A stretch of 64,000 bases of DNA from Lachnospiraceae bacterium AC2028 (GTDB lineage Bacteria; Bacillota; Clostridia; Lachnospirales; Lachnospiraceae): NCBI GenBank assembly GCA_000702685.1, contig JNJD01000007.1, forward strand, positions 310,001 to 374,000. The letters are read 5' to 3'. Positions 1 through 64,000 of this stretch are shown in pieces (position 1 is the stretch's first letter; every line of letters starts with the position of its first letter). Position numbers and translations under genes: made by a program. Below the pieces are notes generated by a model. That model was given only the letters and a program-made list of their open reading frames with translations, ran no database searches and was not told the DNA's origin.

Positions 1-1065
1 CAGTCCTCTGACACCGAGTGCGGGATTATCCTCATGCGCCGGTCCGTCCGCAGACGAAACTGGATCCTTGTCACCGCCCGCATCCAGCGTTCTTATCACA
101 ACGGGTTTTCCGTAAAAAGAATCCGCTATCCGGCTGTAGACTTCTGCCTGGTCTTCCTCCGCAGGTATGACGCTTCCGTTCATGAAAAGGAATTCGGTAC
201 GTACAAGTCCGGCGCCGTCCGATGCGGATGCGATACCGGGAACCTTTTCAAATCCGATATTGCACATCACATCAATCGTGACACCGTCCATCGTCACGCT
301 CGGAGCATACGGTTCCTTAACCGCTTTATTCTCATCACCCGCAAGTTCCAGGATCTTTTTATATGCATTCTTCTCGTCATCCGAGGGAGCGATGATCACG
401 ATCCCCCTGTTTCCGTCCACGATGCATTCTGTGCCTGATGCGGCAAATTCATTACCGTAGCTTACGCCGAACACGGCGGTTATGCCCATAGAACGCAGTA
501 TTACCGCAGCGTGGGATGTGGCGGTTCCGGTTTTCAGAACAACAGCCTTTATTCCGTCATCCTGAAGTCCTATGATCTCCGCCGCACTGAGTCTGTCCGC
601 AAAAATGACATCTCCATCGGTTTTTGCTTCTTCGCGCGCTGCTTCGCCGGATTCTCCCATGCGGGCAAGTATCCCGCTTTTGACTTCGAGAAGATCCTCG
701 CTTCTTTCCATGAAAAGCTCATCGCCGGAGGCTTTGAGCAGTTCTTCATATTTCCTGCACGCTTCTTCAAGAGCCTCTCCCGCCCTCTTGCCGGATTCGA
801 TAAGTCCGGTGACTTCGTCGGAAAGCACCGGATCCCTGGCTATCATGATCTGTCCGGATATGATATCCTTTCCTTCCCTGCTGGATGCGGAAGATGCGAT
901 CTTTTTCATATCCCCTTCAAAATCAAGAAGAGCGTCAAAAAAACGCATCCTCTCAAGATCCGCGTCGAAGGCTTCGGTTTCAACGATCGCCCCCGATGCT
1001 GCAGATCTTTCCATGATGCGTCCCATCACTATTCCTTTGTTAACGGGAAGGCCTTTATACTTCAT
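1..1065 (-). CDS. ptsI: PTS enzyme I (phosphoenolpyruvate-protein phosphotransferase), 3' end beyond window
   Basis: Enzyme I takes phosphate from PEP and passes it to HPr, the first step of all PTS sugar uptake in the cytoplasm. I read 355 codons on the minus strand from the ATG at 1065; the reading frame is open to base 1, so roughly the last 200 residues are outside the window. Seen: an N-terminal segment starting MKYKGLPVNKGIVMGR, the phospho-histidine motif TATSHAAVILRS, the PEP-binding strand GLVRTEFLFM, then IRTLDAGGDKD and NPALGVRGL of the C-terminal TIM barrel. The start overlaps the end of fruK by 11 bp, so the two are translationally coupled. The spacer in GDKD-PVSSADG is longer than in many enzymes I. 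No HPr gene is visible here. Identification is firm; only completeness is unknown. Confidence 0.93.
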   Translation of the reverse strand, partial: MKYKGLPVNKGIVMGRIMERSAASGAIVETEAFDADLERMRFFDALLDFEGDMKKIASSASSREGKDIISGQIMIARDPVLSDEVTGLIESGKRAGEALEEACRKYEELLKASGDELFMERSEDLLEVKSGILARMGESGEAAREEAKTDGDVIFADRLSAAEIIGLQDDGIKAVVLKTGTATSHAAVILRSMGITAVFGVSYGNEFAASGTECIVDGNRGIVIIAPSDDEKNAYKKILELAGDENKAVKEPYAPSVTMDGVTIDVMCNIGFEKVPGIASASDGAGLVRTEFLFMNGSVIPAEEDQAEVYSRIADSFYGKPVVIRTLDAGGDKDPVSSADGPAHEDNPALGVRGL

Positions 1066-1990
1066 CGAATACTTTCATTATCTCCTTGTAATCGGGAAGC
1101 TTTCCTTCGAATACCGCTGCGCTTCCGGCCGCTACTCCGAGCTTGAGGGCATATCCGTAATCGCGCTCATCAAGATAGCCCTTGATGAAGCCCGCAGTCA
1201 TCGAATCTCCCGCGCCGAATGCTCCGAGTGGCTTTCCCGAGGGTGCCTTGCACTTATGGATCTCACCGTTCTTATCCAGAAGAAAGGCTCCGTCGGCTCC
1301 CATGGATACAATGACATTCTCGACTCCGGCTTCCCTAAGTTTTTCGGCTTCGGATATTATCTCATCCTCGCCCTTAAGCTCTCTTCCGGCAGCCTGGCAG
1401 AGTTCCTCGAGATTTGGTTTTACCAGGAAAGGCTTGTACTTGAGTGCTTTGGTAAGTCTGTCACCGGTCATGTCCACGACGGTCTTTACGTTTTCGGGAA
1501 CCGAGGAAAGGATCCTGTCGAGCATATCCCCGGGCGCCTGGGTCGGCATGCTTCCCGCAAGAACCAGAACATCACCCTCGGACAGTCTTTCGATCTGATC
1601 GCAGAGTTCATCCACGGATCCGCTCTCAACAACAGGGCCTGCGGCATTGAGCTCCGTCTCTTCAAATCCGCTCTCACCGGAGCCCTCATAGGGAACTCTT
1701 ATCTTTACATTTATCCTGCTCATTCCGTTTTTGTAGGGAAGCATTATAAATCCCGTACGGATGCCTATCGAGCGGACAGTTCCTTCTATCTCGTCTCCGG
1801 TCGTGCCGGCGATGAATCCCAGAGCCTTGGTCGGTACGTCAAGATTCTTCAGAACGACCGATACATTGATGCCTTTGCCTCCTGCGCGGAGCTCCTCTCT
1901 TTCCGACCTGTTCGTTCCGCCCTTTTTCAGATATGAAGCGGGATACATTACGTAATCGAGTGAAGGGTTGAGCGTTAAAGTGTAGACCAT
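1055..1990 (-). CDS. fruK: 1-phosphofructokinase (PfkB/ribokinase family)
   Basis: Phosphorylates fructose 1-phosphate, the product of fructose PTS uptake, to fructose 1,6-bisphosphate. The 311 residues match the family length. It opens with MVYTLTLNPSLDYVMY, typical of FruK/LacC, and carries the two PfkB signatures: the early glycine-rich AGGKGINVSVVL and the C-terminal GAFGAGDSMTAGF, whose Asp is the catalytic base. SMGADGAFLLD and VKPNLEEL are also family-typical. The start follows trkH by one base (TAA A ATG) with AGGAG inside the end of trkH, and its end overlaps ptsI. No fruA permease gene lies in the window. Tagatose-6-phosphate kinase (LacC) is the main alternative; the ptsI neighbour favours FruK. 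Confidence 0.88.
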   Translation of the reverse strand: MVYTLTLNPSLDYVMYPASYLKKGGTNRSEREELRAGGKGINVSVVLKNLDVPTKALGFIAGTTGDEIEGTVRSIGIRTGFIMLPYKNGMSRINVKIRVPYEGSGESGFEETELNAAGPVVESGSVDELCDQIERLSEGDVLVLAGSMPTQAPGDMLDRILSSVPENVKTVVDMTGDRLTKALKYKPFLVKPNLEELCQAAGRELKGEDEIISEAEKLREAGVENVIVSMGADGAFLLDKNGEIHKCKAPSGKPLGAFGAGDSMTAGFIKGYLDERDYGYALKLGVAAGSAAVFEGKLPDYKEIMKVFDEV

Positions 1991-1991
1991 T

Positions 1992-3431
1992 TTATCTCCT
2001 TTTTGTATGAACCATGCTGAACAGGAGAAGTACGGGGAACAGTTCGAGTCTTCCCGTGAGCATGTCGAATATCAATATAATTTTTGAAAATACGGAAAAG
2101 AAACCGTAATTGCATGTGGGTCCGACCAGCGACATACCGGGTCCGATATTGTTGATCGTAGCGGTAACCGCTGTAAAGCCCGTGGTAAAGTCATAGTTTT
2201 CAATGCTAAGGAACAGAAGCGATATGAAAAAGATGACGAAGTAGATCGAAATGAAAACGTTGGTGGATCTGATGACAGATTCCTTGACCGTATTTCCGTC
2301 CATTCTGAGAAGCTTGACCTCCCTGGGATGACGGAGTACGGACAGCTCCTTCTTGAACTGCTTCATCAAAAGCACGACTCTGTATACCTTGACACCTCCG
2401 GCTGTCGATCCGGAACAGCCTCCGATGATCATAAGCATTATAAGGATGGTCCTGGACAGCTCCGGCCAGGCATCAAAGTCCGCGGTCGAATATCCGGTAG
2501 TGGTCATGATGGAAGCAACCTGGAAGAACGAATGATGGAACGCTTCGCCGAGGCTTCCGTATATCTTGCTGATATTGAATGCGATGAGTACCGTGGAAGC
2601 GATGATTATTCCGATGTAGTATTTAACTTCCTCTATATGGAATGCTTCTTTTATCTTGCCTGAGATCAGGAAGAAATAAAAAGTATAATTGATTCCGCTG
2701 GCTGCCATGAAGAATGCGATGACATTCTGCTGTGCCGCGGTATATGTTCCGCAGGATTCGTTGACCATTCCGAAGCCTCCGGTACCGACACTTCCGAACG
2801 TGAGCAGTGCGGAAGAATACAGATCCATTCCGGTTATGAGGAGCGAAATGATCTCGGCAAGCGTGATACCGAAATACATTCCGTACATGAGCCTTGCGCT
2901 GTCGCGGACATGAGGTACGATCCTTTCGACCGAAGGTCCCGTGGACTCCGCTTTCATCAGATTCATATCGGAAGTGCCGAGCATGGGAAGCACCGCCATC
3001 ATGAACATAAATACTCCCATGCCGCCGATCCAGTGCATGAAGCTTCTCCAGAACATTCCGGATCTGCTGAGCAGGGTGACATCCGATAATATGCTCGCTC
3101 CGGTCGTCGTAAAACCGGATACCGTTTCAAAGAGCGCATCGATATAATTCGGAATGTCGCCACTGAGCATCAGAGGCAGCGCTCCGATGAGTGAAAGAAC
3201 GATCCAGCACAGTGCGACGATTATATATCCTTCCTGGAGCGAAAGATGTTTGCCGCGCTTTATGCGTGTAAGGGGAAAACCGAGGATAAGGCAGATGAAG
3301 ATCGTCAGCAGATACCACATCCAGTTTCCGTCGGAATAGATCAGGGATACGATCAAAGGAAGTATCAGGAACGCACTTTCAAAGATCAGAAGTATCCCCA
3401 CGATATAAAGTATTATCGAATTCTTTTTCAT
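1992..3431 (-). CDS. trkH: Trk/Ktr-type potassium uptake transmembrane protein TrkH
   Basis: Membrane-embedded K+ translocating subunit of the Trk system, gated by the cytoplasmic TrkA ring. The 479 residues contain four membrane-pore-membrane repeats; the four filter loops are visible as SGFTTTGASIL, FGSVGTGGFG, TTTGYSTADFD and INNIGPGMS, each with the filter glycine. HWIGGMGVFMFMMAVLP is the conserved segment after the first loop. The gene starts 2 bp after trkA and ends 1 bp before fruK, so it is the middle of a tight operon. Length and the full set of eight membrane helices plus two extra N-terminal ones fit TrkH rather than the shorter KtrB. Confidence 0.93.
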   Translation of the reverse strand: MKKNSIILYIVGILLIFESAFLILPLIVSLIYSDGNWMWYLLTIFICLILGFPLTRIKRGKHLSLQEGYIIVALCWIVLSLIGALPLMLSGDIPNYIDALFETVSGFTTTGASILSDVTLLSRSGMFWRSFMHWIGGMGVFMFMMAVLPMLGTSDMNLMKAESTGPSVERIVPHVRDSARLMYGMYFGITLAEIISLLITGMDLYSSALLTFGSVGTGGFGMVNESCGTYTAAQQNVIAFFMAASGINYTFYFFLISGKIKEAFHIEEVKYYIGIIIASTVLIAFNISKIYGSLGEAFHHSFFQVASIMTTTGYSTADFDAWPELSRTILIMLMIIGGCSGSTAGGVKVYRVVLLMKQFKKELSVLRHPREVKLLRMDGNTVKESVIRSTNVFISIYFVIFFISLLFLSIENYDFTTGFTAVTATINNIGPGMSLVGPTCNYGFFSVFSKIILIFDMLTGRLELFPVLLLFSMVHTKRR

Positions 3432-3433
3432 TG

Positions 3434-4789
3434 CTATTCGAGGATCTCCCTGATGTTGGCGATATGAGCTCCGCCGATGACAACTATTACGGAATCTCCC
3501 ACCATAAGTTCATCCTGACCTGTGGGTATTATGTTCTTGCCGTTTCTGAAAATACTGCAGACAAGAGCATTCTTTTTCAATTTCAGATCCTTCAGCTTGA
3601 CTCCGGTCACAGGTGATTCAACCTTGATCCTGAATTCGAGCGCCTCCGCCTTTCCGTTCTCAAGCTTATAAAGCGATTCAACGTCATCGGATGCATCCGC
3701 ACTCATGGATCTTGCGAACTTGACTATATGATCCGCGGTAATCTTCTGAGGATTGATTATGGTGTCGAGATTCAGTGCATCGATGACCGAACCGAAATTA
3801 AGACGCCCGATCTTGGTGACAACCTTTGCGGACGAATGCTTGCGCGCATAAAGCGACAGAAGGATGTTCTCCTCATCAAGTCCTGTAAGCGCGGCAAATC
3901 CCTGGAACGAAGAGATATCCTCCTGGTCGAGAAGATCCCTGTTGGTTCCGTCTCCGTGAATGATCCTTGCGGCGGGAAGCTTGCCCGAAAGCTCTTCGCA
4001 TCTCTTGTAATCTATCTCGACGATCGTCGTATCTATTCCGGATCTTAAGAGTCTTTCGGCAAGATAGTAGGACATCGTACCGCCGCCCACTATCATTGCA
4101 TTCTTTACTCTGCCCTTTACTTCACCGAGCTTTCTGAAAAATGCGAGCGCATCCTTTCTGGTGGCCGCAATGCTTACATCGTCATCCGCAGCGAACGAGA
4201 AATCGCCCTTGGGGATTATGACATCGCCGCCTCTTTTGATCGTGCAGACGATGATGCCCTTCAGTATATCCTCACGCAGTTCCTGAAGGGACTGGCCGCA
4301 GACAGGCATCCCCTCCATAACGTGGAAATGGAAAAGTTCGATCCTTCCGCCTGAGAATGTATCGATCTTGAATGCTGAAGGGAAAAGAAAGACTCTGGAT
4401 ATCTCCATCGCGGCGGTATCCTCGGGATTGATGACCATGGCGAGATTGAATTCTCTCTTAAGGAACTCGATCTCATGGGAATAGATAGGGTTCCTTACTC
4501 TGGCTATGGTTTTGCACTTTCCGGCTTTTCCCGCGATAAGACATGCAAGAAGATTCTTCTCGTCGGAATCGGTAACGGCGATAAAAAGATCGCAGTCGGA
4601 GATACCCGCTTCAACAAGAGTCTGGTAGCTCACTCCGTTTCCGACAACACCCATTGCGTCGTAATGATTGGTTACCGCCGCAATGGCTTCGCTGTCCTCA
4701 TCCACAAGCGTGATATTATGATCCTCGCTGGAAAGCTGCTGGGTTATGACCATTCCTACCTTGCCACAACCGACTATGACTATGTTCAT
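3434..4789 (-). CDS. trkA: Trk potassium transport NAD-binding protein TrkA (two RCK domains)
   Basis: Cytoplasmic regulatory subunit that binds NAD(H)/nucleotide and gates TrkH. I chose the ATG at 4789, giving 451 residues, because it is preceded by GGAGG at good spacing and begins directly with the Rossmann strand MNIVIVGCGKVGM; the open frame runs 33 codons further upstream but that stretch overlaps the promoter. The tandem structure is clear: a first RCK-N with GCGKVG, an RCK-C around residues 135-220, a second RCK-N with MIVGGGTMSYYLAERL, and a second RCK-C ending VGDSVIVVIGG. The doubled layout distinguishes TrkA from single-domain KtrA. First gene of the trkA-trkH-fruK-ptsI operon. Confidence 0.93.
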   Translation of the reverse strand: MNIVIVGCGKVGMVITQQLSSEDHNITLVDEDSEAIAAVTNHYDAMGVVGNGVSYQTLVEAGISDCDLFIAVTDSDEKNLLACLIAGKAGKCKTIARVRNPIYSHEIEFLKREFNLAMVINPEDTAAMEISRVFLFPSAFKIDTFSGGRIELFHFHVMEGMPVCGQSLQELREDILKGIIVCTIKRGGDVIIPKGDFSFAADDDVSIAATRKDALAFFRKLGEVKGRVKNAMIVGGGTMSYYLAERLLRSGIDTTIVEIDYKRCEELSGKLPAARIIHGDGTNRDLLDQEDISSFQGFAALTGLDEENILLSLYARKHSSAKVVTKIGRLNFGSVIDALNLDTIINPQKITADHIVKFARSMSADASDDVESLYKLENGKAEALEFRIKVESPVTGVKLKDLKLKKNALVCSIFRNGKNIIPTGQDELMVGDSVIVVIGGAHIANIREILE

Positions 4790-4867
4790 AAATCCTCCGG
4801 GATATATGTCCGTCTCCGGGCGTGCCATATATGCCACCCACGGCAGGGACAAACTACTACATCTTGT

Positions 4868-4896
4868 ATAATACTCTTTTACGGGCACAATTTCAA
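4868..4896 (-). promoter_or_regulatory. Putative sigma-A promoter of the trkA operon
   Basis: On the minus strand TTGAAA (4896-4891) and TATTAT (4873-4868) are separated by exactly 17 bp. The predicted start lies about 70 bp ahead of the trkA ATG. The -35 box sits inside an inverted repeat (4884-4904). Confidence 0.6.
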
Positions 4897-4904
4897 TTTG
4901 TGCC
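4884..4904. promoter_or_regulatory. Inverted repeat overlapping the trkA -35 box
   Basis: GGCACAA - TTTCAAT - TTGTGCC: perfect 7-bp arms around a 7-bp centre that contains the -35 hexamer. Its position suggests an operator. It could instead be a hairpin at the end of the MurE-like transcript, but no U-tract follows on either strand. Confidence 0.45.
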
Positions 4905-4921
4905 GGGGCACAGGTCCGCCC

Positions 4922-6463
4922 TTATTTTCGCGCATGATGAGGGGACTCATCATACTCTTTGATATATTCGCGCGTATAATCCGCATCGGATCTGCAGGGC
5001 GCATAGACAGTACCGTATTTCTGTCTGGTCTCTTCACCCTTTCCGGTAATGAGGAGCACCGTGGGTCTTCTCACTTCAAGGATGGCCTTATGGATGGCGG
5101 CGCCTCTGTCTTCTATCTCTTCATATTCTATGCCGGCCGCCTTCGCGTATTTTGCAACTTCTTCCGAGATCTCCTCAGCGGGATCGGGGCCGGGATCCTC
5201 GGCACAGATATAGATCTTGTCGGCATACTTTGCCGCCACTTGGGGGAGCTCATATCTTCTCTGATAAGCCTTTCCTCCGGGACATCCGAAGATACCCACT
5301 ATATCGTATCCGGGATATTCTTTTTCAACCGATGAATAAAGCGCTTCAAAGCTGAGTTTGTTATGTGCGTAATCAACGAATGCATTCACAAGTCCGTCCG
5401 CACTCTTGAACAGTTCCATCCTTCCGGGGGACTTGGCCTTGCGAAGGCCCTCCCTGATGCATTCAACAGGTATCCCATAGATATCGGCCGCAGCAATGAC
5501 TCCGAGGGCGTTTTCAACATTGAAAAGTCCCGGCATCGTCAGCTCAAAATCCTCTTCGAAAGCCGGTTCCGCCTTCTTGGTTACGCTGAAGAATATGCTG
5601 TCGTTATCCTTCCTGATATCGTGGGCATAATAATCCGCGCTTTTATCCTTGCAGCTGAAGGTCACATATCTCTTTGCGGCCTTTGCTTCTTCCAGGACTC
5701 TTTCTATGCAGTCGGAATCGAGATTCACGACCGCATTTTCCGTAAGTGCGAACATCTTCATCTTGGAAGACAGATAATCTTCGAAGTCCGCATGCTCATT
5801 CGGGCTTATATGGTCCTCGGATATATTCATGAATACGGAAACGCCGAACCTGATACCGAGAACCCTGTCGTATTTGAGAGCCTGGCTCGATACTTCCATC
5901 TCGAGAAAATCTATTCCGCTTGAAACCGCATTGGCCATATGCTTATGCAGTTCAAGGGATTCCGCGGTGGTGATGTGGGACTCTTCCCTGATGACTCCGT
6001 CATAATTGTCGATGGACGAAAGAACGGCGCTCTCTCCTTTTCCTATCGAGGACAGATATTCGTCGACCACCGATTTCATATAATATGTGGAGGTGGATTT
6101 TCCCTTCGTTCCTCCGAATGCGGTGATCTTCAGTTTATCCTGGGGACGGTCATAGAAAAGATCCGCAAGGACCGGCATCGCCTTCCTTATATCGGATACT
6201 ATGATCGAAGGAACGGTATTTCCCTCTTCGTATTCTATTTCGGAGATGTAGCACACCGCGCCGTCATCAATCGCAGACTTTAAATATTCGGCCCTGAATG
6301 CCGCACCCTTGCAAATGAAAAGAGTCCCCGGCACAACCTCTCTGGAATCATATGTAACAAGAGAGATCTGTGAGGAAATCTTTTCGATGCGTTCGCACTT
6401 TTGCAAGAGCCCTGCCTGCTCCAGTGCCTTTACATATTCAGTTACTGAAAGTGTTAAACTCAT
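4922..6463 (-). CDS. MurE-like Mur ligase (UDP-MurNAc-tripeptide synthetase family)
   Basis: Mur ligases add an amino acid to a UDP-MurNAc peptide using ATP in the cytoplasm. The 513 residues have three Mur domains: an N-terminal substrate domain (VTYDSREVVPGTLFICKG), a central ATPase with an altered P-loop GGTKGKSTSTY, EVSSQALKYDRV, NISEDH and the lysine in SSKMKMF that is carbamylated in MurE, and a C-terminal domain with PGRMELF and VDYAHN. In the C-terminal domain the meso-DAP-selecting DNPR motif is absent; EDPGPDP takes its place, and GCPGGKAYQRR replaces the GDRDKGKRP loop. Both resemble the L-lysine-adding MurE branch of lactic acid bacteria (recalled, not aligned here). It overlaps the racemase gene by ATGA. 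It may be the cell's MurE or a paralogue with another substrate. Confidence 0.8.
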   Translation of the reverse strand: MSLTLSVTEYVKALEQAGLLQKCERIEKISSQISLVTYDSREVVPGTLFICKGAAFRAEYLKSAIDDGAVCYISEIEYEEGNTVPSIIVSDIRKAMPVLADLFYDRPQDKLKITAFGGTKGKSTSTYYMKSVVDEYLSSIGKGESAVLSSIDNYDGVIREESHITTAESLELHKHMANAVSSGIDFLEMEVSSQALKYDRVLGIRFGVSVFMNISEDHISPNEHADFEDYLSSKMKMFALTENAVVNLDSDCIERVLEEAKAAKRYVTFSCKDKSADYYAHDIRKDNDSIFFSVTKKAEPAFEEDFELTMPGLFNVENALGVIAAADIYGIPVECIREGLRKAKSPGRMELFKSADGLVNAFVDYAHNKLSFEALYSSVEKEYPGYDIVGIFGCPGGKAYQRRYELPQVAAKYADKIYICAEDPGPDPAEEISEEVAKYAKAAGIEYEEIEDRGAAIHKAILEVRRPTVLLITGKGEETRQKYGTVYAPCRSDADYTREYIKEYDESPHHARK

Positions 6464-7167
6464 AATTCTTCGTACTCGGCTCCGCTTCTTACGATCGATT
6501 CTCTGACCAGCACATCGAGTGCATCGACGCAGTGGGCCGGAACCTTATGATGTTTTTTGTAAACGCTGAGTTCCGTGCATGCAAGGATTATCACGTTGCA
6601 TCCCTTTTCCTGGAGATTGCTCACCGCAGCATGGAACTTGTCCTCATCGCCGAGCTTGCCGGCTTTGATATCGTCATAGATAAGAGACATCACCATTTTC
6701 TGGTATTCGGGATCGGGAATCTCGCTCTCTAAGCCGAACTCGCTGCAAGCCTGCTGATAAAGGCCCGTCTTTACCGCTCCGTCGGTCGCAAGTATTCCGA
6801 CCTTCTTTACCCTGATCTCGCCTTCCGCGATATACCGTGCGGTTTCTTTGATCATATTGATGACGGGAACCGCGGTCATGGCCTGGATCTTATCAAGGAA
6901 GAAATGGGATGTGTTGCAGGGTATCGCGATATTTCCCGCACCGCATTTTTCGAGCTTTTCAATCTCGCCCTTCATGGACGCAAGAAGCGCATCATAATCT
7001 CCCGAATTTATCGCCTCGGTCCTGTCGGGCATCGAAGCGTGGCTGAGAATGACCATGTCGATATGGTCCTGATCCTTCAGAGCCCTGGTATGAGCTATGA
7101 TCTCTTCATAGAAATATGCGGTTGCTTCGGGGCCCATGCCCCCGATGACGCCTAAGATCTTCTTCAT
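6460..7167 (-). CDS. Aspartate/glutamate racemase family protein
   Basis: PLP-independent two-cysteine racemase, likely making D-aspartate from L-aspartate. About 235 residues, the usual size. Seen: the N-terminal GVIGGMGPEATAYFYEEII, the first catalytic cysteine in IAIPCNTSHFF, and the second in IILACTELS. The ATG at 7167 is preferred because AAGG lies 7 nt upstream; a GTG at 7173 is also possible and would overlap the preceding stop. Middle gene of a coupled triad with an ATP-grasp ligase before it and a MurE-like ligase after it, which points to D-Asp supply for a peptide ligase. Substrate is inferred from context; glutamate cannot be excluded. Confidence 0.85.
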   Translation of the reverse strand: MKKILGVIGGMGPEATAYFYEEIIAHTRALKDQDHIDMVILSHASMPDRTEAINSGDYDALLASMKGEIEKLEKCGAGNIAIPCNTSHFFLDKIQAMTAVPVINMIKETARYIAEGEIRVKKVGILATDGAVKTGLYQQACSEFGLESEIPDPEYQKMVMSLIYDDIKAGKLGDEDKFHAAVSNLQEKGCNVIILACTELSVYKKHHKVPAHCVDALDVLVRESIVRSGAEYEEL

Positions 7168-7169
7168 GT

Positions 7170-8390
7170 TCACACCTTGTAATATTTTTTGAACTTCACG
7201 TAGTGGCTGAAATAGTTTTTGATCATCCTGTACATTCTTCCGGGATTCGAATCACCCTTAAGAAATACCGGATTGACCACCTTGCCCTCGCTCCAGAGTC
7301 TCTTCATCGTCGCCTTAAGCTCCGGATCCTTGACATATTTAAGGGCAACACCTTTGGGAACAACGGTCCAGAGATGCTCCTCCTCGGCATATTTAAGAGG
7401 AAGGTCCTTCTTATAGAAGTAATCCTCGGTGATGTACTCCGCAACATTGAAGCCCGAGCCCGTCACATAGAAATTACTCCTGCCCTGTCTTGTATTGATC
7501 TCAAAGAATTTGAATTTTCCGTCACGGGTGTCATATTTGATGTCGAAATTTGAGAATCCGACATAATTCATTGATTCAAGAAGATTCTTTACCTTCTCCA
7601 TCAGTTCCTTATTGGGTTCGGTGATGATGAGCGCATGATTTCCGAGTCCGTGGGGAGTATGCTCCTCGAGAAGGACATGTCCGAGGCACATCATCTTAAC
7701 CTTGCCGTTATGATCAGAATACGATGTGAGCACTCTCATATATTCGTCATTGCCGGGGATCCTGTCCTGAATGATGAGCTTATCCGTGTATCCGGCCCCG
7801 TAAATATCGTGGATGACGCTTATGAGTTCATCGCGGTCATGTATCGTATAGACCTTCTTCTGTGTGTCGAAGGGATGCTCCCAGTACTGTATGCCGTTTG
7901 AAGGCTTAAGTATAACGGGATAGGGAAAATCCATTGCGAAATCATCGCCCATGCCGGCGTCATATATAACCGTTCCGGGATAATCGATCCCCCACTTATC
8001 GCAAAGACCGTAGAAAGTCTCTTTCATCTGAAGGGAATGCATCAGATCGTGATCTATGTAGGGAGTGATTATATTCTCCGCAAGCTCCGCTTTATGCTTC
8101 GAGCAGAGCGCCACATACGAATCCCCGCATCCGACGAGGATCACGGTCTTGTCGCTGTGCTCCGCCGCAAAGTCATTCATTCTTTTTACGAAATACTCGT
8201 CCGTCTCGATCCTGGGATCGGCTTCATACTCGATGATCCTGCTGTCGTAGCTGGGACCCGTCGGATACTTTCCGAATACGTAGCACTTAACATTATATTT
8301 TTCATAAAATGCCCTGGATACGGAATATGTATTGATATCTCCGCCGAGCATTACGGGAATGAATTCTTTTTCGGTAAATGATAAGGACAT
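7170..8390 (-). CDS. ATP-grasp ligase, D-aspartate ligase (Asl)-like
   Basis: ATP-grasp enzymes join a carboxylate to an amine through an acyl-phosphate. The 406 residues begin with FIPVMLGGDINTYSVSRAFYEKY, which recalls the opening of the D-aspartate ligase of Enterococcus faecium. The ATP-binding core shows VILKPSNGIQYW, IIQDRIPGNDEYMRV and the Mg-binding FEINTRQGRSNFY. Asl ligase attaches D-Asp to the lysine side chain of UDP-MurNAc-pentapeptide; the adjoining racemase and MurE-like genes support that role here. Start has AGGAGAGG at suitable spacing. First gene of the triad. The reaction is inferred from recalled resemblance and neighbours, so another amino-acid acceptor remains possible. 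Confidence 0.75.
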   Translation of the reverse strand: MSLSFTEKEFIPVMLGGDINTYSVSRAFYEKYNVKCYVFGKYPTGPSYDSRIIEYEADPRIETDEYFVKRMNDFAAEHSDKTVILVGCGDSYVALCSKHKAELAENIITPYIDHDLMHSLQMKETFYGLCDKWGIDYPGTVIYDAGMGDDFAMDFPYPVILKPSNGIQYWEHPFDTQKKVYTIHDRDELISVIHDIYGAGYTDKLIIQDRIPGNDEYMRVLTSYSDHNGKVKMMCLGHVLLEEHTPHGLGNHALIITEPNKELMEKVKNLLESMNYVGFSNFDIKYDTRDGKFKFFEINTRQGRSNFYVTGSGFNVAEYITEDYFYKKDLPLKYAEEEHLWTVVPKGVALKYVKDPELKATMKRLWSEGKVVNPVFLKGDSNPGRMYRMIKNYFSHYVKFKKYYKV

Positions 8391-8435
8391 CGAAAGGCCT
8401 CTCCTACTCTTTTCCGGATTTTCAAAACAACTTTA

Positions 8436-8444
8436 AGTATACCA
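8436..8444 (-). promoter_or_regulatory. Extended -10 promoter for the ATP-grasp/racemase/Mur ligase triad
   Basis: The minus strand reads TGGTATACT, an extended -10 (TGn plus TATACT), about 45 bp ahead of the ATP-grasp ATG. No clear -35 box. Confidence 0.4.
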
Positions 8445-8556
8445 CATTTTGGGCTTTTTCGCTCATTTGAAGCGATGCCCGGGCACATACTTATCCCCAA
8501 ATTTCTGGATTATTATACACGTTTGAAGTAAAATTAAGAAATCGAGGTGTTTTACA

Positions 8557-9642
8557 ATGAAAAACGTGATAAAAAAGCTTGTAAAAGCTGTTATTTGCCT
8601 GGTACTGGCTCTTGTACTGGCCGTAGTCATTCTTTTTACATACCTTACCGTCCGCGAATACAGACCGGCCGACAGGGAAGCTCTGGAACCTGCCTTTGCC
8701 GGGCAGGACGCACTTAAGCCCGCTATAGGGGACGAACTGACCGTGGTGACCTGGAATGTGGGATGCGGAACTCTCGGAGACAATGCGGACTTCTTCATGG
8801 ATTACGGTGAAATGGTCTATACCGCCGACAAGGACAGGGTTAAAGAGAACCTGAGCGGGATAACCTCAACCCTCCTTGATGCGGATCCGGATATAATGCT
8901 CCTTCAGGAAACGGATATCAATTCATCGAGGTCCTACCACACGGACGAAACAGAGGTGATAGCATCCGCCTTCCCGGATTTCGATCATACCTTCGCATAT
9001 AATTTCAAGGTTGATATAGTGCCTTATCCCATACCTCCCATAGGAAAGGTAGAGAGCGGCATCATGACTCTTTCAAGGTACGGGATAGCTTCCGCGGAAA
9101 GGATTCAGCTCCCCTGCCCCTTTAAATGGCCGGTAAGGGTTGCCAACCTTAAAAGATGCGTGAGCGTAAACAGGATCCCCATTGAAAACAGTGATAAGCA
9201 GCTCGTGATCGTCAATCTCCATCTGGAAGCATACGATTCCGGAGAGGGCAAGATAGCTCAGACCAATATGCTCGCCGATATACTCAGAACCGAGGCAGAA
9301 GCGGGAAATTATGTGATCGCCGCCGGTGATTTCAATCAGGCATTCTCCGGCACCGACACATCCGCTTATCCCGAATACGAAGGCAAATGGCACTGCGGGC
9401 TTCTCGACGAAAGCGCATTCGGCGACCTGCTCACATTTTGCCAGGATCCTTCCTCACCGACATGCCGTTCCCTGGATCAGCCCTATGCCACGGCGCAGGA
9501 CAAGGAGCATTTCCAGTTCTACGTCATAGACGGATTCATCGTATCGGACAATCTCGAAGTCATCTCCGTTGAAACACGCGATGAGCAGTTCAGATACACC
9601 GATCACAATCCCGTAGTTCTCAAGGTTGTCATAAAAGAATGA
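8557..9642 (+). CDS. Membrane-anchored endonuclease/exonuclease/phosphatase (EEP) family protein
   Basis: Predicted metal-dependent phosphoesterase facing outward. The 361 residues start with a basic stretch and one strong hydrophobic helix (about residues 8-30), then an EEP fold with all signature blocks: VTWNVGCG, LLQETD (Mg-binding Glu), NLHLEAYDSGEGK, AAGDFNQAF, and the terminal TDHNPV catalytic His. No lipobox. The substrate cannot be read from sequence; the family includes DNases, sphingomyelinases and phosphoinositide phosphatases. It lies alone on the plus strand between two minus-strand operons and converges on pgi with a palindromic repeat between them. GAGGTG precedes the ATG at a workable distance. 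Confidence 0.82.
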   Translation: MKNVIKKLVKAVICLVLALVLAVVILFTYLTVREYRPADREALEPAFAGQDALKPAIGDELTVVTWNVGCGTLGDNADFFMDYGEMVYTADKDRVKENLSGITSTLLDADPDIMLLQETDINSSRSYHTDETEVIASAFPDFDHTFAYNFKVDIVPYPIPPIGKVESGIMTLSRYGIASAERIQLPCPFKWPVRVANLKRCVSVNRIPIENSDKQLVIVNLHLEAYDSGEGKIAQTNMLADILRTEAEAGNYVIAAGDFNQAFSGTDTSAYPEYEGKWHCGLLDESAFGDLLTFCQDPSSPTCRSLDQPYATAQDKEHFQFYVIDGFIVSDNLEVISVETRDEQFRYTDHNPVVLKVVIKE

Positions 9643-9654
9643 TACTTACGACAT

Positions 9655-9737
9655 AAAAAAGAGTCATAGGGGACAGTCCCTGTGACTCATAAATGAAAAA
9701 ATATGAGTCACGGGGACTGTCCCCGTGACTCTTTTTT
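9655..9737. repeat. Paired palindrome (REPIN-like), probable bidirectional terminator
   Basis: Two copies of a palindromic unit, GAGTCAyrGGGGACwGTCCCyGTGACTC in form, lie in mirrored order around an AT-rich spacer. The outer ends are A6 on the left and T6 on the right, so the whole is also one long inverted repeat (arms about 35 bp, differing by one indel and one or two substitutions). It sits between the converging stops of the EEP gene and pgi and would terminate transcripts from both sides. The structure matches REP doublet elements; whether other copies exist in the genome cannot be seen here. Confidence 0.8.
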
Positions 9738-9740
9738 AAA

Positions 9741-11312
9741 TCAGATCTCGAACAGATCGCTGTAAGCCTTGAGTGCGCCGTCGGTCTCATGGGCGAGTAC
9801 CTTCTTGGCAAGAACCTTACCGAGCTGAACGCCTTCCTGGTCGAAGCTGTTGAGGTTCCATGCGAATCCCTGGAACATTACCTTGTTCTCAAAGTGTGCA
9901 AGGAGTGCGCCGAGTGCTTCGGGAGTGAGTTTTTCGCCTACGATGATGCTTGAAGGTCTGTTTCCCGCGAAGTTCTTGTTCTTATTGTCGTCAGCCTTTC
10001 CGCCTGCAAATGCCATGATCTGTGCAACTACGTTTGCGCAGAGCTTCTTCTGGCTGGTGCTTCCCTGGATGTCGACATCAACGCCCTGCTGGCTCTCCTT
10101 GAATCCGATGAACTGAAGAGGAATGATATCGGTTCCCTGGTGAAGGAGCTGATAGAAAGAGTGCTGTCCGTTGGTTCCGGGCTCACCGAAGATAACGGGA
10201 CCGGTCACATAGTCAACGGGCTCTCCGAAACGGTTAACGCTCTTTCCGTTGGACTCCATGTCGAGCTGCTGGAGATGAGCGGGGAATCTGCTCATAGCCT
10301 GTGAATAAGGAAGAACGGCGGTGGAGCCGTATCCGAGAACATTTCTCTCATATACGCCGATGAGTGCATCGAGAAGGTCGGGGTTCTTAAGGATGTCCTT
10401 TTCCGTAGCGGTCTTATCCTCAGCAGCCGCACCGTCAAGGAATCTTGCGAAGATATCGGGACCGAATGCAAGCGAAAGGATCGCACCGCCTACGGCCGAA
10501 GTAGATGAATATCTTCCTCCGATGTAATCATCCATGAAGAACGCATCGAGATAATCGCTGTTGCCCGCAAGAGGTGATGTCTCGGAAGTTACCGCGATCA
10601 TATGCTTTGCGGGATCGAGGCCCGCCTTCTTAAGAGCATCCTTGACGAATGCTTCGTTGGTAAGGGTCTCGAGAGTGGTTCCGGACTTTGATACAAGTAT
10701 GAAAATGGAATGAGCTACGTCAACATTTGCAAGGACGCCTGCTGCATCATCGGGATCTACATTGGAGATGAACTGAGCCTGCATCTTGAGGAAGCCGTTA
10801 ACTCTTGCCCAGTTCTCAAGTGCAAGATACATAGCTCTGGGGCCGAGATCCGATCCGCCGATACCGATCTGAACGGCTGTGGTGAATTTCTCACCCTTCT
10901 CATTGGCGATCTCTCCGGAATGAACCTTGCCTGCGAATTCAGCAATTCTGCTTTGCTGCTCTACATAGAAAGCTCTCTTGTCAACGCCGTCTTTTTCTAC
11001 CTTGTTACCGAGCTGTCCTCTGGTAAGGTGGTGAAGGACAAGTCTGTTCTCTCCGGTATTGATGACTTCGCCGTTGTAAAGAGCTTCGAACTTTTCAACA
11101 AGTCCCGCTTCATCGGCGAGCTTCTGAAGATCCTTAAGAATGGTATCGTCAACATTCTTGGCAGCATAGTTATAGTCCATGCCTGCCGCCATCTTTGCGG
11201 AATATTTCTGTACTCTCTCTGCGGACATGACCTTGGTAAGGTCTGCAGGTGCATCCGATGCAAGTTTTGCGGAAGCATCAAGCTGGTCGTAATTTATCCA
11301 TTTAATAGCCAT
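9741..11312 (-). CDS. pgi: Glucose-6-phosphate isomerase
   Basis: Interconverts glucose 6-phosphate and fructose 6-phosphate in glycolysis and gluconeogenesis. The 523 residues carry the SIS-fold phosphosugar site and PGI signatures: GIGGSDLGPRAMYLALE, LVSKSGTTLETLTNEAFV, AVTSETSPLAGNS, the GGRYSSTSAVGG loop, FGEPGTNGQHSFYQLLHQG with the catalytic His, and a late KVLAKKVL lysine. This is the long PGI form rather than the roughly 450-residue Bacillus form. It has its own promoter and lies downstream of the glycogen debranching gene, with which it forms a glycogen-to-glycolysis pair. Confidence 0.95.
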   Translation of the reverse strand: MAIKWINYDQLDASAKLASDAPADLTKVMSAERVQKYSAKMAAGMDYNYAAKNVDDTILKDLQKLADEAGLVEKFEALYNGEVINTGENRLVLHHLTRGQLGNKVEKDGVDKRAFYVEQQSRIAEFAGKVHSGEIANEKGEKFTTAVQIGIGGSDLGPRAMYLALENWARVNGFLKMQAQFISNVDPDDAAGVLANVDVAHSIFILVSKSGTTLETLTNEAFVKDALKKAGLDPAKHMIAVTSETSPLAGNSDYLDAFFMDDYIGGRYSSTSAVGGAILSLAFGPDIFARFLDGAAAEDKTATEKDILKNPDLLDALIGVYERNVLGYGSTAVLPYSQAMSRFPAHLQQLDMESNGKSVNRFGEPVDYVTGPVIFGEPGTNGQHSFYQLLHQGTDIIPLQFIGFKESQQGVDVDIQGSTSQKKLCANVVAQIMAFAGGKADDNKNKNFAGNRPSSIIVGEKLTPEALGALLAHFENKVMFQGFAWNLNSFDQEGVQLGKVLAKKVLAHETDGALKAYSDLFEI

Positions 11313-11352
11313 AATGTTCTCCTTACTGGAAATTCGTTATAAATGCCCTAAT

Positions 11353-11381
11353 ATATTACCCGTTTGATCTGTTTATTTCAA
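11353..11381 (-). promoter_or_regulatory. Putative sigma-A promoter of pgi
   Basis: Minus strand TTGAAA (11381-11376), 17-bp spacer, TAATAT (11358-11353). A small palindrome AACCCGGGTT lies just upstream of the -35 box and could bind a regulator. Confidence 0.55.
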
Positions 11382-11409
11382 CTTAACCCGGGTTTAATTT
11401 ACCTTAATA

Positions 11410-13737
11410 TTACTCAAGAGCCAGCGTGGTCTCGAATATCTTTACGCTCCTTGCGGCTATCCTGAAGGAACCTCCGCATCTCTCCCTGCCCGTATCGAAG
11501 GGCCTCTCCAGATATGTGTCCGCAACCAGCGCCCAGGTATATCCGCTTCCTTCGGGCAGCGCGGGGAGCGTCGCATCGAGATCTTCCCAGTATGCATTGA
11601 CTGCGACAAATACCGCCTGAGGGTAGTTCCTGTTGAACTTGCCGGGATATCCCGCAAACCGCACGCCCACATAATGGGAATAATCACAGAAATCACATCT
11701 GTACGCATCGGTATCGTGTACGGACATTCCGGGGAATCCGAAAGCATCGTTTCCGCAGTTCTTGCGGATACAGTCATGCTCTTTCCTGAACCGTATCAGG
11801 GATTTGAAGAAATCATGCAGATCCCTGTTTGAGTCCAGATCCTTCCAGTTGAGCCATGCGATATTGTTGTCCTGGCAGTAAGCGTTGTTGTTGCCGCCCT
11901 GGGAATTTCCGAACTCATCACCCATGAAGAACATCGGTGTTCCGCGGCTCAGCATCAGCACCGCAGCCGCGTTCCTTACCATTCTCCGTCTGAGCTTATT
12001 GATCTCGGGATCGCTGGTCTCGCCTTCTATGCCGCAGTTCCAGCTTCTGTTGTCATCAGCGCCGTCGGTGTTGTTCCAGTTATTTTCCTCATTGTGCTTG
12101 ACATTGTAAGTGTACATATCATGAAGGGTGAAGCCGTCATGACAGTTGAGGAAATTAACGGACGCATTATGTCCCCTCACCTCGGGGATATACAGATCCG
12201 GGGATCCCATCATCCTTCTTGCGGCATCGGATGCTTTCCCCGGGTCTCCCTTGAGGAAGGCCCTCATATCATCCCTGTATCTTCCGTTCCACTCGGCCCA
12301 TCTGTTCCACGAAGGGAACGTTCCGACCTGATACAATCCGCCCGCATCCCACGCCTCCGCAATGAGCTTTACCTTGCCGAGTATGGGGTCGTATGCAAGA
12401 CTCTGGAGGAGAGGAGGCTTGCTCATCGGCGAACCGTCCTCGTTCCTTCCGAGGATCGATGCAAGATCGAACCTGAATCCGTCGATATGATAGGTGATGA
12501 CCCAGTATCTGAGACAGTCGAGAATAAAATTCTGGACTATCGGATGGTTACAGTTGAGGGTATTGCCGCACCCGGAGAAATTGTAATAATGTCCGTCCGG
12601 TGTCAGCAGGTAATAGATATTATTATCAATTCCCTTAAAAGAAAAAACAGGACCCTGTTCATTTCCCTCGGCAGTGTGGTTGAAAACAACATCTAAAAAG
12701 ACATCAATGTCATTTTCATGGCACATCTTAATGAGCTCTTTGAGTTCGGTGCCCTCGCGGTTATATTCCAGTGCCGAAGTATAGCTGGTATTGGGGGCAA
12801 AGAAGGAAACCGTATTGTATCCCCAATAATCCACCAGCTCACGTCCGTAGAAATCACGGTGATCCAGTGTCTCATCGAATTCAAATATGGGCATGAGCTC
12901 CAGAGCGTTTACTCCGAGGTCCTTAAGGTATGGAAGCTTCTCCATGATGCCGGCGAAGGTACCCGCCTTGTCGCCCGTATCCGAGGATCTGTCTCTTGTA
13001 AAGCCCCTGACATGCATCTCATAGATCACGAGATCTTCCATGTTCTTGTGCTTTCTGGTCAGTCTTCCCCAGTCGAAATTGTTCTTGACCACACGCGCCT
13101 TGTATATGCCGGGGTTATGGGTTCCCCATACGCTCTGACCCGTAACGGCCTTGGCATACGGATCCAGGATCACTTTATTCTTATCGAAGATAAGTCCCTT
13201 CTTTTCATCAAACGGACCGTCAAATCTGTATGCATATTCAAAGTCTTCGATATCTATATCAAAGACTATCATTGACCATACATTGCCTATACGGTAGCTT
13301 TCCGGGAAAGGAAGGACCGCATACGGGGTATTGCTTTCTCTCTTAAAAAGAAGAAGTTCGCATGAATATGCCTGATTGGAGGATATGGTAAAGTTAACGC
13401 CCGTAGGAATGGCCGTAGCACCGTTCAGCTCATAGATGCCGGGTCTTACTCCGAAGCCTTCTATGACATCGTAGGGCTCCATATGGATCTCTGACAGATT
13501 GGAGATGGCTGCCCTGAAATCGGATATGGTCACAAGCCTGGTGACCGCATTCTTCGTTTCAAGCGTGACCGTCTTAGCGGCTTCATCCTTATTCTTGGCG
13601 GATGATCCGGTTTTGGACGCTTTAACAGCATTCGGTTTATCTTCGGTTTTCTTTTCAGGAGAGGTTTTCTTCTGAGAAGTGCTTTTAACGGACGTACTGT
13701 CGCCTGACGAGGTCTTCTTTACGGTCTTTGCTGCCAT
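11410..13737 (-). CDS. glgX: Glycogen debranching enzyme, GlgX/isoamylase type (GH13)
   Basis: Hydrolyses alpha-1,6 branches of glycogen or limit dextrins. After about 60 residues of Lys/Ser/Thr-rich low-complexity sequence come a CBM48-like domain (GVNFTISSNQ onward) and a GH13 barrel. Visible catalytic blocks: DVVFNHTAEG, DGFRFDLASILGR (nucleophile Asp), LIAEAWDAGGLYQVG (acid/base Glu) and FLNCHDGFTLHDM (transition-state Asp). NWNNTDGADDNRSWNCGIEG and RGTPMFFMGDEFGNSQGGNNNAYCQDN are typical of GlgX/TreX. The charged N-terminal tail is unusual for this family and carries no signal peptide, so the enzyme is cytoplasmic. Isoamylase or pullulanase activity cannot be separated by eye. Confidence 0.9.
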   Translation of the reverse strand: MAAKTVKKTSSGDSTSVKSTSQKKTSPEKKTEDKPNAVKASKTGSSAKNKDEAAKTVTLETKNAVTRLVTISDFRAAISNLSEIHMEPYDVIEGFGVRPGIYELNGATAIPTGVNFTISSNQAYSCELLLFKRESNTPYAVLPFPESYRIGNVWSMIVFDIDIEDFEYAYRFDGPFDEKKGLIFDKNKVILDPYAKAVTGQSVWGTHNPGIYKARVVKNNFDWGRLTRKHKNMEDLVIYEMHVRGFTRDRSSDTGDKAGTFAGIMEKLPYLKDLGVNALELMPIFEFDETLDHRDFYGRELVDYWGYNTVSFFAPNTSYTSALEYNREGTELKELIKMCHENDIDVFLDVVFNHTAEGNEQGPVFSFKGIDNNIYYLLTPDGHYYNFSGCGNTLNCNHPIVQNFILDCLRYWVITYHIDGFRFDLASILGRNEDGSPMSKPPLLQSLAYDPILGKVKLIAEAWDAGGLYQVGTFPSWNRWAEWNGRYRDDMRAFLKGDPGKASDAARRMMGSPDLYIPEVRGHNASVNFLNCHDGFTLHDMYTYNVKHNEENNWNNTDGADDNRSWNCGIEGETSDPEINKLRRRMVRNAAAVLMLSRGTPMFFMGDEFGNSQGGNNNAYCQDNNIAWLNWKDLDSNRDLHDFFKSLIRFRKEHDCIRKNCGNDAFGFPGMSVHDTDAYRCDFCDYSHYVGVRFAGYPGKFNRNYPQAVFVAVNAYWEDLDATLPALPEGSGYTWALVADTYLERPFDTGRERCGGSFRIAARSVKIFETTLALE

Positions 13738-13775
13738 GAGAGTCCTCCATGAAATATGAACTTCAGAACTTCTTA

Positions 13776-13784
13776 ATTATATCA
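13776..13784 (-). promoter_or_regulatory. Extended -10 promoter of glgX
   Basis: The minus strand reads TGATATAAT (TGn plus consensus TATAAT) about 40 bp ahead of the glgX start; GGAGGA follows as ribosome binding site. Divergent from the riboswitch transcript. Confidence 0.5.
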
Positions 13785-13846
13785 TTTATTGCGGTATTTG
13801 CACATTTTTTAGCATTGTGATAGTATCTTTGCCGTAACTTTATACG

Positions 13847-13852
13847 TATAAT
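13847..13852 (+). promoter_or_regulatory. -10 box ahead of the cobalamin riboswitch
   Basis: A consensus TATAAT on the plus strand ends about 5 bp before the aptamer begins. No convincing -35 box at 17 bp. The start would fall at the first base or so of the aptamer. Confidence 0.4.
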
Positions 13853-13856
13853 TCTG

Positions 13857-14048
13857 CAGGTGCCCTTATCCGGGCCGGATCTTCAAGATACGGATAGGGG
13901 AGAATAGGGAAGCGGGTGAGATTCCCGCACGAACGCGTCGCCGTGACGGTTTTGACTGTTCCATGCTCATCCCGGCAGATGAGCCCATTGCATTTATGTG
14001 AGAAGGCCGGAAACAGCCGTCGAAAACCCCAGCCGAAAGACCTGCCCG
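13857..14048 (+). ncRNA. Cobalamin riboswitch aptamer
   Basis: The segment has the core of the cobalamin aptamer: GGGAAGCGGGTGAGATTCCC (13906 region), followed by a GC-rich helix, a variable arm, and the terminal AGCCGAAAGACCTGCC (14031-14046), close to the consensus B12-box end AGYCAGGAGACCTGCC. The long leader continues through two small hairpins to an intrinsic terminator at 14139-14169, which gives a transcriptional OFF switch: when cobalamin binds, terminator formation should cut expression of the DUF4430 and ECF S genes downstream. The GCCACTG block of the B12 box is degenerate here, so subclass is uncertain. Confidence 0.88.
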
Positions 14049-14138
14049 CAGAATATTTTCGAAAACCCCGCGTAATGGGTCAAGGAAACCCGTAAGTGCA
14101 CTATGCCAAGGCATATGTGCCTGTTTTGGTTTGCTTTT

Positions 14139-14169
14139 CGCCCCGTGGGATAACCTACGGGGCGTTTTT
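14139..14169 (+). terminator. Riboswitch expression-platform terminator
   Basis: CGCCCCGT - 10-nt loop - ACGGGGCG followed by TTTTT: a perfect 8-bp stem. It lies 40 bp ahead of the DUF4430 start, where it would act as the regulated terminator of the cobalamin riboswitch. Confidence 0.85.
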
Positions 14170-14209
14170 AGCATATATTGTTTAGTGTTTTAAAAGGAGT
14201 TTATGAGAA

Positions 14210-14998
14210 ATGAAAAAGAACAAGACAGGACTTATCATCGGACTTATCGCCCTTGTGGCAGTGATCGCGATCATGATCGTGGTCTATAACGTAAACCGTC
14301 CCAAGCCCCAGCCCGCACCCGAGACACCCGCTGTCGACAGCGGCAATACCGATACCGAGACCGCACCTTCGAATGATTCCGAAGGCAGCAAGCACATCAC
14401 CATCGAAGTTACCGGTGCTGACGGCAAGACTACCGCTTATGAACTGGCTACCGATGCAGAGTATCTCAGACAGGCTATGGATGAGGCTGACGGCCTTACC
14501 TACAGCGGAACCGAGAGCGATTTCGGAATGATGGTAGAGGTTGTTAACGGCGAGCAGGCTATCTATGCCGAGGACAATGCATACTGGGCATTCTATGTAA
14601 ACGGCGAGTATGGCCAGTACGGAATCGATTCACAGCCCGTTAACGACGGCGACAAGTTCGGCATCGTTTACGAAGCAGCTTCCGATTATTCGGCTGAAGG
14701 CAGCAAGAACATCACCATCGAGGTTACCGGATCCGACGGAACGACCACCGCTTATGAAGTTGCTACCGATGCAGAATATCTCAGACAGGCTATGGATGAG
14801 ACCGAAGGCCTCACCTACAGCGGAACCGAGAGTGATTTCGGAATGATGGTAGAAGTTGTTAACGACGAGCAGGCTATCTATGCCGAGGACAATGCTTACT
14901 GGGCAATCTATGTAAACGGTGAGTACGGAAACTACGGCATCGATTCACAGCCCGTTAATGACGGAGACGTATATTCACTTGTTTACGAAGCAGCTTAA
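14210..14998 (+). CDS. Membrane-anchored protein with two transcobalamin-like (DUF4430) domains
   Basis: The 262 residues comprise a lysine start and one transmembrane helix (about residues 6-25), a Pro/Thr-rich linker (30-57), and two DUF4430-type domains (58-162 and 163-262) with a period of 105 residues. The family is related to the C-terminal beta domain of animal transcobalamin and intrinsic factor, which covers the upper face of cobalamin. Seen in each copy: ITIEVTG, LRQAMDE, the stretch SDFGMMVEVVN and a YWA(F/I)YVNGEYG core. Regulation by the cobalamin riboswitch just upstream and an ECF S component downstream support cobalamin capture at the cell surface. No lipobox Cys; the helix would tether it. 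Binding is inferred. Confidence 0.82.
   Translation: MKKNKTGLIIGLIALVAVIAIMIVVYNVNRPKPQPAPETPAVDSGNTDTETAPSNDSEGSKHITIEVTGADGKTTAYELATDAEYLRQAMDEADGLTYSGTESDFGMMVEVVNGEQAIYAEDNAYWAFYVNGEYGQYGIDSQPVNDGDKFGIVYEAASDYSAEGSKNITIEVTGSDGTTTAYEVATDAEYLRQAMDETEGLTYSGTESDFGMMVEVVNDEQAIYAEDNAYWAIYVNGEYGNYGIDSQPVNDGDVYSLVYEAA
14381..14998 (+). repeat. Tandem duplication of a 315-bp coding unit
   Basis: The first unit starts at 14381 (codon 58) and the second at 14696 (codon 163). The two encode nearly identical 100-residue domains, differing mainly at the start (H/N, AD/SD, E/V) and at the last strand (KFGI/VYSL). High DNA identity suggests a recent duplication or gene conversion. Confidence 0.9.
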
Positions 14999-15008
14999 GA
15001 TCTGTATC

Positions 15009-15039
15009 AAAAGGCGGAGCTCCGACTCCGCCTTTTTTT
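15009..15039 (+). terminator. Intrinsic terminator after the DUF4430 gene
   Basis: GGCGGAG - short loop - CTCCGCC with A4 before and T7 after. It separates the DUF4430 gene from the ECF S component gene, so the latter depends on read-through or a promoter of its own. Confidence 0.8.
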
Positions 15040-15085
15040 GTCCGGATGACAGGAAGATACAACGGAGAAACAATTCGGATCCTAT

Positions 15086-15619
15086 ATGAAAAAAGGTTTC
15101 AAGATAATCGACATCGCATATATCGGAATGGCAGTTGCCCTTATAGAAAGCTGTAAGGCAGCTCTGTTATTCCTGCCCAATGTCGAGCTTACATCCTTCT
15201 GGCTGATCATATTTGCCATATTCATGGGATGGAAGGCTCTGCTCATCATTCCTGTTTTTATTGCGATAGAAGCCGCTCTGTACGGGCCGCATGTCTGGGT
15301 GATAATGTATCTGTATGTCTGGCCCATTCTGACGGTTCAGGCACTCCTGTTCAGGAAAAACGATCATGCACTGTTCTGGGCGCTGGTTTCGGGATTCTTC
15401 GGGCTGGCATTCGGAGCACTGTGTGCACCCGCCCAGGTCATTTTTTTGGTAAAAGCAAAAACACTGGAGGCCGGAATCAAAGCAGGCATAAGCTGGTGGA
15501 TCTCCGGAATCCCGTATGACTTAGTCCACGGCATCGGAAATTTCACCCTGATGCTTGTCCTCTACAGGCCTATGAGAATAGCCATCAATAAAATAAACTC
15601 GCTCCCTGCGAAGGATTGA
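15086..15619 (+). CDS. ECF transporter substrate-binding (S) component, probable cobalamin
   Basis: S components are small membrane proteins that bind a vitamin and dock on a shared EcfT-EcfA module. The 177 residues form about five or six hydrophobic helices (for example IAYIGMAVALIESCKAAL, FWLIIFAIFMGWKALLII, LWALVSGFFGLAFGAL) and end with a short basic tail. No EcfA or EcfT genes are nearby, so a group II system with a common module is likely. Position downstream of a cobalamin riboswitch and a transcobalamin-like protein suggests cobalamin or cobinamide as substrate. The ribosome binding site is weak. Substrate is inferred from context only. Confidence 0.78.
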   Translation: MKKGFKIIDIAYIGMAVALIESCKAALLFLPNVELTSFWLIIFAIFMGWKALLIIPVFIAIEAALYGPHVWVIMYLYVWPILTVQALLFRKNDHALFWALVSGFFGLAFGALCAPAQVIFLVKAKTLEAGIKAGISWWISGIPYDLVHGIGNFTLMLVLYRPMRIAINKINSLPAKD

Positions 15620-15645
15620 GTTACCGGTCATACCCATTTTTCACA

Positions 15646-15674
15646 TTGACGCATAGCGAAAAAACATATATATT
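15646..15674 (+). promoter_or_regulatory. Promoter of tRNA-Ser
   Basis: TTGACG (15646-15651), 17-bp spacer, TATATT (15669-15674); predicted start about 24 bp ahead of the tRNA. Confidence 0.65.
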
Positions 15675-15704
15675 ATTGAAGTTGGCATGAGAAATGCCGA
15701 TATT

Positions 15705-15790
15705 GGAGACGTATCGAAGCGGTCATAACGGGGCGCACTCGAAATGCGTTTGCCCTCCGGGGCACGAGGGTTCGAATCCCTCCGTCTCCG
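15705..15790 (+). tRNA. tRNA-Ser (anticodon CGA)
   Basis: An 86-nt cloverleaf: acceptor GGAGACG pairs with CGTCTCC, discriminator G; D-arm GCGGTCATAACGG; anticodon stem GCGCA/TGCGT around loop CTCGAAA, anticodon CGA reading UCG; long class II variable arm TGCCC-TCCG-GGGCA; T-arm GAGGG-TTCGAAT-CCCTC. The 3' CCA is not encoded, so it must be added. A promoter precedes it and a terminator follows. Confidence 0.96.
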
Positions 15791-15793
15791 TCA

Positions 15794-15824
15794 GCTTCCG
15801 CCTGTAAGGCGGAAGCATTTTTTT
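15794..15824 (+). terminator. Intrinsic terminator of tRNA-Ser
   Basis: GCTTCCGCC - TGTAA - GGCGGAAGC followed by ATTTTTTT, starting 4 bp after the tRNA. Confidence 0.9.
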
Positions 15825-15861
15825 ATCAAAAAAGCTCTGTTCCTTATCGGAACAGAGCTTT
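15825..15861 (-). terminator. Intrinsic terminator of the EAL gene
   Basis: Perfect 13-bp arms AAAGCTCTGTTCC / GGAACAGAGCTTT around TTATC. Read on the minus strand it ends in a run of T, placing it about 50 bp after the EAL-protein stop. Confidence 0.75.
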
Positions 15862-15911
15862 CGTTTCACGGTTGTGATCTTTTCTCTTTATGGGTCTTCC
15901 ATTTTCATCGG

Positions 15912-17879
15912 TCATGATGCCATCATCGATTTCCTGCAGAATTCTATGAACTCCTGTTCAGGCATCGGGCGAGCATAGTAGAATCCCTGGATGTATTCGC
16001 ATCCCATCTCGCTGAACCACTCGGCCTTTTCCTTGTCCTCCACGCCTTCGACTACGATCTCGGCTCCGAGGCTCTTGAGCAGGCTTATGGTCTGACGTAC
16101 TATCTCATAGCTTCTGGAATCACCGAGTCCGTCGACCAGTGATTTATCCAGCTTGATTATCCTGTAAGGGAAGCTCATTACACGGCTTAGATTCGAATAA
16201 CCCGAACCGTAATCATCCAGTGAGAATCCGTTTCCGTTTCCGGATATATCGCTCATCGTCCTGAGCACGGCATCGGCAAGATATTCGGACGCGGTCTCGG
16301 TTATCTCGAAATTGATCCTGTCCGGAGTGATCTTATATTCATCAAGGATCTCCTGGATCTTGGATGCCATATTGGACTGCATGCACTGAACGACCGAAAG
16401 ATTGACTTCCACGAATCTGATGCCCGACTGCATCAGGTCGCTTTCGGAAATAAACCTGCACACATCCTTAATGACGAATTCACCTATCTGAAGAATGCTT
16501 CCGCTCTTTTCCGCAGCGGGAATAAACAGTGCGGGTGATATGAATCCGAGCTGTTCATCATGAAGTCTTATCAGCGCTTCCGCAGAAACGAACTTTCCGT
16601 CCCTCGTCGAATAGATCGGCTGGTAATACATCTCGAACTTCTGATTCTTGATCGCATCGGATATTATCCTGTCGAGATTGTTCCTTACAACGAAATCCTT
16701 CTCAGGCGCCATCTCGGAATATCTGACATATTTGTTGAGAGGGATCGCATGATCGAATGTCTCGGATAATCTGATGAGCTGGCTTTCGGAATTGATCTCA
16801 TTGGGGATCACAACACCGCACATTGCAAAATCGAGCTTGAGCCTGATGCCGTCCACCACGAACAGATCCCTGAGCTGTGGAAGCACGGTATTTGCCGTAT
16901 CTTCGATACGGGTTATGTCATAATTACCTCTTATGACGAATGCGAACAGTCCGTTCTTAAGATAGAAGAGATTGACATCCAGTTTCTTGCCGATCCAGAG
17001 CATTTTATAGATACTGTCGGAAATATCCTTAAGAAGGGACAGGTACATTTCATACCCGAGAGCCGATCTTATCGATGTCAGATTCTGGAGTCTTCCAAAA
17101 ATGACAAAAGCGTCATCTCTCGAGCAGAATATATTGTTGATCGTGCGCCTGAATGCCGTATAAGACTTCGCACCGGTCTCCATGTCGAGATATTCTTCGG
17201 GGCTGATGACATAGAAGCTCAGGATAAGAACCGTGGTCGCATATCCGAAAACCTGCACGAGCATTTCGGGATGAATCGCCTGGATATTGAAGAATATGAT
17301 ATTGATCGGAAATACGACCATAAGAGCGGCGAACTTGACCTTTTCCAGCCGCTTTCTTACAAAGCAGATGACTGTATGAACAAATGCAAACAGTGCGTAA
17401 TAATATCCCAGCACAACCATGAGCCACATATGAGGCCCGCGCTGGTACAGGATATCGTATTCGCCTACTCTGGTATAGAAGAACAGTTCATGATTGAAGA
17501 AATTGAGAATTATAAGGACTGTGCTGACCAGTATCGGAACCCTGTACAGAATGGCAAGCCACGGGGTTGTCGTGATCTTCCTGTATGTGCCGGTCATTTT
17601 TCCGACCATGTAGATATACATGGCATAATTGACCATATTGAGAAGGGTGTATGTTCCGCACCATATCTCCCTGAAAACAGATGAATATGAAAGAGGCTTC
17701 AGCCAATATAACGGAGCAACGCGAAAGACATCTGCGATAGCAAGCACCAGCAGAAGAATGACATATCTGACGAATGCCCGGTTCTCCCTACCCCGGTACA
17801 TTCTTCTGAAAATGAGTGCGGTCAGCAGAGCAACAAGAATCACGATCGCCGCAAGATCCAGATTATAGATTCTATACAT
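15912..17879 (-). CDS. Seven-helix membrane protein with degenerate GGDEF and EAL phosphodiesterase domain
   Basis: Likely degrades cyclic di-GMP. The 655 residues contain about seven N-terminal hydrophobic helices (1-220), a middle GGDEF-like domain with no GGDEF motif (about 240-385), and a C-terminal EAL domain. The EAL catalytic set is intact: SAEALIRL, the Asn in VEVNLSVVQ, the Glu in FEITETA, DDYGSGYSN (DDFGTG position), the Lys in IKLDKSLV, EGVE and YIQGFYYARPM. AAGGAG precedes the ATG. It starts 43 bp after the pseudo-kinase-like hybrid protein and may be cotranscribed with it. The signal sensed by the membrane part is not readable. Confidence 0.88.
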   Translation of the reverse strand: MYRIYNLDLAAIVILVALLTALIFRRMYRGRENRAFVRYVILLLVLAIADVFRVAPLYWLKPLSYSSVFREIWCGTYTLLNMVNYAMYIYMVGKMTGTYRKITTTPWLAILYRVPILVSTVLIILNFFNHELFFYTRVGEYDILYQRGPHMWLMVVLGYYYALFAFVHTVICFVRKRLEKVKFAALMVVFPINIIFFNIQAIHPEMLVQVFGYATTVLILSFYVISPEEYLDMETGAKSYTAFRRTINNIFCSRDDAFVIFGRLQNLTSIRSALGYEMYLSLLKDISDSIYKMLWIGKKLDVNLFYLKNGLFAFVIRGNYDITRIEDTANTVLPQLRDLFVVDGIRLKLDFAMCGVVIPNEINSESQLIRLSETFDHAIPLNKYVRYSEMAPEKDFVVRNNLDRIISDAIKNQKFEMYYQPIYSTRDGKFVSAEALIRLHDEQLGFISPALFIPAAEKSGSILQIGEFVIKDVCRFISESDLMQSGIRFVEVNLSVVQCMQSNMASKIQEILDEYKITPDRINFEITETASEYLADAVLRTMSDISGNGNGFSLDDYGSGYSNLSRVMSFPYRIIKLDKSLVDGLGDSRSYEIVRQTISLLKSLGAEIVVEGVEDKEKAEWFSEMGCEYIQGFYYARPMPEQEFIEFCRKSMMAS

Positions 17880-17922
17880 CTACTCTCCTTATGATTCTCC
17901 CCCCAGGAATATTTTTACATAA

Positions 17923-19815
17923 TTACTGTTTTTTTTCAAGGATTAAGGAAGCATTCAGCTGCTTCATGACAGCTTCCTCAAGCCGTCTTCCGTTAACGGG
18001 TTTGGAAACAAAATCATCGAATCCCTGTCTGAGATATTCGTCCTTCGCGCCGGGAAGAGTATTTGCCGTGATCGCAATGAATGCGGTTGAAGCATTCTTG
18101 ACTCTTTCGATCTGCTTGGCACGCTTCATAGCCTCGACTCCGTCCATATCCGGCATGATATGATCCAGAAGAACGACATCGTAGCTGGTCCTGGTCAGCT
18201 CAGCAAGCATCTCCTCACCGCCGCTGACCTGTGCGGTCTGAACCTCGGTCTCTTTCAGGAGCATTGCTTCAAGAACCCTGTTGATATCATTGTCATCGAC
18301 AATAAGGATCCTGGCATTCGGTGCCTTGAAAAGAGGCCCTGTGCCGGTGCTCTCCTTGACCGCTTCATCGGGATTGCTGTCAATAAGGTCCGAATCCTCC
18401 GCGATCTTCTGAGGTATCCTGACGGTAAAAACGGAGCCTTTTTCCAATTTGCTCTCCGCCTTTATCTCACCGTTCATCATATCGGTAAGTCTGGCAACTA
18501 TGGACAGACCGAGTCCCACGCCTTCTCCGCTTCTGGAATGAGTATCACCTGCGCGGTCGAATGTTCCGAATATCTTATCAAGATCCTCTTCCCTGATACC
18601 TATTCCCGTATCGGATACACGGATCTCCATCATTATGTTTTTATCATCGATCTCCGCAGAACCGACATAAAGATTCACACTGCCCGAATTGGTATACTTG
18701 ATCGCATTTGTCATCAGATTGATCATTATCTGTCTGATGCGCACACAGTCACCCACAAGAATGTCCGGCACAAGAGAGCCGACATCGCAGCCTATCTTGA
18801 GGCCCTTTTCTTCGGACTTGAAAACAACGGATTTATATACTTCCCTTACAACGGTCGATACCTTATAGGGAGCGTTTACGATCTCCAGCTTTCCGGTTTC
18901 GATATCGGAATAATCGAGTATCTTGTTCAGGGTCTCCATCAGATTATTGCCGGCGGTTGCGATATCCCTTGCATATCCGCTGATATATTCGTCCCTGCTT
19001 TCCCTGAGGATCATCTCATCCATACCAAGCACGGTGTTCATGGGAGTTTTCAGTTCCCTTGATACAAAGGAAAGAAATTCGCTCTTAACATGCTTGGCCT
19101 TTTCCGCTTCTATCTTCGCCGAATCAAGTTCCGAAAGTGCTTCCTGAAGATACGCATAATCGGGCATCTCCACAAAGACAAGGATGATGGTCACTGCGAG
19201 GGCGCCAAAAAAGAATGTAAGGAGAACATTGGGGATTATCAGCGCCTGGATCAATGTACCTAATATTATGAATATAAATCCGGACAAAGAGAGCATCTCC
19301 CTGATGCCGAGATTTTTCCTGTGCGCGATTATGAAAAAGAATCCGCCGGTGATGAAATATGCAGCGGGAATATAAATGATGAAATGGAACGGTCCGGCAA
19401 GATATCTCATTTCGTCATCAATATAGAATATCCATCCCGTTTGTGTGTTGATCGCCAGAAGAGCCGCATAAGCAATGACAAAGAGAACATGGAATATCTT
19501 CATTACATTGTGGAACCTGGTCTTAACGCCTATGAAGGCAAGCGTATATTTCATATAAGCAAGGCCTACGTAACCTGCAACCATGAAATATAAGGAATTG
19601 AACAGAAGGGGAAGGGTTTTGCCGCCTGAAACGGACGCATCCAGGGAGACCGCACCGAGAACATCAAATATCAGCCCGAACAGAACGGCCACTTCCAATA
19701 TCAGAAACCTTTTGAATCTTTCGGTCCTTTTTCTGTGTGTCCAGAGAAGAACGGCGATCGATATCGAGATAAAAAATGCCGAAGCTATTTCATAAGAAAT
19801 ATTGTATTCATTCAT
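17923..19815 (-). CDS. Hybrid sensor histidine kinase-like protein lacking the phospho-acceptor His
   Basis: The 630 residues comprise seven N-terminal helices (1-220), a coiled linker, a HisKA-like helix pair, an HATPase domain (N-box TNAIKYTNSG; VSDTGIGIREED; GEGVGLGLSIV) and a receiver domain (ILIVDDNDINR, phospho-Asp in VVLLDHIMPDMDG, KPVNGR). In the H-box the usual SHEIRTP reads SRELKTP: Arg253 (codon 19057-19059) stands where His is expected. Either the protein is a pseudokinase or it acts by another route, for example as a phosphatase or allosteric partner of the nearby EAL protein. I took the ATG at 19815, with GGAGAA upstream, rather than 20 codons further out. Confidence 0.85.
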   Translation of the reverse strand: MNEYNISYEIASAFFISISIAVLLWTHRKRTERFKRFLILEVAVLFGLIFDVLGAVSLDASVSGGKTLPLLFNSLYFMVAGYVGLAYMKYTLAFIGVKTRFHNVMKIFHVLFVIAYAALLAINTQTGWIFYIDDEMRYLAGPFHFIIYIPAAYFITGGFFFIIAHRKNLGIREMLSLSGFIFIILGTLIQALIIPNVLLTFFFGALAVTIILVFVEMPDYAYLQEALSELDSAKIEAEKAKHVKSEFLSFVSRELKTPMNTVLGMDEMILRESRDEYISGYARDIATAGNNLMETLNKILDYSDIETGKLEIVNAPYKVSTVVREVYKSVVFKSEEKGLKIGCDVGSLVPDILVGDCVRIRQIMINLMTNAIKYTNSGSVNLYVGSAEIDDKNIMMEIRVSDTGIGIREEDLDKIFGTFDRAGDTHSRSGEGVGLGLSIVARLTDMMNGEIKAESKLEKGSVFTVRIPQKIAEDSDLIDSNPDEAVKESTGTGPLFKAPNARILIVDDNDINRVLEAMLLKETEVQTAQVSGGEEMLAELTRTSYDVVLLDHIMPDMDGVEAMKRAKQIERVKNASTAFIAITANTLPGAKDEYLRQGFDDFVSKPVNGRRLEEAVMKQLNASLILEKKQ

Positions 19816-19919
19816 ACGGATATTTTCTCCAAAAATGAATTTAAGAAAATGCTGCAAGTCCGAAATGCACAGCATATATATTATATACGAAAATTAACTT
19901 AACGGGCAAAAATATTAAG

Positions 19920-19954
19920 AAAAAACGGAAGGCGGCACGCGGCAGCCTTCCGTT
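19920..19954 (-). terminator. Intrinsic terminator of the AgcS gene
   Basis: On the minus strand AACGGAAGGC - loop - GCCTTCCGTT followed by T6, located 22 bp after the symporter stop. Confidence 0.85.
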
Positions 19955-19976
19955 ATCAATATATGTTCCCGTTTGA

Positions 19977-21464
19977 TCAGGCTTCGTCGTCAGTACGCTC
20001 TTCCTGCTCCTTCTGGATCTCGGGGATTGCGGAATACATGGGCTTTTCATCCTTACCCCTGATAACTCTGTCCACATAATTCTTCGTGATCTTCATTACC
20101 GTTCCGCTCAGCACGACAACGCCGATAAGGTTGGGCATTGCCATGAGTCCGTTGAATGTATCGGAAAGATCCCATGCAAGAGCAAGATCCATTGTTGCAC
20201 CGAATACTATGAAGACTACAAAAACGACCTTGTAAACGATCATTGCCTTGGTTCCGAACAGATACTCAAACGCCTTGCTTCCGTATACGCTCCAGCCGAG
20301 AACCGTTGAGAAAGCGAAGAGCGTTATCGCAAGTGCGATGAACCATCCTCCGGCAACGCCGAACGTTCCCTCGAAAGCTTCGGCAACAAGAGCGGTCTTT
20401 TCCTTCGTGGAGATCATAAGTCCGGTCTCAAGATCCATAACACCGGAAGTGAGAACGGCGAGAGCGGTAAGTGTGCATACAACGATGGTGTCGGCAAAAA
20501 CTTCGAAGATTCCCCACATACCCTGTCTGACAGGCTCTTTAACATTGGATGCGGAATGAACCATGACCGATGAACCGAGACCCGCTTCATTGGAGAAGAC
20601 GCCTCTCTTCATTCCCCAGGTCAGTGCGGTCTTGACGCCGTGTCCTACGATTCCGCCGCCTACTGCCTTAAGAGCAAATGCCCCCTTGAATATGGCGGCA
20701 AAAGCCTCTCCTACAACTCCGGCATGTGTAATGACGAGAATGAGGCAGCCGATGATATAAGCCACTGCCATAAAGGGAACCAGCTTTTCGGTCACGCTCG
20801 CGATCCTCTTGAGTCCGCCTACGATAACGAGAGCCGCAATAGCCATAAGGACCAGTCCGGTGGCAAGTGAAGGAATATGGAATACGGAATTCAGGTTTAC
20901 GGCGATAGAATTGATCTGGCTCATATTTCCTATTCCGAAGGAAGCGAGAACACAGAAAATGCTGAAGAGAACAGCAAGGATCGCACCTGCCTGCCTGCAT
21001 CCCTTCTTGCTTCCGAGTCCGTCCTTGAGATAATACATGGCGCCTCCGCACCATTCTCCCTCGGAATTTTTCCTTCTATAATAGATACCGAGAACATTCT
21101 CGGAATAGTTGGTCATCATACCGAAAAATGCAACTATCCACATCCAGAAGATCGCGCCGGGTCCGCCGGTAGCCAGAGCTGCGGCAACACCTGCAATATT
21201 ACCCGTTCCGATCGTAGCCGCAAGAGCGGTACACAGACTCTGGAACTGGCTTATCTGCTTATCGTGGCCGGGAGTATGCGCGGTAACATGTTTGTTTATG
21301 AAGATCCCGCCAAGAGTGTGCTTAAACCAGTGTCCTATATGGCTGACCTGGAAAAATCCCGTCAGGGCAGTCATAAGAATGCCGGTTCCGACAAGGAGCA
21401 CAAGCATAGGAAGTCCCCATACGAAGTTATTGACGGCCGAATTAACATTTTCAATCAGCTGCAC
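19977..21464 (-). CDS. Alanine or glycine:sodium symporter (AgcS/DagA family)
   Basis: Na+-coupled uptake of alanine/glycine across the membrane. The 495 residues form about eleven helices with family blocks: NFVWGLPMLVLLVGTGILMT, QFQSLCTALAATIGTGNIAGVA with the substrate-binding GTGN, GGPGAIFWMWIVAFFGMMTNYSE, and MKRGVFSNEAGLGSS. A GTG start is used, preceded by GAGAGGAG. The terminator of the mannan operon lies about 22 bp ahead of it, so it has its own transcription unit; a terminator follows. Substrate within the AgcS family cannot be resolved by eye. Confidence 0.92.
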   Translation of the reverse strand: MQLIENVNSAVNNFVWGLPMLVLLVGTGILMTALTGFFQVSHIGHWFKHTLGGIFINKHVTAHTPGHDKQISQFQSLCTALAATIGTGNIAGVAAALATGGPGAIFWMWIVAFFGMMTNYSENVLGIYYRRKNSEGEWCGGAMYYLKDGLGSKKGCRQAGAILAVLFSIFCVLASFGIGNMSQINSIAVNLNSVFHIPSLATGLVLMAIAALVIVGGLKRIASVTEKLVPFMAVAYIIGCLILVITHAGVVGEAFAAIFKGAFALKAVGGGIVGHGVKTALTWGMKRGVFSNEAGLGSSVMVHSASNVKEPVRQGMWGIFEVFADTIVVCTLTALAVLTSGVMDLETGLMISTKEKTALVAEAFEGTFGVAGGWFIALAITLFAFSTVLGWSVYGSKAFEYLFGTKAMIVYKVVFVVFIVFGATMDLALAWDLSDTFNGLMAMPNLIGVVVLSGTVMKITKNYVDRVIRGKDEKPMYSAIPEIQKEQEERTDDEA

Positions 21465-21485
21465 TTTTCTTCTCCTCTCAATCCT

Positions 21486-21521
21486 AAAAAAACAGACGCC
21501 AACATTTTCGGTGTCGGCGCC
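21486..21521 (-). terminator. Terminator at the end of the mannan/galactoside operon
   Basis: On the minus strand GGCGCCGACA pairs fully (three G-U) with TGTTGGCGTC across a 7-nt loop and is followed by TG and T7. It lies about 70 bp after the alpha-galactosidase stop. Confidence 0.75.
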
Positions 21522-21588
21522 TTTGTCAACATAGTTATTTTATGGGAAAAATCTCGGGAGCGCAAGTATTTTTAAAAACGGTACCGTA

Positions 21589-23883
21589 TCAGATCCGGTT
21601 GATCTCAAAAGTCAGCTGCGCGTAATCACCCGGGAGATTGGGCATGATAAGTCCCGCATTCATAAGACTGCTGCCATTAAGATTGCCGGGTGCAAGGCTT
21701 TCCCAGCTTGCTTTCTTGGCCCTGCTGCAATAAAAACTGTTTTCATCATCGCTTCCCACAAGCCCGATCTCATAAACAGCATCGGGATCAAGTCCCCTGA
21801 GACGGATGACCCTTCCCTTGCCTCCGGGATATGCCCTGCACTGGATATAGGTGACAAGTGCTCTGCTCTTATCCTTCATAACGCTCATCCATGCATCGTA
21901 ATATCCGCCTTCTTCGGCATTTTTTGCGATCCGGTAATAATCACCTTCTCTTATGATCTCATTATACCTGTGATAGATCGATACCTGCTCCGGTATTGCC
22001 TTTCTTTCCTCTTCGGGGATCTTCGTTATATCAAGTTCATATCCGAAGGTTCCGGAAAGCGCAACCGCGCCTCTCACATCAAAGGGCATCACTCTTCCTG
22101 TGACGTGATTTGGCGAAGCGGATACATGCGCGCCCATGGTGCTGAGCGGACAGATCATTGCGGTCCCCGCCTGTATGGAGAGTCTTTCAAATGCATCAGT
22201 ATCATCGGAACACCATACCTGAGGTGAATAAAAAAGCATTCCGCCGTCATATCTTCCGCCTCCGCTCGAGCAGTTTTCAAGAAGCAGATCGGGGAATTCC
22301 GTGATCAGCCTGTCCTGAAGGTCATATACTCCGAGGACATACAGATAGGAAAGTCTTCCGAGGGATTCCGCAGACAGTCCGCAGCTTCCGAGGTCGGTAA
22401 GAGCTCTGTTCATATCCCACTTCACATATGATATCTTCGCATTCCGGAGTACCTTTGCAACCGATTCATACACATGATCCCGGACCTCGGTCCTTGTTAT
22501 ATCAAGTATGTACTGGTTTCTCATTTTGCAGGGAACACGTCCCGGCGCGGCAACCGCCCAGTCGGGATGGGCACGGTAGAGATCGGAATCGGGAGATACC
22601 ATCTCCGGCTCGAACCAGATACCAAATTTTATTCCTATCTTTTCAAGTTCATCCGAAAGTCTTGTAAGTCCTCCGGGAAGCTTCTCTTCATTTACGATCC
22701 AGTCACCGAGTGATGAATTGTCATCATTTCTCTTTCCAAACCATCCGTCATCCATGACAAGCATTTCTATGCCGGACTCTTTGGCATCTCTTGCGATGTT
22801 CAGAAGTTTTTCCGTATCGAAATCAAAATAGGTCGCTTCCCAGTTATTGATGAGCACGGGTCTTTCCTTATGAAGATAGGGGCTTCTTATGAGATGATCG
22901 CGGAACAGATCGTGGAAGACATGGGTCATTCCGCCCAAACCTTCTTCCGTATATACAAGAACCGCCTCGGGCGACTGAAAGCTTTCACCCGGCTTAAGAT
23001 CCCATGTGAAATGTTCGGGATTTATCCCGATATAGCTTCTTGTCGTTTCGAACTGGTCCATTCCGCTTCCGCAGAGGAAATTGCCGGACCAGATAAGAGT
23101 CTGGGCATATACCCTGCCGTGCTCTTCATCGGTATTCTTTTCGGCAAGTGCGGAAAAAGGATAGAACTGATGCGATGTCACTCCCCTTGTGGAATAAACC
23201 TCGGTATTGCCTCGCTCAAGCGATCTTCTGTCGAGTCTCCTCTCCCTTGCCCAGCTTCCGGAAAGCGTTATGATATCCGGAGCTTTATTTCCGAATGTTC
23301 CCCCGTCAAGATCAAGACTGCTGCTGAGCAGCCTGTCAATAATGACAGTTCTGTCAGATTTGTTGACAAGCTTCACGCTCTTTAATATCGCATCCGAATC
23401 TTCGAAGATGCTGTATGAAAGAAATGCACTTACCCCGAGAACTTTTTCTTCAAGTTCTATCTCGAGAGTCTGTGCATTCTCGCCGAACGTGGCGGGAATC
23501 CTTATCTCCTTCCCGTCACACGCTGTGCCGTAAAGCTTTTCCTTGCCTGTGTATATCCTGTGTGAGACATAGGTGAATTGTGAAGCATCGTGTCCCTCGG
23601 CATCTCTCAGGCATACGGCCGGATTTCTGTAATCACCGACACCGGATGAAGGGAATTCCATTCTCGCCATATCAAGAAATCCTCCCCTGTCCCTCGAATT
23701 ATGCGAAGGAAGGAAAGGATATATCTTAGTCCTGAGAAGATATGTAAGGTCATCTTCCCCAACGGGATTTCCGTAATAAACATTGCAAAGGAAACCTTCG
23801 TCATCAACGATTGCAAGACACATTGAAGAGTGCGCCGTCTCTATGAAGAACAGCCTGTTTTTTTCGTCAAATCCGATTCCCAT
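21589..23883 (-). CDS. Alpha-galactosidase, GH36
   Basis: Removes alpha-1,6-galactosyl units from galactomannan or raffinose-family oligosaccharides. The 764 residues are full GH36 length: an N-terminal beta-supersandwich, a barrel, and a C-terminal sheet. Visible: LINNWEATYFDFD, LVMDDGWFGKRNDD, KLGIWFEPEMVS-like block, the nucleophile Asp in YVKWDMNR, LLENCSSGGGRYDGGMLFY and the acid/base Asp in WCSDDTDAFERL. No signal peptide, so it works on imported oligosaccharides. Last gene of the LacI-GH130-esterase-ManA-GH36 operon, which points to galactomannan side chains as natural substrate. Confidence 0.94.
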   Translation of the reverse strand: MGIGFDEKNRLFFIETAHSSMCLAIVDDEGFLCNVYYGNPVGEDDLTYLLRTKIYPFLPSHNSRDRGGFLDMARMEFPSSGVGDYRNPAVCLRDAEGHDASQFTYVSHRIYTGKEKLYGTACDGKEIRIPATFGENAQTLEIELEEKVLGVSAFLSYSIFEDSDAILKSVKLVNKSDRTVIIDRLLSSSLDLDGGTFGNKAPDIITLSGSWARERRLDRRSLERGNTEVYSTRGVTSHQFYPFSALAEKNTDEEHGRVYAQTLIWSGNFLCGSGMDQFETTRSYIGINPEHFTWDLKPGESFQSPEAVLVYTEEGLGGMTHVFHDLFRDHLIRSPYLHKERPVLINNWEATYFDFDTEKLLNIARDAKESGIEMLVMDDGWFGKRNDDNSSLGDWIVNEEKLPGGLTRLSDELEKIGIKFGIWFEPEMVSPDSDLYRAHPDWAVAAPGRVPCKMRNQYILDITRTEVRDHVYESVAKVLRNAKISYVKWDMNRALTDLGSCGLSAESLGRLSYLYVLGVYDLQDRLITEFPDLLLENCSSGGGRYDGGMLFYSPQVWCSDDTDAFERLSIQAGTAMICPLSTMGAHVSASPNHVTGRVMPFDVRGAVALSGTFGYELDITKIPEEERKAIPEQVSIYHRYNEIIREGDYYRIAKNAEEGGYYDAWMSVMKDKSRALVTYIQCRAYPGGKGRVIRLRGLDPDAVYEIGLVGSDDENSFYCSRAKKASWESLAPGNLNGSSLMNAGLIMPNLPGDYAQLTFEINRI

Positions 23884-23900
23884 TTATCTTCTCCAGAGTA

Positions 23901-24845
23901 TTAATTTTTTATATAGGAAATGATGAGTTCCATATCTCCGCTCATCACTATATTCTCCGCGCCTTCTGCGGTGATCAGCATATGGCTGCCCTTTCGGACA
24001 TCCGTATCGAACACCTTTCCGCTTCCTTCGATCACGCTTGCGTTCACAAATCCCACATCACACGCAAAGGAAAGATCTCCAGACACCCTGACCTTCGATA
24101 CGCGGTATCTGTCGCAATCCACCAGACAAGTTACGCCCGGATCGCATGCAGACGCATTTTTCACCACCATGTCATTCGCATCGGGAGAAGGAACGGTTAT
24201 GACATCCAGGCTCTTATCGATATGAAGCTCTCTCTTTTTGCCGTTCCTTATCCTGTCGTAATCGTAGAGCCTGTAAGTGATGTCGCTGGACTGCTGCGTT
24301 TCTAAAATACATACGCCTGCGGTGATCGAATGAATGGTTCCGGGATCTATCTGGATGACATCACCCTTTCTGACCTTCACCTTCCCGATGAGTTCATTCC
24401 ATCTGCCGTCATGTATCATCGAGCGGAGTTCATCCGCAGTCTTGGCATTATGTCCGATCACAAGCTCGGCATCCTCGGGGCAGTCGAGCACATACCAGCA
24501 TTCCTTTTTTCCGAGGGATCCGTTCTCGTGAACTCCTGCGTACTCATCATCCGGATGAACCTGAATGCTCAGATCTTCCCTGGCATCTATGATCTTAACC
24601 AGAAGCGGGAATCTGTCTCCGGATGCATTTCCGAACAGCTCTCTGTGCTCATTCCAGAGCTCGGATAATCTCTTCCCGTCATATTCTCCCCCGAGTGCGG
24701 TACTCTCTCCGACAGGATGTGCGGATATTCCCCAGCATTCACCTATGTCATCACCGGGTTCGTCATATCCGAATACCTCGCGAAGCTTTCTTCCGCCCCA
24801 GATGGTATGTGAAAAATACGGTTTTAAAAGAATGACTTTTTCCAA
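23901..24845 (-). CDS. manA: Mannose-6-phosphate isomerase, class I cupin type
   Basis: Converts mannose 6-phosphate to fructose 6-phosphate with Zn. The 314 residues match the short Firmicute ManA. Zn and active-site blocks: FPLLVKIIDAREDLSIQVHPDDEYA, KKECWYVLDC, QIDPGTIHSI and the late ILETQQSSDITYRLYDYDR. The start appears to be TTG at 24845 with AAAGGATC upstream, an uncommon codon; no better in-frame ATG exists nearby. It lies 16 bp after the SGNH esterase gene. In this operon it would feed mannose, released by GH130 phosphorolysis after phosphomutase action, into glycolysis. Confidence 0.93.
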   Translation of the reverse strand: MEKVILLKPYFSHTIWGGRKLREVFGYDEPGDDIGECWGISAHPVGESTALGGEYDGKRLSELWNEHRELFGNASGDRFPLLVKIIDAREDLSIQVHPDDEYAGVHENGSLGKKECWYVLDCPEDAELVIGHNAKTADELRSMIHDGRWNELIGKVKVRKGDVIQIDPGTIHSITAGVCILETQQSSDITYRLYDYDRIRNGKKRELHIDKSLDVITVPSPDANDMVVKNASACDPGVTCLVDCDRYRVSKVRVSGDLSFACDVGFVNASVIEGSGKVFDTDVRKGSHMLITAEGAENIVMSGDMELIISYIKN

Positions 24846-24861
24846 AATAAGATCCTTTCGG

Positions 24862-25998
24862 TCAATTGCCCGATGCGATGATGCTCACCAGGCAAAACGG
24901 AAGAACATCTCCTTCGTGAACTTCCGTAAGTTCTATCTTGATCGTATGCTCGCGGCATTCTCCGTGATCGAGAACGGTATCAAGGACGAGCTTGTCCCCC
25001 CAGATCTCCTCGAAATCAGCATCAAGCACGATCTCTTTTTCCGGATCCGAGTCTATGGTCAGCCTTGCCGCCGGTGCGGGTTTTTGTATCGTCTTTCTGT
25101 ACTGGACCCCTATGCAGGATGCCCTGACCTTAAAAACAATATACGAGCCCTTCTCGGACGCCGTCCAGCCTTTTTTGAAAATATCGGTTATGCCGTCCTG
25201 CCCGGACAGATCCGCGGTAAATCCGCTGCATTCGACCAGGATGTCCGATGAATTGTCATTACGGTATCTTACGGAATCCTCGTATGCATTCCGGGTCTCG
25301 GGCTCCGGAATGACGATATCATGAGAATCCTCATCCATATGCGACCTGATATCCTCAAGTACGGATATTATAACCGATGCGACCAGGCTGTGTCCCACAT
25401 CATTCGGATGAAGACCGTCCGTTGTAAGGAGCGATCTGTCTATTTTTCCGCTCTCAAGTTCCGGCCACAGCACTTCCCTGAGGCTTACCGCAGGAACCTT
25501 GTATCTGTCCGAAACAAGGGAATGGACCGGCTCCGCATTTTTGCCGTCATCATACCTGACATTGTATATCAGCATAAGAGCCCTGTCAGGCGAAGATTTA
25601 AGGATCTTTCTGACAAGCCCTTCGTATGTTTCATGGTAATGCTCATTGCATTCGTCGTTTACGGAAAATTCCGCAAAACAGATATCCGGTTCGTATGCCA
25701 GAAGATCGCTCTGAGCTCTCGCACATCCGAACTGGGAATCAGTCGCTCCTATGCCTGCGTTGACATACCTGAAATGCGCCTTCGGAAAGCTTTCCTCAAA
25801 CCATTCGAATACTTTATGCGCATAACATTTATCGGGAGAAGAAGCGAGGCACCCCTGGGTTATCGATCCGCCGATAAATCCGATGCAGATATCTTCGCCC
25901 GCGGCAGCCCGCTTCATCACTTTACCGATCCTGAAAGCACCTTCTGTATTTTTTCCGGCACCCCTCAGTGAAACCCGAGGCAACTTTTCAGTGATCAT
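24862..25998 (-). CDS. SGNH/GDSL hydrolase with C-terminal beta-sandwich, probable mannan acetyl esterase
   Basis: The 378 residues have an SGNH hydrolase domain (about 30-220) with block I GFIGGSITQG (Ser), block II Gly in NAGIGATDS, block III Asn in FSVNDE, and block V DGLHPN (Asp and His). A second domain of about 120 residues, all beta in appearance, follows (from SVRYRNDNSS on) and could bind carbohydrate. SGNH esterases of families such as CE2 and CE17 deacetylate mannan, and the neighbours are GH130 and ManA. No signal peptide: it would act on imported acetylated oligosaccharides. It starts one base after the GH130 stop. Placement in a named CE family would need a profile search. Confidence 0.75.
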   Translation of the reverse strand: MITEKLPRVSLRGAGKNTEGAFRIGKVMKRAAAGEDICIGFIGGSITQGCLASSPDKCYAHKVFEWFEESFPKAHFRYVNAGIGATDSQFGCARAQSDLLAYEPDICFAEFSVNDECNEHYHETYEGLVRKILKSSPDRALMLIYNVRYDDGKNAEPVHSLVSDRYKVPAVSLREVLWPELESGKIDRSLLTTDGLHPNDVGHSLVASVIISVLEDIRSHMDEDSHDIVIPEPETRNAYEDSVRYRNDNSSDILVECSGFTADLSGQDGITDIFKKGWTASEKGSYIVFKVRASCIGVQYRKTIQKPAPAARLTIDSDPEKEIVLDADFEEIWGDKLVLDTVLDHGECREHTIKIELTEVHEGDVLPFCLVSIIASGN

Positions 25999-25999
25999 A

Positions 26000-27025
26000 T
26001 CATCTTATTCCGATCTCGGTATCTGATTCGGTTACGTTGCTGTGTGCCTTGATGTAATCAACTATAAGATCGACCTTGGTAAATGCCACGGATACATAGC
26101 TGTCCGCACATCCGTAGTAGAGTGCGATCCTTCCGGTAGCGGGATCGTGGATAGTAGCGCAGGGGAAGCATACATTGGGGACGAATCCTCTTTCCTCATA
26201 CCACTCTTCCGGAGTAAGGAGATAGTTCTCACATCTGTAGAGGACCTTGGAGGGCTCATTGATGTCAAGGATGGCTCCGCCTATTGAATAGACATATCCG
26301 CTGCAGGTTCCCACGACTCCGTGATAGAAAAGAAGCCATCCTTCGGTAGTCTCAATGGGTGCTGCGCCTCCGCCGATCTTAAGATTCTCCCACCACTCAT
26401 AGCTTCTGCTCATAACGTGACGGTGCTTTCCCCAGTAGACCATATCGGGGCTCTGGGAAAGGAAAATGTCGCCGAAAGGAGTATGTCCGGAATCCGAAGG
26501 TCTTGAAAGCAAGACATAATTTCCGTTTATCTTCCTGGGGAAAAGAACCGCATTTCTGTTGAAAGGAATGAAAGGATTCTCGATCCTGGTAAATGTCTTG
26601 AAATCCTTGGTCTTGGCAATACCGATCGCAGCTCCGTAGAAGTCCTGGCACCATATCGCATAATATGTGTCTTCAACCTTAACAAGTCTGGGATCGTATG
26701 CATAAACGGGCATAAATTCCTTGCCGTCCTCATCTACGAACCTGATCTTGTCGTGCTCGAAATCCCAGTGAAGTCCGTCCTTGCTCCTTCCGAAATAGAT
26801 CATGGACACGCCGTTTCTCTGTTCACCGCGGAACACTCCGACATACGCGCCTTCATAGGGAACAACCGCACTGTTGAATATTCTCGCAACCCCCTCGATG
26901 GGATTTCTGTTTATAATGGGATTTTCCTTATACCTCCAGATAGGTGCGTCCTTCAGATCGGCCGGTGCATCCTGCCAGGGCATATCGGGCACATCGGGTG
27001 CATTTAAGATTTTTACGTCGCTCAT
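26000..27025 (-). CDS. GH130 beta-1,4-mannoside phosphorylase
   Basis: Phosphorolyses beta-mannosidic bonds to give mannose 1-phosphate. The 341 residues form a five-bladed propeller; seen are NPIINRNPIEGVARIFNSAV, GVFRGEQRNG, SKDGLHWDFE, the YAYDPRLVKVEDTYYAIWC block holding the catalytic Asp, and FPRKINGNYVLLSRPSD. Length and the N-terminus favour the mannooligosaccharide-phosphorylase type over the mannosylglucose type, but I cannot settle this. AAAGGAG precedes the start. It follows the LacI gene by 18 bp and is directly followed by the esterase gene, so it is the core catabolic enzyme of the operon. Confidence 0.88.
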   Translation of the reverse strand: MSDVKILNAPDVPDMPWQDAPADLKDAPIWRYKENPIINRNPIEGVARIFNSAVVPYEGAYVGVFRGEQRNGVSMIYFGRSKDGLHWDFEHDKIRFVDEDGKEFMPVYAYDPRLVKVEDTYYAIWCQDFYGAAIGIAKTKDFKTFTRIENPFIPFNRNAVLFPRKINGNYVLLSRPSDSGHTPFGDIFLSQSPDMVYWGKHRHVMSRSYEWWENLKIGGGAAPIETTEGWLLFYHGVVGTCSGYVYSIGGAILDINEPSKVLYRCENYLLTPEEWYEERGFVPNVCFPCATIHDPATGRIALYYGCADSYVSVAFTKVDLIVDYIKAHSNVTESDTEIGIR

Positions 27026-27043
27026 TTTTTAATCTCCTTTAAG

Positions 27044-28060
27044 TTAAATGTTTCTCAGTTTTCTGACGCTGTTTTTCTCAACCAGTTTTCCGCATACGAT
27101 ATGCAGACCCTTTTTATGAGCTTCTCCCCACGCTCCCTGAAGTGCAAGTTCGACGGCCTGCTTGGACATTTCCTCGATATCGACTTCATATGTCGTGATC
27201 TCGGTCTCGCATACTCCCGGATAGTTAAAATTGTCGTATCCGGCTACGGAAACATCCTTCGGCACCCTGTAACCGTTCTTTTTAAGCTTATTGATAAGAA
27301 AGCCCGCGGTCAGATCACAGTTGCAGAAAAACGCGGTCGGCATATCCTTCGGGAGGATCAGCTTGTTCTCCGTATCGGTGAAGCCCGTCTTGATATCCCT
27401 GTCATCGATGACCCATTCCTTCTTTATCTTTCCGCCGTGCTCCATAACGGACTTTTCGTATCCAAGATATCTGTCCGTGATCGATCCGGTCGAAAGAAGG
27501 GTTCCGACATACGCGATCTTTGTATGACCCATATCGTAAAGATAATTGGTCATCGTATATGCTCCGTAGAAGCTGTCGGAGATGACACAGTCATGCTCGC
27601 TGCGTGCATCGGAGAAATCCAGATATACTATGGGCTTGTATCCGTTCTCAAGTTCATCGAGATATCTCTGCGAAAGATTACCCAGAACAATGAGCGTATC
27701 TATCTTGTTCTCTTCAAGTATCCTGGGCATCTCGAGATACTCCTCCATCTCGGAGGTGAGGACCTCGAGCATGGTGAAGCTTCCCATGAACGATGCGATC
27801 TTGTTCATATACTGATACATCTGCCAGTAGAAGCTGGAGAATCTGGTGAGATATATCTCCTTGGCAATGATGCCTATATGCCTGCTCGGATGCTTGGCAG
27901 CATAAGTATGAGGCTCATATCCGAGTTCCATTGCAACCCTCTTGATCTCCTCGAGCTTGGCTCTTCCGACACCTCCCTTTCCGGAAAGTGCCTTGGAAAC
28001 GGATACGATGGATACGCCTGTTTTTTCCGCTATGTCCGCTAATCTTACTTTTTCACCCAT
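27044..28060 (-). CDS. LacI-family transcriptional regulator of the mannan operon
   Basis: The 338 residues begin with a LacI helix-turn-helix, VRLADIAEKTGVSIVSVSKALSGKGGVG, followed by the hinge ELGYEPHTYA and a periplasmic-binding-protein-like effector domain (residues 60-330, with ISDSFYGAYTMTNYLYDMGH, DLTAGFLINKL and SVAGYDNFNYPG). It most likely represses the downstream GH130-esterase-manA-GH36 genes and itself in the absence of mannooligosaccharides. A perfect 12-bp inverted repeat lies 21 bp upstream of the start. First gene of the operon. Confidence 0.92.
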   Translation of the reverse strand: MGEKVRLADIAEKTGVSIVSVSKALSGKGGVGRAKLEEIKRVAMELGYEPHTYAAKHPSRHIGIIAKEIYLTRFSSFYWQMYQYMNKIASFMGSFTMLEVLTSEMEEYLEMPRILEENKIDTLIVLGNLSQRYLDELENGYKPIVYLDFSDARSEHDCVISDSFYGAYTMTNYLYDMGHTKIAYVGTLLSTGSITDRYLGYEKSVMEHGGKIKKEWVIDDRDIKTGFTDTENKLILPKDMPTAFFCNCDLTAGFLINKLKKNGYRVPKDVSVAGYDNFNYPGVCETEITTYEVDIEEMSKQAVELALQGAWGEAHKKGLHIVCGKLVEKNSVRKLRNI

Positions 28061-28080
28061 AAATCACCTCAATAAAATAA

Positions 28081-28114
28081 ATACCTGTATGGCTTTATGG
28101 CTCCATACAGGTAT
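28081..28114. promoter_or_regulatory. Inverted repeat ahead of lacI-type gene (operator or terminator)
   Basis: ATACCTGTATGG - 10 bp - CCATACAGGTAT, perfect 12-bp arms. On the minus strand it is followed by TTTATTTTATT, so it could end the upstream hybrid-kinase transcript; its place right before the LacI gene also suits an operator. Confidence 0.55.
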
Positions 28115-28165
28115 TTTAACTTATTTTAATTAAATGGCAAAGCTAAATTTAATTAAATTTTTTCT

Positions 28166-30481
28166 TTATTGTGGTTCAAATTCCATTATCGAATCTCCGT
28201 CGGGATCGGGATCCTCCATGGCATCCTTTTCCGACACAACCTTGGATATTGCATTAAGCACCCACGAATATTCGGCCATCATGGGCTCATGTCCGAGGCG
28301 GACATCCACGATCCTGCCTTCCTTGGCCATGTGTTCAAGTTCAAGAGCCTTTTCGGACAGGGTCATTGCTCCGATCGTAGCGGACGTGCTCTTGAGAGAA
28401 TGCACATTGATGCCGTATCCTTCCATATCGCCTTCCTTAAGGAAGCGCTCAAGGTTCTCTTTCTTTTCAACGGAAGAATTCAGGTATTCGAGAAGTATGG
28501 ACCGGTAGAATTCCTCTTCACCGCCGCAGTTCGATATTCCTTTTTTTACATCAATGCCGCATTTTGACAGATGATCGATTCCCTGAGAACCGGAAGATGC
28601 ATCCTGTGATATATCCGTTTTCCCGGCTTCGGTTTTTACCTCATTGCCGGCTGCTTTTCTGACAATCTCGATCTTTTCCGCGGGAATGTACTTCCTCAGC
28701 ATTTTTTCAAGAGCTTTACTGTCGATCGGCTTAGAGAGATAATCGTCAAATCCCTTGGCAAGATATCTTTCCCTGGCTCCGACTACCGCATCTGCGGTAA
28801 GGCATATGACCGGAGTTTCCCTGTTCGGACTTCCGGGGTAACTCCTTATCTCGTGAAGAGTCTCTTCTCCGTCCATCTCCGGCATTCTCTGGTCCATCAG
28901 TATTACATCGTACCTGCTCTTAAGCGAAAGCTTTACCGCATCCTGTCCGCTCCCGGCGGTGTCGACATACACCCTGGTCTCCTTGAGGAATTCCGTAGCG
29001 ACTATAAGGTTCATTCTCGTATCATCGACAATGAGTACCTTTGCGGAAGGCGCCCTGAAGCTTTCATGATAATCCTTTTTCTCTTCAAGGCTCTTCTCAA
29101 ATTTCTCTTTGAAATTTCCAATAGGCTCATCCGAAACAATGGCCTGAGGTATGGTCACGGTAAAAGTGGATCCTTTGCCGTATTCGCTCTTTACGTCCAC
29201 CCTTCCGTGCATCATATCAAGAAGCATCTTGGTGATCGCAAGTCCCAGACCCGTGCCTTCCTTGGTACTGTTTCTCACAAGATCGAGACGTTCGAACTTT
29301 CCGAAAAGCTTTCCGATATTCTCCTTGCTGATGCCTATGCCGGTATCGGTTACCTCCGCAACCAGATTAAGGAGCGGCTTTCCGTTCTCCGTGCAATCGG
29401 GACGCGTTCCTGTGATCTTGAGTGACACGCTTCCCTTGTCCGTATATTTGACCGCATTATTCAGGATGTTCGTGATGACCTGCCTTACCCTGACAACATC
29501 TCCGTAAAGATTGTCGGGAAGCGTCTCATCCACATCGGTAGTAAAGCTGAGTTTCTTTTCCCCGGCTTTGAAATAGATCATATTGCTGACATCGTTGAGT
29601 ACGGAACTGAGCTGGTACTCAACGGGAACGATATCCATCTTGCCTTCCTCGATCTTGGTAAAATCGAGGATGTCATTGATTATCGCGAGAAGGTTGCTTC
29701 CGGCGCTGTCCACATTTCCCGAATATGTTTTTATCTTCCTGAACACTTCCAGATATGCCTTGGCATCGGCATTCTCCATTGCTTCCGCCTTAGCCGTTTC
29801 CCTGAGGATCATCTCATTCATTCCGAGCACGGCGTTAATGGGAGTCCTGATCTCATGGCTCGTGTTTGCAAGAAAGTCCGTCTTGGCTTCATTGGCATGC
29901 TTTGCCTGCTCAAGAGCATCATCCTGTCTGATCTTGGCTTTTACGATCTCATACTGTGCGACCGCACACATTACACAATCGGCGAGATACATCATGGGAA
30001 GTCTCTGATAGTAAACCTCAGGGAACTGATATCCGAGTTCTCTGAGCGGAGAATTCATATATACGGTCATCATAATGAAAAAGACCGTGCTGAAATAAAT
30101 ACCGTAAGACAGATTGAAGAAAAAGAAAACCACGGGCACCGCAACAAAGAAAAGGAAAATGCTCGATCCTTCGGTTCCGCCCGTGTAAAGGAAAAACGCA
30201 AAGGTTATCCAATACACAAAGCACTGGATATTGATGGCAAGGTGCATAAGCCACGAGCGCTTCTTTTTTCCGAATTTACATATTGAGAAATTAACGACTG
30301 CGATCGCAGTCATGACAGCACAGAAGAGCGCATATTTTGCCACAAGATAATCACCGCGGAAAAAATTATCAATGCTCAGGTAGATGCAGAAAGGCACCAC
30401 CACGGCATAGATTATGATACAGAGTGTAAGATTGACCGTGACATATCGCTGGTCTATATGGAATAGCTTCTTCTTGGACAT
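28166..30481 (-). CDS. Hybrid sensor histidine kinase with receiver and HPt domains
   Basis: The 771 residues contain about six N-terminal helices (1-165), HisKA with an intact H-box FLANTSHEIRTPINAVLG, HATPase (N-box ITNILNNAVKYTDKG; VTDTGIGISKEN; GTGLGLAIT), a receiver domain (VLIVDDTRMN, phospho-Asp in VILMDQRMPEMDG, KPIDSK) and a C-terminal HPt domain with phospho-His in VHSLKSTSATIG. This gives a full His-Asp-His relay in one chain; the final response regulator is not in the window. GGGAGAAG precedes the ATG. In contrast to the hybrid protein at 17.9-19.8 kb its acceptor His is present. Confidence 0.92.
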   Translation of the reverse strand: MSKKKLFHIDQRYVTVNLTLCIIIYAVVVPFCIYLSIDNFFRGDYLVAKYALFCAVMTAIAVVNFSICKFGKKKRSWLMHLAINIQCFVYWITFAFFLYTGGTEGSSIFLFFVAVPVVFFFFNLSYGIYFSTVFFIMMTVYMNSPLRELGYQFPEVYYQRLPMMYLADCVMCAVAQYEIVKAKIRQDDALEQAKHANEAKTDFLANTSHEIRTPINAVLGMNEMILRETAKAEAMENADAKAYLEVFRKIKTYSGNVDSAGSNLLAIINDILDFTKIEEGKMDIVPVEYQLSSVLNDVSNMIYFKAGEKKLSFTTDVDETLPDNLYGDVVRVRQVITNILNNAVKYTDKGSVSLKITGTRPDCTENGKPLLNLVAEVTDTGIGISKENIGKLFGKFERLDLVRNSTKEGTGLGLAITKMLLDMMHGRVDVKSEYGKGSTFTVTIPQAIVSDEPIGNFKEKFEKSLEEKKDYHESFRAPSAKVLIVDDTRMNLIVATEFLKETRVYVDTAGSGQDAVKLSLKSRYDVILMDQRMPEMDGEETLHEIRSYPGSPNRETPVICLTADAVVGARERYLAKGFDDYLSKPIDSKALEKMLRKYIPAEKIEIVRKAAGNEVKTEAGKTDISQDASSGSQGIDHLSKCGIDVKKGISNCGGEEEFYRSILLEYLNSSVEKKENLERFLKEGDMEGYGINVHSLKSTSATIGAMTLSEKALELEHMAKEGRIVDVRLGHEPMMAEYSWVLNAISKVVSEKDAMEDPDPDGDSIMEFEPQ

Positions 30482-30531
30482 ATGATCTTCTCCCGTAAAT
30501 ACGTCTGAAATATCTAACGTCCCTCCGGGCG

Positions 30532-31611
30532 TTACTGTCTGTACATCTGCGAATAATCGTAGTTCATATAGAAACTTTCTATCTCATCAAAATATTCTTC
30601 ATATGTATCGGCAGTCAGTTCATGCTCACCCTTTGCCATGCACGTAAGTATCATGTCCGATACATCTCCGCTGTAATGCTGAAGATCCGAGTAATTATCA
30701 AGGTTCGTGACCAGATCCGTGTCATCGTAGAAACAGAACACATGCGCATTATCATACTTCAGCACTTCTTCCGCAAGTATCTTCATGGTCTCAATATACG
30801 CGGGAAGATCTCCGGTAACGATATGATTGCCGTACCAGTCTGCGATGCAGTACGGAGGAATGAAATAATAAAATTCCACATCCGGATAAGCCGCAATGTT
30901 GGCGGTAAGATTCGCCCTGATATTCTCGAGCAGCATCTGTCTGTCCTCATCGGACAGTCCGGTATATTCTGCGGCAGGCACTGCTTCATTATCAATATAT
31001 TTGAGAACATATGCGGCACCTAAGGAACGGTCCTCCGCAAATCTCATATAGGTGTCGAAATCATCACCCGGCACTCCCTTTGCGGTGCGGATAAGTTCCG
31101 CATTCACATATTCGAAAAGCACATCCGCATTATAGATATACGCATCGTCATTAAAGAGATTCCTGTCCGTGAGAAATGACGGATCGGCCGCTTCGGGATT
31201 CCGGTATCCGGGTTCGGTCATCGCAAAGAAAGTATCCATGCTTCTGATGACAAGCTTTATATCGGGATTGGATTCAAGTGCCGTTCTTTCTCCGTCTCCG
31301 ATCTCCTTGTAATACCCTCCGGCATATGCGGCTTTGATGCTCGTGACACCGAAAAGTTCATCGGCCAGGCTTGTACGGAAATTCTCCGTCACCGATGTTC
31401 CGGTTATCAGCGCATCGTATCTGAAATTTCTGACAATGCCGTCATTTTGATATCTCTCATTGTCAAGAATATAGGATACGCCTTCTATCGGAGCGTGATA
31501 ATGAAAGAACGGATCGATATATACGACAAGCGCCGCCACTGCCGCCATGAGCAGTGCCGTAAAGATCAGAGTCTGTATGAGGAATTTTTTCCAGGTTTTC
31601 TTTTCTTCCAT
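30532..31611 (-). CDS. Membrane-anchored SGNH-like partner of the MBOAT acyltransferase (AlgJ/DltD-like)
   Basis: The 359 residues have one N-terminal helix (about 10-32) and an extracytoplasmic domain with DALITGTSVTENF, the likely nucleophile Ser of an SGNH-like fold, and a late DLQHYSGDVSDMI with candidate catalytic Asp/His. Such proteins are encoded beside MBOAT acyltransferases (AlgI/AlgJ, DltB/DltD, PatA/PatB) and move the acyl group to an exported polymer. It starts 2 bp after the MBOAT gene, so the two are coupled. The polymer acted upon is unknown; no polysaccharide synthesis genes are adjacent. Confidence 0.75.
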   Translation of the reverse strand: MEEKKTWKKFLIQTLIFTALLMAAVAALVVYIDPFFHYHAPIEGVSYILDNERYQNDGIVRNFRYDALITGTSVTENFRTSLADELFGVTSIKAAYAGGYYKEIGDGERTALESNPDIKLVIRSMDTFFAMTEPGYRNPEAADPSFLTDRNLFNDDAYIYNADVLFEYVNAELIRTAKGVPGDDFDTYMRFAEDRSLGAAYVLKYIDNEAVPAAEYTGLSDEDRQMLLENIRANLTANIAAYPDVEFYYFIPPYCIADWYGNHIVTGDLPAYIETMKILAEEVLKYDNAHVFCFYDDTDLVTNLDNYSDLQHYSGDVSDMILTCMAKGEHELTADTYEEYFDEIESFYMNYDYSQMYRQ

Positions 31612-31613
31612 TA

Positions 31614-33026
31614 TCAGAATTTAAAATATATGAAATCCGATACAGCGTTCGCATACAGGAACGACCACACGAACAGTACCGCAGTCATCAGAGCGGTCCT
31701 TACGTTCGGCTTATATTTCTTCTCATATATATTCTTCGTAAGCTGCAGGCATACGAAAGTTATCAGATAGAATGCGGGGATCGCAAGATTCAGATGGAAT
31801 CTTATGAAAGGCACCGTTCCCATATCGAACGTATCGAAAAATTCCGCGGCGGGAAGTATGTTGTCCGGTATGAACATCTCGCGGATAAAAGTAAATGCCG
31901 AGCCGATATCCGGTGCCGCGAAGAATATCCATCCGATATTGACGAGAATAAAAGTTACGCCCACACGTATGAACTTCGGTATCTTTTTAAGAAATCCGTC
32001 AGACAGTCTCTCGATCACCATCAGCACTCCGTGAAGTGCGCCCCACAGTATGAAGGTCCAGTTAGCACCGTGCCAGAATCCGCTTATTACAAATATCGCA
32101 AGCATATTCAGATACGTTCTTGCCTTGCTCTTTCTGTTGCCGCCGAGAGGGAAATAGATGTATTTGCGAAGGAAAGAAGTAAGAGAGATATGCCATCTCT
32201 TCCAGAAATCACCGATCGAATATGCCTTGTAGGGAGAATCGAAGTTCTTCGGAATATCGATACCGAACATCTTGGCGACGCCTGCTGCCATATCGCAGTA
32301 TCCCGAGAAATCAAGATATATCTCGAAGGTATATGCTATCGAGCACAGCCATCCTTCCGCCATCGAAAGATCCGTGCCCATCATGAAGCCGTAGGTTCCG
32401 GCGCCCGCAAATCTTGAAGCAAGCAGAAGCTTCTTACTCATGCCGACGGTAAACCAAACGAATCCAGTCGCTATGTTTTCGGGATCGGCTTTATATCCTG
32501 TATGATCTTCGATCTGAGGGATGAATTCGTCCTGTCTCGTAATGGGACCCATTATCATTCTCGGGAAGAACCATACATATTCAAGATAATCCAGAGTCTT
32601 TACGGATGCAGTCTCACCGCGGTACGAATCGACGGTCCATGTGATCATCTGGAAAGTGTAATAACTGATCGCCACCGGAGTTATGATATCGATCGCGGTA
32701 AACTCCGAGCCGGCAAGATGCGAAATGCTCTCCCCGAAAAAGTTGAGATATTTGAACGCAAGAAGTGGCAGGACGTTGATGACGATCCCTGCTGCGAGTA
32801 ATGCCTTGTTTTTATTTTTCAGAAGAAGTCTTGACCAGAAAAGATTAAAGATACAGGATGCGAGCAGCAACAGAAAAGACTCCGTCCCGTAACTCAGGAA
32901 AAAGAGCATGGAAGAGGCGATCAGCACGATCTTGGAAAGATCATATTTCCCGCGTTTCCCGGCTGAATAATAAAGTATCAGAACGATCGGAAGGATCAGT
33001 ATGAATTTTAATGATAAAAATCCCAT
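31614..33026 (-). CDS. MBOAT family O-acyltransferase (AlgI-like)
   Basis: Transfers acyl groups, usually acetyl, across the membrane to an extracellular glycan. The 470 residues form about eleven helices. Hallmarks: LEYVWFFPRMIMGPITRQDEF, DFSGYCDMAAGVAKMFGI, NFDSPYKAYSIGDFWKRWHISLTSFLRKYIYFPLGG split over two helices, and the catalytic His (about residue 319) in SGFWHGANW. Paired with the SGNH-like gene that follows. The start is odd: there is no Shine-Dalgarno sequence, and an extended -10 box lies so close that transcription would begin at the ATG. Confidence 0.93.
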   Translation of the reverse strand: MGFLSLKFILILPIVLILYYSAGKRGKYDLSKIVLIASSMLFFLSYGTESFLLLLASCIFNLFWSRLLLKNKNKALLAAGIVINVLPLLAFKYLNFFGESISHLAGSEFTAIDIITPVAISYYTFQMITWTVDSYRGETASVKTLDYLEYVWFFPRMIMGPITRQDEFIPQIEDHTGYKADPENIATGFVWFTVGMSKKLLLASRFAGAGTYGFMMGTDLSMAEGWLCSIAYTFEIYLDFSGYCDMAAGVAKMFGIDIPKNFDSPYKAYSIGDFWKRWHISLTSFLRKYIYFPLGGNRKSKARTYLNMLAIFVISGFWHGANWTFILWGALHGVLMVIERLSDGFLKKIPKFIRVGVTFILVNIGWIFFAAPDIGSAFTFIREMFIPDNILPAAEFFDTFDMGTVPFIRFHLNLAIPAFYLITFVCLQLTKNIYEKKYKPNVRTALMTAVLFVWSFLYANAVSDFIYFKF

Positions 33027-33032
33027 CGGCTT

Positions 33033-33041
33033 ATTATATCA
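33033..33041 (-). promoter_or_regulatory. Extended -10 promoter giving a possibly leaderless MBOAT mRNA
   Basis: The minus strand reads TGATATAAT at 33041-33033; the usual start, 7 nt after the hexamer, is 33026, the A of the ATG. Confidence 0.55.
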
Positions 33042-33074
33042 CAAAAGCCTAATTATTCGCGTTAAATGAAGTCA

Positions 33075-33986
33075 TCAAACGACCGACATGAGTACGGTTA
33101 TGGATATGAAGGAAAACACCGTCGTAACGATTATTCCCCTCGATAGCACATCGGTCCTCTCGCCCGTCTTTTCGGCCTGGATCATCGGAAGGTTTCCGAC
33201 CGGCACCGCACACATCAGACAGAATGTCCTGACCATGTCTTCGGATGCTCCGATACCCTTCAGTACAAGAACCGTGGCAACGGGAACAAGCACCATCCTC
33301 ACCGCTATGTAAAGCCACAAAGGAACGCTCTTCATCTCTTTCAGGATATTGCTTCTTGCAACGGACGCACCGAGCAGTATCATAGACAGAAATACCGTGG
33401 GACATCCTATGTAATCGACGGTCTTGACCACGACCTCGGGAAGCTTCAGGTCGAACCAGAAGATCACAAGAGCCAGTATGCTCATCAGCACGCCGGGGCT
33501 CAGGAGCTTTTTCAGATTCATCTTTTCCCTGCCCGAAGACAGTGCGGTAACTCCGTGTGTATAGAAAAGAAGACAGTAGAACACATTGCAGATGATCACA
33601 TACAACATCGCATTTTCGGGAAGGATCGCTTTGGCTACGGGTATTCCGAGAAATCCGACATTACCGTATATGGACATGATGGTATAGAATTTTCTCTCAT
33701 CCTTCGGAACACGGATCAGTCCGGGAATGATATATCCGATCAGTATGAAAAGAAGATATACACAGGCACTGACACCCACGCCCTTTAAAAATTCTTCGTG
33801 GGTAACGGTGATATTTCCCGTAAGTATCGTTGATACGATAAGCGCCGGATTACAGATATCCACCACTATTCTCGAGATCACGGGTGTAGCCTCTTTGGTC
33901 AGCACCTTTCTCTTCTGGAGGAATATGCCTATCCCTACCAGAACGGCTATCATTGTCATCTGTTTCAGTACGGTTATCGCGCCCAC
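33075..33986 (-). CDS. AEC family transporter (auxin efflux carrier-like)
   Basis: A ten-helix secondary transporter of the AEC family, members of which carry malonate, malate or other organic acids. The 303 residues are typical; visible are the first bundle with MIAVLVGIGIFLQKR, VVDICNPALIVSTIL, YIIPGLIRVPKDERKFYTIMSIYGNVGFLGIPV (split by the central crossover) and VFLSMILLGASVAR. A GTG start is used, with AAGGAG five bases upstream. It stands apart from the MBOAT pair, which has its own promoter. Substrate unknown. Confidence 0.88.
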   Translation of the reverse strand: MGAITVLKQMTMIAVLVGIGIFLQKRKVLTKEATPVISRIVVDICNPALIVSTILTGNITVTHEEFLKGVGVSACVYLLFILIGYIIPGLIRVPKDERKFYTIMSIYGNVGFLGIPVAKAILPENAMLYVIICNVFYCLLFYTHGVTALSSGREKMNLKKLLSPGVLMSILALVIFWFDLKLPEVVVKTVDYIGCPTVFLSMILLGASVARSNILKEMKSVPLWLYIAVRMVLVPVATVLVLKGIGASEDMVRTFCLMCAVPVGNLPMIQAEKTGERTDVLSRGIIVTTVFSFISITVLMSVV

Positions 33987-34147
33987 GACGGCTCCTTCTT
34001 TTGCATTGTCATCGGGTTAAATCAGGTTAAAAAACATTCCAGGTGATTATATACTCTGCGGAAAGATAATCATAGATGTGTTTTTGTGAACATATGTTTG
34101 TAAATAAGTATTATTTTATAAAAAAATACGCCGTTTTGCCGATATTT

Positions 34148-34156
34148 TGGTATAAT
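34148..34156 (+). promoter_or_regulatory. Extended -10 promoter of the first PBP-GGDEF gene
   Basis: TGGTATAAT 37 bp ahead of the start codon, no clear -35. The stretch from here to the CAAGGAG ribosome binding site resembles that of the paralogue at 39.1 kb. Confidence 0.55.
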
Positions 34157-34192
34157 TAACGATGTATAGTTGTTTTCCAAGGAGACACTCTT

Positions 34193-36097
34193 ATGTCAAA
34201 AAAGAAAATAGCTGTTTTCAGTACAGCTTGGGCAGCTGATATATTAGCACACTTTATGAGAGGAATGACCGAAGTCCTGAAGCCTCTCAATATAGATATA
34301 TACCTTTTTACATGTTATGCGAGCTACGGCGAGACCGACAGCAGCCGTTTCGGTGAGCTCAACATACTGAACCTCCCGGATCTCCATCATTTCGACGGGG
34401 CGGTGATCATTACCAATCTTCTTGATTTCCCCGGCGAAGCCGACAGGATCGTAACGCGCTGCAGGGAAGCGGGTGTGCCCGTTATCAGCCACGGACTCCG
34501 GCTCGAAGGAGCGCACAGCGTCATAACCGATAATCTGTCCGGAATGGAGACTCTGGTCAGACATCTCATAGACGATCACGGAATAAAGAATCTTACGTTC
34601 ATCGCAGGAAGCGCCGACAACGGTGATTCCAATGAAAGACTTCAGGCGGTACGTAATGTCTGCAAGGAAAAGGGCATCAAATTTACGGATGACGATATCC
34701 TGTATACCAACTGGGATCTTTCCACGGCACAGAATTATGTAATGAAGGATGCCAAAGAAGGAACTCTTTCCGATGCTTATCTTTGCGCCAACGACGAGCT
34801 TGCAATGGTATCCATAATAGCTCTCAACGACTGCGGTCTGGAGTGCCCCGATGCTGCGATCGTGACCGGATTTGATTTCATCAGCCAGAGCAAAGTATTC
34901 TATCCGTCCATTTCCTCCGTCGACCAGGATTCCGAAAAGCACGGCAAAACCTGTGCCGAGCTTATTCTTGAACTGATGGACGGCAAGGAAGTAGATATGC
35001 TCACACAGATCCCCTGTGTATTTAAGCCGGGTGAAAGCTGCGGATGCAAGAGTTCCAAGGAGATCATCGACAAGAGACTCAGAGCGGGAACACTTGCTTT
35101 CAGATCCAACCAGCTCCAGAGCTTTGCAACATGGCACACCATCTACATCGAAAGAGCCATCCTTAACTGCGAATCATTCAGTGAGATAAAACTGGCTCTT
35201 ACAAAAGCCATAACCGAAGATTCCGGATTTGAAGGAGATGATTTCCACATTCTCTTCGATCCCGAATCATACGGATATGAATTGAAGAAATCCGGCAATC
35301 AAGATTATGATCCCTACAGCGAAAAGCAGGATGTCATCTATTCCATCAGAAACGGAAAGCTCCAGACATCCATCCGTTCCATAAAGACAGCTAACCTGAT
35401 CCCCGGACTGGAAGACACCGATCCTTTCCATATGTATGTCTTCATTCCTCTTCACGAGCGTGAGATGAAGGTCGGATATATCATATTCACCGACTGCTAC
35501 GATCAGATCGAAAGTGCGGCAGTCCGCGAATACGGAGACAGATTCAATTCAGCGATCGAGAAAGCCAGAAAGGCAATGTATCTGAGAACCCTCAACGATT
35601 CCATCAGAGAGCTCTCTCACATAGATGCCCTTACACATGTCAAGAACCGTGCCGCTTATGAGCTTCAGCTCGAAGAATACCGCAAGAAAGCCGGCCCGAA
35701 GAGCAAGTTCACGTTCGGTGCTGTTCTCTTTGACGTCAATAATCTCAAGAAGATCAATGACGAACTCGGCCACTATTCCGGAGACGAATACATCAAGAAT
35801 GCTTGTAAGCTTATCTGTACCACTTACAAGAACAGCCCCGTTTACAGGATCGGCGGCGATGAATTTGTGGCATTGCTCGAGGGAAAAGTACTCGCTCAGA
35901 AAGACGAGCTTATGGAGACATTCATCTCCGAGATGAACAAGCTCAGAAACAGCGATCTTCCTCCCGAGGAGAAAGTATCCGTTGCATACGGAATGGCATA
36001 TATGTGCGATCCTTCCGAAAGTGTGGATGATGTCGTCAAGGAAGCTGACGAGCGCATGTATGAGACCAAGAAGAAAATGAAAGCGGGACAGCTTTAA
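34193..36097 (+). CDS. LacI-type ligand-binding domain fused to GGDEF diguanylate cyclase
   Basis: Predicted cytoplasmic cyclic di-GMP synthase controlled by a small ligand. The 634 residues have a periplasmic-binding-protein fold of the LacI/GalR type (1-280; AVFSTAWAADILAHFMRGM, LTFIAGSADN, CANDELAMVS, VTGFDF) without helix-turn-helix or signal peptide; then PGESCGCKS (Cys283, Cys285); a GAF-like middle domain (300-470); and a GGDEF domain with DALTHVKNRAAYE, LFDVNNLKKINDELGH and an intact RIGGDEFVALL (554-558). No RxxD inhibitory site precedes the motif. Paralogue of the protein at 39.1 kb. CCAAGGAG sets the start. Confidence 0.9.
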   Translation: MSKKKIAVFSTAWAADILAHFMRGMTEVLKPLNIDIYLFTCYASYGETDSSRFGELNILNLPDLHHFDGAVIITNLLDFPGEADRIVTRCREAGVPVISHGLRLEGAHSVITDNLSGMETLVRHLIDDHGIKNLTFIAGSADNGDSNERLQAVRNVCKEKGIKFTDDDILYTNWDLSTAQNYVMKDAKEGTLSDAYLCANDELAMVSIIALNDCGLECPDAAIVTGFDFISQSKVFYPSISSVDQDSEKHGKTCAELILELMDGKEVDMLTQIPCVFKPGESCGCKSSKEIIDKRLRAGTLAFRSNQLQSFATWHTIYIERAILNCESFSEIKLALTKAITEDSGFEGDDFHILFDPESYGYELKKSGNQDYDPYSEKQDVIYSIRNGKLQTSIRSIKTANLIPGLEDTDPFHMYVFIPLHEREMKVGYIIFTDCYDQIESAAVREYGDRFNSAIEKARKAMYLRTLNDSIRELSHIDALTHVKNRAAYELQLEEYRKKAGPKSKFTFGAVLFDVNNLKKINDELGHYSGDEYIKNACKLICTTYKNSPVYRIGGDEFVALLEGKVLAQKDELMETFISEMNKLRNSDLPPEEKVSVAYGMAYMCDPSESVDDVVKEADERMYETKKKMKAGQL

Positions 36098-36100
36098 GTC

Positions 36101-37993
36101 CTACGGAATGACGGTATCCTGAACATCACCGGTCGGCAATAAGCCGGCCGGTATTTCATTGGTCGGAGTTCCGTCAGGATAGACATATGTGCATACACCG
36201 TCGGAGCCGATAAGCAGCTGGCTGCCGTCGATATAAAGAGTAGCCTGGCTTCCGTCCGGATACATTGTTGTCGTACTTCCGTCCGGATATTTTATGGTGA
36301 TGCTTCCGTCCTCATTCGTTATCATCGGATTTCCGAACTCATCCACAGGCACTATGCTTGCCAGTTCCGCAAGGAATGATGAATATCTTGAAAGCGAACT
36401 TGATACGGTACTGTATCCGAGTTCCTCCGTAAGTGTTCTCTGATTCGTATAAAGACTTGTTCCGAGCCCGAGTCTTCCGCCGGGTATCTCAACGCCGATA
36501 GCCGTAAGCGTTGTCGGGAGCATATCAAGAGTTGAATATGATCTGTACGCATCTCTCACGGGAGTGACGGGTGCATTGATAACACAGTAATATACTCTCC
36601 TTACATAACTGGGATCGATATTCCTGCAATACATTCCATCCATTGTAGGATGGTCGCCCATAAGTATGATGGTGGTATTCTCGTAGAAATCCTGCTGTTT
36701 GATCCAATCGACAAACTCGCTTACCTGTTTATCGGAGCAGGCATAAACATTCGAATAGCTGTTTTCAAATTCATCCCCGCACAGTTCACAGGTATATCCT
36801 CCGACCATATGCGTGTCAACGGTGAGCATGGTCAGATTGAACGGCTGATCCCCTTCTCCGAGTTCGGTAAGAGTTTCCCTGGCATATTCAAAAAGCTTCT
36901 GATCCTCATAACCCCACCATACATAGTATCCTCCGGGAATATGCCCGCTCTGCTTTGCCCAGATCAAGTCCCTGAACTCAAAATCACCGTGATTCTGGAA
37001 GTAGAGTTTTCTTCCGCCGAACACCGCGGAAGATCCTATGAGGAATATCTGCCTGTAATCCTGCTCTTCAAGAATATCTCCGAGAGTTGTTATCGAAGGG
37101 TAGAATGATTCCTGGGTGTTCATCTCATTTCTCTCGATGCCTCCCGTCTGAAGGGGAAGACCGGATGTCGAGGAAAAGATCGCACCCATGGTCCATGTTC
37201 CGCCGTTATACGCATATCCGCCGTCAAGAAGCGATCCCGCACCGTACGATCCGGAGAAGTTTTCGTTTTCCTGTGACAGCAGTGTCAGATTCTTGATGAC
37301 GTTTTCATCAAACGCTCCACCGATATCCTTATCCGCAAACGTCATCTCCATGGACTCAAGATAAATGAAGATAAGATTTCTCTTTTTATCCGGAAATACG
37401 AGATCGACCGTTGAGGGATCGATGTAATAGCTTTCCACGAAATCCCTTGACTCTCCCTTTTCCCAGGGCGTCATCTCACTTGCAAGGAAATTCTGAAGAT
37501 AATCCCATTCGCCCGGTTCTTCATCGGTTCCCGAGCTCATCTGCGAGACCTGTGAAGGAACGATCGTCACGATCTCGGGAGGAACATATGTCCCTTCCGC
37601 GGACGCCCTGAATCCCGCAAAGCCGAAATAATCATCCACCTTGAGCCACTTTACGGCAAAGATCAGAACGCACCAGAAAACAAGTCCGCAGGCGCCGACC
37701 ATGATCTTGCCCATGAAGGGTTCATATATGTTTTTCTTTTTCAGGAAAAAGAGTAGGAAGACAAGACCTGCCGTAAGGATAACGGAAGGCAGAAGTGCAA
37801 AGAGGATGAACTTGACGACCATCTCCGATCCGGTCCCGTCAAGCGTTCCCACCTGGAAAAGGAAATCGTTGATCGTAAGATTTCTTCCCCATATCGCATA
37901 CATCCACAGTATCCCGGCGGATAAAAGTATCAGGATGAATGTGAACAGAATGCCCAGCACCGACAATATGATTTTTATGACTTTTTCTTTCAT
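36101..37993 (-). CDS. LtaS-like sulfatase-family phosphoglycerol transferase with YPDGS-repeat tail
   Basis: Enzymes of this family move glycerol-phosphate onto an extracellular polymer such as lipoteichoic acid. The 630 residues have about four N-terminal helices (7-29, 61-84, 96-115), then an outward sulfatase fold: NLIFIYLESMEMTF (metal-binding Glu), the likely nucleophile Thr in NGGTWTMGAIF, VDTHMVGGY, and ILMGDHPTMDG (metal site). Residues 560-613 are six 9-residue repeats of the form YPDGSxxxx, which the family normally lacks. No clear ribosome binding site. It begins 17 bp after the esterase gene and converges on the PBP-GGDEF gene with only 3 bp between stops. Confidence 0.85.
   Translation of the reverse strand: MKEKVIKIILSVLGILFTFILILLSAGILWMYAIWGRNLTINDFLFQVGTLDGTGSEMVVKFILFALLPSVILTAGLVFLLFFLKKKNIYEPFMGKIMVGACGLVFWCVLIFAVKWLKVDDYFGFAGFRASAEGTYVPPEIVTIVPSQVSQMSSGTDEEPGEWDYLQNFLASEMTPWEKGESRDFVESYYIDPSTVDLVFPDKKRNLIFIYLESMEMTFADKDIGGAFDENVIKNLTLLSQENENFSGSYGAGSLLDGGYAYNGGTWTMGAIFSSTSGLPLQTGGIERNEMNTQESFYPSITTLGDILEEQDYRQIFLIGSSAVFGGRKLYFQNHGDFEFRDLIWAKQSGHIPGGYYVWWGYEDQKLFEYARETLTELGEGDQPFNLTMLTVDTHMVGGYTCELCGDEFENSYSNVYACSDKQVSEFVDWIKQQDFYENTTIILMGDHPTMDGMYCRNIDPSYVRRVYYCVINAPVTPVRDAYRSYSTLDMLPTTLTAIGVEIPGGRLGLGTSLYTNQRTLTEELGYSTVSSSLSRYSSFLAELASIVPVDEFGNPMITNEDGSITIKYPDGSTTTMYPDGSQATLYIDGSQLLIGSDGVCTYVYPDGTPTNEIPAGLLPTGDVQDTVIP
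36155..36316 (-). repeat. Six 27-bp coding repeats (YPDGS 9-residue units)
   Basis: The encoded units read NEDGSITIK, YPDGSTTTM, YPDGSQATL, YIDGSQLLI, GSDGVCTYV, YPDGTPTNE. The pattern, aromatic-Pro-Asp-Gly-Ser every nine residues, is that of G-box repeats in the TCP10/CPAP C-terminal domain, which form a free-standing single beta-sheet. Confidence 0.85.
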
Positions 37994-38010
37994 ATACTGT
38001 GCAAAAAAAC

Positions 38011-38949
38011 TCAGCCTGCGGTCACTCTTCTGAAAAATCCGAGCATGCTCTCATTGGCTTCAATGCTCTCACGCCATTCCCAGTGGCTGATATTGAAAAC
38101 GTGAAGAAGATGGATACCCTCTTCCCTGCTCTTGTAAAAGAGTTCATACGGTACGGCGTTTGATTCAAGCACATCCGTAAGATATCCCGTATGAGCAGCG
38201 AGTGCATCATTCTCGGAATCGATGATATGGATAGGAGGCATCTTGATTCCCGGAATGATCTCCGATGCTGCCATATGTCCGTTCCAGGGTGCGTTTATAC
38301 CCTGCTTTCCAAGCATCATATCCACGTATGCCGCAGCGGTTCCCTTACCGAGTTCCGTATCTTCCGAAGCGGCAATATAAAGCCTGCCCGTCTCGGCTAC
38401 CGGACTGCTGACAGAAACGGCGCTTATCTCGTAAGGAAGCACATTTACATTATAGATCTTTCTGAGCTTTTCACTCTTCGAAAGACATGTGGTAAGTATG
38501 GAAAGATGTCCGCCGGCGGAATCGCCGCAGACCAAAACTTTGGAAAGGTCGAAGCCCCTGGCCGGTCCGTATTTTCCGAGCCAGTGCATCGCACCGAATA
38601 TATCGGAGATCATCTCCTGCAGATCGCCCTGCTGGAGAAGCCTGTAGTTCATGGCCATAACCGCAAATCCGCGGCTTGCCAGATATCCGAGATACCTTTC
38701 CGATATATCGGCTGAGCCGTACATCCATCCGCCGCCGTGGATATAGATAATTGAGGGAAGGATTCCGGATCCTGCGCAGAAATCTTCGGGATAGTACAGA
38801 TTAAGCATATGCGCGGGATCGTAATCTCCCATATAGGCAATATGCTTCTCGCTTCTGAATCCCTTGGGATCGACACCGTTAGGGTAATCGGCGGCATTTG
38901 CCTTGTCGATCGCATCCCAGTATTCGATCAGGTATTGTCTGTAATCCAT
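38011..38949 (-). CDS. Alpha/beta hydrolase, esterase/lipase of the HSL/BD-FAE type
   Basis: The 312 residues have the oxyanion motif SIIYIHGGGWMYG, the nucleophile elbow VCGDSAGGHLS, an Asp in IIDSENDALAAHT and a His in IHLLHVFNISHW, completing a catalytic triad. No signal peptide, so it acts on intracellular esters, perhaps of sugars or lipids. GGGGGA precedes the ATG. The gene lies 17 bp ahead of the LtaS-like gene and may be cotranscribed. Substrate cannot be told. Confidence 0.88.
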   Translation of the reverse strand: MDYRQYLIEYWDAIDKANAADYPNGVDPKGFRSEKHIAYMGDYDPAHMLNLYYPEDFCAGSGILPSIIYIHGGGWMYGSADISERYLGYLASRGFAVMAMNYRLLQQGDLQEMISDIFGAMHWLGKYGPARGFDLSKVLVCGDSAGGHLSILTTCLSKSEKLRKIYNVNVLPYEISAVSVSSPVAETGRLYIAASEDTELGKGTAAAYVDMMLGKQGINAPWNGHMAASEIIPGIKMPPIHIIDSENDALAAHTGYLTDVLESNAVPYELFYKSREEGIHLLHVFNISHWEWRESIEANESMLGFFRRVTAG

Positions 38950-39096
38950 ATCAGAGTCCCCCGTTTATTCCAACCTATCTATTATACACTTTTCGGAGAA
39001 AATCCTAAAGCAGCTGGTTTGATGCGCCTGTCCGGATACAAAAATACAGGCATATCATGATTAAAATCAAGCTTAATGCGTCGAATCCCGAATATA

Positions 39097-39105
39097 TGGT
39101 ATAAT
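39097..39105 (+). promoter_or_regulatory. Extended -10 promoter of the second PBP-GGDEF gene
   Basis: TGGTATAAT 34 bp ahead of the start codon, same extended -10 as the paralogue at 34.1 kb. Confidence 0.55.
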
Positions 39106-39138
39106 ATTTCTGTGTATCGCGTTTGGCAAGGAGCCCAT

Positions 39139-41040
39139 ATGAAGAAAAAAATCGCGGTCTTTACAACCGGCTGGTGCTGTGAAATATTGTCGCAATTCCT
39201 GATGGGAATGGAGGAATCCCTGCGTTCCGACGGTGCGGATATCTTTCTGTTCCTGGGCTATTCCATGTATTCCGACAGCGAAGCCAACAGAAAAGGTGAT
39301 CTTAATATCTTCAAGCTTCCCGACCTGCATGACTTCGATGCGGCCGTCATATTCGGAAGCGGTCTTTATTTCAAAGGGCAGCCGGAATCCATCATCGAAA
39401 GAAGCAAAGAAGCAGGCATCCCCGTTATTGTTCAGGGATCGAGATTCGACGATACCTATTACATCGGATCGGATAACTACTCTGCCACGACCGATATGTG
39501 CAGGCATCTGCGAACAACTCACGGCGTAAGGGATATCATCTTCCTTGCGGGTTCCGCCGACTCTCTGGATTCCGAAGTCAGATTAAAAGCCGTCAAGGAC
39601 TTTCTTCATGAAAATAACGAGGACGATCTTCTGAAGGAAGTATTTTATACAAAATGGGAAAACGCCGCCGTTACCAGATATATCAAGGAATTCTGTGAAA
39701 CCGGAAGATCTCTTCCCGATGTATTCATCTGTGCCAATGACGGACTTGCCATGGAAACCTGCATGAGCCTCGAAAAGTACGGAATATCCGTTCCCGGGCA
39801 GGTTCTCGTGACCGGTTTCGATCATATAGAGGGCAGCCAGATATTCTATCCCTCGATCGCCTCGGTGGATCAGTGCTTTGTTAAAATGGGCAGTGCCTGC
39901 GGTGATATATGCCGCAGACTGTTTGCAGGTGAAAAATGCGACACATCCACGATCATCGAAGGCGAATTTATTCCGGGCGAAAGCTGCGACTGCCTTGAAG
40001 CGGGCAACAGCGACGCTGCCAGAAGACGCATGGGACGAACTGAATTTGCCAAGAGATCCGATGCCACATATTTCAACATAAAGCTCAATTCCATGGATTC
40101 AGCCGTGCTTTCGAGCGTTTCCTTCGAGGAGTTCACATCGAACCTTCACGATCTGCTGCTCCGAGATCACTTCATTGAAGGTGATTCCTTCCACTTTCTG
40201 CTGGAACCCAATTTCAGGCTTTCGCTCAACGATACCGACATTTCCCTTTCCAGGGAAGGCTACAGTCCTCATGTAGACGTACTGTATTCCATGGAAAACG
40301 GAAAAGAATTCGAAGCCAGCCAGTTCCCTTCACGTTCACTGGTCCCCGGATATGATCCGGAGGATTCCAATCATCTCTATGTTTTCCTCGCACTTCACGA
40401 AGCGGATGATGCCTTCGGATATATAGTGTTCAGAGACTGCATGAACAGGATCATCAATCACGATCTGCAATCCTATCAGAACAGACTCGGTCTGGTCATA
40501 GATAAATTCCGCCATGCACTGAATCTCGATCTCATCAATAAGAGGCTCCTGGACATCATGAAGAAGGATCCGCTGACCAATGTCAGCAACAGGAGAGCCT
40601 ACGAGGATAAAGAGACATTCCTGCAGTCCAAGATCAATTCGGGTGAAGATTACGAATTTGCGATAGCAATGTTCGATGTCAACAATCTGAAGCTGGTCAA
40701 CGATGTAAACGGACATGAAGCCGGAGACGCTTATCTTATAAGGGCATGCAGGCTCATATGCAACATCTTCAAGCACAGCCCCGTATACAGAGTCGGTGGA
40801 GACGAATTCATCGCCGTCCTTACGGATAATGATTATATAAAGAGGAACGAGCTTATGAAGGAGCTGTCGGCATCTCTTAGTCCATACACCAAGGAGATAC
40901 CGCTTCCGGACGATTTCGTTTCCATAGCCTGCGGCATCGCCGAATATGACAAGAACTTTGACAGCTCCGTTCAGGATATAACAAACCGTGCGGATGACAA
41001 AATGTACCAGAACAAGAAAATGATAAAAGGTTCCGTCTAA
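39139..41040 (+). CDS. LacI-type ligand-binding domain fused to GGDEF diguanylate cyclase (paralogue)
   Basis: The 633 residues repeat the layout of the gene at 34.2 kb: LacI/GalR-type sensor without DNA-binding domain (IAVFTTGWCCEILSQF, IIFLAGSADS, CANDGLAME, VTGFDH), the motif PGESCDCLEA, a GAF-like region, and a GGDEF domain with DPLTNVSNRRAYE, MFDVNNLKLVNDVNGHE and an intact RVGGDEFIAVL. Again no RxxD inhibitory site. I chose the ATG at 39139 because AAGGAG lies five bases upstream and the N-terminus then matches the paralogue; an in-frame ATG at 39076 overlaps the promoter. The DUF6935 gene starts 14 bp after its stop. Confidence 0.9.
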   Translation: MKKKIAVFTTGWCCEILSQFLMGMEESLRSDGADIFLFLGYSMYSDSEANRKGDLNIFKLPDLHDFDAAVIFGSGLYFKGQPESIIERSKEAGIPVIVQGSRFDDTYYIGSDNYSATTDMCRHLRTTHGVRDIIFLAGSADSLDSEVRLKAVKDFLHENNEDDLLKEVFYTKWENAAVTRYIKEFCETGRSLPDVFICANDGLAMETCMSLEKYGISVPGQVLVTGFDHIEGSQIFYPSIASVDQCFVKMGSACGDICRRLFAGEKCDTSTIIEGEFIPGESCDCLEAGNSDAARRRMGRTEFAKRSDATYFNIKLNSMDSAVLSSVSFEEFTSNLHDLLLRDHFIEGDSFHFLLEPNFRLSLNDTDISLSREGYSPHVDVLYSMENGKEFEASQFPSRSLVPGYDPEDSNHLYVFLALHEADDAFGYIVFRDCMNRIINHDLQSYQNRLGLVIDKFRHALNLDLINKRLLDIMKKDPLTNVSNRRAYEDKETFLQSKINSGEDYEFAIAMFDVNNLKLVNDVNGHEAGDAYLIRACRLICNIFKHSPVYRVGGDEFIAVLTDNDYIKRNELMKELSASLSPYTKEIPLPDDFVSIACGIAEYDKNFDSSVQDITNRADDKMYQNKKMIKGSV

Positions 41041-41054
41041 CGAAAGGAGTGTTT

Positions 41055-41648
41055 ATGGGATTATTGGATCAGATCAAAAGCAAGGCCGCTCAGGAGATCG
41101 GAAATGCCGTAGGTGATGCGGTCCGCGGTGCGGCTAACGCAGCAGGCAAACAGACCGAAAGCTTTACGTTCAAGGATATCCCGGGAAGCCTCGCAGAGCT
41201 TCAGGCTCTTCCGGAATGCTCCATGGACAGCCCCTTTAAGACCGCTGCCCTTACCGTATGCGCACTCTGTGCCTATGCGGTAAATACGGATGCAGGCATC
41301 GAGATGCTCAACTTCCTGAAGGGGCCCCAGCCTCTGAGCACAATGGAGCTTCAGTTCCTCAAGGACCGTTTCATGGACGGCAAGACCTATGTTCCCCTTT
41401 CATATTTCAAGGGCGCAACACCGGACAATAACTACACACCGTCGGAGCCCCTTACGATCGAAGTATTCTCCAATCCATATTCGTATGATAATGACGGATA
41501 TGCAAGGCTTCTTATCAGAAGCGGCGGAGCCGATACCGAGCGTCCCATTACCTTAAGAAAACGCGGAAGCGACGGCAAGTGGTTCCTCTGGGAGCAGATG
41601 CTCCTTGCGGACATCAGACAGCCCAAGGCATCCGATCCATGGGCATGA
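41055..41648 (+). CDS. DUF6935 family protein
   Basis: The 197 residues have a short amphipathic N-terminus (MGLLDQIKSKAAQEIGNAV), then FKDIPGSLAELQALPE, TAALTVCALCAYAVN, LNFLKGPQPLS, and a C-terminal beta-rich half ending GKWFLWEQMLLADIRQP and DPWA. I recognise this as DUF6935, of unknown function, often seen near TerD-like or tellurite/stress proteins in Clostridia (recalled, not checked). ATG at 41055 is preferred over GTG at 41049 because AAAGGAG sits five bases before it. It directly follows the second PBP-GGDEF gene, which suggests cotranscription. No signal peptide. Confidence 0.75.
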   Translation: MGLLDQIKSKAAQEIGNAVGDAVRGAANAAGKQTESFTFKDIPGSLAELQALPECSMDSPFKTAALTVCALCAYAVNTDAGIEMLNFLKGPQPLSTMELQFLKDRFMDGKTYVPLSYFKGATPDNNYTPSEPLTIEVFSNPYSYDNDGYARLLIRSGGADTERPITLRKRGSDGKWFLWEQMLLADIRQPKASDPWA

Positions 41649-41700
41649 TCGCAGGATCAGCTCAGACACAGTGATCTGTCATCAAAACTAATAAAGCATC

Positions 41701-41734
41701 AAAAAAGCTCCCGGTCATATGACCGGGAGCTTTT
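41701..41734. terminator. Bidirectional terminator
   Basis: AAAAAAGCTCCCGGTCAT / ATGACCGGGAGCTTTT: a long perfect stem with A6 and T4 ends between the converging DUF6935 and lipoprotein genes. Confidence 0.9.
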
Positions 41735-41754
41735 CGAATCATTGAATCTTAGGA

Positions 41755-43329
41755 TCAATCTACGGTCTGTCCTACAATGGCATCAAGACCGGGGAAAGGA
41801 TCATCCATGATGTTCACATACCAGCTGTCATAGTTGAAAGGATACATGTCAGCGTGTACGGGATTCCAGTTGGTGCACATATAAGGAAGCTGGCTTTCGG
41901 GGATGCTGTCGAACTCAGTGAAATCCGCGCCCCAAGGACGAAGGAAGAAGCTGAGCTCAAGTACCCAGTTGCCGTCATCATCATACAGGTCAACGCACAT
42001 TGAAATGTAGTCTTCAAGAATCTCTGCATCGGATTCGGGATCGATCATTGCATCATAGTATCCGATATCATATCCGAGGATCTGACCTTCGCTGGAAACA
42101 AGCCATCCGGATTCCGTAGCATCGGTATAGTGATCGAAGTAAACATCTACATCAAGATCACCGCCGTTCTTTGCATCAACAACCTGCATATGGACTTCGT
42201 CGCCGTCACAATCGAATGTTGCAAGGCAATCGTATGCGTATCCGATGTTGGTCTCATAATCGGAGCAGGCATTGCTTACGATCCAGAAGCCGTACCAGCC
42301 TCTCTCCCAGTAGCTTTCCCAGTCACCTGAGCCGTAGGATGATGTCTCACCTTCATCGGTAACATAATCATCGTTGACATCAACGCTCTTTATAAGCTCC
42401 ATGAAATCATCTGAAGCTGCTTCTTCAACGGTGGAACCTGTGGTGTAGATACGTACGGCTACCATCTCATTTCCCGAAGGAGTTCTGTAGACCCAGTCAA
42501 GGGGAATGACGAAATCTGCAGTATAGTCGCCGAAATAGTCTTCGTATGTAAACAGGATCGCATCCTTGCCGTCAACGGTAAGATCCTGCATATCATAATT
42601 ATAGCTCGAGAGCTCATCTCCGAGATCGTCCAGATCATCCCAGTCATAGAGTGAAGTAATATAAACCTTTTGATTTCCGTCTGCGGAGACAAGATCTCCG
42701 AACTCGGATGAAGGATCTGCTTCACGGTAAGCGCCCGAATACTCTACGGTATAAAGTCCGTCTCCGTAAACAAAGGTACCGCCCTTGCCTGCAGCACCGC
42801 CGATAGCGACGGTCTCTGCACCTTCCTCAACCTCAAGAGATGCGAGAACTGCAAGAGGGATATCATCGGTATACTTATATCCGGTACCGATAGCGATTAC
42901 GGTTGATTTGCCGATCTTGGCATAAACAACGAAATCCTTCTTGTAAGAAGCTCCGCTCCACTTGGTTCCGTCAAGGCTGAAGGAGATCTCTTCAAAAGAA
43001 TCATCCTCTTCAATAAGAGCCTTTACGTAATCCTTGGCATCGCCCTTATCAACTACCTGGAAAACAATATTGGTGTCATCATCTTCGGAAAGGGTTACAA
43101 CGCTTTCGCTGGAGCCTTCCTCAGCATCCATTCCCTTGGGAACGAGAAGTGTGAAAGCACCGACTGTCTCTTCCTTTCCCTTGACATCGGGAACTTCAAG
43201 AGCATCCTCGTCATCTTCAACGACGGGAGTCTCCTCCTGCTTGCCGCAGCCTGCGATGGTAGCGATACCCATCATAAGGCATAAAATGACGGCAAGTCCC
43301 TTTTTACGAAACGTCATTTTTTTGCTCAT
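41755..43329 (-). CDS. Acidic lipoprotein of unknown function
   Basis: The 524 residues begin with a basic start, a hydrophobic helix and the lipobox IAGCGK (Cys about residue 28), so it is exported and lipidated. A short Asp/Glu-rich spacer follows, then two parts: residues 50-320, with repeated beta strands recalling a photosystem-like PsbP or DUF1795 fold (FTLLVPKGMDAEEG, DTNIVFQVVDKGDA), and residues 330-524, rich in Tyr, Trp and Asp (GDWESYWERGWYGFW, WVLELSFFLRPWGAD). The second part resembles in style the smaller lipoprotein at 60.9 kb. I do not recognise a family. GGAGAC precedes the ATG. Confidence 0.75.
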   Translation of the reverse strand: MSKKMTFRKKGLAVILCLMMGIATIAGCGKQEETPVVEDDEDALEVPDVKGKEETVGAFTLLVPKGMDAEEGSSESVVTLSEDDDTNIVFQVVDKGDAKDYVKALIEEDDSFEEISFSLDGTKWSGASYKKDFVVYAKIGKSTVIAIGTGYKYTDDIPLAVLASLEVEEGAETVAIGGAAGKGGTFVYGDGLYTVEYSGAYREADPSSEFGDLVSADGNQKVYITSLYDWDDLDDLGDELSSYNYDMQDLTVDGKDAILFTYEDYFGDYTADFVIPLDWVYRTPSGNEMVAVRIYTTGSTVEEAASDDFMELIKSVDVNDDYVTDEGETSSYGSGDWESYWERGWYGFWIVSNACSDYETNIGYAYDCLATFDCDGDEVHMQVVDAKNGGDLDVDVYFDHYTDATESGWLVSSEGQILGYDIGYYDAMIDPESDAEILEDYISMCVDLYDDDGNWVLELSFFLRPWGADFTEFDSIPESQLPYMCTNWNPVHADMYPFNYDSWYVNIMDDPFPGLDAIVGQTVD

Positions 43330-43481
43330 AATGTCTCCTTTACGCTTTGGTGCAATAAACTAACAAAGTAATTCTACAATAATATAAGAAATAATTAAAC
43401 CTAAAATTTTTACAGTATTTTAATAAACGGTGTCCGTATTTTGTAAGTTTTTAAAGCGTTTAGCCGCCGAAAAGCGTTTTC

Positions 43482-44672
43482 TCAGTTCAATCTTATGGTA
43501 TCTACCGACGAGGATGTGGAAACAACGTATCTGTATGCATTATCCGTAGAAACCATCAGCCTTACCGGATTTCTGAAACCGTCATCAAATTTCACCTTGC
43601 CGTGATATGTATAGATCAGGCAGCGAGACTCGTTATAGATCACAGGACCCGATTCCTCGAAGAGAACATCGGTATATTCAAAATCGATATCATATTTGCC
43701 GACGAGCGTATCGGAACAGTCGTAAACATCCATTCTGTATTTTGATTCGGGATCGTCGGACCTGAATACAAGGCCCAGATAACCTCCGCCCGCAAATACC
43801 GACTTGACCTCATCGGTGAAAAGATGCTCTCCGAGTGATTCGGGCTGGTCGGCGCCTTTATAGATCATAAACCTCTCATCGCCCACGGCATATGCGGTGG
43901 AATCGTCGAGGAAGCCCACCTCCGGAACCACAAGGTCCGTATAATCGTAGCTGCTGACAAGGAAATCGGTGTAATTGTCTCCGACTTCGGTAAGATTATA
44001 AAATGCTACGGTTGATTTAACGGTTCCCGCATCGACGTATATGAAGCTTACGCAGAGCAGATTGCCCTCCGGTGAAAGAGCCAGGGCAACGGGATATCCG
44101 CTTCCGGACATATGCATCTGTCCGCTGTAGAGAAGATCACCCGAAGGAGAATAGGTATTGATGAGTACGGCATCGTTCGAATTGAGGACCGCAGTGACCC
44201 TGCCCGTTCTCGCAACCGCTATATCCCTTATGGGGAGATTGGTCTTGAAGCTTCCGAGCTTTTCGGTCTCGTTAAGAATGTAGATATCTCTTCCGTTATA
44301 CGAGGCAATGGCAACGGTACCTTCACAGATCGAAACTTTCAGATCCTGGATCTCATAGCCCTGATCCCATACGGTCTTGCCGCTTCCGTCTATGCAGTGA
44401 GCGCCGTCATGGCTGAACGAAAGAATGCTCCGTCCGAGGCGCAGATCCTTCTGAGATTCGGATGCATTCCTGTCTCCGGATGCTATTACCTCATATCCCG
44501 TATAAATGTGCGACTGGAATCTGGCATAGATAATAAGAAGTATCACAAGTATCAGGACGATGAAGATGAACGTCCTGTACAGATTCATGATCCTGTGTTT
44601 CTTAAGTTTGTCTCTGTAATCTTCGGGCTCCTGATCGTGCTTTCCGCCCCTGATCATTCGTAGCTTTGCCAT
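43482..44672 (-). CDS. DUF5711 family protein, membrane-anchored beta-propeller
   Basis: The 396 residues have a charged cytoplasmic stretch (1-30), one transmembrane helix (about 33-48), and an extracytoplasmic domain of repeated four-strand blades (GRSILSFSHDGAHCIDGSG, VAIASYNGRDIYILN, GRVTAVLNSNDAVLINTY, NLLCVSFIYVDAG). The layout fits DUF5711, a propeller family of Clostridia without known function. It lies between galM and the acidic lipoprotein gene on the same strand. No enzyme motif is visible. Confidence 0.75.
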   Translation of the reverse strand: MAKLRMIRGGKHDQEPEDYRDKLKKHRIMNLYRTFIFIVLILVILLIIYARFQSHIYTGYEVIASGDRNASESQKDLRLGRSILSFSHDGAHCIDGSGKTVWDQGYEIQDLKVSICEGTVAIASYNGRDIYILNETEKLGSFKTNLPIRDIAVARTGRVTAVLNSNDAVLINTYSPSGDLLYSGQMHMSGSGYPVALALSPEGNLLCVSFIYVDAGTVKSTVAFYNLTEVGDNYTDFLVSSYDYTDLVVPEVGFLDDSTAYAVGDERFMIYKGADQPESLGEHLFTDEVKSVFAGGGYLGLVFRSDDPESKYRMDVYDCSDTLVGKYDIDFEYTDVLFEESGPVIYNESRCLIYTYHGKVKFDDGFRNPVRLMVSTDNAYRYVVSTSSSVDTIRLN

Positions 44673-44694
44673 TTATCCCCTCGAAAAAGCGGCA

Positions 44695-45744
44695 TCAATT
44701 CTTGAAAGCATATACCGTTACGGAATCGAGTTTTCTGTCGGGACCGAAAACAGGACTCTGGAAATTGGAATGATGGATGGCATCGGGATAATACTGGGTC
44801 TCAAGGCAGAGACCGTATCTCTTGTTGAATACGGCTCCCTCTTTGCCGATCTGTCCTTCCTTGATGAAGTTGCCGGCATAGAACTGCACTCCGGGAAGAT
44901 CGGAATATACTTCCATGATCCTTGATGACTTAGCCGCCCATACGGTAGCAACCTTACGCAAGCTTCCGTCATATCCTCTTACACAGAAGTTGTGATCGTA
45001 GCCACCGGCAAAGTTCAGCTGTTCGAAATCATCGTCGATGTGATCTCCGACCCTTACCTTGGAAGTAAGATCCATGGGGGTTCCCTTTACGGATGCGATC
45101 TCTCCGGAAGGGATCGATTCGTCATCGGTGGGAGTGTACTCATCCGCTTCGATCTGAATGAACTCATCGACGATGCTTCCCGACTTAAATCCGTCTAGAT
45201 TGAAGTATGAATGGTTTGTGGGATTGAGAATGGTATTCTCATCCGACGATCCGACATAATGGAGCTTAAGCTCATTGTCGTCGGTTATCGTATATGTAAC
45301 GGAAAGCTTCTTGTTGCCGGGGAATCCCAGGGTTGCGGGATCTTCGATCGAAAATGTGACACTGTTGTCGTCAGTCAAGTCCGCATCCCATATCCTCTTG
45401 TGATATCCGTTATCGATATGAGAGTGAAGATTGTTCCTGTCATTATCATTGATATCGAGTTCATAATGAACACCGTCGATCTCATATTCCGCATTTCCGA
45501 TACGGTTTGCATTGGGACCGATGGTTGCGCCGAAGAAGCTGGGATTTCCGTAATAATCCTCCGCCTTGTCAAAGCCGAGCACAACATCCTCCGCCTTGCC
45601 TTCCGAATCGGGAACCATAAGCTTTACAAGTATCGCACCAAGGTTGGTGACGCAGGCCGTAAGTCCGTTCTTGCCCGTGATGGTATAAAGCCTTATCTCC
45701 CTGCCGTCACGGCTGCATCCGAAAAGTTCAGTGTTTACCGACAT
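44695..45744 (-). CDS. galM: Aldose 1-epimerase (mutarotase)
   Basis: Interconverts the anomers of glucose, galactose and other aldoses. The 349 residues carry GATIGPNANRIGNAEY, the catalytic His in NPTNHSYFNLDG, GYDHNFCV, and the catalytic Glu in GLCLETQYYPDAIHH. Start: AAGGAG is followed by ATG ATT ATG; the second ATG at 45744 has the better spacing. No signal peptide. It lies just downstream of the recR operon and 22 bp ahead of the DUF5711 gene. Confidence 0.93.
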   Translation of the reverse strand: MSVNTELFGCSRDGREIRLYTITGKNGLTACVTNLGAILVKLMVPDSEGKAEDVVLGFDKAEDYYGNPSFFGATIGPNANRIGNAEYEIDGVHYELDINDNDRNNLHSHIDNGYHKRIWDADLTDDNSVTFSIEDPATLGFPGNKKLSVTYTITDDNELKLHYVGSSDENTILNPTNHSYFNLDGFKSGSIVDEFIQIEADEYTPTDDESIPSGEIASVKGTPMDLTSKVRVGDHIDDDFEQLNFAGGYDHNFCVRGYDGSLRKVATVWAAKSSRIMEVYSDLPGVQFYAGNFIKEGQIGKEGAVFNKRYGLCLETQYYPDAIHHSNFQSPVFGPDRKLDSVTVYAFKN

Positions 45745-45805
45745 AATCATTTCTCCTTAAATATCTATTTTCAGGCAAACCCCGGATCGAACCGCGGGTT
45801 TTGCT

Positions 45806-46411
45806 TCAGATCTCAGTACGTCCGTCCAGCGCCCTTGTAAGAGTGATCTCATCAATATATTCAAGATCCCCGCCCACGGGCACTCCGCTTGCGATACGCG
45901 TGACCTTTACTCCGAGAGGTTTGATCAGCTTGCTGATATACATTGCCGTGGTCTCGCCCTCGATGCTTGAATTCGTGGCAAGTATCACTTCACTGACACT
46001 TCCGTCATCCTTCGAACATCTGTCGACAAGTTCCTTGATCCTGATATCCGAGGGACCGACACCGAGCATCGGTGCTATCGCGCCCTGCAGCACATGATAT
46101 ACACCGTCATATTTTCCGGTCTTTTCATAAGCCGCCATATCCCTGGTATCCTCCACCACCATGATGAGTGAATGGTCTCTGGAAGTATTCGAGCAGACGG
46201 GACACATATCCGAATCCGTGAGAGTAAAGCATTCCCTGCAGTACTTGACCCTGCTGCGCGCTTCCATCATGGTGTCCGCAAGACGCTTAACCTTCTCGGG
46301 CGGCATATTTATCATATGAAAAGCAAGTCTCTGGGCAGATTTGTCCCCGATGCCGGGAAGTGCTGCCAGCTCCGAAACAAGCCTGTTGACATATCCGCTG
46401 TAAAGTTCCAT
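45806..46411 (-). CDS. recR: Recombination protein RecR
   Basis: Works with RecF and RecO to load RecA at gaps. The 201 residues contain the helix-hairpin-helix LAALPGIGDKSAQRLAFHM, the zinc finger CRECFTLTDSDMCPVC, and a Toprim domain (IMVVEDTRDMAAYEKTG, ILATNSSIEGETTAMYI). It directly abuts ybaB and follows dnaX, the classic order in Firmicutes. Confidence 0.97.
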   Translation of the reverse strand: MELYSGYVNRLVSELAALPGIGDKSAQRLAFHMINMPPEKVKRLADTMMEARSRVKYCRECFTLTDSDMCPVCSNTSRDHSLIMVVEDTRDMAAYEKTGKYDGVYHVLQGAIAPMLGVGPSDIRIKELVDRCSKDDGSVSEVILATNSSIEGETTAMYISKLIKPLGVKVTRIASGVPVGGDLEYIDEITLTRALDGRTEI

Positions 46412-46753
46412 TTAGAATAATCCTGCGGGCATTCCGCTGAGTCCGCCCATTATCTGCTCGCCTGCGGCATCTGCCTTGTCCATAGCATCCTTGATAGCGG
46501 CAAGAATGGAATCCTGAAGTGTCTCAACATCATCGGGATCTACGATATCCTTGTCGAGTTTGATATCGAGAACATCCCTTGCGCCGTTTATCTTGACCGT
46601 AACGGCTCCGCCGCCGGCAGTTCCTTCGAACTCCTTGGTCTCAAGTTCCTTCCTGCCTTCTTCCATCTGACGCTGCATACGCTGAGCCTGCTTCATCAGA
46701 TTGGCCATATTGCCGGGCATAGCTCCTCCGGGATATCCGCCGTGTTTTGCCAT
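46412..46753 (-). CDS. ybaB: YbaB/EbfC family nucleoid-associated protein
   Basis: Small dimeric DNA-binding protein. The 113 residues have a Gly/Met-rich start (GGYPGGAMPGNMANLMKQ), the helix LMKQAQRMQRQMEEG, the sheet GGGAVTVKINGARDVLDIKLD and a C-terminal helix DSILAAIKDAMDKA. Lies between dnaX and recR with no spacing on either side, as in most bacteria. Confidence 0.95.
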   Translation of the reverse strand: MAKHGGYPGGAMPGNMANLMKQAQRMQRQMEEGRKELETKEFEGTAGGGAVTVKINGARDVLDIKLDKDIVDPDDVETLQDSILAAIKDAMDKADAAGEQIMGGLSGMPAGLF

Positions 46754-48349
46754 TTAAATTTCCTCCGTGTTTTCTTCTGTATCTATCGGCACGTTCACAG
46801 TACCGGGTTTTACGATATTTCTCAGGTCATACAAGCCGTTCTCGAAGATCTCGTCGCTTTCCGAATTCTTAATGGCAAATTCAACCGCCGATCCGGTATA
46901 GTTTTCGAAAATCTCTTCAAGCTCCCTGTGCTGCGCTTCATTTCCGAGCAGTCTCGCCGATATGTCGCCGGCCGGGAAATACAGGACAAGCTTTCCGTCA
47001 TCCGACAGAACGGGCTTGCAGTTTTTGATCATGCATGTATCGTTGCTGCAATCCGATATGACTCTGGGCCAGTTCTCGATGAGCTTTCTAATATCATCGG
47101 GAAGAGCCTTGGGAGCTTCGGGCATCTTCACATCGGATCTGATGACCGTCTCTCCTTCCGTCTTCGGCGCTGCCGCAAAAGAAACAAAATTGCCTTCCTC
47201 TATTCTCTTCTCCAGAGCCGCAACCCTGTCTGTGAGCGACTCGGGATCCTTGATCGCCATTCTGGGTTCGCAGCATCTGATGAACGCTATCTCAACATGC
47301 ACTCTTTTCTGGGATGCATATCTGATCTGTGAGATCAATTCCGAGAAAACCCTGATGTATCTGATGACACTGTCGAGTTCGGACAGTCCCGCGTCTTCAC
47401 GTAGCCTTACCATGTTCTCGGTGGAGATATCTATCATCGAAGCGGTATCGGGTGATGCCATAAGGAGCATGATATTTCTCAGATACCATACAAAATCTGT
47501 CACGAACTGGGTAAGCTCCTTGCCCTGCGAAGCCATCTCATCGATGATGCCTACGCATCCGAGGGTATCACGGTTGATGATGCCGCGGAAAAGCCTGCTG
47601 AACACTTCGGTATCAACGGCTCCGAGAACCTCGAGAGTCTCATCGTACGAAAGCTCTCCCTCCGACTGGAATGCTATTGCCTGGTCAAGAAGCGAGAGTG
47701 CATCTCTCATGGAACCGTCGGCTTTTCTCGCGATATAACGGAGAGCTCTTTCATCGGCGCTCCGTCCCTCGGCAGCCATAAGCTCCTGCATTCTCGAACA
47801 GATCGTATCTATCCCGATCCTCTTGAAATCATATCTCTGGCATCTGGACAGGATCGTTGCGGGAAGCTTGTGAACTTCCGTCGTTGCCAGTATGAATATC
47901 GCCCACTCGGGCGGCTCTTCAAGAGTCTTGAGAAGCGCATTGAATGCGGACTCCGAGAGCATATGAACCTCGTCTATGATATAGACCTTGTATTTTCCGA
48001 GAGTGGGACGATAGTTTACGCCCTCGATTATCACTCTGACATTATCGACGCCCGTATTTGAAGCCGCATCGATCTCGTAGACATTCATCGAGGACCCGTC
48101 AGCTATGGATCTGCATGAATCGCACTCACCGCAGGGACCGTTCTCCGTCGGATGCTCGCAGTTGACCGCACGCGCCATGATCTTGGCAATAGAGGTCTTA
48201 CCCGTTCCCCTGGTTCCGGTGAACAGATATGCATGTCCGACCCTTCCGCCCGAAAGCTGGTTGCGGAGAGTGGTGACTATATGATCCTGGCCCCTGACCT
48301 GTGACAGATCCGTGGGACGGAATTTTCTGTAGAGAGCTGTATAAGACAT
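46754..48349 (-). CDS. dnaX: DNA polymerase III subunit gamma/tau
   Basis: Clamp-loader ATPase. The 531 residues begin YTALYRKFRPTDLSQVRGQDHI and carry the P-loop FTGTRGTGKTSIAKI, a four-cysteine zinc site (CEHPTENGPCGECDSC), the Walker B IIDEVHMLSE, LEEPPEWAIFILATTE and LSRCQRYDF. The C-terminal 170 residues, the tau part, are shorter and less conserved than in E. coli. First of dnaX-ybaB-recR. It starts 3 bp after pfkA. Confidence 0.96.
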   Translation of the reverse strand: MSYTALYRKFRPTDLSQVRGQDHIVTTLRNQLSGGRVGHAYLFTGTRGTGKTSIAKIMARAVNCEHPTENGPCGECDSCRSIADGSSMNVYEIDAASNTGVDNVRVIIEGVNYRPTLGKYKVYIIDEVHMLSESAFNALLKTLEEPPEWAIFILATTEVHKLPATILSRCQRYDFKRIGIDTICSRMQELMAAEGRSADERALRYIARKADGSMRDALSLLDQAIAFQSEGELSYDETLEVLGAVDTEVFSRLFRGIINRDTLGCVGIIDEMASQGKELTQFVTDFVWYLRNIMLLMASPDTASMIDISTENMVRLREDAGLSELDSVIRYIRVFSELISQIRYASQKRVHVEIAFIRCCEPRMAIKDPESLTDRVAALEKRIEEGNFVSFAAAPKTEGETVIRSDVKMPEAPKALPDDIRKLIENWPRVISDCSNDTCMIKNCKPVLSDDGKLVLYFPAGDISARLLGNEAQHRELEEIFENYTGSAVEFAIKNSESDEIFENGLYDLRNIVKPGTVNVPIDTEENTEEI

Positions 48350-48352
48350 TTA

Positions 48353-49426
48353 TCAATCCCCGAAACAGATTCCGGTAAGCTTTGCTTCCTTGATGATGGT
48401 GGCATCGGGATCGAGATATTTGAGCTTGCCCGCAACTTCATCGAGCGGAACCTTAACGATCTCCCTGTTCCTGTAACCGACCATAAATCCGTATTCGTTG
48501 TTAAGTATGAGTTCTCCGGCTTCCGCACCGAGCCTGGTTGCGAAGACTCTGTCATAAGGGCAGGGACTTCCGCCGCGCTGTGTATGTCCGGGAACGGTGA
48601 CCCTTACCTCGCGTCCGGTCTTCTCAAAGATCTGGGCCGCTATCTCATATGATACCGAAGGATACTTGGAAGTTTCATCAGCCTTCTTGCGGTCCTTCTT
48701 GGACATCTTCGCCTTTTTCTTGGAAATGGCTCCTTCCGCTACCGCTATGATGGTGAACTTGCTTCCGCTGCTTTCTCTTTCTTCGATCTTGTCAACGATC
48801 TTGTCGATATCGTAAGGAATCTCGGGGATAAGGATGATGTCCGCACCGCCTGCCATTCCGGCATTGAGTGTGAGCCATCCGACCTTATGACCCATGACTT
48901 CCACGATGAATACTCTTCCGTGCGATGCCGCAGTCGTATGGATGCAGTCGATCGCCTGTGTTGCGATGTCAACCGCGCTCTGGAAACCGAAGGTCATATC
49001 CGTGCCCCACAGATCGTTATCTATGGTCTTGGGAAGAGTTACGATATTAAGTCCTTCCTCGCTGAGAAGGTTAGCAGTCTTATGTGATCCGTTTCCGCCG
49101 AGAACAACAAGACAGTCGAGCCTGAGCTTGAAGTAGTTCTGCTTCATGGCATCGACCTTATCGAGCCCGTTCTCGTCAGGTTCGGTAATAGTCTTAAAAG
49201 GAGTTCTGGAAGAACCCAGTATGGTTCCGCCCTTGGTAAGTATTCCGGAGAAATCCGATCCCGTGAGCATACGGAAATCACCGTATATAAGTCCCTTATA
49301 TCCGTCTATGAATCCGTAGATCTCTACAGCCTGACCGCTATGGGTGAGGGTCTTTACAACACCTCTCATAGCCGCATTAAGTGCCTGACAATCACCACCG
49401 CTTGTAAGCAATCCGATTCTCTTCAT
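48353..49426 (-). CDS. pfkA: 6-phosphofructokinase, PfkA family with mixed-type active site
   Basis: Phosphorylates fructose 6-phosphate. The 357 residues carry RIGLLTSGGDCQALNAAMRG, LTKGGTILGSSR, LVVLGGNGSHKTA, PKTIDNDL with the catalytic Asp, GHKVGWLTLNAGMAGGAD and VTVPGHTQRGGSP. At the phosphoryl-donor site the residue equal to E. coli Gly104 is Gly, as in ATP enzymes, while Lys in PKTIDND equals Lys124 of PPi and group III enzymes, and the preceding Asp103 is Asn. This combination is known for ATP-dependent group III PFKs, so ATP is the likely donor. It lies directly ahead of dnaX. Confidence 0.92.
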   Translation of the reverse strand: MKRIGLLTSGGDCQALNAAMRGVVKTLTHSGQAVEIYGFIDGYKGLIYGDFRMLTGSDFSGILTKGGTILGSSRTPFKTITEPDENGLDKVDAMKQNYFKLRLDCLVVLGGNGSHKTANLLSEEGLNIVTLPKTIDNDLWGTDMTFGFQSAVDIATQAIDCIHTTAASHGRVFIVEVMGHKVGWLTLNAGMAGGADIILIPEIPYDIDKIVDKIEERESSGSKFTIIAVAEGAISKKKAKMSKKDRKKADETSKYPSVSYEIAAQIFEKTGREVRVTVPGHTQRGGSPCPYDRVFATRLGAEAGELILNNEYGFMVGYRNREIVKVPLDEVAGKLKYLDPDATIIKEAKLTGICFGD

Positions 49427-49513
49427 ACCCGGCCTCCTTAAGAAAAAACGTAAGCTGTTAAAAATACCCGCACTACCCTAGAATCATACCACATTTGCTC
49501 CTTTCTCTCAATT

Positions 49514-49543
49514 AAAAAAGGAAGACCCGGAAGTCTTCCTTTT
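49514..49543. terminator. Terminator after carB (bidirectional form)
   Basis: GGAAGAC - CCGGAA - GTCTTCC with A6 before and T4 after. On the minus strand it ends the carB operon about 28 bp after the stop, ahead of pfkA. Confidence 0.85.
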
Positions 49544-49570
49544 CGCTTAAAAAGCCTTGTTTTATGCGGT

Positions 49571-52500
49571 TTATCCGATGGGAGATACACCGATCGTCAT
49601 CTCCTCGAGGACATCTAAGAGCACCTTGACGGTATCGAGTGACGTAAATGTGGTTATACGGTGCTCGCTCGCGCATCTTCTGATCGCAACACCGTCCTCG
49701 TAATGGACTCCCGAAAGGATCGCCCTGGTGTTGATGACATAGCTTACATATCCCGCACTGATCGAGTCGAGGATCTCGGTGCTTCCCTCGCTGAGCTTGT
49801 GACGGAGCCTGCATCTGATGCCGTGATCCTTGAAATAGAGGGCGGTCATCGTAGTCGCTTCGATATTGAAGCCCATATCATAGAAACGCTTTGCAAGAGG
49901 CAGAGCTTCCTCTTTGTCCTCATCCGCAAGCGTAAATGTTACGGTTCCGTAATTCTGGAGCTTGATTCCGGATGCCACGAGAGCCTTGTACATAGCGCGG
50001 TGCAGGAGCTTGTCGTATCCGATGGCTTCGCCCGTGGACTTCATCTCGGGTGACAGATAAGCATCCATTCCCGACAGCTTCGAAAAAGAGAACACGGGAG
50101 CCTTTACATACCACTTTTCCCCGCGCGGAGGAGTAAGATCCGTGATGCCCTGATCCTTAAGGGAAATGCCGAGGCTTACCCTTGTGGCGATATCGGGAAG
50201 TGCGAATCCAGTAGCCTTCGAAAGGAACGGAACGGTCCTCGAGGATCTGGGATTGACTTCTATTATGAACACTTCATCGTTCTTATCACAGATGAACTGG
50301 ATATTGAAAAGTCCCTTTATTCCTATGCCGAGACCGAGTCTTCTCGTGTAATCCCTGATGGTCTCCTTGACCTTCTCGGATACGCTGAATGTGGGATAAA
50401 CACTTATCGAATCGCCCGAATGGATACCGGTCCTCTCGACAAGCTCCATTATTCCCGGAATGAATACTTCTTTTCCGTCACAGATCGCATCGACCTCGAG
50501 TTCCTTGCCGCTTATATATCTGTCGACAAGCACGGGTCTGTCCTCGTCGATCTCAACAGCTGTCTGAAGATAATGTCTGAGATCCTTCTCCTTGGAAACG
50601 ATCTGCATCGCTCTTCCGCCGAGAACAAAGCTGGGACGTACCAGAACGGGGTATCCGATGGATTCGGCAGCCTTTACTCCGTCCTCGATATTGGTGACAG
50701 CAAGTCCCTTGGGCTCGGGGATATCCAGATCTTCAAGAAGTTTTTCGAAGCTGTCGCGGTTTTCCGCTTTATCGATAGCTTCACAGTCGGTTCCTATAAG
50801 CTTTACGCCGAGTGCATGAAGGGGCTCCGCAAGGTTTACGGCAGTCTGTCCGCCGAGAGTTGCAATGACCCCTTCGGGCTTTTCAAGCTCGATGATATTC
50901 ATGACATCCTCAACGCACAGAGGCTCGAAATAGAGCTTGTCGGAGGTTGTGTAATCGGTCGAAACAGTCTCAGGGTTATTGTTGATGACGATCGCTTCGT
51001 AGCCTGAACCCTTGATGGTCCTTACCGCGTGAACGGTGGAATAGTCGAATTCGACACCCTGTCCGATCCTTATGGGACCCGCACCGAGGACTATTACCTT
51101 GGGCTTATCGGAAACTATCGATTCGTTCTCGCCTTCATATGTAGAGTAGAAATAAGGAACATAACTTTCAAACTCTGAAGCACAGGTATCGATCATCTTA
51201 TATACGGGGAAGATCTTCTCCTGCTTCCTCAGATCAAATACTTCCTTCTCGCTGACATCCCAGAGCTTAGCGATCGCGGCATCGGAAAATCCCATGCGCT
51301 TTGCATCATAAATATATGAAGCATCCTCCTTATGCTCTTTGAGGATGTTCTCTTCTTCGATGATGTTGAAGATCTTGTCCAGGAAGAACATATCGATTCC
51401 TGTTTTTCCGGCTATCTCCTCAGCCTTGGTGCCGCGGCGCATCAGTTCGGTGATCGCATAGATACGGTCGCCGGTCATCTTGAGCACAGGCTCCCAGAGC
51501 TGCTCATCCGTAAAGGAATCATACTTTGCCATATGAAGATGTATGGTTCCGCACTCAAGGCTTCTTACGGCTTTGAGAAGGCTTTCCTCAAAACATCTTC
51601 CGATACTCATCGTCTCGCCTGTAGCCTTCATCTGTGTTCCGAGGCTCTGGTTCGCATCGGTGAACTTATCGAAGGGGAAACGGGGCATCTTGGTTACGAT
51701 GTAATCAAGTGCGGGTTCAAAGCAAGCGGGAGTATTTGCAAGCTGTATCTCTTCAAGCAGATATCCTACGCTTATCTTCGCCGAAACCCTTGCTATGGGG
51801 TATCCGGATGCCTTCGAAGCAAGTGCCGAGGATCTGGATACTCTGGGGTTTACTTCTATGAGATAGTATTTGAATGATCTGGGATCGAGCGCAAACTGGA
51901 CATTACATCCGCCGCAGACTTTGAGCGCTCTTATGAGTTTGAGTGCCGAGTCACGGAGCATATGGTACTCTTTGTCGGTAAGCGTCTGTGAAGGGCATAC
52001 AACGATGGAGTCACCCGTATGGATTCCGACGGGATCGAGATTTTCCATATTACATACGGTGATCGCGGTATCGTTCGCATCGCGGATCACTTCGTATTCG
52101 ATCTCCTTATATCCCTTTACGCTCTTTTCTACGAGAACCTCGCTTACGGGAGAAAGTTCAAGTCCCGCCGCAAGGAGCTCCTTAAGTTCATCTTCGTTAT
52201 CGGCAAATCCGCCGCCTGTTCCTCCGAGTGTGAATGCGGGGCGAAGTACTACCGGGTATCCGATCTCCTCCGCAGCCTTCCTGCCTTCTTCGATGCTGTG
52301 TACAACTATCGAGGGAAGAACGGGCTCTCCGAGTCTTTCGCAGAGCTGCTTGAACTCATCCCTGTCCTCAGCCATCTCGATACTCTTGTAATCGGTTCCG
52401 AGAAGCTCGCAGTTACATTCGGAAAGAATGCCTTTCTTTTCGAGCTGCATTGCAAGATTAAGTCCGGTCTGTCCGCCGATTCCCGGAAGGATCGCGTCGG

Positions 52501-52756
52501 GTCTTTCGGTCCTTATTATCCTCGCGACATATTCGAGATTAAGCGGCTCCATATAGACCCTGTCTGCAACGGAGGTATCGGTCATGATCGTTGCGGGGTT
52601 TGAATTGCACAGGATGACTTCGTATCCTTCCTCCTTAAGAGCAAGGCACGCCTGCGTTCCGGCATAGTCGAATTCCGCAGCCTGGCCGATGACTATGGGC
52701 CCCGAGCCTATCACAAGTATTTTGTTTATGTCCGTTCTCTTAGGCATTTTGAACAC
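49571..52756 (-). CDS. carB: Carbamoyl-phosphate synthase large subunit
   Basis: Makes carbamoyl phosphate from bicarbonate, ammonia (from CarA) and two ATP for pyrimidine and arginine synthesis. The 1061 residues show both ATP-grasp halves, each opening with a dinucleotide-like strand ([49 protein letters not shown]). [13 protein letters not shown] and [14 protein letters not shown] mark the grasp loops, [18 protein letters not shown] and FIICDK-like [10 protein letters not shown] the metal sites. The C-terminal allosteric domain is present and ends MGIGVSPIG-like. Starts 48 bp after carA. Confidence 0.97.
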
Positions 52757-52803
52757 CTTCCAAAATTTTGATCGCTTTTCAGAAATATTTTATGACGCTC
52801 GCG

Positions 52804-53892
52804 TCATTTATCCATCAGCTTGAGGAATTCATCAAACAGATACGACGCATCATGAGGACCGGGGCAGCTTTCGGGATGGTACTGCACACTGAAGATCCTG
52901 TCTTCCGCGCACCTTACTCCCTCAACCGTTCCGTCGAGAAGATTCTTATGGGTTACGACTAGTCCGGTTCCTCCGAGTGTGTTCTCATCAACCGCATATG
53001 AATGGTTCTGGCTGGTGATATCGGTTCTTCCGGTTTCCAGATTCTTGACCGGATGATTTCCGCCTCTGTGTCCGAACTTTAACTTATATGTCTTTGCACC
53101 GCATGCCAGCGAGATTATCTGATGTCCGAGGCATATTCCGAATATGGGATATTTTCCTCTGAGCTGCTTTACAAGCTCTATTGCTTCCTTAACATCCTCG
53201 GGGTCTCCGGGGCCGTTCGAAAGGAATATTCCGTCCGGCTTTATCGCAGCAACATCCTCTGCCTTTACATTCCAGGGGAATACCGTAACGGAGCATCCCT
53301 TTTTAAGGAAGGAACGGAGAATGTTCTCCTTCATTCCGAAATCTATGGCAGCGATGTGATATTTTGCATCGGTGGAAATATAGTTTTCTTTTAACGGTCT
53401 GCTTACTCTCGATACCGCATCGGGCTTGAGGACAGTTTCTTCTATTATCTTAAGACCTTCTTCAACGGTTGTGTTCTCGTTCGTGATCAGGGCCTTTCTT
53501 GTTCCGACATCCCTTATCTTGCGGACGATCTCTCTTGTGTCAACTCCGGTGATTCCGGGAATTCCGAGCTCCTTGAGTGTTTCGGAGAAGGACTTGCCGC
53601 TTCTGAAATTGGAAGGCTCGTCATTGTAATCTCTTACGACAAAACCTCCGATAGTGGGATGTGCGGTCTCATTATCGTCATCGTTGATGCCGTAATTACC
53701 TATAAGAGGATAAGCCATCGTGACAAACTGATCGGTATAGGAAGGATCGGACATGATCTCCTGATATCCTACGGGTGAAGTGTTGAACACGAGCTCGCAT
53801 ACTCTGTCTTTTTCATCCTCACCGAAGCCGTAGCCGACATATTCGCTGCCGTCCGACATTATCAGTTTTCTTTTCTTTCCTCTGTAGATCAT
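52804..53892 (-). CDS. carA: Carbamoyl-phosphate synthase small subunit (glutaminase)
   Basis: Hydrolyses glutamine and channels ammonia to CarB. The 362 residues have the CarA N-terminal domain (GSEYVGYGFG, NTSPVGYQEIMSDPSY, GITGVDTREIVR) and a class I glutamine amidotransferase domain with the nucleophile Cys in IFGICLGHQIIS and the His-Glu in QYHPESCPGPHD. The ATG shares one base with the purF stop codon, so translation is coupled. Confidence 0.97.
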   Translation of the reverse strand: MIYRGKKRKLIMSDGSEYVGYGFGEDEKDRVCELVFNTSPVGYQEIMSDPSYTDQFVTMAYPLIGNYGINDDDNETAHPTIGGFVVRDYNDEPSNFRSGKSFSETLKELGIPGITGVDTREIVRKIRDVGTRKALITNENTTVEEGLKIIEETVLKPDAVSRVSRPLKENYISTDAKYHIAAIDFGMKENILRSFLKKGCSVTVFPWNVKAEDVAAIKPDGIFLSNGPGDPEDVKEAIELVKQLRGKYPIFGICLGHQIISLACGAKTYKLKFGHRGGNHPVKNLETGRTDITSQNHSYAVDENTLGGTGLVVTHKNLLDGTVEGVRCAEDRIFSVQYHPESCPGPHDASYLFDEFLKLMDK

Positions 53893-55319
53893 TACCTGGC
53901 CTCCGAAAGTTTTTTCTCGAATCTGTCCTTCCTCGGATCTGTGGGTATCTTAGTCGGGTAATCCCCGTCAAAGCATGCGCTGCAATAATCCGCGCATCCG
54001 CTCATCTCCCCGAGACTCTCAAGCGGAAGGAATCCTATCGAATCCGCACCGGTAAGAGATGCTATCTCTTCGGGCGTATGGTGGTTGGCTATAAGCTTGT
54101 CTTCCGAATCAATATCCACTCCGTAGAAGCACGGATGTCTGAAGGGCGGCGAGGATATGCGCAGATGTATCTCCTTAGCTCCCGCTTCCCTCAGGATATT
54201 GATGATCCTCTTGCTCGTGGTGCCCCTTACGATCGAATCGTCTATGAGAACCACTCTTTTTCCTTCAAGGACACTCTTTACGGGACTTAACTTGATCCTG
54301 ACGGTATCGGTCCTCTGGTCCTGGGAAGGTGCGATGAAGCTTCTGCCGACGTATTTATTCTTAACGAGTCCGATCTCGTACGGTATTCCGCTTTCTCTTG
54401 AATAGCCTATTGCGGCATCAAGTCCCGAATCCGGAACACCTACGACCACGTCTGCTTCCACGGGATATTCCCTGGCAAGGATCTGCCCTGCCCTTACCCT
54501 CGTGTCATGCACCGCTATACAATCTATCACAGAATCGGGTCTTGCAAAATAGATATATTCAAAAATACATGGACTTTTTTTCGAAGCGGGCTCTCCCATA
54601 TAAGAAACCGGATCTGCGCTTGGAGTTTCCGACTGGAAAACCAGCATCTCCCCGGGCTTTACATCCCTTATGAATTCCGCTCCCACTGCGGTCAGGGCAC
54701 AGCTTTCGGATGCAACGACGAAGCTGCCGTCCTCTCTTTTTCCAAAGCAAAGCGGCCGGAATCCGTGAGGATCCCGAACCGCGAGCAATTTGGTCGAAGA
54801 CATCATGACAAGGCTGTATGCGCCTTCAAGATATTTGACAGCGGAAAGTACCGCCGATTCTATGCTGTCTGTCTTAAGTCTTTCCCTGGTGATCATATAG
54901 CATATGGTCTCGGTATCGCTTGTCGAATGGAAAATAGCACCCGAAAGCTCGAGAGAATCGCGAAGATCGAGGGAATTGGCAAGATTTCCGTTATGGGCAA
55001 GGGCAAGATTACCCTTCTGGTGGCTGACTACCATGGGCTGGATATTGCTCCTGGTATTTCCTCCGGTCGTACCGTATCTGACATGCCCGATAGCCATACA
55101 TCCGCCGGGAAGCGCATTCAGCTGTGTTTCGTCAAATACTTCTCCGACAAGTCCGAGGTCCTTGTGTGCCGAAAAGACGCCGTCATCATTCACAACGATT
55201 CCGCAGCTTTCCTGGCCCCTGTGCTGGAGAGCATAAAGCCCGTGATATACATCCCTGGCAATATCATCCCTGCGACCGCCGATTATTCCGAATACTCCGC
55301 ACTCTTCATGAATTGCCAT
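53892..55319 (-). CDS. purF: Amidophosphoribosyltransferase
   Basis: First step of purine synthesis: PRPP plus glutamine to phosphoribosylamine. The 475 residues have an N-terminal Ntn domain; Cys7 in EECGVFGI would be exposed by removal of a short propeptide. The PRPP loop is [14 protein letters not shown]. Four cysteines at the positions of the Bacillus-type 4Fe-4S cluster are visible ([24 protein letters not shown], and ADYCSACF), so oxygen-sensitive control is likely. It overlaps pyrG by 14 bp and is fused to carA by a shared base. Confidence 0.96.
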
Positions 55320-56913
55320 TGTGTCTGCATACCTCCCTGATGAATCCTTTGAAAAGAGGGTGAGCCTTGTCGGGCCTTGATTTAAATTCGGGATGATACT
55401 GTACTCCCAGATAAAAGCCGGCTTCCGGAAGTTCCATCTCCTCTACGAGACGATCGTCGGGTGAAGTTCCGGCAAATACCGCTCCGGTTTCTTCAAACTT
55501 CTCCCTGAAATCATTGTTGAATTCATATCTGTGACGGTGACGCTCCGAGATCTCGTCCTTACCGTAGAACTCCCGGAGCTTGCTTCCCTGCTTTATCTTA
55601 CAGGGGTAAGCTCCGAGTCTGAGCGTTCCTCCCTTGTCTATCGTATCGCTCTGTCCGGGCATGAAGTCGATGACCTTATGAGCACAGAGCTCGTCGAATT
55701 CTCCGGAATTGGCATCGGCTATACCGAGAACATTTCTCGCAAATTCAATGCACGCTATCTGCATTCCGAGACATATTCCGAAATAGGGAAGTCCGTGGGT
55801 TCTTGCATACTTTGCGGAGGTGATCATTCCCTCGATGCCTCTGTCTCCAAATCCGCCGGGAACGATTATTCCGTCGATATCTCTGAACGTATCTTCAACA
55901 TTTTCTTCGGTTATCTTCTCGGAATCGATCCATTTTATCTGAACCTTCGCTTCGTTCTCATATCCCGCATGCTTGAGGGCTTCCGCAACGGACAGATATG
56001 CATCATGAAGCTGCACATATTTTCCGACAAGTCCGACAGTTACGGTCTTCTTCAGATTCTCGATACGGCTTACCATCTCTCTCCAGTGACCCAGATCCGG
56101 TTCGCCGGCTTCGATCCCGAGTTCACGGCAGACTATTTTGGAAAAACCGGAATCTTCGAGCATGAGCGGAGCTTCATATAATATAGGAAGAGTTATGTTC
56201 TCGATGACACAGTCTTCTTTAACGTTGCAGAAATGTGCGATCTTTTTGAATATCTCATCTTCAAGCGGTTCATCGCATCTGAGGATCAGGATGCCCGGAT
56301 TGATCCCCATTCCCTGAAGCTCCTTGACGGAATGCTGTGTGGGCTTGGATTTGTGTTCGTCCGATCCGTGGAGGAAGGGTACCAGCGTAACGTGGATGAA
56401 AAGGCTGTTCTCTCTTCCGACTTCGAGCGAGATCTGTCTTACGGCTTCTATGAAAGGCTGCGATTCGATATCACCGACGGTTCCTCCGATCTCGGTAATG
56501 ACAACATCGGCATTTGTTTTCTTACCTACGCGGTAGACAAAATCCTTGATCTCGTCGGTAATGTGGGGAATGATCTGTACGGTGGATCCGAGATATTCAC
56601 CCCTTCTCTCACGGTTCAGAACATTCCAGTAAACTCTTCCGGAAGTCAGGTTTGAATATTTATTGAGATCCTCATCGATGAATCTCTCATAATGTCCGAG
56701 ATCGAGATCGGTCTCCGCACCGTCATCGGTAACATAGACCTCACCGTGCTGATAAGGGCTCATGGTACCGGGATCTACATTAATATATGGATCGAGTTTC
56801 TGAGCGGCAACCTTAAGGCCTCTTGCCTTGAGAAGCCTTCCAAGTGAAGCTGCCGTTATTCCTTTTCCGAGACCGGACACAACACCGCCCGTGACGAAGA
56901 TATATTTTGTCAT
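55306..56913 (-). CDS. pyrG: CTP synthase
   Basis: Converts UTP to CTP using glutamine and ATP. The 535 residues comprise the synthetase domain ([60 protein letters not shown]) and a glutamine amidotransferase domain (Cys in [14 protein letters not shown], His-Glu in [12 protein letters not shown]). Standard length. Its tail overlaps purF, and it lies 11 bp after asnB. Confidence 0.98.
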
Positions 56914-56924
56914 GATTACCGCCT

Positions 56925-58511
56925 TTACTTACCGCTTGCACCGTAGTTGGAAAGCACTCTTGCACTGGGATCGTTTACATTGCAGCCTTCCCATTCCTTG
57001 TTGGGCATCCAGAAATCCTTTACCATATGGGACTGGCCGGGATAGTATTCTTCGAAAATCTCCCTGTAGAGAAGTGACTCCTTGGTGAAGGGTCTTGAGT
57101 GATCGTACTTCTTACAGCGCTCTTTGAATTCCTCTTCGGTATATTTTGCTTCCGCATATTCCTTGAGGTGATCGACCATTGAATGTCCTACCGCATCGGA
57201 GAATGCAGCCTTCTCACGCATAAGGATCTCATCGGGAAGATAATCAAGTCCCTCGAACGCATGACGGAGAAGATACTTACCCTTGTTGTAACGGTTCATC
57301 TTCATCTCGGGATCTATCTCCATGCAGTACTTGACGAAATCGAGATCGCCGAAGGGAACTCTTGCTTCGAGTGAGTTTACGGAAATGCATCTGTCGGCAC
57401 GAAGGACATCATACATATGAAGCTCCGATACTCTCTTCTCGGCTTCCTTCTGGAAAGCCTCGGCATCGGGTGCGAAATCGGTATATTTATATCCGAAGAT
57501 CTCGTCCGAAACCTCACCGGTCAAAATGACACGGATGTCGGTCTGCTCATGAATGGCCTTGCAGAGAAGATACATTCCCATGCTGGCTCTTATGGTTGTG
57601 ATGTCGTATGTTCCGAGAAGATGAATGACATCAGGCAGAGCGTTTATGACATCATCTCTGGTGATTATGACTTCGGTATGATCGGCTCCGAGATAATCTG
57701 CGGTCTGCTTCGCATATTTAAGATCGATCGCATCCTCGTTCATGCCGATCGCAAATGTCCTGATGGGCTTATCGCTCTTTCTCTGTGCAATGCTGCAGAC
57801 AAGCGATGAATCAAGTCCTCCGGAAAGAAGGAATCCTACCTTGGCATCCGCGATAAGTCTCTTCTCGACTGCGGTAATAAGTTTTTCTCTTATGTTCGTG
57901 CAAACGGTCTCAAGATCGTCCTTGCATACCTTGGAAGGCTTTGCGATATCGTTGAAGCAGATGAATTTTCCGTCCTTGTAGTAATGCCCGGGAGGGAATG
58001 GATGGATCTTGTCATCCGATACCTCGACCAGGTTCTTGGGCTCACTCGCGAAGATCACGCTGCCGCCCTTATCGAATGTATAGTAAAGAGGTCTGATGCC
58101 GATCGGATCTCTTGCTGCGATCCACTCATCGTTCTTGCCGTCGTAGATGACGCATGCGAATTCGGCATCGAGTTTCTTGAACATTTCGGTTCCGTATTCT
58201 TCATACATAGGAAGAAGAATTTCACAGTCGCTGTCGCTCTTAAAGGTATATCCCTTTGCCTTCAGTTCATCCCTGAGCGGAGCGAAGCCGTATATCTCGC
58301 CGTTACAGACCACGGCATTATTATTAAGTTCAAAAGGCTGCATCCCTTCGGGGGTGAGCCCCATGATAGATAAACGTCTGAATCCCATCAGACCGCCCTT
58401 TGTTTTTAATACACGTGCATCATCGGGCCCTCTTGACGTTGTCTTGTCCAGAGCCTTTGCAAACGCTCTGTCATCAGCGCCCCTTCCGCACCATGCCATG
58501 ATCGAACACAT
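56925..58511 (-). CDS. asnB: Asparagine synthetase B, glutamine-hydrolysing
   Basis: Makes asparagine from aspartate with ATP and glutamine. The 528 residues start MCSIMAWCG, with Cys2 as the Ntn nucleophile; FRRLSIMG and VVCNGEIY belong to the glutaminase domain, and the ATP-binding PP-loop is [23 protein letters not shown] and [14 protein letters not shown] are found in the short AsnB type. GGAGGATG precedes the ATG. First gene of asnB-pyrG-purF-carA-carB, separated from glnN by a terminator. Confidence 0.96.
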
Positions 58512-58551
58512 TTTTTCATCCTCCTGAATCGGTTCATTTTTGTGTCTTTAT

Positions 58552-58597
58552 AAAAAACGTTATCGGCCGGGCAGGCTTTGCAGCCTGTCCGACCGGT
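58552..58597 (-). terminator. Terminator of glnN
   Basis: On the minus strand CGGTCGGACAGGCT pairs with AGCCTGCCCGGCCG (one mismatch, one G-U) across GCAA, followed after ATAACG by T6. About 18 bp after the glnN stop. Confidence 0.75.
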
Positions 58598-58614
58598 TTC
58601 ATACAGATCTCAGA

Positions 58615-60717
58615 TCATCTTACGGAAAACAGCATGTCTCCGTATGAAGGATAAGGCCACTCTTTCGAAGATACGAGTGTTTCTGCCTCATCAACAGCCG
58701 CTCTGAGTTCTCCCATCTTAGGAAGAAGCTCATCTCTTATTGCTGCGCTCTCTGCGATGATGTCAGACGCATCGGCAAGTGAGATGATCGCTTTCTCGAC
58801 TGCTCCGGTTCTTTCGTAGATCTGGTCGGCGAGGACGGAAAGTCTGGAGATGACCGTGGTCTCATAAGAGCATGCAAGAGATCCGGCAACTGCCTTCTTG
58901 GAGGCTACGGTCTCGGAAAGCTTATCCGCATAAGCGGTAACTGCGGGAAGGATCTGCCTGAGTGCCATATCGATCATGGTGTTGGCCTCAATGCGTACCT
59001 GCTTGCAGTAGTTCTCGAGCATGATCTCACATCTGGATTCGATCTCTTTTTCGGTGAATACACCGTGACCGGTAAGAAGCTTGACATTCTTGTCATCAAG
59101 GATGTGAGGCATGCAGTCGGGAGTGGTTCTGTAGTTGCACAGTCCCCTGACTTCGGTTGCTTCCTTGACCCATGCATCGTCGTAACCGTTTCCGTTGAAG
59201 AGGATCCTCTTGTGATCCTTGATGGTCTTCCTGATCATCTCGTGAAGGGTCTTCTCGAAGTCCTCAGCTCCCTCAAGTCTGTCTGCATAGATCTTGAGTG
59301 ACTCGGCAACTACGGTGTTGAGCATGATGTTTGCACATGCGATAGAGTTGGATGAGCCGAGGCTTCTGAACTCGAACTTGTTGCCGGTGAATGCGAAGGG
59401 TGAAGTTCTGTTACGGTCGGTGTTGTCTCTCGGGAATGCGGGAAGGACATCAACTCCGAGCTTCATGATCTTCTGCTCTGTGCCGCTGTAGGGCTTATCC
59501 TGCTCGATAGCATCGAGAATTGCGGAGAGCTCATCGCCGAGGAATACGGAAATGATCGCGGGAGGTGCCTCGTTAGCTCCGAGTCTGTGGTCGTTACCCG
59601 CAGTGGCAACGGAGAGTCTGAGAAGATCCTGATAATCATCAACCGCCTTGATGACCGCACAGAGGAAAAGGAGGAACTGTGCGTTCTCATAAGGTGTATC
59701 GCCGGGAGAAAGAAGGTTGATACCGGTATCGGTAGCCATTGACCAGTTGTTGTGCTTACCGCTTCCGTTTACGCCTGCGAAGGGCTTCTCATGGAGCAGG
59801 CATACAAGTCCGTGCTTTGATGCGACCTTCTGCATGATCTCCATCATGAGCTGGTTCTGGTCTGTCGCGATATTGGTGGTCGAGTAGATGGGGGCGAGCT
59901 CGTGCTGAGCTGGTGCAACCTCATTGTGCTCGGTCTTTGCAAGGATTCCGAGTTTCCAGAGTTCCTCGTTGAGGTCGTTCATGAATGCCTGTACTCTGGG
60001 CTTGATGACTCCGAAGTAGTGATCGTCCATTTCCTGGCCCTTGGGAGGTCTTGAACCGTAAAGGGTTCTTCCGGTGAACTTCAGGTCGGGACGCTGATCG
60101 TACATTTCCTTGGTAATAAGGAAGTATTCCTGCTCGGGTCCGACGGAAGTCTTGACGTTCTTGGCAGTGGTGTTTCCGAAGAGACGAAGGATACGGAGAG
60201 CCTGCTTGTTGAGCGCCTCCATGGAACGAAGGAGGGGAGTCTTCTTATCGAGTGCTTCTCCGCCGTATGAGCAGAATGCAGTGGGAATGCAGAGGGTCTT
60301 ATCCTTGATGAATGCATATGAGGTAGGATCCCATGCCGTATATCCTCTTGCTTCGAATGTAGCTCTGAGTCCTCCCGAAGGGAAGGAAGATGCATCGGGC
60401 TCACCCTGGATGAGCTCTTTGCCTGAGAATTCCATTATGACACTTCCGTCAGGTGAAGGTGAGATGAATGAGTCGTGTTTTTCAGCGGTAATTCCGGTAA
60501 GAGGCTGGAACCAGTGAGTGTAATGAGTCGCACCCTTTTCGAGCGCCCACTCCTTCATTGCCTGTGCAACCGATTCCGCTACCTTGGGATCGAGTTTCTT
60601 GCCTTCATCGATGGTCTTTCTGAGTGATGCGTATACTTTGGACGAAAGTCTTGATCTCATCTGACGATCGTCAAAAACCTGTGATCCAAAAAGTTCCGGT
60701 ACTGAATGTGTTTCCAT
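58615..60717 (-). CDS. glnN: Glutamine synthetase type III
   Basis: Ammonia assimilation into glutamine. The 700 residues are the size of the GS-III class, much longer than GS-I. Signatures: [70 protein letters not shown], and [21 protein letters not shown]. The ATG at 60717 follows AAGGAGG; the open frame runs 29 codons further upstream but into a terminator-like leader hairpin and is not used. Own promoter, leader hairpin and terminator. Second glutamine synthetase besides glnA 1.8 kb away. Confidence 0.96.
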
Positions 60718-60744
60718 AGTAGATTCCTCCTTAAATTTTGGAAA

Positions 60745-60794
60745 CAAAAAAGACAAAAGCGCCTTTTTTGTATGTTTACAAAAAAGACGCCTTT
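60745..60794 (-). promoter_or_regulatory. Terminator-like leader hairpin of glnN (attenuator candidate)
   Basis: On the minus strand AAAGGCGTCTTTTTTGTA folds back on TACAAAAAAGGCGCTTT (one bulge, one G-U) and is followed by TTTGTCTTTTTTG. It begins about 9 nt after the predicted transcript start and ends about 30 nt ahead of the ATG. The glnA leader has the same design. Confidence 0.7.
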
Positions 60795-60809
60795 GCCTTT
60801 TCATCTGTT

Positions 60810-60838
60810 AAGATACTACCGTAAATTTCAGTTGTCAA
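60810..60838 (-). promoter_or_regulatory. Sigma-A promoter of glnN
   Basis: Minus strand TTGACA (60838-60833), 17-bp spacer, TATCTT (60815-60810). Predicted start near 60803. Confidence 0.7.
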
Positions 60839-60888
60839 GAAATAATACGGATATTTTTTTAATTGTTTTTATCCCGTAAAAAGACGGA

Positions 60889-61785
60889 TCAATTATCCGA
60901 ACTGAATTCAAAGACTACGGACTGATGCGAAGGATCATTATGATCTCCCCAGCAGATTCCGCCGTCTACAAAGTAGAAATTAACCGAACCGTCATCATAT
61001 ACCAGATACTGGTTCTCCTGCTCGGGATCAATCATTTCGCACTCCCACATCTCACCGTCATCGCAGAAAAGAAATTCGGAATCATCATCAAAGTATGTGT
61101 AATATTCCCAAATATATCCTATATTGTCAACTATCATGCTCTGGATATGTACATGGTAACTGCCGTCTCCTTCATCAGTTATCTGCATCCAGTAACTGCC
61201 GTCGTCGACTCCCCATATTCCGAGGAAGTAATAAGGCGAAACATCTCCTCTGCCTTCGCCGACGGGCTCGGAAACAGCTGAATCGTTGCGTACAAAGTGA
61301 AGTGCACCGTCCTGGCCCGAGTAAATATCGGTGGGATTCATATCATCAAGATCTGCGGCAAACGATTCCCAGATATCACCGTTCTCATCATAGAAAGTAT
61401 ACCAGTATGAAGCGGTTCCGTCGGGATGATCTTCGGTTGTGATCTCAATCCTTCCGCTTACGGAGCCGAGAAGAGACATGTCTTCAAGATCATAATTATA
61501 TGTGTGACCGTTACAGTAGATGTTGAGATAAGTGGGATCCATTCCGGCATCCGCGTCTGTCCATTCTCCTATGAGACCGCTGAGAAGCTCCTGAACCTCA
61601 TATTCGGATATAACCGGCTGATCATAGTCTTCATCGTATCCGGTTAAATCGTCCTCGTCGTAATCATCTTCGATGTCATCAATTCCGGTATCCGGTCCGT
61701 CTGCGGCAGGTTCGCTTCCGCAGCCCGCAAGCAATGCGCCGCTTAAAGCGCATGCACAGATCATCATTAACAATTTCTTTTTCAT
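60889..61785 (-). CDS. Acidic lipoprotein of unknown function
   Basis: The 298 residues start with MKKKLLMMICACAL and the lipobox LLAGCGS (Cys about 21), so it is lipidated and surface-exposed. A highly acidic stretch (DDIEDDYDEDDLTGYDEDYDQ form, residues 32-55) leads to a domain of repeated beta strands rich in Tyr, Asp and Trp (SYWYTFYDENGDIWES, FLGIWGVDDGSYWMQI, IGYIWEYYTYFDD). I do not recognise the family. I chose the ATG at 61785 with GGGAGGA upstream, not the frame start 18 codons earlier. It lies between glnN and the ANTAR gene, behind a 13-bp inverted repeat. Confidence 0.75.
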   Translation of the reverse strand: MKKKLLMMICACALSGALLAGCGSEPAADGPDTGIDDIEDDYDEDDLTGYDEDYDQPVISEYEVQELLSGLIGEWTDADAGMDPTYLNIYCNGHTYNYDLEDMSLLGSVSGRIEITTEDHPDGTASYWYTFYDENGDIWESFAADLDDMNPTDIYSGQDGALHFVRNDSAVSEPVGEGRGDVSPYYFLGIWGVDDGSYWMQITDEGDGSYHVHIQSMIVDNIGYIWEYYTYFDDDSEFLFCDDGEMWECEMIDPEQENQYLVYDDGSVNFYFVDGGICWGDHNDPSHQSVVFEFSSDN

Positions 61786-61816
61786 AAATATTCCTCCCAA
61801 AAGAAACTCGGCAATA

Positions 61817-61860
61817 GAGCCGGTAAACACTTTTGACATTCTAACACTGTTTACCGGCTC
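61817..61860. promoter_or_regulatory. Perfect 13-bp inverted repeat ahead of the lipoprotein gene
   Basis: GAGCCGGTAAACA - 18 bp - TGTTTACCGGCTC. No T-run follows on the minus strand, so it is not an ordinary terminator; a dyad operator or an mRNA structure is possible. Confidence 0.55.
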
Positions 61861-61909
61861 ATAATATATACTTTTAGGATAGTCTTTATGAAATTATCGT
61901 AGCAGTCCG

Positions 61910-62494
61910 TCATCCGTAGGTTTTCAGGATGTTTTCCGCGGTTTCCTTCTTGCTCAGACACAGATCCATTGCCTGCTTCTGGATATATCTGTGGGCATTT
62001 TCCTCCGTCATATGACAGCTCTTTATGAGTGCCCATTTAGCCCTGTTGACGAGTCTTATCTCTTCCATCTTCTCTTCAAGCGAAACGGTCTTTTTCTTGA
62101 TGCGTCTGAGCCTCTCCCTGATGCTGCACATGACTCCGAGCATCTCATCGAGGCGGTTTACTTCCAGAGGCTTTTTAATTACCATGACACCCCTGGGTGT
62201 GAGTGAAGAGCTGATCTCATCAAACATATCGCTTCTTACCATGATGAGGCAGACCCTTTCACTGTCGGTACAGACATCTATCGCGAATTTTCTTCCGAAG
62301 TCATCGGGAAGAGGCGCGTTGATGAATACAAGGTCGAAGTCTTCATCGACCATTCTCCTCTGTGCCTTGGCAATGCTGTCCACAACGACTACCGGATCGT
62401 ATTTTCCTCCGGACAGTTCCTGTCTCAGCGCATTATTTATTTTTTCCGATGCCGATACCAGCAGCACGCTGTAAACATGTTCAGCAGGTGTCAT
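61910..62494 (-). CDS. ANTAR-domain response regulator (antiterminator)
   Basis: RNA-binding regulator that relieves transcription termination. The 194 residues have an N-terminal receiver-like domain (YSVLLVSASEKINNALRQ, LVFINAPLPDDFG, VIKKPLEVN) in which the acidic phospho-site is weak: the expected Asp region reads DLVFINAPLPD, with Asn at or near the acceptor position. A coiled linker (110-140) leads to the ANTAR domain (142-194) with RAKWALIKSCHMTEENAHRYI and MDLCLSKKETAENIL. Its ATG directly follows the glnA stop, so it is cotranscribed with glnA. The likely targets are leaders of nitrogen genes, in particular those of glnA and glnN. Confidence 0.88.
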   Translation of the reverse strand: MTPAEHVYSVLLVSASEKINNALRQELSGGKYDPVVVVDSIAKAQRRMVDEDFDLVFINAPLPDDFGRKFAIDVCTDSERVCLIMVRSDMFDEISSSLTPRGVMVIKKPLEVNRLDEMLGVMCSIRERLRRIKKKTVSLEEKMEEIRLVNRAKWALIKSCHMTEENAHRYIQKQAMDLCLSKKETAENILKTYG

Positions 62495-63712
62495 TTATTT
62501 CTCTGCTCTCTTAAGATATGAAGATAAGATCTCTTCGGGCACATACTTCTTGATGAATTCGCTTGTCTGTGCAAGTTCTGCCGCATCCTTGAGGGATGAA
62601 GGAAGCTTGGCAAGTGATGAATTCTTTTCACCGTCAGCGTACAGATTCGTCTCGATGGCTGTGGGAGGAACAAGTCCGTTCTCAAGTCCCTCGAGTCCCG
62701 CATAAATGAGAAGTCCGAATGCAAGATAGGGATTGGCTGAAGGATCGGGAGATCTGAGCTCAGCTCTCACATACTCGCCGGAAGCTGCGGGAATCCTGAT
62801 GAGTGCGGAACGGTTCTCCTTGGCCCATGAAATATACTCGGGTGCCTTGGATGAACCGAGTCTGTTGTATGAACCCTTGCTCGGATTAAGGAACAGTGTC
62901 ATGTCAGCAACATACTTAAGTATGCCGGCAACAACGGGTTCAAAGGATACGTTCTCTTTTCCCTTTGCTACGGAGAAATTGATATGCATTCCGTTACCGG
63001 CTTTTCCCTCAACGGGCTTGGGTGAAAAGTCAGCAGTTGCACCGTTTCTGTTGGAGATCGCGCTTACAACGCTCCTGAAGGTCATCGCATCATCAGCGGA
63101 CTTGAGCGCATCGCAGTATCTGAAATCGATCTCATTCTGCCCGGGACCTTCTTCATGATGCGAGCTTTCGGCAAGTATTCCCATCTGCTCGAGAGTTATG
63201 CAGATCTCTCTTCTGATATTCTCGCATCTGTCAGTTGGGCCGATGTCCATATATCCCGCATCATCATAAGGGATTCCGGTATTTACGCCTTCCATGTCAT
63301 TTCTGAACAGATAGAATTCGGACTCTGTTCCGAAACGGAAGGAATAGCCCTTCTTTGCCGCAGCATCCACGGCATTTCTGAGGAAGGTCCTCGCATCGCA
63401 TGCAAAAGGAGTTCCGTCGGGCCATGTGATATTGCAGTACATCCTGACAACCCTTCCGTGCTCGGGTCTCCAGGGAAGTACGGCAAGCGTCGACGGATCG
63501 GGATGAAGGAACAGATCCGATTTGGCATCTATATCAAATCCTTCCACCGACCACGCATCGATGGCGATTCCCTCGCTGAACGCCCTGTCCAGTTCCGTAG
63601 GCATTATCGAAACATTCTTATGTCTTCCGAATACGTCGCAGAATGCAAGACGGATGAACTTAACGTCCTCTTCTTCAACGAACATTTTTACTTCCTGATC
63701 TGTGTAATTCAT
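62495..63712 (-). CDS. glnA: Glutamine synthetase type I
   Basis: The 405 residues are somewhat short for GS-I (about 440). Signatures: FIRLAFCDVFGRHKNVSI, DLFLHPDPSTLAVLPW, FRFGTESEFYLF (metal Glu), GPGQNEIDFRY, GNGMHINFSV (His of the glutamate site), YNRLGSSKAPEYISW, NRSALIRIP and RSPDPSANPYLAF. I chose the ATG at 63712 with GGGAGGTAAT upstream; the open frame 16 codons further out runs toward the leader hairpin. It has a strong promoter, a terminator-like leader and an ANTAR regulator gene immediately behind. No adenylylation site can be assigned with confidence. Confidence 0.94.
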   Translation of the reverse strand: MNYTDQEVKMFVEEEDVKFIRLAFCDVFGRHKNVSIMPTELDRAFSEGIAIDAWSVEGFDIDAKSDLFLHPDPSTLAVLPWRPEHGRVVRMYCNITWPDGTPFACDARTFLRNAVDAAAKKGYSFRFGTESEFYLFRNDMEGVNTGIPYDDAGYMDIGPTDRCENIRREICITLEQMGILAESSHHEEGPGQNEIDFRYCDALKSADDAMTFRSVVSAISNRNGATADFSPKPVEGKAGNGMHINFSVAKGKENVSFEPVVAGILKYVADMTLFLNPSKGSYNRLGSSKAPEYISWAKENRSALIRIPAASGEYVRAELRSPDPSANPYLAFGLLIYAGLEGLENGLVPPTAIETNLYADGEKNSSLAKLPSSLKDAAELAQTSEFIKKYVPEEILSSYLKRAEK

Positions 63713-63737
63713 ATTACCTCCCGGTATACCTGTTAAG

Positions 63738-63788
63738 AAAAAAAGCGCCCATTTCACCAAAGACCGTTGTCTTTATGAAATGAACGCC
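63738..63788 (-). promoter_or_regulatory. Terminator-like leader hairpin of glnA (attenuator candidate)
   Basis: On the minus strand GGCGTTCATTTCA pairs with TGAAATGGGCGCT (G-U tolerated) enclosing AAAGAC-AACG-GTCTTT, followed by T7. It begins about 11 nt after the predicted transcript start and lies 26 nt ahead of the ATG. Confidence 0.75.
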
Positions 63789-63805
63789 ATTGCTCATATG
63801 CATCA

Positions 63806-63835
63806 TTTATACAGCAAACAGCGCTTGTATGTCAA
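63806..63835 (-). promoter_or_regulatory. Sigma-A promoter of glnA
   Basis: Minus strand TTGACA (63835-63830), 18-bp spacer, TATAAA (63811-63806); predicted start near 63799. Confidence 0.75.
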
Positions 63836-63836
63836 G

Positions 63837-63866
63837 AAAAAACATGGGGACGGATGACCGTCCCCA
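63837..63866 (-). terminator. Terminator of gltD
   Basis: On the minus strand GGGGACGG - TCAT - CCGTCCCC, then ATG and T6, ending one base before the glnA -35 box. Confidence 0.85.
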
Positions 63867-63873
63867 CGATACG

Positions 63874-64000
63874 TCATGCATTTCTGTAGCCCATCAGGTA
63901 TTCGTCGACCTCAGCTGCGGCTGCGGTGCCTTCCGCAAGCGCCCATACAACAAGGCTCTGTCCGCGTCTCATATCGCCTGCCGCAAATACTCCGGGTACA
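63874..64000 (-). CDS. gltD: Glutamate synthase small subunit, C-terminal end only
   Basis: 41 codons read on the minus strand up to the TGA at 63874; the start lies beyond the window. The peptide [20 protein letters not shown] followed by LAEG and VDEYLMG is the conserved NAD(P)-binding end of GltD, which passes electrons for glutamine plus 2-oxoglutarate to two glutamates. A terminator separates it from glnA. Position next to glnA gives the GS-GOGAT pair. Confidence 0.88.

Follow-up and report, generated by a model that had tools for sequence, protein, structure and literature searches.

Two glutamine synthetase genes and a gene for an ANTAR protein lie close together in the genome of Lachnospiraceae bacterium AC2028, and the ANTAR gene adjoins glnA, as it does in the NitR/GlnR system of Clostridium saccharobutylicum. 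This arrangement raises the question of whether, and through which RNA element, such a protein might control both synthetases. To our knowledge, no leader target of the kind set out below has been described for clostridial glnA-linked ANTAR genes. The features concerned all fall within the window, by which we mean the whole 64,000 nucleotides of DNA analysed:

63806-63835, minus strand: glnA promoter, TTGACA (63830-63835), 18 nt, TATAAA (63806-63811); from sequence
63780-63797, minus strand: putative glnA hexaloop antiterminator (P2-like), AUGAGC[AAUGGC]GUUCAU, with A1 and G4; from sequence
63738-63788, minus strand: predicted glnA intrinsic terminator, its 5' foot made of loop bases 4-6 and the hexaloop 3' arm; from folding
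62495-63712, minus strand: glnA, type I glutamine synthetase, ATG at 63712; PF00120, PF03951
61910-62494, minus strand: ANTAR protein gene; PF03861
60810-60838, minus strand: glnN promoter, TTGACA (60833-60838), 17 nt, TATCTT (60810-60815); from sequence
60782-60801, minus strand: putative glnN hexaloop antiterminator, AAAAGGC[AAAGGC]GUCUUUU, with A1 and G4; from sequence
60746-60791, minus strand: predicted glnN intrinsic terminator, overlapping the hexaloop; from folding
58615-60720, minus strand: glnN, type III glutamine synthetase, ATG at 60720; PF12437, PF18318

The original prediction had described a TTGACA promoter, a near-by U-tailed hairpin and a short run to the start codon at both synthetase genes, and these are present in both leaders, as are the common stem ends that it noted (5' GGCG and 3' GGCGCTTTT). 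The ANTAR gene that it placed behind glnA is likewise borne out (PF03861, 54 bits against a cut-off of 27.3). Because the ATG of this gene directly follows the glnA stop codon, the two are presumably co-transcribed. Genome comparisons also uphold its proposal of promoter-proximal attenuators on both synthetases, tied to ANTAR genes and to nitrogen genes. Our reading, to which we give a probability of roughly 0.8, takes the leaders to be transcription attenuators under ANTAR control, each with a single hexaloop that abuts the promoter and is very probably held open by the protein encoded beside glnA, and to belong to a nitrogen regulon.

Two mutually exclusive hairpins in each leader

The -10 box is followed after 8 nt by the hexaloop stem in both leaders (the stem starting at 63797 in glnA and at 60801 in glnN), and the terminator is followed after 25 nt by the start codon. 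The promoter arrangement at glnA recurs in six relatives (L003-L005, L007-L009). Both leaders fold better than their dinucleotide shuffles (z = -4.7 for glnA and -7.2 for glnN), with none of 200 shuffles as good for either. A descriptor consisting of an A1/G4 hexaloop on a stem of at least 4 bp, overlapping a hairpin with a U-tract, matched exactly the glnA and glnN leaders in the 64 kb, against two matches in total in ten Markov-generated windows. Rfam, scanned over the window at gathering thresholds, gave no match at either leader.

The hexaloops are AAUGGC on a 6 bp stem in glnA and AAAGGC on a 7-8 bp stem in glnN, where at least 3 bp was taken as the minimum for membership. The 5' end of the terminator falls within the loop, at G4 or a neighbouring base, and the shared GGCG consists of loop bases 4-6 plus the closing G, so that hexaloop and terminator exclude each other. 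At the level of sequence, then, each leader contains two mutually exclusive predicted hairpins. Refolding with the hexaloop held changed the folding energy from -25.4 to -12.4 kcal/mol in glnA and from -33.4 to -13.3 kcal/mol in glnN. The gltB leader of the same genome, described below, went from -30.9 to -13.4 kcal/mol. In all three the full-length terminator was gone and shorter hairpins were left. On their own the hexaloop hairpins fold weakly (-4.8, -6.2 and -7.2 kcal/mol for glnA, glnN and gltB), and their stability is not exceptional, being equalled by 24, 14 and 10 of 200 shuffles respectively. Such weakness is to be expected if a protein must hold them, and is no evidence by itself.

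Further candidate targets lie past the end of the window in the same genome, where gltD and gltB are found together with an amtB that carries a fused PII domain. One such leader, AGAGGC[AACGGC]GUCUCU with its terminator, stands directly behind a TTGACA/TATTTT promoter at gltB, and amtB has two hexaloop-terminators in tandem. A 12-base core pattern matched this genome three times, at glnN, at gltB and once within a long open frame; the reversed control matched 27 times, which shows only that the pattern is not frequent; the glnA and amtB leaders fall outside the exact pattern. The match within the long open frame has a stem of 1 bp and was rejected as chance or an unrelated terminator.

One hexaloop or two

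In the available portions of the relevant papers, the A1/G4 hexaloop is the ANTAR recognition element (PMC3369931, PMC3369936), antitermination by EutV is reported to need both hexaloops of a pair (PMC8934654, PMC3369936), and the published EutV model has the P1 hairpin recruit the protein first (PMC8934654). The original prediction had seen no A1/G4 two-hairpin target here and hardly any room for one. This needs to be amended: one hexaloop is present in each leader, in the 5' foot of the terminator, while P1 is indeed missing. No second hexaloop hairpin was found shortly upstream in the glnA or glnN leader, and the 8 nt between the -10 box and P2 confirm how little room there is. As far as sequence can tell, the predicted promoters leave no place for P1 in the window leaders.

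We searched named genomes for TTGACA, followed 26-48 nt on by CAANGGCGTY and by a CGYYTTTT end. As this pattern is aimed at promoter-near elements, it does not measure the share of dual-hairpin ones. At least 125 matches were obtained in at least 118 stretches. A hexaloop stem of at least 4 bp was present in 116 of the 125 matches listed; the remaining nine, which have no such stem, were set aside as chance or unrelated terminators. Among the first 84 matches, 78 had a stem of at least 4 bp, and shuffled 5' flanks gave a stem in 9%. The gap from -10 box to stem was no more than 14 nt in 99 of the 116 elements among the matches listed, although the scan pattern itself limits the distance from the -35 box. 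Upstream A1/G4 hexaloops showed no clear excess in the 78 elements (7 against 5.6 ± 2.6 in shuffles). Of 80 titled stretches listed, 73 came from Bacillota, nearly all of them Clostridia; among the seven others the stem was absent from four (L132, L156, L195, L204) and present in three (L151, L190, L197).

A second set of loci, not chosen by promoter, came from a covariance model (R1, described below) applied to genomes of the order. A good promoter lay within 14 nt of P2 in 16 of the 29 loci read, and two (L108 and L109) carried a true A1/G4 P1. In the remaining loci the promoters were weak, distant or misjudged; L100 and L125 (loop misplaced) and L114 (distant promoter) were excluded as evidence of P1 and kept in the 29. 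Promoter-near P2 elements and the two loci with P1 indicate that both architectures occur within one order.

It could be argued that these are ordinary dual-hexaloop targets whose P1 is encoded at a greater distance upstream, behind a different promoter. In L108 and L109 P1 stands within 25 nt of P2, and two longer leaders from the order (L105, L124) have, by eye, P1-like hairpins with an off-consensus loop. We nevertheless consider this explanation very unlikely, given the 8 nt in both window leaders, the short gaps in 99 of 116 listed elements (with the same restriction by the scan pattern) and upstream hexaloops at chance level. Moreover, inspection by eye indicates that the sequence before the promoter differs between the clade of the window and L007-L009, whereas promoter and element are kept.

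Covariation and the link to ANTAR genes

A covariance search of related genomes, as the original prediction had proposed, matched 64 of 295 genomes of the order, and the hexaloop stem covaries. The covariation alignment comprised 21 leaders from glnA, glnN, gltB and amtB. In the hexaloop stem 96.8% of cells were paired and 30 cells had changed on both sides, compared with 78.6% and 10.2 in shuffles and with no more than 59.5% and 6 on sliding the partner; since the leaders are related, the shuffle comparisons are not probabilities. The terminator stem gave 96.2% and 22 double changes against 85.7% and 7.7 in shuffles. By two of the five measures applied, the hexaloop stem was not above shuffles; its pair types numbered 8 against 9.3 shuffled, and its pairs with a double change 4 against 2.5, a value reached in 61 of 500 shuffles. 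The terminator pairs through the very six columns that make up the hexaloop 3' arm, and this arm thus covaries with two partners.

R1 was built from the leader set and applied at E ≤ 0.01; three of the genomes matched (G000, G041, G054) were themselves sources of training sequences. An ANTAR gene was found in 61 of the 64 genomes with the element, compared with 141 of the 231 without it (Fisher's test, p = 8e-9, kinship ignored). Moreover, of the 58 R1 matches in genomes with an ANTAR position among the ANTAR matches listed, 33, in 29 genomes, lay within 10 kb of it. No ANTAR gene was found in three order genomes with the element (G055, G101, G225) or in two genomes of the genus with the leader (G007, G013); completeness of these genomes is 72-99%, so missing contigs explain some cases at most. 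These genome sequences thus tie the element to ANTAR genes by association.

Within the genus, 28 of 31 genomes have an ANTAR gene. R1 matched 17 of the 31, all of them among the 18 with the glnA-linked ANTAR type (a protein score of 90 bits or more). The plain pattern matched 20 of 31 genomes (20 of the 23 matches read), G021 and G024 matching without a hexaloop stem. It finds elements that R1 misses, which means that R1 under-counts, and we claim no one-to-one link. A strict restriction of the element to genomes with the glnA-linked type was in fact rejected, as 7 of the 13 genomes that lack this type have an element with a stem of at least 4 bp. Of the genus loci read, 9 of 15 with the glnA-linked ANTAR type have the element 5' of glnA, and 15 of 16 have it 5' of the near type of glnN; more distant glnN copies among them were without it. 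Two of 20 genus loci (L265, L266) lack a hexaloop stem and were discarded as chance or unrelated terminators.

These results bear on a second alternative, namely that the leaders are nothing more than intrinsic terminators or stems that stabilise the 5' end, that the hexaloop is a by-product and that some other factor, if any, acts. The strong, U-tailed terminators and the weakness of the isolated hexaloop hairpins would agree with this. However, the hexaloop 5' arm, which lies mostly outside the terminator, is complementary to the 3' arm in 116 of the 125 listed matches and covaries, and the element is associated with ANTAR genes and with nitrogen genes; we regard this alternative as very unlikely. 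Less weight falls on glnN and a few other cases, where the terminator can be extended by the 5' arm. Finally, the inverted repeat does lie just downstream of the promoter, as a DNA operator for a nitrogen repressor might, but stem sequences differ widely among genes while pairing and loop are kept, and a U-tract follows the repeat, which makes an operator most improbable.

The ANTAR gene behind glnA is the single ANTAR match in this genome. Its product comprises a degenerate receiver (26.5 bits, below the cut-off of 30.2), a long helix and the ANTAR domain. The receiver of the window protein has no phosphorylatable Asp: it carries Asn59 in place of the Asp that Rv1626 and EutV have in the D-x-x-x-P-x-x-x-G stretch. 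Among 15 aligned proteins this position is Asn in 11, Asp in two (L245, L220), Gln in one and Tyr in one. For the predicted fold (mean pLDDT 88.7, pTM 0.70), EutV ranked first by E-value among the matches listed, and the highest query TM-score among 50 matches listed, 0.76, belonged to RNA-bound EutV. K149, E160 and M172 are among the EutV contacts to RNA given in the accessible text of PMC8934654. With EutV numbering matched by hand, these three are kept and others are changed (Y164H, R142I, R168Q, N173D, R175C, R177S); the three are invariant in the 15 aligned proteins, as K153, E164 and M176.

A candidate nitrogen regulon and its proposed control

We infer the transcript start, binding, antitermination, direction of control and signal to be as follows. 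Transcription would start a few nucleotides, probably 1-2, before the hexaloop stem, and the A1/G4 hexaloop hairpin would be the first structure that the transcript can form. If it is left unbound, loop bases 4-6 and the 3' arm would re-pair downstream into the much stronger terminator and transcription would stop. Active ANTAR protein would instead capture the hexaloop ahead of the synthesis of the terminator's 3' arm. With the hexaloop held, the terminator would lack its foot next to the U-tract, allowing read-through of glnA-ANTAR, glnN, gltBD and amtB, presumably in nitrogen shortage; the direction and the signal are suggested by the target genes. As the ANTAR gene lies behind glnA, such control would be self-reinforcing. 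Lacking a phospho-acceptor, the receiver probably takes its signal through a partner, as in AmiR, and not from a kinase. The want of room for P1 implies either that the protein captures the hexaloop quickly enough close to the promoter or that it reaches the polymerase in some other way.

Among the closest known systems is EutV with the eut leaders of Enterococcus faecalis, which shares an A1/G4 hexaloop (P2) overlapping the terminator foot and a receiver-coil-ANTAR protein, the latter matching the fold of our predicted model. Unlike EutV, the system here has no P1, its element is at the expected transcript start, its receiver is without phospho-Asp, and its targets are in nitrogen assimilation. 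AmiR of Pseudomonas aeruginosa is a pseudo-receiver ANTAR protein too (PMC8934654, accessible sections), and His aligns at the place of Tyr164 in both AmiR and the window protein; however, the amiE leader has two hairpins, according to the available part of PMC3369936. As far as the accessible text of Ramesh et al. 2012 (PMC3369931) goes, ANTAR regulons were predicted there on nitrogen genes, with attenuators on glutamate/glutamine synthase, ammonium transporter and other nitrogen genes, albeit with a dual-hairpin model. A survey likewise presents ANTAR targets as dual stem-loops (PMC8164766, available portion). The 2022 EutV-RNA structure paper, in the sections available, redefines the minimal ANTAR site as one hexaloop but argues that two are required for antitermination; it cites EutX as having a single hexaloop and Mycobacterium as having off-pattern sites, treats single hexaloops as possible and calls for further work on their role (PMC8934654). 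The open-access literature, within its accessible portions, yielded no report of a natural single-hexaloop antiterminator. Judged against these sources, ANTAR antitermination on nitrogen genes is already known (PMC3369931) and the single-hexaloop form is new.

These leaders probably represent a widespread class of ANTAR target for which a single hexaloop at the 5' end of the transcript suffices. The class would serve a nitrogen regulon in many Clostridia, among them Lachnospiraceae and Oscillospiraceae, and would have outliers in Omnitrophota and Planctomycetes. If so, the P1 'recruitment' hairpin would be dispensable when P2 arises next to the promoter. Since the leaders resemble naturally occurring attenuators with one hexaloop, are numerous and show compensatory changes, they open the single-hexaloop question to direct test. 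They offer an idea, too, of the means by which many gut and rumen Clostridia may regulate ammonium assimilation, and of the reason why two-hairpin searches would overlook such leaders.

Of the 116 listed elements from named genomes, 64 precede a match to one of four genes: glnN in 25 cases, gltB or the amidotransferase part of it in 14, amtB in 13 and glnA in 12. For the other 52 the downstream frame was judged by eye; 20 of these frames were also compared with family libraries, and not all 52 were identified. Most scanned genes fit nitrogen or glutamine metabolism; an RraA-like frame (L153) does so less evidently, as does the frame of L137, which had no match in the family libraries. NADP glutamate dehydrogenase was found three times (L136, L151 from Omnitrophota and L190 from Planctomycetaceae). 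Further enzymes were CTP synthase (L131), aspartate-ammonia ligase (L139), the small subunit of carbamoyl phosphate synthase (L228), glmS (L174), asparagine synthase (L201), an aminotransferase (L202) and a glucosamine isomerase-like frame (L197), together with amidotransferase domains (L161, L154). NAD synthase (L165) and NirB (L238) were assigned to cut frames scoring below the family cut-offs. The element was also followed by an alanine symporter (L185), an ABC ATPase (L166), a family 3 solute-binding protein (L170) and a PucR regulator (L183).

Other features of the window

Besides glnA, the ANTAR gene and glnN, the window holds the following features:
63846-63865, probable gltD terminator, immediately 5′ of the glnA promoter
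60889-61785, lipoprotein-like frame, separating the ANTAR gene from glnN
53892-58511, asnB, pyrG and a purF-like gene, downstream of glnN
13841-14063, cobalamin riboswitch (73.6 bits, Rfam scan of the window)

The lipoprotein-like frame had no Pfam match. Unlike in the window, the ANTAR gene at locus L006 is closely trailed by the glnN leader. Genes akin to asnB, pyrG and the purF-like gene are preceded by the hexaloop-terminator element in named relatives (L201, L131, L161).

The amtB leader

Beyond the window, the leader of amtB in the same genome (L063) carries two hexaloop-terminators:
C7:381966-382111, two hexaloop-terminators in tandem

From its sequence, this leader is predicted to be a double attenuator. 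The amtB protein is a fusion, with a PII domain (PF00543) at its C-terminus.

Distribution of the element

Six genus loci (L010-L015) lack the element ahead of glnA. The genomes of L010, L011, L012 and L014 retain it at both glnN (L041, L039, L042 and L040, respectively) and gltB (L247, L256, L255 and L264, respectively). Promoter-near hexaloop-terminators of the same kind also occur in distant phyla: in Omnitrophota upstream of glutamate dehydrogenase (L151) and of a glucosamine isomerase-like gene (L197), and in Planctomycetaceae upstream of glutamate dehydrogenase (L190); transfer or convergence is possible for these occurrences.

In several genus members (L251, L252, L259, L261, L262) the element precedes a gene whose frame has ..AFDR/P..SGIPE.D.A.DNIRLGDNVVWRVSD.
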